Positions 1 to 35,237 of a stretch of DNA of 35,237 bases are shown piece by piece; the stretch's first letter is position 1, and the number at the start of each line of letters is the position of its first letter. The stretch spans positions 1-35,237 of the forward strand of contig JALVJO010000099.1 in the NCBI GenBank assembly GCA_027028245.1. Reading direction: 5' to 3'. Below the pieces are notes generated by a model. That model did no database searches. It was not told the DNA's origin and worked only from the letters and a program-made list of their open reading frames with translations. The translations under genes and the position numbers were made by a program. This DNA comes from Deltaproteobacteria bacterium. Lineage in GTDB: Bacteria > Desulfobacterota > Dissulfuribacteria > Dissulfuribacterales > QOAL01.

Positions 1-1
1 C

Positions 2-490
2 CATGAGCTTACAAGAGAAGAGGTTCTTCGCGTACTGGAACTTGAAAAAAGGGACCGGGAAGTCCGTGCCCATGAGCAGGCCCATATAGCAGCCGGCGGA
101 CGATATGTCCGAAGCGGGGCATCATTCCAATATGAAACAGGTCCTGACGGGAAAAGATATGCAGTTGGAGGAGAAGTATCCATAGACACCACGGAAGAAA
201 AAGATCCCGAGGCCACCATCCGGAAGATGGAAACCGTCCGCAGAGCTGCACTTGCCCCGGCCCATCCTTCATCAAAAGACAGAAAAGTGGCAGCAAAGGC
301 CCAAATCAAGGCCCAAAAAGCCGCCCGAGAACTTTCCAAAACGCAGCTGCAGGCAGGCGAAACACGCTCATACAGCAAACAGGGAGGGTCTGCTAGGATC
401 CTGGAAAAAACTACCGGGCCAGACCCTGAAACAATAACAGGGTCTGGCGGTCCATCTATACCAGGCAGTCATATTGACGCCTATTTCTAA
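2..490 (+). CDS. SprA-like putative metalloprotease, 5'-truncated by window edge
   Basis: The frame is open from the left edge and ends at TAA 488-490, so only the C-terminal 162 residues are visible. The fragment carries the motif VRAHEQAHIAAGGRYV, with an HExxH zinc-site signature (HEQAH, codons from about position 71). It continues with a glycine-rich stretch (ETGPDGKRYAVGGEVSID) and then ETVRRAALAPAHPSSKDRKV. That string of motifs matches the SprA-related putative metalloprotease family (also annotated as 'CJM1_0395 family'), in which the HExxH and the AALAPAxPSxxDxxVAA block are the hallmarks. The C-terminal tail is low in complexity and rich in K, A, Q, G and S. The substrate is unknown. 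The family call rests on recalled motifs. No internal ATG is likely to be the true start because the HExxH lies upstream of the first in-frame Met. Confidence 0.8.
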   Translation, partial: HELTREEVLRVLELEKRDREVRAHEQAHIAAGGRYVRSGASFQYETGPDGKRYAVGGEVSIDTTEEKDPEATIRKMETVRRAALAPAHPSSKDRKVAAKAQIKAQKAARELSKTQLQAGETRSYSKQGGSARILEKTTGPDPETITGSGGPSIPGSHIDAYF

Positions 491-500
491 TCAACCTGAT

Positions 501-1775
501 CTATTTGACAATCTTGATTCTTCTTCCCCGCCTTTTGCCTTTGGAACCTGTATTGACCTTGAGCCCCAGAGAGAACCTCTTTTTCTGTCTCCTGGGCCTG
601 AAGGATCGTACATTTCTGACGGCAGGGGCCAAGGGATTTCTGGGTTCGAGACCGGGAATCTCCTGGCGTGAAAGCTTTTTGCCGATGAGACGCTCAATTC
701 GTTGAAGCTGAAGAGCATCATCGCTGCCGCTGGCAAAGGACACTGCAATCCCGCCGGCACCTGCCCTGCCGGTTCGGCCGATGCGATGTACATAGTCCTG
801 GGCCGCCTGGGGCATATCAAAATTGATAACATGACTTATGCCTGTAACATCAATCCCCCTGGCTGCAACATCGGTTGCCACCAGGAGCTTCACCCGGCCG
901 CTTCTCATGTCCTTCATGGTGCGGTTTCTTGCAGCCTGACTCATGTCTCCGTGAAGCGCTGCAGCCTTGTGCCCGAGCCGTCTGAGCTCCTTGGCCAGGC
1001 CGTCTGCCCCCCTTTTTGTGGCGGAAAATACTATGGCACGTTTAAGGCCTTTTTCAGCGGCCATGTGTTCAAGCAATCTTTTCTTGTGGGACAACCCGTC
1101 TGCAACGTACAGGCGCTGTTCCACTGCATCCAGGGTGAGCTTTCTGCCTGCCACGTCTATGCGTTCAGGCCTGTGCAGCAGCCTTGAAGCAAATTGTTCC
1201 ATTGACCTGTCAAGCGTGGCTGTAAAAAGCAGGGTCTGCCTGCTTTCAGGCGCAGCTGAGCTTATTCGTTCAACATCCCTCTTGAATCCCATATCCAGCA
1301 TACGGTCAGCTTCATCAAGCACCAGGACTTCCAGCCTTGAAAGGTCCAGACTGCCCCTTTCCAGGTGATCGATCAGCCGGCCAGGCGTGCCTACCACAAG
1401 ATCTATGGGCTGAGAAAGGGCCTTGAACTGGGGCTTATAAGAAACCCCGCCCAGGATCACTGCACTTTTAAGCCCCAGGAACCTCCCGTAGGTCCTGGTG
1501 GCCTCGGTAACCTGATTGGCCAGTTCCCTGGTGGGGCTGAGCACCAAAACCCTTGGGGCGCCCTTTCTGCCCCTTTTCTCTCCTGAAAGCATCTGAAGGA
1601 TGGGCAGCATAAAGGCTGCGGTCTTGCCCGTGCCAGTCTGTGCAGAAGCGACCAGGTCGCGGCCTGCAAGAATAACGGGAATGGCCCTTTTCTGAATAGG
1701 TGTGGGCTCGGTGTAACCGCATTTTTTCACGGCCTTGAGAATGGATGGCTGAAGTTCAAAATTGTTAAAAGACAT
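501..1775 (-). CDS. rhlE: DEAD-box ATP-dependent RNA helicase, RhlE-like
   Basis: 424 residues with a complete superfamily 2 helicase core. The N-terminal Q motif region is MSFNNFELQPSILKAVKKCG followed by EPTPIQKRAIP. Then come motif I (AQTGTGKT), Ia (PTRELANQV), GG and TPGR, motif II DEAD (VLDEADRMLDMGF), motif III SAT-type (FTATL), motif V (ATDVAARGIDV) and motif VI (HRIGRTGRAG). The C-terminal tail is short and strongly basic, as in RhlE/CsdA-type helicases that act on structured RNA (ribosome assembly, cold adaptation, mRNA decay). A GGAAA-type ribosome binding site precedes the ATG. It is oriented towards the SprA-like gene, with convergent 3' ends 11 bases apart. The exact subfamily (RhlE versus RhlB or SrmB) is uncertain, but the domain assignment is secure. 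Confidence 0.93.
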   Translation of the reverse strand: MSFNNFELQPSILKAVKKCGYTEPTPIQKRAIPVILAGRDLVASAQTGTGKTAAFMLPILQMLSGEKRGRKGAPRVLVLSPTRELANQVTEATRTYGRFLGLKSAVILGGVSYKPQFKALSQPIDLVVGTPGRLIDHLERGSLDLSRLEVLVLDEADRMLDMGFKRDVERISSAAPESRQTLLFTATLDRSMEQFASRLLHRPERIDVAGRKLTLDAVEQRLYVADGLSHKKRLLEHMAAEKGLKRAIVFSATKRGADGLAKELRRLGHKAAALHGDMSQAARNRTMKDMRSGRVKLLVATDVAARGIDVTGISHVINFDMPQAAQDYVHRIGRTGRAGAGGIAVSFASGSDDALQLQRIERLIGKKLSRQEIPGLEPRNPLAPAVRNVRSFRPRRQKKRFSLGLKVNTGSKGKRRGRRIKIVK

Positions 1776-2068
1776 AAATTTCCTTTCCCTTCCTTTTTAC
1801 AGCAGAAGGTTCAATTACGTACAGGCTGCCGGGGCAAACCATTGCCGCCGGAAAAAAACAGCCCTGCACAACATTATGGCATCAGCATCGTCGTCGCCAA
1901 CCGGTTGTGCCGCAAAAAACTTTTTAGGAGATTAAATACGGGAAGGGTCAGGAATACGATTAAAGACGAATCAACCGCTGCATATTCAACATGCCGGATA
2001 AATCCGTCTGCTTGTTAAGCCGGATGAAGGATACATGTATCTTGATAAAATACAAGCTTTATTTGCAA
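1776..2068. other. Intergenic stretch upstream of the RhlE-like helicase
   Basis: About 290 bases between the helicase start and the left end of the first repeat copy. No coding frame with a credible ribosome binding site was found. It probably holds the helicase promoter and a 5' leader, which is often long in cold-responsive RNA helicase genes, but no clear -35/-10 pair could be assigned. Confidence 0.4.
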
Positions 2069-2282
2069 GGAAGCATTCCCGGTTTGTCCTCTCTTTGTAC
2101 TACTGGCAAGGAAGGGGCATTTCTTGAAAGGTTTCACCACAAGGAAGCCAACTTCAGCCGCACTCAAGCCGGTAAGATTGGCCATGTCTTTATTCGAGAA
2201 GAATTTGAAATCTGCACAGCGGCTTGGTGAACCTTGAAAGAAATGCCCCTTCCTTGCCCGGGAACAAACCGAAGATCTCCCG
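2069..2282. repeat. MITE-like interspersed repeat, copy 1
   Basis: An element of about 214 bp nearly matching the one at 4828-5050. Its left end (GGAAGCATTCCCGGTTTGTCC) is the inverted complement of the right ends of the family, although its own right end (GGGAACAAACCGAAGATCTCC) is more diverged. Inside lies a second inverted pair: GGCAAGGAAGGGGCATTTCT near 2105 and AGAAATGCCCCTTCCTTGCC near 2239. The two copies share a long nearly identical core around GGCCATGTCTTTATTCG. It has no transposase gene, so it looks like a non-autonomous element or a family of structured intergenic repeats. Confidence 0.8.
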
Positions 2283-2333
2283 TTTGCAACAGAACCACAG
2301 GCTGGAAAAAATACTACGGCGAAAAAGCACGGG

Positions 2334-3599
2334 TTATCTTTTCAGCAGGGCCTTTCCCGGCCTGTACAAAGGGTCTGCCAGAAGGACCATCTGCCAGGAC
2401 AGATAGGGACACGAAAGCATGTAGGCTTCTGCCACAGTAAGTTTGGGATTGAAAAGCAGGCTGAAAAATAGACTGGGCGGCGGAAACGCCTGGACGTAAG
2501 GCTCTGATACGGGCCCAAGTGTTGCACAGGCCCCGTCTTTAAGAAGCATGGCGCACCACTGTCTTCCGCCTCCGTGGAGACTCTGGCACTCACCGCTTGC
2601 TATGTGATATGCCACGGCCCCCTTCTTCCACGTAAAGGCATCCACGTAATTTGCCAGGCTGTACCAGCCACAGTAGAAAACGGCATTGGTACATGAACCC
2701 TCTGCAAAAAGTGCCTTTTTTGTATCGACAATGGTCCGCAAGCCCTTTTGCCTGGCCACCTCTGCAGCCAGCCTCAGCCACTTGTCGTAAACCTGGTATG
2801 CAGAAAGCCCTGTCTCCGGCAGGGAAGGATACCTGCAGTCAAAGCAGGCCGAGCCGTTTAAGCCCTTTTCTTCTGCAAAAAGTCCGTCATCTATCATTCG
2901 AAACACGGTCTCAAGGTCTGGTGCGTCCAGCCTGGATACCATGAGTACCTCGGACGGCCTGATTAACCTTTTTCCAGATGCCCTTGAGGGGAAATAAAGG
3001 GGGTTTGGGATCCACCAGCCAAGGCTGTAATCTCCGTATCTTTTTAAGAGAGTAAGCTCGGAATCAACAGATGCGGTCTCTGAATGATGGTTGAGCACGG
3101 AAAGCTCTCGTTCTAACTTTCGTATCTCCTTTTTATACTTCTTCTTTCGTTTCCGATCCGTTTTTGGATCATCCATCAGGTCCTTTAAGGCCCGTATGCG
3201 TTCTTTTGTCTTGGCAAACGCCAATTCCTCGTGGCGGGTCATACCATCTGGTTTGATCCTGAGCGGTATGCCCATGGTCAAAAGAAGACATCTTGTTTTC
3301 ACGGCCCAGCCAGGCATCATCAGGACCCTTTTAAGGGGCCCTGCAATTGCAGCCTCAAAGTCTCTTCTTGAGATGGAATCAGAGACAGGGCATTTCAAGA
3401 CCACTACATTTTCCTCTGGAAGAGCGCGCTTTGAGACGTAGTACCGGGAGATCCTGAGAGAATCCCTGCTTTCAGAGTTTACTATCAAAAGGATTTCTTC
3501 AGGCTCCAGGGCCCAAAGACACCCTGGTGTAAAAAGAGACAGAACCAGCAGGTAAATATAGAACGGGATTCTACCCGGATAACGGCCTGGTATATGCAT
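2334..3599 (-). CDS. TIGR03790 family protein of unknown function, secreted
   Basis: 421 residues. The N-terminus has a signal-peptide pattern: basic MHIPGRYPGR, a hydrophobic stretch with IYLLVLSLF, and a possible lipobox-like cysteine in FTPGCLWA. The mature part begins EPEEILLIVNSESRDSLRIS, followed by YYVSKRALPEENVVVL. That opening, and the later blocks SRLDAPDLETVFRMIDDGL and HGGGRQWCAMLLKDGACAT, are typical of TIGR03790 proteins. No enzymatic role is established for the family, and none is proposed here. A charged helical segment around residues 125-165 (many K, R and E) interrupts the conserved core. The gene follows the 124-residue hypothetical gene by 27 bases on the same strand, so they may be cotranscribed. 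The start is the ATG ahead of the signal peptide. Confidence 0.82.
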   Translation of the reverse strand: MHIPGRYPGRIPFYIYLLVLSLFTPGCLWALEPEEILLIVNSESRDSLRISRYYVSKRALPEENVVVLKCPVSDSISRRDFEAAIAGPLKRVLMMPGWAVKTRCLLLTMGIPLRIKPDGMTRHEELAFAKTKERIRALKDLMDDPKTDRKRKKKYKKEIRKLERELSVLNHHSETASVDSELTLLKRYGDYSLGWWIPNPLYFPSRASGKRLIRPSEVLMVSRLDAPDLETVFRMIDDGLFAEEKGLNGSACFDCRYPSLPETGLSAYQVYDKWLRLAAEVARQKGLRTIVDTKKALFAEGSCTNAVFYCGWYSLANYVDAFTWKKGAVAYHIASGECQSLHGGGRQWCAMLLKDGACATLGPVSEPYVQAFPPPSLFFSLLFNPKLTVAEAYMLSCPYLSWQMVLLADPLYRPGKALLKR

Positions 3600-3626
3600 T
3601 ATTCCATGCCGACAGGTAGCGGCAGG

Positions 3627-4001
3627 CTAGCGGATGAAAAGATCATGAAGCAGGCTGAAGGCCTGCCCTGCCCATGAAAGAAGTGGTCCGGCATGATCTT
3701 CCTGGGGCTGACCAGAATCTTGTGATGCCTTGACCTTGAACAGAAGAGAGGTTATCTGCCGTGCTGTTTCTGCCTCGTCTGACAAGTCGGAAATATGCCG
3801 GGAAAGCTGCCTTTCATCCATCTTAAAAAAATCCCCTTTTACCATGGGAAGAGCAGCAGCCACCGCCTTGATGAGTGCCGCATGGGCATCGAAGACCTTG
3901 GCAGCGCATCGTTCCGGCCTGTCCTCTGCAAGTGCTGCCTCGGCCTCCTGGAGATGGATTCGTGCGTATTTGAGAAAGGTGTGGGTTCGAATCAGGCTCA
4001 T
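3627..4001 (-). CDS. Hypothetical all-alpha protein
   Basis: 124 residues, unrecognised. The sequence is almost wholly predicted helix: an N-terminal pattern FLKYARIHLQEAEAALAEDR, then FDAHAALIKAVAAALPM, and a C-terminal amphipathic segment. The layout (small helical protein with charged surface and alternating A, L and E) recalls HEPN-like or DUF helical bundles. However, the RxxxxH signature of HEPN RNases is not seen, so no function is assigned. Its ATG overlaps the stop of the upstream small gene by four bases (ATGA), which implies translational coupling. It lies in a minus-strand run between an FtsB-like gene and a TIGR03790 gene. Confidence 0.6.
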   Translation of the reverse strand: MSLIRTHTFLKYARIHLQEAEAALAEDRPERCAAKVFDAHAALIKAVAAALPMVKGDFFKMDERQLSRHISDLSDEAETARQITSLLFKVKASQDSGQPQEDHAGPLLSWAGQAFSLLHDLFIR

Positions 4002-4237
4002 GACCCGGATTCTGTAGGAACCGCTGATACGCCGGCACTGGACTGGGATGGGCCTCGCATGTTTTTATAAAGCTTCCTGGTCAGTATTTCATCCGCTGTC
4101 TCACACAATTGAAACAGGGCCTCCAGCATATCCAGCATTTCCGCCTGGCCGTCCTGGGTGCGGTATTCAAAATCCTCCTCCCAGCGGCCGCTTGCCAGGT
4201 ATTTCTTAAATTCTTCAATGCTTTCAAGGGTTATCAT
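3998..4237 (-). CDS. Small acidic hypothetical protein
   Basis: 79 residues from the ATG at 4237, beginning MITLESIEEFKKYLASGRWE. An in-frame ATG at 4273 would add 12 residues with no better ribosome binding site, so the shorter start is preferred: the extension (INAVFWTPLLI) reads like untranslated leader. The protein is acidic and helical, with DGQAEMLDMLEALFQLCETA in the centre and a disordered Ser/Pro tail. No domain was recognised. It overlaps the next gene by ATGA and follows the FtsB-like gene by about 50 bases, so the three probably form one transcript. Confidence 0.55.
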   Translation of the reverse strand: MITLESIEEFKKYLASGRWEEDFEYRTQDGQAEMLDMLEALFQLCETADEILTRKLYKNMRGPSQSSAGVSAVPTESGS

Positions 4238-4286
4238 AATTAGCAGTGGTGTCCAAAAGACAGCATTAATCAAGGTTGAAGGGAAA

Positions 4287-4607
4287 TCACTCTACAAATC
4301 TGTAGACCACCTCGTTTTTTCTTATCCAGCCGAGTTTCTGCCTGACTACCTGTTCTTGAAGATGCTTGTCCTTCTGGAAATCCTGGATCCTTTTTTTGAG
4401 CAGGGCGTTTTCCTTGTCGGCCTCTATGACACGTGCATACAGGACCTTTCTGTACTCCTTCATCCTGTGAAGCTTCCAGATGCCATAAGGGCCCGCCACA
4501 TCCCATAGCAGCAGCAGGAACAGGCAGACCACAAAAAAGATTGTGAACACCCTGGAATCAGCCTTGTTTTTTCTCTTTGTCCTGAGCCTGGATTTATAAG
4601 TCTGCAA
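4287..4607 (-). CDS. ftsB: FtsB/DivIC-like septum formation initiator protein
   Basis: 106 residues. A basic cytoplasmic N-terminus (RLRTKRKNK) is followed by one transmembrane helix (about residues 21-38, VFTIFFVVCLFLLLLW). A coiled coil comes next (about 45-90, with KVLYARVIEADKENALLKKR), then a short C-terminal domain ending in EEVVYRFVE-like residues (NEVVYRFVE). This is the normal size and topology of FtsB/DivIC, which bridges FtsL and FtsQ in the divisome. The start codon is TTG: a strong AGGAGGG ribosome binding site lies a few bases upstream, at about 4612-4618 on the minus strand. The two small genes downstream have no known division role. Assignment is by topology and end motif, so FtsL-like alternatives remain possible. 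Confidence 0.75.
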   Translation of the reverse strand: MQTYKSRLRTKRKNKADSRVFTIFFVVCLFLLLLWDVAGPYGIWKLHRMKEYRKVLYARVIEADKENALLKKRIQDFQKDKHLQEQVVRQKLGWIRKNEVVYRFVE

Positions 4608-4827
4608 ATATCCCTCCTGGCAGATTCAAACGCGCAGTTGACCCATTTTGGACATTCTTAGTTGAGCTTATCCTTTACCGCCTTGCCGGCGGACTCCTTA
4701 AAACCTGAAATCATCAATAATTTATTAAGGATAGACGCTGATAAATGGCTTAGTCAAGACCTTTCTGACATGAGCCAGTAAAAAATACGGTTTTTTGTAT
4801 CTGCAGCACCCTGCGAGCAGACACAAA

Positions 4828-5050
4828 GGGAGCATTCCCAGTCTGTCCCCATTAGTGCCACTGCAAGGAGGGAGTGTTTCTTGAAAGGTTTGACCATAAG
4901 GAAGCCAACTTCAGCCGCAGTCAAGCCGCTGAGATTGGCCATGTCTTTATTCGGGAAGAATTTGAAACTTGCACAGCGGCTTGGTGAACCTTGAAAGGAA
5001 TGCCCCTTCCTTGCCCTTCTTCATCCAGGGACAAACTGGGGATGCTCCCG
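4828..5050. repeat. MITE-like interspersed repeat, copy 2, with intact terminal inverted repeats
   Basis: An element of about 223 bp. The left end GGGAGCATTCCCAGTCTGTCC and the right end GGACAAACTGGGGATGCTCCC form a terminal inverted repeat of about 22 bp with a few mismatches. The core nearly matches copy 1, including GGAAGCCAACTTCAGCCGCA and a run from GGCCATGTCTTTATTCG onward. A second, internal inverted pair flanks the core. On the minus strand, both copies encode a similar short peptide starting MANL. There is no transposase. It occupies most of the gap between the FtsB-like gene and the methyltransferase gene. Confidence 0.85.
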
Positions 5051-5093
5051 ATACAGGTGAATTTGCACGGACTTATTGAAAAGTTAGGCTTTT

Positions 5094-5963
5094 TCAGCTG
5101 CAGGAAAATTCCAGTTCCTTTTTATCTATTACCATGAGACAGGTCCGAACCCTGGTCGTCACTGCAACCAGGCCATTGTCGTCGGCCAGGGACTCAATCT
5201 TTCTGAAAACCAGGTCCTTTTCGTCCTGAGTCAGCTCACGGTAAAGCTCCAGGCGCCATATAAGGGTTTCTGATTGCTCCTTTACAGGCCTGGTCCGTTC
5301 CCAGCACCCGTTGAAAAAGGTCAGATGAGGCGCAAGGCCGAGGCTGTACAGGTAACCGAAGGGGAATATCATGTCATGGCCCTTCTGGACAAGATCCTTC
5401 CCCATTATATCCCGGTAAAGCTCCTTGAGGAGCTGATTCTCCCTGATGCCTGCCCATGTCACGATTGCAAGGAATCTTCTTGAAATCCTGAGAAACTTCT
5501 TGATGTTTTCTGCGGAGCGTAAAAGGGGTGTCATGGAAACAAAGACCAGGTCGAATCTCTGGTCAGAATAAAATTCATGCCAGTCTTTTTGTATTGTTTC
5601 TATGTTCGAAAGACAGAGTTTCCGTGCCTTTTCCCTGAGTTTTTCAAGCATTCCGGCTGAAATATCCAGGCAGAATACTTTTTGACATTTTGTGGCCATT
5701 TTCACAGCATAGGTGCCTGTTCCACAGGCTATATCAAAAACAATATTTTTCTTGTCTAAGGCACCTTTTTGTTGCAAGATATCCATGACAGCTGAAACCT
5801 GTCTGCGATAGTCAGGGCATTTGTCAAGATCATCATAGGTTGCCGATGCCCTGTCCCAGGTATCAGGACGCATACATTTTTTGTTTACCGGGCCTTTTTG
5901 CAGGCCTGCGGCATATTCTTCCCAGAAAGCAGGATTTTTCGGGTCACAATCTTTAATCTGCAT
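5094..5963 (-). CDS. Class I SAM-dependent methyltransferase
   Basis: 289 residues. Motif I of the Rossmann-fold methyltransferases is clear at about residues 75-84 (VFDIACGTGTYAVKMA). It is followed by an acidic residue at the end of strand 2 (VFCLDISAGMLEKLREKA) and by the motif IV-like DLVFVSMTPLL. The N-terminal part is Cys- and Trp-containing (FWEEYAAGL, WDRASATYDDL), a layout of small-molecule methyltransferases. The substrate cannot be read from sequence. The gene is divergent from fmdE, with only about 50 bases between starts. A shared promoter region and a functional link to the FmdE/MoeA-like pair are therefore possible but unproven. Its 3' end abuts the second repeat copy. Confidence 0.85.
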   Translation of the reverse strand: MQIKDCDPKNPAFWEEYAAGLQKGPVNKKCMRPDTWDRASATYDDLDKCPDYRRQVSAVMDILQQKGALDKKNIVFDIACGTGTYAVKMATKCQKVFCLDISAGMLEKLREKARKLCLSNIETIQKDWHEFYSDQRFDLVFVSMTPLLRSAENIKKFLRISRRFLAIVTWAGIRENQLLKELYRDIMGKDLVQKGHDMIFPFGYLYSLGLAPHLTFFNGCWERTRPVKEQSETLIWRLELYRELTQDEKDLVFRKIESLADDNGLVAVTTRVRTCLMVIDKKELEFSCS

Positions 5964-6016
5964 CTTCTTTACCTCATGTTATGCTGACAGAATAAACCAG
6001 GAAGGATCTTTTCACC

Positions 6017-6607
6017 ATGAGTAATAAAACATTTGAGAGCCTGCTGGAAGAGTCCGTAAGAATACACGGCCATCTGTGCCCAGGCCAGGTCCTTGGAGTA
6101 CGCCTGGCAATGCTGGGTCTGAAGCTGTCTGGCATCTCAGATCCAAAAGGTGCTGACAGAAAAAAGCTGATAGTCTACGTGGAAATAGACAGGTGCGCCA
6201 CGGATGCCATACAGTCCGTGACAGGATGCAGCCTGGGCAAAAGGTCTCTGAAGTGGATGGATTACGGGGTCATGGCTGCAACCTTTGTCAACCTGGAAAC
6301 AGGAGAGGCCTTCCGAATCATTGCAAGGGAAGAGTCCAGAGAACTTGCAGCCCAATATTGCCCGGAGATTGAAAACAAGTACAAGCGCCAGATAGAAGCC
6401 TACAAGGTCATGAATGATGAAGAACTTTTCAGGGTTCAGAAGGTAAAAGTAAAGATACCAGAAAAAGACATGCCCGGCAGGCCTTCAAGGCGCGTGCAGT
6501 GCGAAATGTGCGGCGACTGGGTACAAGATCACAGGGATGTTTCTTTAAACGGAAGACTGCTTTGCAGGGCATGTGCCCAGGGCGGCTATTACCGGGTTTT
6601 GTCATGA
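6017..6607 (+). CDS. FmdE family protein with C-terminal zinc ribbon
   Basis: 196 residues. The N-terminal FmdE domain carries HGHLCPGQVLGVRLAMLGL (His17, Cys21). It also has the conserved block IDRCATDAIQSVTGCSLGKR (Cys60, Cys71) and then VMAATFVNLETGEAFRI. A C-terminal four-cysteine zinc ribbon follows (Cys162/165 and Cys183/186: CEMCGDW and CRACAQGG). FmdE was named as subunit E of molybdenum formylmethanofuran dehydrogenase in methanogens. Bacterial homologues stand alone and are often beside molybdenum cofactor genes, and their role is unsettled. Here the stop overlaps the start of a MoeA-like gene (ATGA), implying coupling. A metal or cofactor delivery role for a molybdo- or tungsto-enzyme is inference. 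Confidence 0.87.
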   Translation: MSNKTFESLLEESVRIHGHLCPGQVLGVRLAMLGLKLSGISDPKGADRKKLIVYVEIDRCATDAIQSVTGCSLGKRSLKWMDYGVMAATFVNLETGEAFRIIAREESRELAAQYCPEIENKYKRQIEAYKVMNDEELFRVQKVKVKIPEKDMPGRPSRRVQCEMCGDWVQDHRDVSLNGRLLCRACAQGGYYRVLS

Positions 6608-7665
6608 ACGAGCGGCAGTCTACATACTTCAGTACCCCGGGCAGCAGGCTGGTACCGGTTGATGAGGCTGTCGGCCTGGTAATTCCCCATGATATTACCG
6701 AAATAGTCAAGGGTAAAAAGAAGGGACCTGCTTTCAAAAAGGGGCATGTGATCCGGGAAAAAGACATAGAAAAGCTGAAGGACCTTGGTAAATACCACGT
6801 TTACTGCCTTGATTTCGGCCCTGAATATGCCCATGAAAACGAGGCGGGGCTCATGATTGCAAAGGCAGCCTGCGGACAGGGAGTCGAGTGCGACCTCAAG
6901 GTGACCGAGGGCAAGGTGGCATTCAAGGCATCCAGAAGCGGTCTTTTCCGGGTGGACAGGGAAAAACTTCTGGAGTTCAACCTCCTGGGTGATGTTATGT
7001 TGTCCACCAGGCACAGCAACAGCGTGGTGAACAAGGGCGACCAGGTGGCTGCAGGACGTGCCATCCCCCTGGTAATTTCAAGGAAATTACTGGATCAGGC
7101 CGAGACAATCCTCAGGGATGCCGGCGGCATTCTCCGGGTTATTCCGTGGCAGCTGAAAAGGGCAGCTATAGTTGTTACAGGAAGAGAGGTGTTCGAGGGC
7201 AGGATCAAGGATACCTTCGGCCCTGCAATGTCGAAAAAACTGCGTGCACTCGGCCTGGAGGTGCAGTCACTGGAAAAGGTGACAGATGATCCAGGGCTTA
7301 TATCAGAGGCAATCAGGCGAGCAATTTCCAGGGGTGCAGAACTGGTCATATGTACCGGCGGCATGTCGGTTGATCCGGATGATGTCACAAGAAAGGGCAT
7401 AAGGATGGCAGGAGCTCAAGACATGACCTACGGCACTCCTGTTCTGCCCGGGGCCATGTTTCTGGTAAGCTACATAAAGACCATCCCGGTACTTGGAATT
7501 CCTGCATGCGGCATGTATTTTAAGACTACGGTACTGGATTTGGTTCTCCCGAGAATCTTGATTAAAGAACGAATAGGCAGAAGGGAAATAGCGGCCCTGG
7601 GCCACGGCGGTCTTTGCCTGTCCTGCAAAAAATGCCATTATCCCGTCTGTCCATTCGGCAGATAA
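6604..7665 (+). CDS. MoeA-like molybdopterin-binding protein with C-terminal Cys cluster
   Basis: 353 residues from ATG 6604, which overlaps the fmdE stop; a longer upstream frame would run deep into fmdE and is rejected. The N-terminal half is a MoeA-like region (VPVDEAVGLVIPHDITEIV, then KGKKKGPAFKKGHVIREKD). The C-terminal half contains the MoCF/MoaB-type molybdopterin-binding fold: VVTGREVFEGRIKDTFGPA, ICTGGMSVDPDDVTRKGI and GTPVLPGAMFLVSY. It ends in a cysteine-rich tail, CLSCKKCHYPVCPFGR, with four cysteines that could bind a metal. At 353 residues it is shorter than MoeA (about 400), so it is probably a paralogue. Its pairing with FmdE suggests a role in molybdenum or tungsten cofactor insertion or sensing. 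Confidence 0.85.
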   Translation: MNERQSTYFSTPGSRLVPVDEAVGLVIPHDITEIVKGKKKGPAFKKGHVIREKDIEKLKDLGKYHVYCLDFGPEYAHENEAGLMIAKAACGQGVECDLKVTEGKVAFKASRSGLFRVDREKLLEFNLLGDVMLSTRHSNSVVNKGDQVAAGRAIPLVISRKLLDQAETILRDAGGILRVIPWQLKRAAIVVTGREVFEGRIKDTFGPAMSKKLRALGLEVQSLEKVTDDPGLISEAIRRAISRGAELVICTGGMSVDPDDVTRKGIRMAGAQDMTYGTPVLPGAMFLVSYIKTIPVLGIPACGMYFKTTVLDLVLPRILIKERIGRREIAALGHGGLCLSCKKCHYPVCPFGR

Positions 7666-7679
7666 AAAGGATATACATC

Positions 7680-7979
7680 ATGTTCATACTGAGCAATTTC
7701 ATTAAATCCATAGCCACCATCCTACACATCCTTTTAAATCTCTACATGTGGATCTTTATCATAAGGGCCCTTATTTCATGGGTCAGTCCGGATCCCTACA
7801 ATCCCATTGTCAGATTTCTGTACAACATAACAGACCCGGTCATGTACAGGGTCAGGAGATATCTGCCCCTCAATTTCGGCGGCATAGACCTGACCCCCAT
7901 GATCATAATCCTGGTCCTGATATTCCTGGACAGCTTTCTCATCCCCAGTCTTTACGAGCTGGCAATGAGACTTTCTTAG
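7680..7979 (+). CDS. YggT family integral membrane protein
   Basis: 99 residues from ATG 7680, which has AAAGGA six to ten bases upstream. There are two hydrophobic segments (about residues 8-30 and 72-92). The YggT signature between them is FIIRALISWVSPDPYNPIVR followed by ITDPVMYRVRRYLP and GGIDLTPMIIILVLIFL. YggT proteins are small inner-membrane proteins linked to osmotic stress, division or cell-shape genes, and they usually lie next to divIVA-like genes, as here (11 bases upstream of the DivIVA-domain gene). Length is normal for a single YggT repeat. Confidence 0.92.
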   Translation: MFILSNFIKSIATILHILLNLYMWIFIIRALISWVSPDPYNPIVRFLYNITDPVMYRVRRYLPLNFGGIDLTPMIIILVLIFLDSFLIPSLYELAMRLS

Positions 7980-7989
7980 GAGAACTGTT

Positions 7990-8670
7990 ATGCCTCTAAC
8001 CCCAAACGAACTGCTGGAAAAACGATTTTCTGTCCGATTCAGGGGATATGACAGGCAGGAGGTGACCAACTTCCTGGAGGAGGCGGCAGACTCCCTTGCG
8101 GCTGTAATCAGGGAAAGAAACGAGCTGCGCGACAAACTGCTTCGTTACAAGAAACAGATAGTTCACTTGAAACAGCAGGAATCCGAGTTCCGAAACGCCC
8201 TTACCACCGCTCATCAGATGGCCGAGGAAATGAGGCTTAATGCAGAAAAAGAGGGCCAGCTGATCATTGAGCGGGCCAGGATAGACGCAGAGCGGATAGT
8301 AGAAGACGCCCACCAGGAGGCTATCCAGCTCGAAGACAGGATAAGGAAGCTGAAGATGCTTCAAAGAGAATCTGTGCACAAGATGCGCTCTTCCTTTGAA
8401 AGCTTCATCAGGATCCTGGATGACGAGATGGTGCTTCCCCCTGCAGAAATGGATGAAGCACTGAGGCTTACAGCCAGCGAGATAAGACAGATCCAGGACG
8501 AAGAAGAGCAGCCAAAGACAGACAAATCAGAAAAGGCTGAAACAGAAGATACAGAGGCTGCAAAAGATGAAGAGCCAGGCCCGGCTTCAGATGATGACGA
8601 AACCGGTAATATCGCCGAAGAGGAATTCGATTTCGAACCCGGCAAATTGTGGCCTGAAGAAAACAAATAG
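7990..8670 (+). CDS. DivIVA domain-containing coiled-coil protein
   Basis: 226 residues. The N-terminal DivIVA lipid-binding and dimerisation motif is visible: TPNELLEKRFSVRFRGYDRQ then EVTNFLEEAADSLAAVIRER. A long coiled coil follows, to about residue 165 (LRDKLLRYKKQIVHLKQQES and later EDRIRKLKMLQRES). The C-terminal 55 residues are strongly acidic and disordered (runs of E and D). DivIVA-like proteins mark curved membrane at poles or septa and recruit partners. The tail differs from Gram-positive DivIVA and is common in deltaproteobacterial forms. An AGGAG ribosome binding site overlaps the end of yggT, so the two are cotranscribed. Confidence 0.9.
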   Translation: MPLTPNELLEKRFSVRFRGYDRQEVTNFLEEAADSLAAVIRERNELRDKLLRYKKQIVHLKQQESEFRNALTTAHQMAEEMRLNAEKEGQLIIERARIDAERIVEDAHQEAIQLEDRIRKLKMLQRESVHKMRSSFESFIRILDDEMVLPPAEMDEALRLTASEIRQIQDEEEQPKTDKSEKAETEDTEAAKDEEPGPASDDDETGNIAEEEFDFEPGKLWPEENK

Positions 8671-8722
8671 GAATATTTCAGAATAATAAGTCAAGGCCTT
8701 GCCGTGGTATTGAACCCCTTCC

Positions 8723-9748
8723 TTAAGTTTCAGGGTCCGTAAGATTTTTGAAAAATTCATCCTTAAGTCGTTTCAGATCTTTTATGCTGCCTGTGCGGAA
8801 TACCTGGTCCCTGAAGGCAGCAGAATATTTAAGCCCCTTGGTATACCAGGCAACATGCTTTCTTGCCGTCCATGCAGCGGCTTCCGGGGAATAATGGGAC
8901 ATTATAAGATCGAGATGCAGATCTATGATTTCCGAAATCTCACCTGGAACAGGCGGGGGAACATCCAGGGAGCCTGACAAGGACCCGACCGCCTGGGCCA
9001 GTACCCAGGGCCTTCCCAAGGCAGCCCTTCCGATCATGACTCCGTCAGCTCCTGATTCCGCAAGACACCGCCTGGCATCTTCTGCACATCTTATATCCCC
9101 GTTTGCTATCACAGGGATGCCCACTTCATGCTTCACGGCCCGTATGGCCTTCCAGTCAGCCGTTCCGCCAAACATCTGGCTTCTGGACCTTGCGTGAACA
9201 CAGACCATACTTGCCCCTGCAGATTCCAGCATCCTGGAAAATTCCGGTGCATTCAAACATTCCAGGTCCCACCCCAGGCGGATCTTTGCAGTAACCGGCA
9301 CGTCAACTGCCGAAACAATGGCCTCGATTATCGAGGCCGCCAGGCCAGGCGTCTTCATGAGGGCAGCTCCGCTGCCGGATCTTATCACCTTTTTCTGCGG
9401 ACACCCCATGTTTACGTCAATCACGGCTGCCCCGAGATCCTGGCAGATCTTGGCGGCCTCCTTCATGACTATTGGGTCAGAGCCGAACAGCTGTACGGAA
9501 AGAAGATCTTCACCAGGCCCCGGTCTTGCCATGGTGAAAGTCTTTTGATTCCCCATGCAAAGAGCCCTTGCTGAAATCATCTCGGTAACAGTCAGCCCCG
9601 GGCCGAACCTTTTTGCAATGGCCCGAAACGGGTAATCGGTAATTCCTGCCAGAGGGGCAAGAAAGACATTATTGGGTATGAGAACGGATGCGGCCTGGAC
9701 TGGCCTTAGGAGATCTTCCTGGGTGATGACAGATTCTTCCGATTTCAC
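8723..9748 (-). CDS. dusB: tRNA-dihydrouridine synthase, DusB-type
   Basis: 341 residues, the usual length. This FMN-binding TIM-barrel enzyme reduces specific uridines of tRNA. Visible motifs are NNVFLAPLAGITDYPFRAIA at the N-terminus, VDVNMGCPQKKVIRSGSGAA (here IDVNMGCPQ, with the catalytic Cys), and VTAKIRLGWD. VCVHARSRSQMFGGTADW, PVIANGDIRCAEDARRC and GADGVMIGRAALGRPW (phosphate-binding Gly/Arg region) follow. The subfamily (DusB rather than DusA or DusC) is a best guess from the NMGCPQKKV form. It is convergent with the DivIVA-domain gene. Upstream on the same strand are the palindromic element and the candidate selenoprotein gene. Confidence 0.92.
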   Translation of the reverse strand: MKSEESVITQEDLLRPVQAASVLIPNNVFLAPLAGITDYPFRAIAKRFGPGLTVTEMISARALCMGNQKTFTMARPGPGEDLLSVQLFGSDPIVMKEAAKICQDLGAAVIDVNMGCPQKKVIRSGSGAALMKTPGLAASIIEAIVSAVDVPVTAKIRLGWDLECLNAPEFSRMLESAGASMVCVHARSRSQMFGGTADWKAIRAVKHEVGIPVIANGDIRCAEDARRCLAESGADGVMIGRAALGRPWVLAQAVGSLSGSLDVPPPVPGEISEIIDLHLDLIMSHYSPEAAAWTARKHVAWYTKGLKYSAAFRDQVFRTGSIKDLKRLKDEFFKNLTDPET

Positions 9749-9847
9749 GTGCTGGGATCAAGTCGAGATAGACAGCTATTTCTTTTTATAACTTATCACA
9801 GGTTCCAATGGGAGCTATGGGGGCTTTGCTGTATATATCCCCATTCT

Positions 9848-9956
9848 GTAAACGCTCACAGGGGGCCGCAGATGTAAGGCGGCGGGGGCGCAGTCGTACT
9901 CCCTGTACTTCAAGCGCCCGCCAACACAACAGATGCGGTGCCCTGTGAGCGTTTAC
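9848..9956. repeat. Large palindromic stem-loop element between dusB and the TGA-containing gene
   Basis: The outer arms GTAAACGCTCACAGGG (9848-9863) and CCCTGTGAGCGTTTAC (9941-9956) are perfect 16-base complements. Inner arms also pair: CCGCA (9866-9870) with TGCGG (9934-9938), GGCGGGGGCGC-type with GCGCCCGCC (9914-9922), and a GTAC/GTAC tip. The whole 109-base unit can fold into one long hairpin. The TAA stop of the upstream minus-strand gene lies inside its right arm. It may act as a terminator or processing site, or be an interspersed palindromic repeat. No T-tract follows on either strand. Confidence 0.85.
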
Positions 9957-10192
9957 TTCTTTTCTAGTATCATGTGTACATAATCAGTATGAACGTCTTC
10001 CTGGATAATCCGGCCCCCCACTATCCCCAAAAGCTTTCTCATCTTGGGAACAGTCTCGTGCTTTATAAAGACCTCTACCCTGTCTCCAGTGGGAACACGG
10101 GGATCTCGAAAGCGCAAACCTACGCCGGCAATTGCCCGTCAGCAGTCCTTCCTGCTGTCGATGACCATGGATACCCCTTTACCCGTATTCAT
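9953..10192 (-). CDS. Candidate TusA/SirA-like selenoprotein with in-frame TGA at codon 18
   Basis: 79 codons read from ATG 10192, with GGAGG five bases upstream, to TAA 9953-9955. Codon 18 (10139-10141) is TGA and everything else is open. The reading is MNTGKGVSMVIDSRKDC, then TGA, then RAIAGVGLRFRDPRVPTGDR, VEVFIKHETVPKMRKLLGIV, GGRIIQEDVHTDYVHMILEK and K. The pattern D-x-R-x-x-C near the start, GDRVEV in the middle, a Gly-containing turn (VGGRIIQ) and a final strand matches the two-layer TusA/SirA fold. In that family the active Cys is followed by Pro (CPxP); here the Pro position is the TGA, giving Cys-Sec. No alternative start follows the TGA for 34 codons (next Met at PKM). Selenocysteine insertion is inferred. 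The alternative is a nonsense-mutated gene. Substrate is unknown; family members transfer sulfur or selenium. Confidence 0.68.
10111..10141 (-). promoter_or_regulatory. Possible bacterial SECIS hairpin downstream of the TGA
   Basis: On the minus strand, 17 bases after the TGA (10139-10141), GGCGT (10126-10122) pairs with GCGCT (10115-10111). The loop is AGGTTT (10121-10116), containing GG. Bacterial SECIS elements are known to place a short stem with a G in the first two loop positions about 16-37 bases after the UGA, and this fits. Two of the five pairs are G-U wobbles, so the stem is weak. Confidence 0.5.
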
Positions 10193-10272
10193 CCTATCCT
10201 CCGTACTGCATGAAAAAAGACAAAAAACAACTAAAACTGCAAACAAAAGGGCTGCTCCGGGCATGGAACGCA

Positions 10273-11139
10273 TCATGAGGCAAGCTCCGAGGCATAACCA
10301 ATCATACGGTATACCAGACGGGCAGCGGTAAACTCCGCATGGTGCAGTCCCGGTACAGGCGCCAGCTCTACAACGTCGAAACCTGCAAGCTCGGATCTTC
10401 CCATGACCGCCCTCAATATCCCCGTCATCTCATACCAGAAAAGGCCGCCGGGTTCAGGCGTCCCTGTGGCAGGCATGATTGAAGGATCAAGGCAGTCTAC
10501 GTCAATGGTAATGTAAAGAGGTCTTCCTGTAAGCAAACTCAATATATCATCCAGGGCCCGCTGATAGTCCTGCCTTATCCGGCTGGCAAAAATGGGTCTC
10601 AGTTGGTGAGATTCCATAAACTGCCACTCTTTTCTGGAAAGAGAGCGTATGCCAGCCTGGATCAGGTTTCCATGCTCAAGGGCCCTTCGCATTACACAGG
10701 CGTGACTGTAGCTGCTGCCCTGATACTCGTCTCTAAGGTCTGCATGTGCATCCAGATGGAGTATGTCCAGGGGCCCGAAGTGTTCAGCTGCCGCCCTTAC
10801 GGCTCCTATTGAAACAGAGTGGTCCCCGCCGAGAAGAACCGGGACCTTGTTCTGTGAAAGGACTTCTGCCACTGCATGGTGTATGACAGGTTCGGCCTTT
10901 TTCGGTATCACCGGCAGTTCCAGGGCTTCTTCGGTAAAAATGCCCGCCTTCCAGGGCTCGGCTAAAAGCTCCTCGTCGAAAAGCTCAAGCTGCCCAGATG
11001 CCTCCAGAATCCTTGAAGGCCCCAATCTGGCGCCAGTGCCGTAACTGGCAGTAGAGTCAAAGGGAGCAGGGATGATTATGAACCGGCATTTCTGCCTTGA
11101 AGAGGCATGATTTGCCCCCAGAAACTGCACACCCATCAA
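10273..11139 (-). CDS. speB: Agmatinase/ureohydrolase family
   Basis: 288 residues, normal for the arginase/agmatinase/formiminoglutamase superfamily, which hydrolyses a guanidino group through a binuclear Mn2+ site. Metal ligands are visible in VLLGGDHSVSIGAV (His), DILHLDAHADLRDEYQG (Asp-x-His-x-Asp) and ITIDVDCLDPSIMP (Asp-x-Asp). Substrate-site features GTPEPGGLFWYEM and GFDVVELAPVPG are also standard. Agmatinase rather than arginase is favoured because it is immediately downstream of speD (3-base gap), pointing to polyamine synthesis through agmatine and putrescine. The next gene on the strand, 80 bases on, is the candidate selenoprotein, followed by dusB. Confidence 0.92.
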   Translation of the reverse strand: MMGVQFLGANHASSRQKCRFIIIPAPFDSTASYGTGARLGPSRILEASGQLELFDEELLAEPWKAGIFTEEALELPVIPKKAEPVIHHAVAEVLSQNKVPVLLGGDHSVSIGAVRAAAEHFGPLDILHLDAHADLRDEYQGSSYSHACVMRRALEHGNLIQAGIRSLSRKEWQFMESHQLRPIFASRIRQDYQRALDDILSLLTGRPLYITIDVDCLDPSIMPATGTPEPGGLFWYEMTGILRAVMGRSELAGFDVVELAPVPGLHHAEFTAARLVYRMIGYASELAS

Positions 11140-11142
11140 TAA

Positions 11143-11580
11143 TCAGAGGGTCATGTGGGCCCGCTCGTCCTTGATGAACTGCTGCACGCTCCTTATGACC
11201 TTTGGAAATTCGCGGCCCCTGTTCAGGAGCTTCACCTCCATCTTTTCAATGGAAAAGATATCCTTAATGTGCCTTATGGCAAGATCTGCATCAAAGGCCT
11301 TGCATGAGAATATATCTAGGCTCAGGTAAAGCTTGTCAGGAAACGTGTGAATACTTATATGGCTTTCTGCAATAAGCACAAAGCCTGAAATACCCCAATC
11401 CTCGGGCACCTTGCCGGAATACTTGAATACATAAGGGGGCATGATCTTGGTCATATTTATTTCATCAGGATACCGGCTCAGAAAATCATATATTCCATCC
11501 AGGTTGGACAATTTCTCACGGTCGCATCCATAACCGTCAAGCATCAGGTGCTGCCCGAATCCGTATTCGATATGTTCCAT
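11143..11580 (-). CDS. speD: S-adenosylmethionine decarboxylase proenzyme
   Basis: 145 residues, slightly longer than the roughly 120-130 of class 1B bacterial enzymes. The autocleavage site is visible in VLIAESHISIHTFPDK: cleavage between Glu72 and Ser73 makes the pyruvoyl cofactor, and the downstream His belongs to the processing site. A conserved Cys lies in LDIFSCKAFD. The product is decarboxylated SAM, the aminopropyl donor for spermidine. SpeE is not in the window. It heads the minus-strand run speD-speB. The N-terminus GFGQHLMLDGYGCDREKL is the usual opening strand and helix. Confidence 0.93.
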   Translation of the reverse strand: MEHIEYGFGQHLMLDGYGCDREKLSNLDGIYDFLSRYPDEINMTKIMPPYVFKYSGKVPEDWGISGFVLIAESHISIHTFPDKLYLSLDIFSCKAFDADLAIRHIKDIFSIEKMEVKLLNRGREFPKVIRSVQQFIKDERAHMTL

Positions 11581-11698
11581 AATAGCTGTCCTCCTTCCAG
11601 AAACCGCCAGGATCGAGATCAGGTATCCATCTCCCGGTCAGACCAAAGCCTGGGAGACTGCCCTTTTTGCTGTGAAGCACCGAGCAAGTAAATCTAGT

Positions 11699-11726
11699 TT
11701 GTGTTTTTCTAATTATAAGGTAAAAT
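11699..11726 (+). promoter_or_regulatory. Possible sigma-70 promoter for the carboxylase operon
   Basis: TTGTGT (11699-11704) and TAAAAT (11721-11726) are 16 bases apart in an AT-rich stretch within the 258-base divergent gap between speD and the biotin carboxylase gene. The match is moderate and nothing independent confirms it. The rest of the gap shows no coding frame or clear structure. Confidence 0.3.
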
Positions 11727-11838
11727 CCACACCGGTTTGAAAAACCTGTGGTGAATGCATGCAAGAAAGCAAATATACATAAGCCCGGTGTAAACTGCCA
11801 CTTTTTTTTAAACAAGATCGCCGCTTCTCACATCTTCT

Positions 11839-13251
11839 ATGGAAAACAAGCGAATACTCATAGCAAACAGGGGCGAAATCGCCATCAGGATAATGAATGC
11901 CTGCGATGAACTGGGCCTTGACTACGTTGTGGTCTACACGGCCGAAGACAGTGCCTCCCTGCACGTAAGAAAGGCCCTTGAGGCCAAGGGACCGGAGGCA
12001 GCATACAGGATCTGCAACTACAAGGACCCCAACGAGATATTCTCTGTTGCCGACCACTCGGGAGCAGATGCCATACATCCTGGATACGGATTTTTCTCAG
12101 AAAATTTCAGGTTTGCCCGAAGGGCTGCCCTGAGAAACAGGCCCATAGTCTTCATAGGCCCGAGATGGGAAGTCATCAGGGACCTGGGCAGCAAGATAAA
12201 CACCAAACGCATTGCAAAACAGCTGGGCATCCCGGTCATACCCGGTTCAGACGAACCTTTGTACAGCGAGATTGAGGCAGAGGTCCTGGCAGAAAAGCTC
12301 TTTTACCGGCAAAAGAAACAGGGGATTGAAAAACCCTCCATACTTGTAAAGGCCTCTGCCGGAGGAGGCGGCATGGGCATCGAGGAAGTTAATCACCTGG
12401 ATACCTTCCGCCAGATCTACAGACGCATCCAGAACTATGCAAAACGGCAGTTTGGAGACGAGGGCGTGCTCATTGAGCAGTGCATGCGCGACTACCATCA
12501 CCTGGAAGTTCAGCTGCTTTGCAGCCAGCACGGGGAAATAGTACACTTCAGCACCAGAAACTGCACCATCCAGAGCACCGGGCGCCAGAAAAGGGTTGAA
12601 GCAGCACCAGGCTTTGATCCAAGAAGTATCGGATATCCCTTTGACGCTGCCAAGGTGCTGGAGCAGATGATAAACTATTCCATTCAGCTTGCAGAAAAGG
12701 TCAAATACGACAACGTGGGCACCTGGGAATGGATCGTTACAAGGGACGGCAAGCCCTATCTCCTGGAGGTCAACACCAGGATCCAGGTTGAAAACGAGAT
12801 TTCCGCCCGGATTTCCAGGATTGCCGGATACGATGGGCCTGTAAACCTGATCAGGGAACAGATCAGGGCGGCCCTTGGAGAAAAACTCGGCTTCAGCCAG
12901 AATGATGTGACATTTTCAGGCACAAGCATCGAGCTTCGTATAGTGGCCGAGGATGTAAAGAGAGGTTTTGCTCCATGGTGCGGAAAGATAACCACCTTTT
13001 CATTCCCTGAAAAACCATGGGTGAGGGTTTATTCCCATGTCCCCCAGGACAGGCCTTATGAAATCCCCACGGAATACGATCCAAACCTTGCCCTTGCCAT
13101 CATTTGGGGGATGAATACCGAGCAGGCCAGGGAACGGGCCAGGGATTTTCTTTCTCAAACGGTCATCCGGGGCGAGGATTCCAGGGGAGGCCCGATTGTG
13201 ACTAATCTCAGCTACCTCAAGAAACGGCTGGATGACGTGTTGAAATTCTGA
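11839..13251 (+). CDS. accC: Biotin carboxylase subunit of acetyl-CoA carboxylase
   Basis: 470 residues. The N-terminal biotin carboxylase domain begins NKRILIANRGEIAIRIMNAC, with IHPGYGFFSENFRFARRA. The ATP-grasp glycine loop is ILVKASAGGGGMGIEEV (about residues 167-183). Metal and catalytic residues are seen in TWEWIVTRDGKPYLLEVNTR and IQVENEISARISRI. This differs from canonical AccC, where the last motif is MQVEHPVTE; here HPVTE is replaced by NEISA. It carboxylates biotin on the carrier protein two genes downstream. The ribosome binding site is weak. The three carboxylase genes run together on the plus strand, suggesting a single transcript. The family could alternatively serve another acyl-CoA, but the partner subunits look like acetyl-CoA carboxylase. 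Confidence 0.9.
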   Translation: MENKRILIANRGEIAIRIMNACDELGLDYVVVYTAEDSASLHVRKALEAKGPEAAYRICNYKDPNEIFSVADHSGADAIHPGYGFFSENFRFARRAALRNRPIVFIGPRWEVIRDLGSKINTKRIAKQLGIPVIPGSDEPLYSEIEAEVLAEKLFYRQKKQGIEKPSILVKASAGGGGMGIEEVNHLDTFRQIYRRIQNYAKRQFGDEGVLIEQCMRDYHHLEVQLLCSQHGEIVHFSTRNCTIQSTGRQKRVEAAPGFDPRSIGYPFDAAKVLEQMINYSIQLAEKVKYDNVGTWEWIVTRDGKPYLLEVNTRIQVENEISARISRIAGYDGPVNLIREQIRAALGEKLGFSQNDVTFSGTSIELRIVAEDVKRGFAPWCGKITTFSFPEKPWVRVYSHVPQDRPYEIPTEYDPNLALAIIWGMNTEQARERARDFLSQTVIRGEDSRGGPIVTNLSYLKKRLDDVLKF

Positions 13252-13300
13252 ATCATTGCCCGGCGCAGATAGAAACAGCAGATAGCGACGCAAAAAATAA

Positions 13301-15571
13301 ATGGATCAAAAGTATATACTTGACAGCGGAAAATATCTTGCAGGCCTTTACGACCGGATAACCTACCTGGGAGACATAAAGGGAAGTCTGGCGTGGGGAC
13401 GCCTGGACCAGCTCCTGGAAAAGGTGCAGGAAACCCGCAACAACATATTCGAGTTCACGGAAAAGGAGCTGCTCAGCCGAATCAGGGACCTGGAAGACAG
13501 GATACGATTTTTTGAAGAAAGGGTTGCAAAGACCCTGAGACCAATCGAAATCGTAAATATAGCCAGGAGTGTTCAGCGCTTCACGCTCCAGGACATACTG
13601 GAAAACGTCTATGATTCTTTCACCGAGCTCGGAGGCGAAGGCGACTGTAATATTGACCCGGCAGTCCTGGTGGCAAGGGCCACTCTGACCCGCAGGGTAA
13701 AAAACCGCCTTTACTACCACCAGGTAATGGTAATCGGCCATGAAAAGGGAAGGGGTGAAGAATACAGAAACGGCGGAAGCGCCAAGCCCTGGGGCAATGA
13801 AAAGGCCCTCAGGTACATGAAGGTCGCTGAAACCGAGGGCATTCCCATTCACTCTTATATCTTTACCCCGGGTGCATATCCCACAGAGGACTATCCTGGT
13901 GCAGCCCAGCAGATTGCCAGAAACCTATTCCAGATGTCCCGAATAAGGGTGCCCGTTGTGTCATTCATCTCCGAGGGCGGTTCAGGCGGTGCAGAGGCCA
14001 TAGGGCTTTCAGACATGAGGCTTATGGGTTCCAGGGGATATTATTCTGTCATATCTCCCGAAGGAGCGGCTGCCATTGAAGGCCGCATCAAGGAAGGCGA
14101 AAAGGTGCCTCAGGAGCTGGTGGAGCACTGCGCAGCCCAGCTCAGGATAACGGCCCGGGACAACCTGATCCTTAAGACCATTGACAGGATAATAGAAGAG
14201 CCTCCGCTTGGGGCCAGAAGGGACGACTTCTCCTTTTTCAGAAAACTGCGCTACGAGATGATAAGGGCCACGGACGAGGTGGTCCTCAAGACGAAAAGTC
14301 TTCGGGCATTCAGGGCCTATGCCCTTAAAAGACAGGCCAGGGAGAGCCGAGACAGCAGCTGCGAGGATTTTGACATCCATATCAAATGGTCCCTTTCGGA
14401 CACGGAAAAGGCGCGGCTGCTGGAATGCCGTTCTGAAAAATACCGGAAGATCGGAAAGGGCTTCAGACAACTCAGGACAAGCCTTGGCAGAAAGATGGAA
14501 AAGGCAAGGGACAGCCTGAAACAGAGCTACTACGACATCCGCTACGGACTCCTGAGACATCATTCAAGGAGCGTGCAGAAGATCCTTGAAGAGGTGTCCA
14601 GCGAGGGATTCATATTCCTGAAGACCGTTACCGAACCCATGAGGGCTGCATACGATTTCGTGTTTCCAAAACCGGAATCTCCATCTGCCACTGAAGTATT
14701 TGACCCCTTCAGGCGCAGCATATTCGTGCAGGACTGGGAACATTACATCAGCCCCCTTGCCAATGAAGACCGGACTGTTACCTGCCCCAATGCGGAAAAA
14801 TACGGCTGCAGAGACCTATGGGTGCCGGATCTCTACGGTGAATTCTGCGGCGTATGTCCAAGCTGCGGCCACCACTTCCCCCTGGAATACCAGTGGTATC
14901 TAGAAAACCTCTTTGACAAGGATTCGGTAAAGGAGTTCAACAGTCATATAGCCTCAGCCAACCCTTTGAAATTTGAAGGCTTTGACAAAAAACTCAAAAA
15001 GGCAAAAAAACGCACGGGCCGTCGCTCGGCAATCATTACCTTCGATGCTGCAGTCCATGAAATAAAGCTGGTGGTAGCCATGCTTTACAGTGATTTCAGG
15101 AGCGGGACGGTGGGATGTGCAGAAGGTGAAAAGTTCATACGCGCATGCGACAGGGCCAGGACCACAAGGCGTCCATTTCTTGCCTACATCCATACCACAG
15201 GAGGCATACGCATACATGAAGGCACCCTGGGTGTCATCCAGATGCCCAGATGCACCGTGGCCGTCAGGGAATACATCGACAGCGGGGGCCTCTATATGGT
15301 GGTCTACGACAACAATTCCTATGCAGGACCGGTTGCAAGCTTCCTGGGCTGCTCGCCCTATCAGGTGGGCATACGCTCATCCAGGATAGGATTTGCAGGC
15401 CCCAGGGTCATCAGGGAGACCACCGGAGCGGACGTGCCGCCGGACTACCACAGTGCCAAGAACGCCCTGAAACGCGGCCACATACAGGGCATATGGGACA
15501 GGAGAGACTTCAGAAAGAATCTCTTTGAGGCCATGATGACAATGGGTAGCCCCCATCTCTATTACAAATAA
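13301..15571 (+). CDS. Fused AccA-AccD acetyl-CoA carboxyltransferase
   Basis: 756 residues. The N-terminal half is AccA-like: a helical start with a coiled-coil segment, then IEIVNIARSVQRFTLQDI, TPGAYPTEDYPGAAQQIARN, and the CoA/oxyanion loop VSFISEGGSGGAEAIGLSD at about residues 220-238. A charged linker of about 170 residues follows. The C-terminal half is AccD-like: a four-Cys zinc ribbon (about residues 494-525, with CPNAEKYGC and FCGVCPSCGHHF), then HTTGGIRIHEGTLGVIQM and YDNNSYAGPVASFLGCS. It transfers the carboxyl group from carboxybiotin to acetyl-CoA. The two halves are separate proteins in E. coli. The order alpha then beta is opposite to the usual beta-alpha carboxyltransferase fusions. 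It lies between the biotin carboxylase and carrier protein genes. Confidence 0.9.
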   Translation: MDQKYILDSGKYLAGLYDRITYLGDIKGSLAWGRLDQLLEKVQETRNNIFEFTEKELLSRIRDLEDRIRFFEERVAKTLRPIEIVNIARSVQRFTLQDILENVYDSFTELGGEGDCNIDPAVLVARATLTRRVKNRLYYHQVMVIGHEKGRGEEYRNGGSAKPWGNEKALRYMKVAETEGIPIHSYIFTPGAYPTEDYPGAAQQIARNLFQMSRIRVPVVSFISEGGSGGAEAIGLSDMRLMGSRGYYSVISPEGAAAIEGRIKEGEKVPQELVEHCAAQLRITARDNLILKTIDRIIEEPPLGARRDDFSFFRKLRYEMIRATDEVVLKTKSLRAFRAYALKRQARESRDSSCEDFDIHIKWSLSDTEKARLLECRSEKYRKIGKGFRQLRTSLGRKMEKARDSLKQSYYDIRYGLLRHHSRSVQKILEEVSSEGFIFLKTVTEPMRAAYDFVFPKPESPSATEVFDPFRRSIFVQDWEHYISPLANEDRTVTCPNAEKYGCRDLWVPDLYGEFCGVCPSCGHHFPLEYQWYLENLFDKDSVKEFNSHIASANPLKFEGFDKKLKKAKKRTGRRSAIITFDAAVHEIKLVVAMLYSDFRSGTVGCAEGEKFIRACDRARTTRRPFLAYIHTTGGIRIHEGTLGVIQMPRCTVAVREYIDSGGLYMVVYDNNSYAGPVASFLGCSPYQVGIRSSRIGFAGPRVIRETTGADVPPDYHSAKNALKRGHIQGIWDRRDFRKNLFEAMMTMGSPHLYYK

Positions 15572-15583
15572 GGGGAAACCGCC

Positions 15584-16228
15584 ATGGACATAAACCTTAA
15601 TGACCTTCTGAGACAGTATAAATCCCATCCCTATGAGGACCATCACATTGATACCCCGCACACGGGAGTGGTCTCATTCAGGGTAAAGGAAGGTCAGGAA
15701 GTAAAGGGCCCGTCCGGGCAGTGGCTGCACAGGCCGGGAACCCTTCTCTACATACTTGAAAGGGAAAAAAACCCCAAGAAGATAACTTCCAGTTTTACGG
15801 GAAAGGTGGCAAGCCTCAGAACCGAGCTGGAAGGTACCTTTGTGCAGGCAGGAGAACGCCTTTTGACCATTCAGCACAAGCTGAACAGGGATGAAATCAT
15901 AGACAGGATCTTGAGAAAGGTGCTGCATATATTCAGGGCTCCCCAGCGGGCCAGGTATTTTTTCACCCCGGAGACAGTAACCTTTCTGGAGAAAGAAACG
16001 GAGAAAGGGCTTTCGGTTTCCACGGGAGACGAAATCATAATAATGTCGCTCATGAAAAGGGACACGTTTCTGCCCTATGATGGCCCTCCTGGTATCATAT
16101 ACAAGGTGTATTTCCAGCAGGGAGACCTGGTGGAGCAGGATGCGCCGCTTTTCGGTGTGTGCCTGCCTGAAAAATTGCCCTTTGTCCAGAAGGTAATCCA
16201 AAGGATAAGAACGGAATGGGATGACTGA
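15584..16228 (+). CDS. Biotin carboxyl carrier protein with two barrel-sandwich domains
   Basis: 214 residues. The C-terminal part reads STGDEIIIMSLMKRDTFLPY, then GIIYKVYFQQGDLVEQDAPL. This is a biotinyl domain in which Lys158 in SLMKR occupies the position of the biotinylated Lys in the canonical AMKM motif. The N-terminal part (residues about 20-105) also looks like a barrel-sandwich hybrid (TGVVSFRVKEGQEVK, GKVASLRTELEGTFVQAGER) but lacks an MK motif. AAGGGGA precedes the ATG by eight bases. It completes a three-gene acetyl-CoA carboxylase set. A ProAla-rich linker, typical of AccB, is absent, so it is an atypical carrier; whether Lys158 is modified is inferred. Confidence 0.82.
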   Translation: MDINLNDLLRQYKSHPYEDHHIDTPHTGVVSFRVKEGQEVKGPSGQWLHRPGTLLYILEREKNPKKITSSFTGKVASLRTELEGTFVQAGERLLTIQHKLNRDEIIDRILRKVLHIFRAPQRARYFFTPETVTFLEKETEKGLSVSTGDEIIIMSLMKRDTFLPYDGPPGIIYKVYFQQGDLVEQDAPLFGVCLPEKLPFVQKVIQRIRTEWDD

Positions 16229-16264
16229 TCCCTCTCGGGAGGTCTGGTTATAAAAAGTTTCCTT

Positions 16265-16990
16265 TTGGCCCTCCAGTTCCTTACTGTTATCACCATTGTC
16301 CCGGAGCTTTCAGCAGACAGGAGACAGCTGTCTGCAGCCCTCTCCTATTTCCCCCTGGTTGGCCTGGTGCTAGGCGCCATTGTTGCCGGCCTGAACTGGG
16401 CTGTGGCTGACTTCTGGCACCCTTCTCTATGCGGTGCAGCCGCAGCAGTGCTCCTGGCCATACTGACCAGAGGGCTTCACCTGGATGGCCTGGCAGACAC
16501 GGCAGATGCAATAGGAAGCGGCGCCTCCAGGGAAAAGGCCCTTGCCATCATGAAAGACAGCTGCAGCGGGGCACTAGGGGTCCTGGCCCTTTGTTCTGCC
16601 CTAATCCTCAAGGCTGCCTCTGCAGCAAACATTTCTGAAGCCGGCACGTGGCAGTTATTCATGCTCATGCCGTGTCTTTCCAGATGGTCTCTTAACTGCC
16701 TGGCTGCTTCTTCACGCTATGCAAGGGCTGAAGGCGGGCTTGGAGAGGCATTCTGCGGAAAACCTGCACGTCAAAACGTCTTTGTTTCCGGGCTTACAGC
16801 TATTGCCGCATCCTGGTTCCTGGCCGGGGCAAGCGGGCTGGTATTTCTGGGACTTGCCACTGCGGCCGGCCCTGCTGCGGGATGGTGGTTCGATAAAAAA
16901 TTTGGAGGTATAACCGGCGACATGCTTGGAGCACATCTGGAGACGGTAGAGACCTTCCTTTTCATGCTGGGCGCCGGTATTTCCTTATGA
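16265..16990 (+). CDS. cobS: Adenosylcobinamide-GDP ribazoletransferase (cobalamin synthase)
   Basis: 241 residues from TTG 16265. CobS joins adenosylcobinamide-GDP and alpha-ribazole, the last assembly step of cobalamin. It is a polytopic membrane protein; several hydrophobic segments are visible (VGLVLGAIVAGLNWAVA, AAAVLLAILTRGLHLDGLAD). The family hallmark RGLHLDGLADTADAIGSG with the acidic residues that bind Mg2+ is intact, as are the IMKDSCSGALGVLAL block and the terminal GGITGDMLGAHLETVE. The start is uncertain: GGGAGG at 16237-16242 is too far from the TTG but well spaced for an in-frame ATA at 16250, which would give MKSFLLALQFLT, the usual CobS opening. The stop overlaps the next gene (ATGA). 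Confidence 0.9.
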   Translation: MALQFLTVITIVPELSADRRQLSAALSYFPLVGLVLGAIVAGLNWAVADFWHPSLCGAAAAVLLAILTRGLHLDGLADTADAIGSGASREKALAIMKDSCSGALGVLALCSALILKAASAANISEAGTWQLFMLMPCLSRWSLNCLAASSRYARAEGGLGEAFCGKPARQNVFVSGLTAIAASWFLAGASGLVFLGLATAAGPAAGWWFDKKFGGITGDMLGAHLETVETFLFMLGAGISL

Positions 16991-17643
16991 ACCCGGTAAA
17001 GATCTATCTTCTGAGACACGGCCACGTAGATTTTCCAAGGGGTCTTTTTTACGGCCAGATGGACGTGCCGCTTTCCGAAAAGGGGAAAAGGCAAAGTCTC
17101 CTTGCGGCAAGGCAGGTGGTCCGCATGGGAATAGATGCGGTGGTCTCAAGCGACCTTGGCCGGTGCTCCTATCTTTCAGGCCTTATCCAGATGGAAGGCG
17201 GGCCTGAGCCCCTTTTTTCAGAGTCCATAAGGGAAATAAACTTCGGCCGCTGGACAGGTCTCAGCTGGGATGACATAGAAAGAGACTATCCGGGTGCCAT
17301 GACAAGGCGCATGGAAGACCTGAAAACCTATCGTCCGCCTGGCGGCGAAAGCCTGGGTGACCTGTTGAAGAGGGCCAAGGGCCTTTTCAAAAGATGCACC
17401 AGGGGAGATTTCGGGGAACATGTGGCCTTTGTGGCCCACGGCGGCGTTAATCGGGTCCTTATTGCAGATTTTCTGGGAATGTCCCTGCAGGACATATTCA
17501 GCCTGCAGCAGGATCACGCGTGCATAAGCTGCATTGAGTTCTTTCCTGACGGAAACGGTGTCCTGAGGTTTTTGAACATGACAGCCCACCTGGATCAGGC
17601 CCTTTCAGGACTTCCCCAGCAGATAGATCCCACGGCAACATGA
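16987..17643 (+). CDS. cobC: Histidine phosphatase family protein, probable alpha-ribazole phosphatase
   Basis: 218 residues. The phosphohistidine signature is IYLLRHGHVDFPRG near the N-terminus, with RHG. Further conserved elements are VVSSDLGRCSYLSGL (conserved Arg), ESIREINFGRWTGLSWDDIE (conserved Glu), PPGGESLGDLLKRA and the second catalytic His in VAFVAHGGVNRVLI. It is coupled to cobS by ATGA, which supports the role of removing phosphate from alpha-ribazole-5'-phosphate, but the phosphatase family is promiscuous and another substrate is possible. Its stop overlaps the helicase start by four bases. Confidence 0.85.
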   Translation: MNPVKIYLLRHGHVDFPRGLFYGQMDVPLSEKGKRQSLLAARQVVRMGIDAVVSSDLGRCSYLSGLIQMEGGPEPLFSESIREINFGRWTGLSWDDIERDYPGAMTRRMEDLKTYRPPGGESLGDLLKRAKGLFKRCTRGDFGEHVAFVAHGGVNRVLIADFLGMSLQDIFSLQQDHACISCIEFFPDGNGVLRFLNMTAHLDQALSGLPQQIDPTAT

Positions 17644-20609
17644 AAAAAGAAAGTGCCGGGGAATACGTTCGCGCATTCAAAAGGTCCAAATCTCTTGGCA
17701 GGCAGATCGTATATTCTCACGTAGAGCGCGCAAAAAAGGCTGATTTCGGCCGGTTGAATCCAAACCTGCCCACTCCCCTTGCAAAAGTCCTGAAACATCT
17801 TGACATCTCCGACCTCTATACGCACCAGGCAGAGGCGGTGGCTGACGTCAGGGTTGGCAGGAATATTGTAGTGGCAACTCCAACTGCAAGCGGAAAGACC
17901 CTCATATACAACCTGCCGGTGCTGGAAAAATTCCTCAAAAACCCCTCCACCACTGCTCTTTACCTCTTCCCGCTAAAGGCCCTGGCCCAGGATCAGCTAA
18001 GGCAGTTCAAAAGGATGTCTGAAGCACTCCCCGGCAGCCGCGGGCCCACGGCCTGCATCTATGACGGGGACACCAGCGGGTGGGAACGTACAAAGATAAG
18101 AAGAAACCCTCCGAACTGTCTTTTCACAAACCCTGAGATGCTGCACCTTTCCCTGCTTCCGTATCACGGCTCCTGGGCTTCCTTCTGGAAAAATCTGTCC
18201 TTTGTCATAATAGACGAAGTTCATACCTACAGGGGCATAGTGGGAAGCAGCATGGGCTGGGTATTCAGAAGGCTGAGACGCATCTGCCGCAGGTATGGAT
18301 CAGACCCGGTCTTCATACTCTGCTCGGCAACTGTGGGAAACCCCGAAGAGCTGGCAGAAAACCTCACCGGCCTGAAATTTCATGCAGTCACAAAAAGCGG
18401 TGCCCCCCAGGGCAAAAGGCACCTGCTTCTGGTGGATCCCGAAGGCTCAGGGGCTGCACAGACCGCTGTTCAGCTCCTTCTGGCAGCCCTAAAAAGAGGC
18501 CTCAGGACAATAGTCTATACCCAGTCCAGGAAGCTGACCGAGCTGGTGAGCCTTTGGGCCATGCAGAGGGCAGGCCCTCTTGGGGAAAAGATCTCCGCGT
18601 ACCGTGCCGGCTTCCTCCCTGAGGAACGACGTATGATCGAGGCAAGACTGTCATCTGGTGAGCTTTTGTGCGTGATTTCCACAAGCGCCTTGGAACTTGG
18701 CATCGATATCGGCCTCCTGGATATCTGCATCCTGGTGGGTTACCCGGGCACCCTCATGTCTCTCAGGCAGAGGGGAGGAAGAGTGGGCAGAAGCACCAGG
18801 GAATCAGCGGTAATACTGGTATCCGGGGAAGACGCCCTGGACAAATACTTTATGAACAATCCAGTGGAGCTCATAAAACGGCCTTCTGAAAATGCTGTAA
18901 TAAACGTATACAACAGAAGGACAATGGAAAGGCATCTTGTGTGCGCCGCGTCAGAGGAGCCCATCAGCATCACAGAGCCCCTGTTCCAGGACGGCCCAGT
19001 CAGTAGGTGCGCAAAGGCCCTTACGGAAACGGGAAAGCTTCTTGTTACAGGAGACGGGAAACATCTTGTCTGTCCGAGAAAATATCCTCACAGGGAAGTA
19101 GAGCTCAGGGGTGCGGGCAGAAGCTTCCAGATCTTGGATGAAGACGGCTCGACCATAGGCACTCTGGATGGGTTCAGGGCCTTCAGAGAGGCCCACCCCG
19201 GAGCAGTTTATATCCACAGGGGAAATACATTCTTGGTCCGACACCTGGACATAGAGGCCAGGCAGGTCACGGTAAGACAGGCCAGGGTTGACTACTTCAC
19301 CAGAGTCAGGGCAAGCAAGGCCACTGAGATCCTGGAGGTGATGAAAAGCCGGGACCTGTACAGTGCGCGGGTATTCTGGGGACGGCTCCTGGTCTCCGAA
19401 CAAGTAACCGGCTATGACGTGCGCATGGTAAGGGGCCAGAGGCTTATAAACAGGGTAGACCTGGAGCTTCCAGCCCAGAAGTTCGAGACAGAAGGCCTGT
19501 GGGTCAGCATACCAGAAGAAGTCAAGAAAGAATCCGAAAAGAGGTTCTACCATTTCATGGGCGGCATTCACGCTATAGAACATGCGGCCATTGGCATCAT
19601 GCCCTTGCTGGTGCTTTGTGACAGGAATGACCTTGGAGGTATTTCCACAACCTTTCATCACCAGACCTTGTCTCCTGCGGTTTTCGTTTACGACGGAGTA
19701 CCAGGAGGTGTCGGGCTTACCAGAAAGGCATTTCAGGAGGCAAAAAACCTGGTAGATACCACCTTCAGAACCATCAGCAGCTGTCCATGCGAAAACGGCT
19801 GTCCTTCCTGCGTACACTCGCCCAAGTGCGGCTCCGGCAACAGACCAATTGACAAGGCGGCAGCCATCTTTGTCCTTGAGGAAATCAGGAAAAAGGAAAG
19901 GCCGCAGGCCAGGGCCAGTATCCTGTCGGGAAAACCAGAAAAAAGAGCTGCCGAGCCATGCATAAGACCTGTATTATCCGGGGCCGAGGAAGAAGCCACC
20001 GCTTTAACTAAGAGAAGTCCGGCGGCTCCACGTGAAAATGGGCCCGGGTTCAGATACGGCGTTCTCGACGTGGAAACACAGCTGTCTGCACAGGAGGTAG
20101 GCGGCTGGCACAGGAGTCACAAGATGCGGGTAAGCTGCGCCGTCTTCTACGACTCTCGTTCCCGGGCATTTTTAATCTTTCGCGAAGGACAGCTGCCATC
20201 ACTTTTCAGGCTGATGCAGCATATGGATCTGGTGGTAGGCTTCAACATAAAGAGATTTGACTACAAGGTGCTATCCACCTATTCACCCATGGATCTTCAT
20301 AATGTACCGACCCTCGACATGCTGGAACATGTTCATAACCGGCTCGGCTACAGGCTTTCCCTTCAGGGCCTGGCATCAGCCACACTGGGAACATCCAAGA
20401 GCGCAGATGGGCTCGCGGCACTCAAGTGGTGGAAGCAGGGTAAGATCGGAAAAATCATCAGGTACTGCAAAAAGGACGTGACCATCACCAGGGACCTTTT
20501 CCTTTACGGCTGGCAAAAGGGTTTTCTTCTTTTCAGGAACAGGGAAAAACAAATGGTAAGACTGCCCGTGTCCTGGGCGGAAGAACTGTCGAAATTTTCA
20601 GCATCCTGA
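17640..20609 (+). CDS. MrfA/Hrq1-type DEAD-box DNA helicase fused to a DEDD exonuclease-like domain
   Basis: 989 residues. The helicase core has motif I ATPTASGKT (79-87), motif II DEVH (192-195), SAT (229-231), ISTSALELGIDIG and the Arg-finger block QRGGRVGRSTRESAVIL. A DUF1998/MZB-type region follows, with a four-Cys zinc cluster near residues 716-731 (CPCENGCPSCVHSPKCG). This is the architecture of MrfA/YprA/Hrq1 repair helicases. A linker leads to a C-terminal domain of about 170 residues with GVLDVET (Asp810, Glu812), VGFNIKRFDYKVL and IIRYCKKDVTITRDL, the acidic pattern of RNase H-like DEDD 3'-5' exonucleases. It is probably a helicase-nuclease acting in DNA repair. It overlaps the phosphatase gene by four bases (ATGA). 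The nuclease residues are visible but activity is inferred. Confidence 0.88.
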   Translation: MKKESAGEYVRAFKRSKSLGRQIVYSHVERAKKADFGRLNPNLPTPLAKVLKHLDISDLYTHQAEAVADVRVGRNIVVATPTASGKTLIYNLPVLEKFLKNPSTTALYLFPLKALAQDQLRQFKRMSEALPGSRGPTACIYDGDTSGWERTKIRRNPPNCLFTNPEMLHLSLLPYHGSWASFWKNLSFVIIDEVHTYRGIVGSSMGWVFRRLRRICRRYGSDPVFILCSATVGNPEELAENLTGLKFHAVTKSGAPQGKRHLLLVDPEGSGAAQTAVQLLLAALKRGLRTIVYTQSRKLTELVSLWAMQRAGPLGEKISAYRAGFLPEERRMIEARLSSGELLCVISTSALELGIDIGLLDICILVGYPGTLMSLRQRGGRVGRSTRESAVILVSGEDALDKYFMNNPVELIKRPSENAVINVYNRRTMERHLVCAASEEPISITEPLFQDGPVSRCAKALTETGKLLVTGDGKHLVCPRKYPHREVELRGAGRSFQILDEDGSTIGTLDGFRAFREAHPGAVYIHRGNTFLVRHLDIEARQVTVRQARVDYFTRVRASKATEILEVMKSRDLYSARVFWGRLLVSEQVTGYDVRMVRGQRLINRVDLELPAQKFETEGLWVSIPEEVKKESEKRFYHFMGGIHAIEHAAIGIMPLLVLCDRNDLGGISTTFHHQTLSPAVFVYDGVPGGVGLTRKAFQEAKNLVDTTFRTISSCPCENGCPSCVHSPKCGSGNRPIDKAAAIFVLEEIRKKERPQARASILSGKPEKRAAEPCIRPVLSGAEEEATALTKRSPAAPRENGPGFRYGVLDVETQLSAQEVGGWHRSHKMRVSCAVFYDSRSRAFLIFREGQLPSLFRLMQHMDLVVGFNIKRFDYKVLSTYSPMDLHNVPTLDMLEHVHNRLGYRLSLQGLASATLGTSKSADGLAALKWWKQGKIGKIIRYCKKDVTITRDLFLYGWQKGFLLFRNREKQMVRLPVSWAEELSKFSAS

Positions 20610-20858
20610 ACCTGGCAAAATTCAGCCCGCATCTTTTCTGTAAAAAAAATTTCATAAAAATTCGGACTCATTCACATTGCCAGCTTGCTTTTTTGGTCTA
20701 TTTTTGATAGCTAGTGAACAATGGTTCATTTTTTGACCGCGGCAGTGCATGTAATGAATGCCCGAGATTTACCTGTCAAGGGACCTTTTCCAGGAAAGGA
20801 TGTGAACCGGGCCTGAGGTCCCTGGAGTACAAATTTTAGCGAGAGGATAGGGATTGCC
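20610..20858 (+). other. Leader region of the cytochrome operon
   Basis: 249 bases with no gene. A short palindrome TGAACAATGGTTCA lies near 20714-20727 and could be a regulator site. TTGACC at about 20736 has no well-spaced -10. No terminator for the helicase is obvious: the A-rich tract at 20641 lacks a stem. GAGAGGATAG at 20840-20849 precedes the first cytochrome start. Confidence 0.35.
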
Positions 20859-21785
20859 ATGAAGAAAGTATTTTTTTCAACGGTGATGGTAGGCTTAGTG
20901 ATGATGGTTTTGGCAGTTATCGCCACAGCAACTGATTCTGGATCTGAAAACCAGCCGAAGCCTGAGGGAGTACAGGTACAACAACCTGCCAAGGAAGCCG
21001 CACCGGCCAAGACGCAGGAACCCAAGCAGGCAGAAGCCAAAAAGGAACAGGAAGCCGGTAACCTGAAACCCGTGCCCCTGGACAACGAGGACTGTGTAAA
21101 ATGCCACTTCGGCATAGTAGAGGAGCTGGACAAACATGGCGAGGCCCATAAAGATGTGAATTGTCTAGGGTGCCATGAGGAACATCCGCCAGAGGGGAAA
21201 AATGCAATTCCGTCCTGTTCAGACTGTCATGATCCTTCAGAAACTGCACACTATGCCGTCAAGGGCTGCACCTCTTGTCACAATCCGCATGAACCGCTCC
21301 TGGTAAATTTTACCAAGGTAAAGGACGCCAAAACTGCCTGTCTGACCTGCCATGAAGACAAGGGAGAGGAGATGAAGAAATATCCCAGTGCCCACTCCGA
21401 GCAGGACTGCAATAATTGCCATAATGAGCACGGCCTGGGAGAAGGACAATACCAGAACTGCCTGGACTGTCACGAGGGACATTTATCCGACATGAAGGTT
21501 GCGGATTGCCTGAAGTGCCACAAGCCCCACAGTCCCGCCAATATCACATATGGAGATGACATCCCGGTACAGTTCTGTGCAAGCTGTCACGACGAGCTTG
21601 CCCTCACACTTGTAAAATCCGGCTCAAAACACTCTGAAATGTCCTGCGTGGAATGTCATGACTCAAAACACGGCAACATACCTTCATGCCAGGACTGCCA
21701 TGACCAGCCGCACGATAAGTATATCCATGACAAGTTCCCCAAGTGCCTTACCTGCCACAGGGATCCGCACAACCTGGCAAAGTAG
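20859..21785 (+). CDS. Dodecahaem c-type cytochrome, exported
   Basis: 308 residues with a signal peptide (KKVFFSTVMVGLVMMVLAVIA). A linker of about 40 residues follows, rich in A, K, E, Q and P (30-70). Then come twelve CXXCH haem motifs at 79, 102, 120, 137, 161, 184, 201 and 217 (an 8-haem unit) and at 240, 263, 277 and 296 (a 4-haem unit). Extra histidines near the motifs (GHPP-, NPH-, KH-type) suggest bis-His ligation, as in cytochrome c3/c7-type families. It is probably a periplasmic or cell-surface electron carrier. The linker may span the cell wall or join another component. It is first of three cytochrome genes and has a GAGAGGA-type ribosome binding site. The redox partner is unknown. 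Confidence 0.93.
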   Translation: MKKVFFSTVMVGLVMMVLAVIATATDSGSENQPKPEGVQVQQPAKEAAPAKTQEPKQAEAKKEQEAGNLKPVPLDNEDCVKCHFGIVEELDKHGEAHKDVNCLGCHEEHPPEGKNAIPSCSDCHDPSETAHYAVKGCTSCHNPHEPLLVNFTKVKDAKTACLTCHEDKGEEMKKYPSAHSEQDCNNCHNEHGLGEGQYQNCLDCHEGHLSDMKVADCLKCHKPHSPANITYGDDIPVQFCASCHDELALTLVKSGSKHSEMSCVECHDSKHGNIPSCQDCHDQPHDKYIHDKFPKCLTCHRDPHNLAK

Positions 21786-21905
21786 GAAGGCAAAGGGAAC
21801 CGGGCCGATTCAGAAACATCAGGGGCATGGCCGGCAAGCCCAGGCCGGCTGCCCCTTTCCAAGGCCCAGGGGGAAACGTCAAAGAAGGCCTAAGGGGAAA
21901 GAGGG

Positions 21906-23186
21906 ATGAAACAATTATCATTGCTCGGTTTTTTACTCGTAATCTTCAGTGCATGGACAAGCGGGCTGGCACAGGCCGAGGTCAAGCCTCTGAAGTTGAC
22001 ACAGCAGGACTGCATCAAGTGCCATTTCAAGGTGGTAAAGACCATGGCCGGCCAGGAGTCGGCTCACAAAACCGAACTATCCTGCATGGATTGTCACGAA
22101 GGACATCCTCCCCAAGGCAAGGCCGTGATTCCAAAGTGCTCTCAGTGTCATGACCCTGGAGAGAACAAGCACTTTGCATCCAAGAACTGCACGGCCTGTC
22201 ACAACCCTCATGCCCCTTTGGTAACCGCCTTCGGCAAGATGGGAGACGTAAAGCCGATCTGTATCACCTGTCATTTCGACATAGAAAAACAGATGAAACA
22301 GCTGCCCAGTGCCCACTCGGAACAAGATTGCAGCAAGTGCCATCATGCCCACGGCCTGGGAAAGGGCAAATCCGACACCTGTCTTGACTGCCACGAAAAG
22401 CATTCTCCAAATCTCACCCTGAAGGACTGCCTGGCATGTCACCAGCCCCATCAGCCCACCAGGTATATCTGGGACCATCCCATTAAAAATGTCTCCTGCG
22501 GGGCATGCCATGATGATATCGTAAAGGATTTCAGCCAGCACGGGGCAATGCATGCAGAAAAACTGACATGCATAAAGTGCCATGAGGCACATCCTCCAAG
22601 GGAAAAAAATGTTATTCCATCCTGCTCCAAATGCCATAATCCTGAAAAGAAAAGGCATTATGCCATGAAGGCATGCACCAGATGCCATAATCCTCATATG
22701 CCCAAAAGAATAGACTTTTCCCACCTGAAGTCCGTGAGGACAACCTGCCTGAGCTGCCACGCCGGCGTGGGAAAAACCATGAAAAAACATCCATCGGCCC
22801 ATGCAAGGGTGGAATGCAACAAGTGTCACCCCATTCACGGACAGCACCTGAGCTGTCTCAAGTGCCACAAGGGTCACAGCAAGCAGATGAAATACGGGGA
22901 CTGCCTCAAGTGCCATATCCCCCACTACCCCATGCCGCCGGTTTTTGCCAAGAGCGTACCCTCTAAACTCTGCGGCAGCTGCCACTCAAAGGAATACCAG
23001 GGGCAGGTTACGGACAAAAGTAAACATGCGAAATTACAATGTATCTATTGCCACAGCAGAAAGCACAAGGTGATCGTGAAATGCAGCACCTGTCACGGAC
23101 AGCCCCATGATGCACCGCTGCACCGCCATTTTCCCGATTGCCATAAATGCCACAGGAATCCGCATCATCTTGCTGGAGGTAAATAG
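21906..23186 (+). CDS. 20-haem c-type cytochrome with duplicated 8-haem module
   Basis: 426 residues. The signal peptide (KQLSLLGFLLVIFSAWTSGL) ends near Ala-Gln-Ala. Twenty CXXCH motifs are at 36, 60, 78, 95, 119, 142, 159 and 175 (unit A); 198, 222, 240, 257, 281, 304, 317 and 333 (unit B); and 356, 379, 393 and 412 (unit C). Units A and B are 162 residues apart for the first six motifs and 158 for the last two. Each contains the order CxxCH, CHEGHPP or CHEAHPP, IPxCSxCH, CxxCHNPH and PSAH. Unit C matches the last four haems of the flanking genes. Such a haem string is suited to long-range electron transfer. It lies 120 bases after the first cytochrome gene, with AGAGGG before its ATG. Confidence 0.93.
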   Translation: MKQLSLLGFLLVIFSAWTSGLAQAEVKPLKLTQQDCIKCHFKVVKTMAGQESAHKTELSCMDCHEGHPPQGKAVIPKCSQCHDPGENKHFASKNCTACHNPHAPLVTAFGKMGDVKPICITCHFDIEKQMKQLPSAHSEQDCSKCHHAHGLGKGKSDTCLDCHEKHSPNLTLKDCLACHQPHQPTRYIWDHPIKNVSCGACHDDIVKDFSQHGAMHAEKLTCIKCHEAHPPREKNVIPSCSKCHNPEKKRHYAMKACTRCHNPHMPKRIDFSHLKSVRTTCLSCHAGVGKTMKKHPSAHARVECNKCHPIHGQHLSCLKCHKGHSKQMKYGDCLKCHIPHYPMPPVFAKSVPSKLCGSCHSKEYQGQVTDKSKHAKLQCIYCHSRKHKVIVKCSTCHGQPHDAPLHRHFPDCHKCHRNPHHLAGGK

Positions 23187-23228
23187 CTTGCAACCTTGCC
23201 CCGGAAACGGTATGCAGACGAGGATGAC

Positions 23229-24089
23229 ATGAATCTCAAGACCCATCAGTTATCAGCGGCAGTCTTCTGGTTATTGATCATAAATCTACTGCTGACCCCG
23301 CCGTTGCCTGCGGCAGGTGAGGAAGGGGATATCTACAGCAAGGTCCCTGAAAAGATGCCTGAGAAAATGACCCCCCTGGACTGCGCCAGGTGTCATTATG
23401 ATATCTTCATGACCATAAAAAACGGCAAGGGCGCTCACAGATTCCCCTGCATGGACTGTCATGAAACCTTCCACAGCTTCCGAAGGGGAATGAAGTATGA
23501 GGATGTGCTGCCAAAGTGCACGGAGTGTCATGATTATCCCCATGGCAAGTCCCCGGATATGACTGCATGCAAGACGTGTCATCAAAAACCCCATGCTCCC
23601 CTGGCAAGCCTTGACATAGAGCAGCTGCTGCCGTTTTGCGGAAAGTGCCATCCCGGCCCTGCGGGACAATTGAAGGAACATCCGGGCAGCCATTCAAAGC
23701 TATCGTGCAATGCATGTCACAACAAATATCACGGCAATATTCCAAAGTGCACCAATTGCCACGGCACTCCCCATACCAAATACGTTGACAACAAGGGATG
23801 TGTAAAGTGCCATCCCGCCCACATGCCCCAGGATGTCTCCCTGCCCTCCAATGTACCCAATAATATATGCGCCAAATGCCATCCGGAGCCGGCCAAAATC
23901 CTGGCTGGAAGCAAAAAGGCACACTCAAAATTGCATTGTGTCTTCTGTCATTCGTACAAGCACGGTTTCATTCCCAAATGCCAGGACTGCCACGGTGTTC
24001 CACACCCGCAATCGGTAATAGAAGGATTCAAGGGCTGTCTGGACTGCCACGGCAATCCGCATGATCTGGAGCTGGCAGGGGAAAAATGA
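23229..24089 (+). CDS. Dodecahaem c-type cytochrome, 8+4 module form
   Basis: 286 residues from ATG 23229, chosen because GAGGATGAC sits just upstream and a signal peptide follows directly (hydrophobic VFWLLIINLLLTPPLPAAG). An upstream ATG at 23196 would add a charged segment without a signal-peptide pattern. Twelve CXXCH motifs are arranged as eight plus four, in the same order as the first cytochrome. The last four (CAKCH, CVFCH, CQDCH, CLDCH) carry the shared HGxIPxCxxCHxxPH pattern. It is clearly a paralogue of the two preceding genes, but more diverged, with tighter haem spacing in the middle. Confidence 0.92.
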   Translation: MNLKTHQLSAAVFWLLIINLLLTPPLPAAGEEGDIYSKVPEKMPEKMTPLDCARCHYDIFMTIKNGKGAHRFPCMDCHETFHSFRRGMKYEDVLPKCTECHDYPHGKSPDMTACKTCHQKPHAPLASLDIEQLLPFCGKCHPGPAGQLKEHPGSHSKLSCNACHNKYHGNIPKCTNCHGTPHTKYVDNKGCVKCHPAHMPQDVSLPSNVPNNICAKCHPEPAKILAGSKKAHSKLHCVFCHSYKHGFIPKCQDCHGVPHPQSVIEGFKGCLDCHGNPHDLELAGEK

Positions 24090-24248
24090 TGATAAGTGCC
24101 AGAGAAATACCAGGTTTTTGGAGCTGTCCGGCACTCGAGGACGTACTCATGACCTCTGTCTCAAACAGCAGGCACCCTGCAGACGTATTCAAAGCGGGTA
24201 CAACTGCCGCAGACACTCAAGACAGCCCGTGACTGGAGGTTTCATTCC

Positions 24249-25316
24249 ATGGGAAAATTCGGCTTAATTATAATACTGGTCCTTGCAGCTGTTTTATTGG
24301 CAACAGGCCTGATTCATAGACATGCCGGCTACAAGATTTGTCCAGGCTGTACGCCCCATGAATATTTTAAGCGCGGGCTGAAATATTCATGCAGTAAGGA
24401 TAAAGACCATAGGCTCACAGCCCTGAGGTTTATAAAAAAGGCGGCCGAAAAGGGCGAGTTCCAGGCCGAGCTCCTTTTGGCCGAGCTTTACCTGCAGAAA
24501 TTTCCCAATGGTTATGTCCCTGTCTTTCAAAAACAGATAGATTGTCTTTCCCGTGAGGCCGGGCCGGACAAGGCCCTGGCTACTGCCTATTATGAAAAAG
24601 TCATAAAAAAAATTGAAAAACAAAAAACTGTGCCACCCAACCTGTTCTTTAACATCTATTTGCTTTACAGCCAGGGCATACTGCCTGCTGAAAAGCCGGC
24701 TGAAGTCCAACAAAAATGGCTTGCCAAGGCAGCAGAGGCCGGCAGCCATTCTGCCATGATCCTCCTGGCCGAGGCTGCCGAGGCCAGGGGCGATTTCACC
24801 CTTGCAAAAAAATGGTTTGAGGCTGCTGCACAAGACCCTGCAGACTGGGAATCGGCCCTTAAGGTAGGGGATTATTATTTTTACGGCAAAGGGGTACCTG
24901 TGGACTATGTCCAGGCTGAAAAGTGGTATCAAAAGGCCCTCAAGGCTGTTCAGAAGCTTGCTTCAACCCTGGAGTCAGACCATGAAAAGACAGGTATTAA
25001 AGTCGCACCCAAGGTGAGGCTTGATATATTAAGAAAACGCCTGAGCACCCAAAAAGAGAATGCTTCCGGGCTGGAATACAGGCTGGAGGGCACGGTCAGG
25101 GAATTCCTGGTATACGTAAAGGGTCCGTCAAAAAAGTTTGACCTTGCCGGCAAGGTAATCAACAAAGATGGAAAGATAACTGCCCAGATGAACAGCAAGC
25201 TCAAATACGCTTCTCCTCCTGAGGCCATGGAAAAAACCGGTTTCAGCTCCATGGTGGACGGCGTGAAGTGGGTACTTGGCACATTTTCAGCCCATATGAC
25301 CAAGGACGACAAGTGA
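24249..25316 (+). CDS. Sel1-like repeat protein, membrane anchored or exported
   Basis: 355 residues. The N-terminus is a hydrophobic signal or anchor (LIIILVLAAVLLATGLI) followed by a CPGC pair and a lone Cys. Between about residues 40 and 240 there are Sel1/TPR-type helical repeats: ALRFIKKAAEKGEFQAELLL, WLAKAAEAGSHSAMILLAEA, AKKWFEAAAQDPADWESALK and YYFYGKGVPVDYVQAEKWYQ. The C-terminal 100 residues are mixed and unrecognised (EYRLEGTVREFLVYVKG, beta-rich). There is no haem motif. Sel1 proteins are protein-interaction scaffolds, and its position 160 bases after the third cytochrome suggests a part in assembling or anchoring the cytochromes, which is inference. Confidence 0.8.
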   Translation: MGKFGLIIILVLAAVLLATGLIHRHAGYKICPGCTPHEYFKRGLKYSCSKDKDHRLTALRFIKKAAEKGEFQAELLLAELYLQKFPNGYVPVFQKQIDCLSREAGPDKALATAYYEKVIKKIEKQKTVPPNLFFNIYLLYSQGILPAEKPAEVQQKWLAKAAEAGSHSAMILLAEAAEARGDFTLAKKWFEAAAQDPADWESALKVGDYYFYGKGVPVDYVQAEKWYQKALKAVQKLASTLESDHEKTGIKVAPKVRLDILRKRLSTQKENASGLEYRLEGTVREFLVYVKGPSKKFDLAGKVINKDGKITAQMNSKLKYASPPEAMEKTGFSSMVDGVKWVLGTFSAHMTKDDK

Positions 25317-25360
25317 AAACCTGGTCCTGCAATATCCTTGTGTTGGAGGGTGAAACAGTA

Positions 25361-25511
25361 TTAGCCATGGACACACATGGACTTACATGGACAAATACCT
25401 TTAGTCATGCCCGACTTGGCATGACTAAAACTCCAAGAAGGCAACTATTGCCTGAGGTATTTGGCAGCCCCTGTCAGGGCTGCCAAATTGTCTATGTGGG
25501 TCCATGGCTAA
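25361..25511. repeat. Nested palindromic element with clover-leaf-like pairing
   Basis: The outer arms TTAGCCATGGAC (25361-25372) and GTCCATGGCTAA (25500-25511) are perfect 12-base complements, and the pairing continues imperfectly (ACACATGGAC with GTCTATGTGG). Inside are two more hairpins: TTTAGTCATGCC (25400-25411) with GGCATGACTAAA (25418-25429), and TTTGGCAGCCC (25460-25470) with GGGCTGCCAAA (25477-25487). AAATACC and GGTATTT near them also pair. The 151-base unit lies between the Sel1-like gene and the toxin gene, which converge on it. It could be a bidirectional terminator, a structured RNA or a mobile palindrome. The remaining 200 bases of this gap show nothing. Confidence 0.8.
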
Positions 25512-25709
25512 AAAGTCTTTGATATTGGATGCATTATTTGTCTTTACTTTCACCAGGCAATTTTAAGCCAGAAACTTCAGTTATTTTCACTTGTTCTTAT
25601 CTGTATATGCAGCCAGTGTCCCCTTTTATGTCATTCTTTTGTTGTGATAGTGTGGCCAGCTTCCAAAAAAATCCACGCAGGCCAGCCGTTGATCAACGCC
25701 TCGCCGTCT

Positions 25710-26147
25710 TCATATTCCACTATCAACTGGAAGGCTTAACAGCCTGCCATCTTTAAGCATGTCGTTATCCAGGGTGAAAATTGTATTTACCGCTAAATTG
25801 GACGCGATTGCCAAATGAAGGGCATCACCAGCGCGTAAGTTATTATTGAATTGTGCCAAAAATTCCCAGCAAAGATCAAAATCGACTATGCTCGGCAACA
25901 CGACTTGGAAGTTCTCGATCAGAAGCGTATTGAACCGTTCAGCACAAAGCAAAGCAATATCCTTTTTCAATTCGCCCATCCGAACCAGTCTTGATAAGAC
26001 ACTGGCAAACTCCACCCGTGTCCATTGACTGACCACCAGTTCTTCGCCAACAGGAAGCTGGTGAAAAAAATGCTCTATTCGATCGCTTGTTTCCTCGGGA
26101 AGTATCAACGGTATTAGAAAACTGGTGTCAAAATAGAACATTAGCAA
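25710..26147 (-). CDS. vapC: PIN-domain toxin, VapC-like
   Basis: 145 residues. PIN nuclease acidic residues are visible: Asp7 (FYFDTSFLIPL), Glu46 (WTRVEFASVLSRL), Asp108 (LRAGDALHLAIAS) and Asp127/129 (FTLDNDMLKDG). VapC toxins are Mg2+-dependent RNases, often cutting initiator or other tRNAs. The gene overlaps the antitoxin stop by seven bases if the first ATG is used, and by the codon boundary with the second Met (position 26141). Length is typical. Target specificity cannot be read. Confidence 0.9.
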   Translation of the reverse strand: MLMFYFDTSFLIPLILPEETSDRIEHFFHQLPVGEELVVSQWTRVEFASVLSRLVRMGELKKDIALLCAERFNTLLIENFQVVLPSIVDFDLCWEFLAQFNNNLRAGDALHLAIASNLAVNTIFTLDNDMLKDGRLLSLPVDSGI

Positions 26148-26374
26148 CCTTCTTCGCGCATCATACGGAGCACTTTCGATCCCGTCGTTTTCAGCCGCGG
26201 GATTTTGCTTCGAAACTCGGCAAGCAGTGGAAGTGGTTTCTTCTTGGGTCTGACAGGTGACAATCGTGCCACAGGCTTCCCACGGCGCGTAACCATGATC
26301 TCCTCACCTTTTTCAACACGATCCAAAAGTTTTGACAAATGAGCTTTTGTGGCGGCAACGCTTACCATCTCCAT
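26141..26374 (-). CDS. Phd/YefM-family antitoxin
   Basis: 77 residues. The Phd/YefM fold is indicated by VSVAATKAHLSKLLDRVEKG followed by EEIMVTRRGKPVARLSPV, the classic DNA-binding and dimerisation half. The C-terminal part (LLAEFRSKIPRLKTTGSKVL) is the expected toxin-binding tail. An AAAGGAG ribosome binding site stands seven bases before the ATG. It is first in the operon with the PIN toxin, and autoregulation through the palindrome just upstream is likely. Phd-type antitoxin with a PIN toxin is a known combination. Confidence 0.9.
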   Translation of the reverse strand: MEMVSVAATKAHLSKLLDRVEKGEEIMVTRRGKPVARLSPVRPKKKPLPLLAEFRSKIPRLKTTGSKVLRMMREEGC

Positions 26375-26387
26375 AAGAGCTCTCCTT

Positions 26388-26440
26388 TATAATAGGTCAT
26401 CTATATGACCTATTATAGCAAGGCATGGTCAGTTGTTCAA
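26388..26440 (-). promoter_or_regulatory. Promoter and palindromic operator of the toxin-antitoxin operon
   Basis: On the minus strand, TTGAAC (26440-26435) and TATAAT (26417-26412) are 17 bases apart, a strong sigma-70 promoter. The -10 is the first arm of a perfect inverted repeat, TATAATAGGTCA and TGACCTATTATA, spaced by six bases (26388-26417). Antitoxin dimers bound here would block the promoter, the normal autorepression scheme for such operons. Confidence 0.8.
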
Positions 26441-26510
26441 TGTCCTGACCTCAAAAACCTGCACAAGATTTACTCCGAAAGTTGAGCTTTCAAGAAAAAC
26501 CCCACAAATG

Positions 26511-26533
26511 AGGGAAAAACTGGGAATGCTTCC
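26511..26533. repeat. Isolated end of the MITE-like repeat family
   Basis: The sequence AAAACTGGGAATGCTTCC (with a flanking AGGGA) matches the right-hand terminal inverted repeat of the elements at 2069 and 4828, with the same GGGAATGCTTCC or GGGATGCTCCC form. No core follows, so it is a relic or solo end. Confidence 0.6.
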
Positions 26534-26659
26534 AATGCATAGCGTTTCTCTGCTGAAAACGACTTACTGATCTTGACTATCGCCATGGCCAGTTAATAAA
26601 GCTTTTTGTTCGCGATCGAATCCTTGGCCCATCTAATCTGCATCTTTGCTCCTTGTCTT

Positions 26660-26729
26660 TCTGCCCTCCGACCTATGACATCCGTCTTCCGATCTCTGAC
26701 CTCTGATCTCTGAACCCTGGCCTCTTGCA
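26660..26729. repeat. Heptamer tandem repeat tract, consensus TCTGACC
   Basis: Ten degenerate seven-base units in register: TCTGCCC, TCCGACC, TATGACA, TCCGTCT, TCCGATC, TCTGACC, TCTGATC, TCTGAAC, CCTGGCC, TCTTGCA. It lies in the 480-base gap between the antitoxin gene and the polysaccharide operon, whose remaining sequence holds no credible gene. Confidence 0.75.
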
Positions 26730-26854
26730 ATAGCTTGTGCTAATTAAAATGACTCCAAAAGACAGATCAACTGTTGACTGTTCAACGACAATTGTTTTTC
26801 CCTGTCGGCGACAAGTGACAATCATGGCTCTGCAGTACCATTGTGCTGGATGTA

Positions 26855-27901
26855 TTACCTATCAGTTCTTTGCAGACTGAGTACTCGGTAGCGCCTTTTT
26901 ACCTTGAAATTTACCAGTAAAAACAGGGCTGAAAATGCAAGCAGGGCTGATATGAAAAAGAAGATGCCCTTTTCAAATGCCTTCCAGAAAATGATACCTG
27001 CCAAGAACTGGAACAGGGCATAACCTGTAGACACCTTCCAATGCGGAATATGGGCCTCGTTTGCCAACACCTGGTAAAAATGACGCCTGTGAGGCTTAGT
27101 CAGGCTCCACCCATCCTTTATCCGCTCTGCCATAGTAACAAGTTCATCTGCATAAAAAGGGAACATGAAGGAGGCTAAAAGGATAAATTCCATGAAAGAC
27201 TCAGCGGTTACAAGAACCACTGAAGCAAACAGGAAACCCAGCAGCACGCTGCCCACATCCCCCATGAAGACCCTGGCATGAGGAAAGTTGAATGGCAAAA
27301 AACCAATGCAAGACATAACGAGACATAAGCAGAGCAGCACCCATTCGCTAAATACACCCTTGCCGAACCCATACAGGGCTAGAAGCAGGAAAGCTACAAT
27401 CCCGGTCAGCCCGGCTATTCCGTTTATTCCATCCATGAAATTATAAAAATTTGCAGTGCCCACGATGAACACTGCAGCTAAAGAAAACAGGCTAAAGCTT
27501 GTCATAAGATTGTTCAGATGTCCTAAAAGGGCAATCGATTCATGATTATTCAATGAATACAAGACAATGAAAGCTGCAATAAATTGCACAGCAAGGCGTA
27601 CTGTAGGTGAGATATCTATTTTATCACCCGCCAGACTGACCAGGGAAAGTGCCATTAAGGGAATTAGAAAAGAAGTGGAAAAACCCAAGATGATACCACC
27701 GAGGATGAATGTGATCAAAATACCTATTCCGCCTCCTTTTGGCGTGGGAGTAAAATGGGAACTCCTCTCGTTTGGACGATCCAGCAAATCAATTTTTTCA
27801 GCATATCGGCTGACTGCCCATGCCCCAAGGCCTCCCATGGCTAATGAAACAGTAAGGAGCCACTTATTTTCCAGGACCAATGTCCAAAGTTCATTCAACA
27901 T
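26855..27901 (-). CDS. WecA/WbpL-like undecaprenyl-phosphate sugar-1-phosphate transferase
   Basis: 348 residues, a polytopic membrane protein with about ten hydrophobic segments. Family motifs of the polyprenyl-phosphate N-acetylhexosamine-1-phosphate transferases are present: SHFTPTPKGGGIGILITF, LAGDKIDISPTVRLAVQF, NFYNFMDGINGIAG (acidic Mg2+ residues) and VFMGDVGSVLLGFLF, then a cytoplasmic loop with His-rich KPHRRHFYQVLA. It starts surface glycan synthesis by loading the first sugar phosphate onto undecaprenyl phosphate. It overlaps the preceding epimerase gene by seven bases. WbpL rather than WecA is favoured by the pairing with an adjacent epimerase (as WbpV-WbpL), but the sugar is uncertain. 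Confidence 0.88.
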   Translation of the reverse strand: MLNELWTLVLENKWLLTVSLAMGGLGAWAVSRYAEKIDLLDRPNERSSHFTPTPKGGGIGILITFILGGIILGFSTSFLIPLMALSLVSLAGDKIDISPTVRLAVQFIAAFIVLYSLNNHESIALLGHLNNLMTSFSLFSLAAVFIVGTANFYNFMDGINGIAGLTGIVAFLLLALYGFGKGVFSEWVLLCLCLVMSCIGFLPFNFPHARVFMGDVGSVLLGFLFASVVLVTAESFMEFILLASFMFPFYADELVTMAERIKDGWSLTKPHRRHFYQVLANEAHIPHWKVSTGYALFQFLAGIIFWKAFEKGIFFFISALLAFSALFLLVNFKVKRRYRVLSLQRTDR

Positions 27902-28863
27902 GGTCTGTTTTCCAGAAACCAGCGTGCAGTTTTTTCAAGCTCCTGGTCAAGTGAAAATGGAGGGCGCCATCCCAAGACCTTTTTTGCCCTTGAAATGTCC
28001 ACTTGGAGATTTCCAAGCAGACGTTGGCTCAGCTCTGTCTTTCCTGTGAGCTTTGCCGCAACTTTCAGCAACCTGGGAGGCACCGGCAACAGGCGCGCCG
28101 GAACTCCAAGTGCCCGGGCCGTGCGCTTAAGTAGTTCGGTGGTAGATATATCTTCCCCGTCAGAGACGAAAAATATTTCATCTGCAGCTGCCGGATGCTC
28201 TATACAGGCAGAGATGAAGTCAATCAGGTTGTCCAGACCAACAAGACTGCGCTTGTTCTGCACTGCTCCTAGGGGTAAAGGAACACCCTTGCAGAGCCAC
28301 TCCATCATTCGCAGGAAATTTGCCTTGACGCCTGGACCATAGACCAGGGGAGGACGTATGATGACCACCTCCATGCCGGTTTCACTGGCTATTTTGCGTA
28401 GTTCCTGTTCTGCCTCAAGTTTTGAGATGGCATAAGGATCAATAGGATTCGGAACATCATTTTCAGAAAATGCGCTACCATATGCAGTCTGTTCTCCGCA
28501 TACCTTTACGGAACTTAAGTAAATGAACCTCTTTACTTTAGAGTCAGCAGCCTGCCTTGCAAGATTGACAGTTCCATGAACATTGACCTTTCTGAATTCT
28601 GCGAGGGGATCATCAGCCTTATCATCCATGACGTGGACCCTGGCAGCAAGGTGGATCACGGTATTTACATCTTCAAGCAGCCATTTCCAGTCAGTTTTGG
28701 ACGTTATCGATCTTATAATTTTCTGTTTTGAAAAAAAAGAAGACTCCTTTGGAGACCTATGCAAGGCGACCTTAATCGAATATGTCTCCTTCAAGAAATT
28801 AAAGAGTTGCTTTCCAACAAAACCAGTAGCACCGGTCAATAATATCGACTTTTGCGGGTCCAT
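27895..28863 (-). CDS. NAD-dependent sugar epimerase/dehydratase (WbpV/GalE-like)
   Basis: 322 residues. This extended short-chain dehydrogenase has an N-terminal NAD-binding motif SILLTGATGFVGKQLFNFL, VNTVIHLAARVHVMD, a Ser of the triad in FIYLSSVKVCGEQ and the catalytic YxxxK in DPYAISKLEAEQEL. IIRPPLVYGPGVKANFLRMM and a C-terminal VLGWRPPFSL close the fold. A UDP-hexose or UDP-N-acetylhexosamine 4-epimerase or reductase role is likely, supplying the substrate for the downstream transferase, with which it overlaps by seven bases. The exact sugar cannot be determined from sequence. Confidence 0.87.
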   Translation of the reverse strand: MDPQKSILLTGATGFVGKQLFNFLKETYSIKVALHRSPKESSFFSKQKIIRSITSKTDWKWLLEDVNTVIHLAARVHVMDDKADDPLAEFRKVNVHGTVNLARQAADSKVKRFIYLSSVKVCGEQTAYGSAFSENDVPNPIDPYAISKLEAEQELRKIASETGMEVVIIRPPLVYGPGVKANFLRMMEWLCKGVPLPLGAVQNKRSLVGLDNLIDFISACIEHPAAADEIFFVSDGEDISTTELLKRTARALGVPARLLPVPPRLLKVAAKLTGKTELSQRLLGNLQVDISRAKKVLGWRPPFSLDQELEKTARWFLENRPC

Positions 28864-28897
28864 GATAGGATGAATTGTCTGCTATTTATTCGATTAA

Positions 28898-29656
28898 TCA
28901 ACTTCGAGGTTTTTTCAGTAGTTCAAAGAGCTTAAATGGAGCTTTTAATAATACAAAAAAAAGATTTGTATAAATATCGTTTTGGCGACAGGCTTTGACT
29001 ATCTCGGTATTCATAATCCAAAGGCATGTCAGGCCATTAGTGCTTACACCTCCTATTCTCATCCTAACGAGTACCCTGGGTACTCGTGCAAAAGCAAAAC
29101 GATGGACCAACATAAGACGTATGAACATCTCGTAATCTGAAGCAATTTTATAATCTAAGGAATATGTACCTGCCTTTTTATATGCTGATGCGGTTATAAA
29201 AGTAGCTGGATGAGGCGGCATCCAGCCAAATCTTAATTTCCACCTGCGAAATTTTTTGCTTGAATAGTAACGGCGGATTTTACTGAAATCGTACCGATCA
29301 ACTTGTACTACATCACCTAAAACTATATCCACATCATAATTGCAAAATTTCTCTACGACATCTGAGATTACTTTTCTATCTTCATAGACATCATCAGAGT
29401 TCAGGATTCCTATCACATCTCCCGATGCCAGGCGTATTCCCTTGTTCATGGCATCGTAGATTCCCCTGTCGGGTTCGCTTACCACGTGATGAATCCGGCC
29501 CCTGTAGCTGTTAATTATATCCAACGTGCCATCGGTAGAACCACCGTCAACTATTATGTACTCTATGTCTGGATATGTCTGGCTGAGCACCGATTCTACA
29601 GCGTCTTTTATGGTCGCAACAGAATTCAGGCAAACAGTTATGATCGATATCTTCAT
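28898..29656 (-). CDS. Glycosyltransferase family 2
   Basis: 252 residues. The GT-A fold start ISIITVCLNSVATIKDAVES and YIIVDGGSTDGTLDIINSY bind the nucleotide sugar. The metal-binding region is GDVIGILNSDDVYEDRKVI (DD). GIYDAMNKGIRLASG and GWMPPHPATFI follow and are typical of the family. It adds one sugar of the repeat unit; donor and acceptor are unknown. The 3' half looks AT-richer than its neighbours, which may indicate independent acquisition. It follows the carbamoyltransferase by about ten bases and precedes the epimerase by 34. Confidence 0.88.
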   Translation of the reverse strand: MKISIITVCLNSVATIKDAVESVLSQTYPDIEYIIVDGGSTDGTLDIINSYRGRIHHVVSEPDRGIYDAMNKGIRLASGDVIGILNSDDVYEDRKVISDVVEKFCNYDVDIVLGDVVQVDRYDFSKIRRYYSSKKFRRWKLRFGWMPPHPATFITASAYKKAGTYSLDYKIASDYEMFIRLMLVHRFAFARVPRVLVRMRIGGVSTNGLTCLWIMNTEIVKACRQNDIYTNLFFVLLKAPFKLFELLKKPRS

Positions 29657-29666
29657 GAAAGGTAAG

Positions 29667-31466
29667 CTAGCCCCTTCTCGCGATTACCCAGTTGCCGAGG
29701 ACAAGCACGTCCATTTTTGTCCTGAGAAAACAGTCCAGGGCCTCCTCGGGGGCGCAGACAATGGGTTCATTTTCGTTGAAGGAGGTGTTAAGGACTACCG
29801 GTACCCCCGTGATTTTCCGAAACTCGCTGATGAGCCGCCAGTATCTGGGGTTGACCTTACGATTGACGGTTTGGAGCCGGCCCGTGCCGTCCACATGGGT
29901 TACAGCCGGTATCGTTGGTCTCTTTTCCGGCCTGATCTTGTAAACTTTCAACATGAAAGGGTCGGGATAGTCTATCTCGAAATAATTGCCTGTTTCCTCT
30001 TCTAAAATCGAAGGGGCAAACGGCCTGAAGGATTCCCTGCGCTTGATTTTGAGGTTGAGGATGTCCTTCATGTCGGCCCTCCTTGGGTCACATACAATGC
30101 TTCTGTTTCCAAGGGCCCTGGGGCCCCATTCCATGCGTCCTTGGAACCATCCCACCACGAGGCCCTGTGAAATAGAGGCTGCTGTCCTTTGACAAAGTAG
30201 TTTTTCATCCTTGACCTTTTCAATGAAAAATTCTTCTTGTGCATCTCCAATAGCCTTTACGATGGTGCCTGCTTCTGCTTCTTGCCGTTTATCTGCCAAT
30301 CCCAAAACCCTTAGGAAGTCTTCGTCACCAAACTCAGGGCCAAGATAGGGTGATTCCAGGACAAAGGCCCTCTGTCTTCGGAGCAATCCATGCCAGACAT
30401 GAAAGGCGGCCCCTATGGCTCCGCCTGCATCCCCGGCTGCTGGCTGTATGTAAATCTCTTTGAAGGGCGTATTTGCGAAGATCTTGCCGTTTGCAAGGCT
30501 GTTCATGGCGCAGCCGCCAGCAAGCGCCAGGCTGTCACTTCCTGTTTCTTTGCGGGCAGTCCTTAGGATCTCGAAAAATACCTCCTCGTAACGGGCCTGG
30601 AGAGATGCAGCAATGTCCTTGTACCGCTGTGTCAGCTCCTCGCTGGGCTTTCTGGATGGACCAAGCAGCTTTTCCATGTTGGGAGAAAAGACAGGCCCCA
30701 TCCTTGGCATGCCACCGTCCCAGGTCATGGTCACGCCCTCGGAATGGTGGATGAAGTAGTCAAGCTCGAGACTGAAGGTCCCGTCCCCTTCGGATTTGAG
30801 GACCTGGCGCATTTCTTTCAAGTAAGTCGGCCGACCGTATGCCGCCATGCCCATGACCTTGTATTCGTCTCCGTATTTCATAAAGCCCAGATACTGGGTC
30901 AGCGCCAGATAGAAGAGTCCGAGTGAATGGGGGAAAAAGACCCTGCTATTGATTGTTATATCATGTCCCCGGCCAAAGCCTGTCATGGAACCCACGAAGT
31001 CTCCAAAACCATCCACCGAAACCAGGGCGGCCTCGTGAAAGGGGGATACATAAAAGGAGCTTGCCAGGTGGGCCAGGTGGTGTTCAACGTGAACGAGTTC
31101 TGCCCGCAGGTTGCCTGGATCATGTCCGAAGGCCCCTGCAAGGAGTGTTTTTACATCCTTTACCTTGGATGCGTTTTTCAGCCTGTCAGTAACCAGCTTG
31201 AGTGAGGGCCTCTTGGAGAACGCGAACAAGGCCTTTTTCATAAGATTGGCCCTTGGATCGCGGTTTATCCCGATATAGTCCACCTCTGAAATATCGATTC
31301 CAGCCGTATCAAGACAATACCGGACAGATCTTAGAGGCAGTCCTGCCCAGTGCTTTACCCGCTGGAAACGTTCTTCTTCAACGGCTGCTGTAAGCCTGCC
31401 ATCCTGAACGAGACATGCCGAGGAATCCCCGTGATATGCATTTAGTCCAAGAATATTCATCTGCAA
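29667..31466 (-). CDS. NodU/CmcH-family carbamoyltransferase
   Basis: 599 residues, the usual length. The N-terminal Kae1-like domain shows LNAYHGDSSACLVQDGRLTA, VEEERFQRVKHWAGLP and the metal/ATP site VEHHLAHLASSFYVSPF. Motifs ALAGGCAMNSLANGKI and the C-terminal domain GRMEWGPRALGNRSIVCD, then RESFRPFAPSILEE and VVLNTSFNENEPIV, complete the family pattern. It transfers a carbamoyl group from carbamoyl phosphate to a hydroxyl, here most likely a sugar of the surface glycan given the neighbours. A secondary-metabolite substrate is possible but no biosynthetic genes are present. Confidence 0.92.
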   Translation of the reverse strand: MQMNILGLNAYHGDSSACLVQDGRLTAAVEEERFQRVKHWAGLPLRSVRYCLDTAGIDISEVDYIGINRDPRANLMKKALFAFSKRPSLKLVTDRLKNASKVKDVKTLLAGAFGHDPGNLRAELVHVEHHLAHLASSFYVSPFHEAALVSVDGFGDFVGSMTGFGRGHDITINSRVFFPHSLGLFYLALTQYLGFMKYGDEYKVMGMAAYGRPTYLKEMRQVLKSEGDGTFSLELDYFIHHSEGVTMTWDGGMPRMGPVFSPNMEKLLGPSRKPSEELTQRYKDIAASLQARYEEVFFEILRTARKETGSDSLALAGGCAMNSLANGKIFANTPFKEIYIQPAAGDAGGAIGAAFHVWHGLLRRQRAFVLESPYLGPEFGDEDFLRVLGLADKRQEAEAGTIVKAIGDAQEEFFIEKVKDEKLLCQRTAASISQGLVVGWFQGRMEWGPRALGNRSIVCDPRRADMKDILNLKIKRRESFRPFAPSILEEETGNYFEIDYPDPFMLKVYKIRPEKRPTIPAVTHVDGTGRLQTVNRKVNPRYWRLISEFRKITGVPVVLNTSFNENEPIVCAPEEALDCFLRTKMDVLVLGNWVIARRG

Positions 31467-31474
31467 ATTCCTTC

Positions 31475-32641
31475 TCAGTTATTGGCAATTTGATTGTATG
31501 CCTGGCGGTACAACCTTACACAACGTCTTATATCCAGCCTCTCAACAGCCGTCTTCCTGGCCCTTTCTCCGAATTCTTTCCTGATATTTTTATGCTCCAC
31601 CAGGTATAAGACCTTCTGGGCCAGGGAAGCGGCATCCCCGATATCTACAATAAAGCCATTGATATTGTCCTTGACGTATATTGCAACATCCCCTACGTCT
31701 GTGGAGACTACGGGTTTTCCCATGCTGAGTGCCTCCCATACGGAGATTGGAGAGGATTCTGCCCTGGAAGAACAGATATATACATCAAAACATCCAAGAA
31801 CAGGGCGGACATCCGTGACCGGCCCTGTAAATTCAATATTATCAACGCCGGAATCTCTGCACAGCTCAACAAGTTCATCATAATAGCCTTCCTGGTTCCT
31901 GAAAATTGCACCTGTGACAATAAAATGAAGACCTTCGCAATGTGCGTTTAATATGGAGGCGGCTTTTATGAAGGTTTTCAGGTCCTTTATCGGGTTTATA
32001 TTCGCAACTGTTCCAATAACGACCTTTCCGGCCAGTTTGTCTTTGAGCCTTTCATTGAGGCTGAATTGTTTCTCAGGATCAAATAGCCGGGTTTCAACAG
32101 GAGCAGGGATTACAAACTGGGCTTTGCCCTTTTTAAGCAGCGGCTGGTAAAAATACTGGGACCTTTTTGATGCAAAAATAAAGGCATCAGCCAATGGATT
32201 GGCTATTTCAAAGAGCTTGCGGATAGGCTGAGGTGAGGAGGTATCATTTAGGTGCCAGGCTACCTTGAGTCCAGCAAGCCTTCCTGCAATTACGCCCTTG
32301 TACTGCCATGCACCTCCGCTCACGTGAACAAGGTCGAATTTTTCTTTCTTGAAGTATCGAACAAGTTCCAGGATCTCGTACCATGAAAAAAGCAGGTAAC
32401 AAAGGGCAACCCCTGGCTCCCTGGTAATCCTGCTCAAGGGAAACGCCCTGTAAGGGACCTTGTACCCTTCCAGCATGGACCGGAAATGCTCGGAATTTTT
32501 CCTGGGGAGTATGACCGTGGTTTCTATTTCCGGCTGCAGGGCCCTGGCAACATTGGCTATCCGCACCTGCGGGCCTCCAAGGCGTCCCTCTTCAATGATG
32601 TTGGCCACCCTGAGAGACCGGGCCCTGGCTTTATGTTCCAC
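31475..32641 (-). CDS. Glycosyltransferase family 4
   Basis: 388 residues with a GT-B fold. An N-terminal acceptor domain includes NIIEEGRLGGPQVRIANVAR and FDLVHVSGGAWQYKGVIAGR. A donor domain starts with GTVANINPIKDLKTFIKAAS, has VDNIEFTGPVTDVRPVLGCF, and carries the EX7E-type element SRAESSPISVWEALSMGKPV, then VSTDVGDVAIYVKD. It is a retaining glycosyltransferase that probably adds a residue of the glycan repeat. It begins two bases after the fcl stop, so the genes are tightly packed. Donor sugar is not determinable; GDP-fucose is plausible from the operon. Confidence 0.9.
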   Translation of the reverse strand: MEHKARARSLRVANIIEEGRLGGPQVRIANVARALQPEIETTVILPRKNSEHFRSMLEGYKVPYRAFPLSRITREPGVALCYLLFSWYEILELVRYFKKEKFDLVHVSGGAWQYKGVIAGRLAGLKVAWHLNDTSSPQPIRKLFEIANPLADAFIFASKRSQYFYQPLLKKGKAQFVIPAPVETRLFDPEKQFSLNERLKDKLAGKVVIGTVANINPIKDLKTFIKAASILNAHCEGLHFIVTGAIFRNQEGYYDELVELCRDSGVDNIEFTGPVTDVRPVLGCFDVYICSSRAESSPISVWEALSMGKPVVSTDVGDVAIYVKDNINGFIVDIGDAASLAQKVLYLVEHKNIRKEFGERARKTAVERLDIRRCVRLYRQAYNQIANN

Positions 32642-32643
32642 GG

Positions 32644-33714
32644 TTACTGCCCCGTATGCTCAAGATACCACTCATAGGCATCACGCAGTCCTTCCTCGAG
32701 GTCTATCCTGGGCTTCCAGCCCAGGGCGTTTATCCGGCTTGTATCGAGCAGCTTCCTTGGGGTGCCGTCCGGCCTTGATTCATCAAAAACCGTCTCTCCC
32801 TCGAAGCCAACCACATTCCGAACCATTTCCGCCACCTCGCGGATGGTGATATCCGTGCCAGTGCCTACGTTCAGGAAGGAAACCTCGCTGAACAGTTCCT
32901 GCCCCAGGCCCATGACGAAAATACACGCCTCGGCCATGTCGTCAACATGCAGGAATTCCCTTCGAACCTGCCCCGTGCCCCAAAGGACGACCTTGGGCTC
33001 TGCCCCGGGAAGCAGCCGACTTGCCCCGGGTGAAAGTCCAAGGGCCTGCTTGATGTCCGAGGGTATCGGGCCCCAGGTTTCCTCGTCCCTCCTGATGCCA
33101 TCCAGATCGCCCTGGGAAGCCAGTTTCGCCAGGTGGTATTTCCTAATCATTGCCGGTATTACGTGGCTGTTTTCCAGGTGATAGTTGTCCCCGGGGCCAT
33201 AAAGGTTGGTGGGCATGACGGAGCGAAAACTCGTCCCATGCTGGCGGTTGTATGCCTCGCACATCTTTATCCCGGATATCTTGGCTATGGCGTATGCCTC
33301 GTTTGTAGGCTCAAGCCCTCCACTGAGCAGGTATTCCTCTTTCATGGGTTGTGGGGCAAACTTTGGGTATATGCAAGAGCTGCCAAGAAAAAGCAGGTTT
33401 TTTATGCCCATCCTCCATGCCTCGTTTATCACGTTCGCCTCTATCATGGTGTTGATGTAGATAAAATCCGCAGGATAGCGGCTGTTTGCATAGATACCGC
33501 CAACCTTTGCGGCGGCCAATACCACGTGCTCTATGTCGGCCTGGTCATGGAAAAACTTGCGGACAGCCGCCTGGTGGGTGAGGTCCAGCTCGGAATGGGT
33601 GGCCGCAGCAATGCTTGAAAATCCGCGCCTTGCAAGGGCCCTTACGATTGCAGAACCCACCATGCCCCTGTGACCGGCCACGTATATCTTGCTCTGTAAA
33701 GATAACCTACTCAT
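32644..33714 (-). CDS. fcl: GDP-L-fucose synthase with internal insertion
   Basis: 356 residues from ATG 33714, which overlaps the gmd stop by eight bases. The N-terminus [20 protein letters not shown] is the NADP-binding glycine motif, followed by [15 protein letters not shown] and the family block [20 protein letters not shown]. The catalytic YxxxK is in [18 protein letters not shown]. It epimerises and reduces GDP-4-keto-6-deoxymannose to GDP-L-fucose. It is longer than the usual 310-325 residues because of an insertion of about 35 residues after [11 protein letters not shown] (through [17 protein letters not shown]). A longer start at 33768 would run inside gmd and is rejected. Confidence 0.93.
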
Positions 33715-34816
33715 TGTAATCACATACAGCGAAGCCTGCCCTTTTGCATAGCTGATCCCTTTTGGCAAGTTCCAGATCTTTCTCTACCATCTCTTTTACC
33801 AGTTCCTCGAAACTGGTTCTTGGTTCCCAGCCGAGCTTTTCCCTTGCCTTGGTTGCATCTCCGAGAAGGCTTGACACCTCGGTGGGCCTGTAATATCTGG
33901 TGTCCACCCTGACCACCGTCTTTCCATCAAGGCGGGACGATTCCGGCACAATGGAGCGGGCGATTCCCGTCTCGTCTTTTCCCCGGCCCTTCCACTGTAT
34001 CTCCATACCAAGCTCCCTGAATACGGCCTCCACAAACTGCCTTACCGAGTGCTGCTTCCCTGTGGCTATCACGTAGTCATCCGGGCTGTCTTGTTGAAGC
34101 ATCAGCCACTGCATCTCCACGTAGTCCCTTGCGTGGCCCCAGTCCCTCTTGGCATCCAGGTTTCCAAGATAGAGGCAATCCTGAAGGCTCAGGCTGATCC
34201 GCGCCGCAGCCCGTGTTATCTTCCGAGTGACAAAGGTTTCTCCCCTGATAGGGGACTCGTGGTTGAAGAGTATGCCGTTGCAAGCGTACATACCGTATGC
34301 CTCCCGGTAGTTTACGGTTATCCAGTAGGCGTAAAGCTTGGCTACTGCATACGGGGAGCGGGGATAAAAAGGAGTGGTTTCCCTTTGAGGGACCTCCTGG
34401 GCCTTGCCGAAAAGCTCTGATGTAGAGGCCTGGTAGAATCTCGTCTTGTTTTCAAGGCCAAGAATGCGAATTGCTTCAAGTAGCCTGAGGGTGCCAAGGG
34501 CGTCGGAATTGGCAGTGTACTCCGGGGATTCGAAGGATACGGCCACGTGGCTCTGGGCAGCAAGATTGTAGAGCTCGTCTGGTTTAACCTCCTGTATGAT
34601 CCTTATGAGGTTAGTGGAATCTGTCAGGTCCCCGTAATGAAGGATGAAACGCCTGTCAGGTTCATGCGGGTCCTGATAGAGGTGGTCGATCCTGTCCGTG
34701 TTGAACAGGGAGGCTCGGCGCTTTATTCCGTGAACCTCGTATCCCTTCTTGAGTAAAAATTCGGCCAGGTATGCCCCGTCCTGGCCTGTACTACCTGTTA
34801 TTAATGCCTTTTTCAT
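33707..34816 (-). CDS. gmd: GDP-mannose 4,6-dehydratase
   Basis: 369 residues from ATG 34816, whose N-terminus [20 protein letters not shown] is the family's standard opening; an upstream ATG at 34864 adds a non-conserved hydrophobic segment. Further motifs: [60 protein letters not shown], the catalytic YxxxK in [12 protein letters not shown], and [19 protein letters not shown]. It makes GDP-4-keto-6-deoxymannose, the substrate of Fcl. It is the first gene of the seven-gene minus-strand glycan operon. Confidence 0.95.
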
Positions 34817-35160
34817 CTCTATTACCAAATGGAATGATCTTACAACAAAAAAGTAGGTTCCCAATTAAGTTGCTTTTTTATTATTTCACTATTCCAGTTC
34901 ATATTGAGCAGGAGTTTTATAACCATTGGTTGAATACTTTCTCTGACGGTTGCATTAGATTGAATAGTACCTGCTCTGCCTCGACTATGCCCTGAAATCT
35001 GCAGTGATAAATGAGTTGAGTTCTTAATCGTATGAATGAATGAATGATTCGGCCACCTCAATCTCCTCCTGACGTTCACTTAATAACAACCTATTTGAAT
35101 GTCCACTTCTTTATAGCAGGACCACAGTCTCAGGATCATGTTTGCAGAACAGGACAGCCT
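34817..35160. other. Intergenic region upstream of gmd
   Basis: About 340 bases, AT-rich, without a supported gene. The operon promoter should lie here on the minus strand, but no convincing -35/-10 was found. A frame at 34840-35079 lacks a ribosome binding site and any family resemblance. Confidence 0.4.
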
Positions 35161-35235
35161 CTATAGTGTTTCTGTTTTACGAATCCATTCTGTCACCTGT
35201 TTTGCGTGGGTTCTATTGCCAAATCTTTTGAAGAG
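35161..35235 (-). CDS. Possible 3' end of an upstream gene cut by the window edge
   Basis: On the minus strand an open frame enters from the right edge and reads LFKRFGNRTHAKQVTEWIRK then TETL and a TAG stop. The amino-acid usage looks protein-like, but 24 residues are too few to name a family. It would run in the same direction as the glycan operon. Confidence 0.3.
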   Translation of the reverse strand, partial: LFKRFGNRTHAKQVTEWIRKTETL

Positions 35236-35237
35236 AC

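Follow-up and report, generated by a model that had tools for sequence, protein, structure and literature searches.

TusA/SirA-like sulfurtransferases (PF01206), such as E. coli TusA and the Desulfitobacterium SirA-like protein 3hz7, share with the protein family described here the beta-alpha-beta-alpha-beta-beta fold, a similar length and, where helix 1 begins, a DxRGxx[C/U] motif. However, the present family is predicted to carry selenocysteine (Sec) in place of the catalytic Cys, has an extra Cys before it and lacks the Pro of the CPxP motif; it also falls below Pfam detection and is probably exported in the order of the genome studied. Among solved structures the nearest is TsuB (YeeD), a component of the TsuA-TsuB complex for thiosulfate uptake (Z 11.0, 15% identity over 73 aligned residues), but TsuB contains no Sec and no TsuA/YeeE gene was seen beside the gene reported here, while a selenium-type YedE, a TsuA/YeeE relative, lies near the gene in some genomes of a second class. 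The selenium-associated TusA-DsrE protein YedF (TIGR03527) has a TusA-like domain and is encoded in selenium clusters that also hold the gene reported here (L179, L191), yet its Cys is an ordinary one, its C-terminal part is a DsrE domain, and it comes from a separate gene near the selenoprotein gene; the genome studied also has YedF, at another place (L002). A vicinal Cys-Sec pair is shared with the catalogued CU-motif selenoproteins (KCU-star/DUF466, HgcA, SaoC and MbdU), which belong to other domain families.

A review of May 2026, the fullest catalogue, covers 119 prokaryotic selenoprotein families, and its family table holds no TusA/PF01206 entry (PMC13188914). Neither TusA nor SirA is mentioned in a 2022 review or in the deep-Sep paper, and the genome paper of Dissulfurimicrobium hydrothermale discusses two TusA genes and does not use the term 'seleno'. 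The family reported here is likewise absent from Pfam and NCBIfam. A Sec-containing TusA-type protein therefore appears to be new, none having been found in Pfam, NCBIfam or the 119-family catalogue, and an earlier mention in supplements, preprints or subscription papers is possible.

The window, i.e., the whole stretch of DNA that was analysed, comprises 35,237 nucleotides from a Deltaproteobacteria bacterium of the order Dissulfuribacterales (contig JALVJO010000099.1). Taken as a whole, the best explanation for the gene it contains, with a probability of roughly 0.6, is an undescribed Sec-only TusA-like family acting as a Sec-based chalcogen carrier in selenium handling and exported in Dissulfuribacterales.

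The TGA-containing gene and its homologues

The gene is located on the minus strand, coding from 10192 to 9953 with a single in-frame TGA, and is missed by ordinary gene finders. The following features were recognized:

9953..10276, minus strand: full-length frame of 107 aa plus TAA, with Sec as residue 46 (within DSRKDCU); its product contains a TusA-like domain and is probably exported as a lipoprotein
9953..10192, minus strand: 79-codon open reading frame from an alternative internal ATG (10192-10190) with the Shine-Dalgarno sequence GGAGG (10202-10198); its product would be cytosolic
10139..10141, minus strand: in-frame TGA, predicted to be read as selenocysteine, directly 3' of the Cys codon TGC
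10111..10126, minus strand: SECIS-like hairpin GGCGTA-GGTT-TGCGCT of 6 bp, loop at 10120-10117, supported by covariation and codon-preserving shuffles
9955-9953, minus strand: TAA stop codon of the selenoprotein gene
9846..9958, no strand assigned: palindromic repeat of about 110 bp overlapping the stop codon of the selenoprotein gene

The 79-residue product, with TGA translated as U, is MNTGKGVSMVIDSRKDCURAIAGVGLRFRDPRVPTGDRVEVFIKHETVPKMRKLLGIVGGRIIQEDVHTDYVHMILEKK. An earlier note on this DNA had described 79 codons with TGA as codon 18 and 61 codons behind it, a GGAGG ahead of the ATG and a short hairpin with GG in its loop 17 bases past the TGA; all of these were recovered, the loop starting 18 nt past the TGA. 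The palindromic repeat that abuts the stop codon recurs at about 20 places genome-wide with 70-95% identity (22 matches within this genome). A role as terminator or regulatory element was rejected for it, since the repeat is interspersed throughout the genome, and it is no part of the selenoprotein system.

Homologues were found in 70 distinct Desulfobacterota genomes, including 25 from the window's own order, 32 from a second class (the class of genome G308) and 13 others; the genomes were drawn from the own order (46 genomes), the second class (85) and a phylum sample of 395 genomes. The gene is present in 25/46 genomes of Dissulfuribacterales and in 32/85 of the second class. A first protein search gave a homologue in 26 of 148 related genomes, each with one internal TGA, and the set was then widened by profile searches within Desulfobacterota. 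Among named genomes, a scan with the single protein as query gave no match, while one with the alignment as query matched deep-sea Deltaproteobacteria metagenome-assembled genomes. One order-mate of the window carries the gene at 1949094-1949312, and it is also present in genome G021 at a locus with a GC content of 0.71.

The earlier note had proposed looking for the TGA in homologues, and a TGA lies at the same site inside the match in all 70 genomes, with neither Cys nor another sense codon there in any of them. A Cys codon directly precedes the TGA in every copy that was read out, and the vicinal Cys-Sec pair is invariant. Cys homologues, sought with two profiles in the searched genomes, were not found; matches without an internal TGA had E values of about 1e-5 or worse, and those read out (in G324, G318, G236, G358, G137, G203, G157, G441 and G040) were ordinary TusA, YedF or unrelated proteins. 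At the inspected loci of relatives that lack the gene, the whole gene is gone and no Cys version takes its place: in G009 a short motif-free stretch separates speB from dusB; G022 has znuC followed immediately by dusB. The family thus looks to be Sec-only with an absolute dependence on Sec, since no Cys version was seen and the inspected gene-less relatives have simply lost the gene.

The hairpin occupies a fixed position: its stem begins 12 nt and its 4-nt loop 18 nt past the TGA. Across 44 distinct sequences, 99.2% of cells in the stem are paired, and two-sided changes occur at five of the six pairs, notably G-C to A-U in 20 sequences. Complete hairpins were counted in 43/45 genes, compared with a mean of 1.4 and a maximum of 8 over 2000 runs of a null in which synonymous codons were resampled and the protein kept. 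In addition, 36/45 genes encode the Val in the stem by GTA, although elsewhere they use GTA less than any other Val codon. The 6-bp stem, the GGTT loop and the 18-nt spacing lie within the limits published for bacterial SECIS elements as regards the stem, the size of the loop, its G and the spacing (PMC13188914). The codons past the TGA are under purifying selection (dN/dS of 0.05-0.5). Together, the TGA in 70/70 genomes, the hairpin exceeding a codon-preserving null and the purifying selection place the observation far beyond chance.

The window genome possesses selA, selB, selC (tRNA-Sec) and selD, the last of which itself contains a TGA. Judged from the sequences, insertion of Sec at the TGA is near certain, and the call of a candidate selenoprotein made in the earlier note is well supported by the same-site TGA, the covarying hairpin and the four machinery genes. 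A stop codon in frame within an otherwise ordinary small gene might also indicate a TusA-like pseudogene created by a nonsense mutation, or two separate open reading frames. This explanation is refuted by the conservation of the same TGA in 70 genomes and is further opposed by purifying selection, one conserved fold across the TGA and the covarying hairpin, so that its probability is practically nil.

Several relatives have an additional selB next to an additional, shorter tRNA-Sec-like gene, over and above the canonical pair; this is possibly a variant UGA-decoding system:

G008:C127 26401-27974, G022:C11 19880-21882, G023:C1 1461214-1463225, G024:C2 677348-678567 and G050:C163 452-2487: second selB with an 89-nt tRNA-Sec-like gene

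Such pairs could suggest that the UGA is decoded as another amino acid, either by reassignment to Trp or by Cys insertion through a variant SelB/tRNA pair. However, TGA also terminates normal genes here (speB), the window genome has a canonical tRNA-Sec and selB, and the hairpin fits a SECIS element. A reassigned code was likewise rejected on the conservation of the TGA and on the selection results; decoding as another amino acid is therefore very improbable.

Predicted fold and the Cys-Sec site

An AlphaFold2 model built from 44 sequences (pLDDT 94.7, pTM 0.83) shows the order beta-alpha-beta-alpha-beta-beta. The top six rows of the VIA-align comparison are all of TusA type, namely TsuB (Z 11.0 and 10.6), TusA (10.0, 9.5 and 9.5) and a SirA-like protein (9.4), and the next fold follows at Z 7.6. 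PrmA-type methyltransferases, ranked first by Foldseek alone, were ruled out, VIA-align favouring TusA. Profile-profile comparison by hhalign with TusA proteins of the same phylum gave a probability of 96.7% (E 4.6e-10, 75 columns). Pfam and NCBIfam TusA models, run against single sequences, matched neither the window protein nor any of 26 members, and a PDB sequence search gave no match. The TusA/SirA-like assignment of the earlier note is thus backed by profile comparison and by the modelled fold, and a TusA-like fold for the family can be predicted with high confidence. It is named TusA-like rather than TusA since single sequences have no Pfam or NCBIfam match and the CPxP Pro is missing.

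The same note had placed the TGA at the Pro position after the active Cys. Instead, hhalign pairs U with the Cys that is invariant in TusA, and the Cys before U falls on a variable position; the CPxP motif is absent, with Sec at the Cys position and no Pro after it. Sec in the catalytic position together with the extra Cys before it makes up the vicinal Cys-Sec pair.

By itself, the modelled fold is compatible with a carrier and with a thiol/selenol oxidoreductase alike. The protein is best read as having a Cys-Sec pair that serves either in carrying selenium/sulfur or in redox chemistry. A thiol/selenol redox enzyme (a disulfide, peroxide or metalloid reductase), in which the Cys-Sec pair would cycle between selenolthiol and selenenylsulfide, is the main rival to a chalcogen carrier. 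The invariance of the pair would suit such an enzyme, and redox roles have been inferred for most uncharacterised selenoproteins (PMC13188914), but the predicted fold is of TusA type and not of thioredoxin type.

The N-terminus and predicted export

The earlier note had the protein start at the ATG at 10192. However, the frame is open further upstream and reads MMRSMPGAALLFAVLVVFCLFSC|STEDR before the internal ATG, and the full product likely starts at 10276, where the ATG overlaps the TGA stop of speB (ATGA). A sequence scan of this frame showed a putative hydrophobic signal sequence and, after it, a lipobox Cys:

10208..10210, minus strand: lipobox Cys (LFS|C), predicted lipidation site; a lipobox-like motif is also present in relatives

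Among Dissulfuribacterales relatives, the upstream frame is open and strongly hydrophobic in 14/23, compared with 0/46 for the other two frames. In the window and six relatives, 25-28 codons separate the lipobox-like motif from Sec, and in two others the distance is a little greater; most lipoprotein forms have the lipobox Cys equally far from Sec. Since the frame continues into a signal peptide with a lipobox, the main product in the window's order is probably an exported 107-aa lipoprotein, and export there can be regarded as likely. The order members L018, L019 and L021-L023, as well as the second class, have no signal sequence.

Within the lipoprotein frame, the window (10192-10276) and L004 and L006-L010 have an internal ATG together with a Shine-Dalgarno-like sequence, which L005, L013 and L014 lack. 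As this arrangement recurs in several, not all, relatives, a dual start giving exported and minor cytosolic forms is possible. Locus L026 (G025:C154) contains a nicotinamidase-like sequence followed by the selenoprotein domain in one open frame of about 273 aa, possibly a fusion protein.

Export as a lipoprotein would also suit a periplasmic reductase, which adds to the case for the redox enzyme set out above. For a secreted and anchored domain in Dissulfuribacterales, a carrier or a redox step alike would take place at the outer face of the membrane.

Gene neighbourhoods and the proposed role

In Dissulfuribacterales the gene is usually flanked by speB and dusB, and in some cases a ZnuC-like or ABC-F gene comes after speB. 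The neighbours in the window are as follows:

8723..9748, minus strand: dusB-like tRNA dihydrouridine synthase, downstream neighbour (PF01207, E 2.3e-93), kept in most Dissulfuribacterales copies
10273..11139, minus strand: speB-like agmatinase/arginase, upstream neighbour (PF00491, E 9.5e-70)
11143..11580, minus strand: speD-like S-adenosylmethionine decarboxylase, further upstream (PF02675)

A ZnuC-like zinc-transporter ATPase gene lies upstream in L075, L077, L132, L133 and L134; if speB is there too, the ZnuC-like gene stands between it and the selenoprotein gene. As pointers to function within the window's order, dusB, speB, speD, ZnuC and ABC-F were set aside, as they look like conserved gene order only; dusB and speB are uninformative on sulfur or selenium. 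No selenium-specific genes were seen adjoining the window locus, and the link to selenium operons was found in the second class only.

In that class, where the selenoprotein has the cytosolic form without a signal sequence, a LysR_Se-like gene lies directly upstream in 12/16 fetched neighbourhoods, which are not independent events since the genomes are related. All 10 of the LysR_Se genes scanned scored above the cut-off of NF040786, the NCBIfam model for the selenium metabolism-associated LysR regulator. The order in G470 (L179) is LysR_Se, the selenoprotein gene, selD, yedF (TIGR03527), yedE (TIGR04112), Se_S_carrier (PF11823) and a carbohydrate-kinase-like gene; other clusters hold parts of this set, or yqeB (TIGR03309). 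The carbohydrate-kinase-like gene (PF01256, E 8.4e-12; L179 9560-10444) has homologues in L180, L188 and L190, and is kept beside the YedE and Se/S carrier genes in four clusters.

These neighbours handle selenium (YedF, YedE, SelD, Se_S_carrier) and are not redox partners, which speaks against the redox enzyme; that explanation, at somewhat above one chance in four, is unlikely but is the strongest competitor. The adjacency of LysR_Se might instead suggest a selenium-status sensor whose level or redox state reports selenium supply to the adjacent regulator. The absence of a Cys version among the searched genomes agrees with this, and the level of a protein made only when Sec is available would report selenium supply. 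However, in the window's order there is no LysR_Se coupling and the protein is exported, and a published proposal already names selenophosphate as the LysR_Se effector (PMC5322559); a sensor is thus quite improbable.

Sec use is near certain; we infer the function of the protein as follows, the chalcogen-carrier role being somewhat favoured. SelB and tRNA-Sec would decode the TGA as Sec, directed by the SECIS hairpin, a step strongly supported by sequence. The TusA-like fold would then present the vicinal Cys-Sec pair at the N-terminal end of helix 1, where TusA carries its one catalytic Cys. TusA, YedF and TsuB serve as analogues for the next step: the pair might bind a chalcogen, either Se or sulfane S, as a Sec-bound per-species, pass it on and be reset through a Cys-Sec selenenylsulfide, acting in selenium handling. 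In Dissulfuribacterales the domain would be secreted and attached to the membrane, either as a lipoprotein or as a membrane protein, while in the second class a cytosolic protein would be placed with the selenium regulon. A more specific version, in which the obligate-Sec TusA-like protein is a selenium carrier that hands activated selenium to SelD, or retrieves periplasmic selenium in Dissulfuribacterales, is tentative, at about one chance in four.

Since one class embeds the gene in a selenium regulon (LysR_Se, SelD, YedF, YedE and the Se/S carrier), the family bears on intracellular selenium delivery. Two cultured sulfur disproportionators appear to carry the gene, which makes the family testable. 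The in vivo selenium donor to SelD is still open (PMC13188914), and if the protein does deliver selenium to SelD, it would be a concrete candidate for that donor, and a selenoprotein would help to supply the selenium for making selenoproteins.
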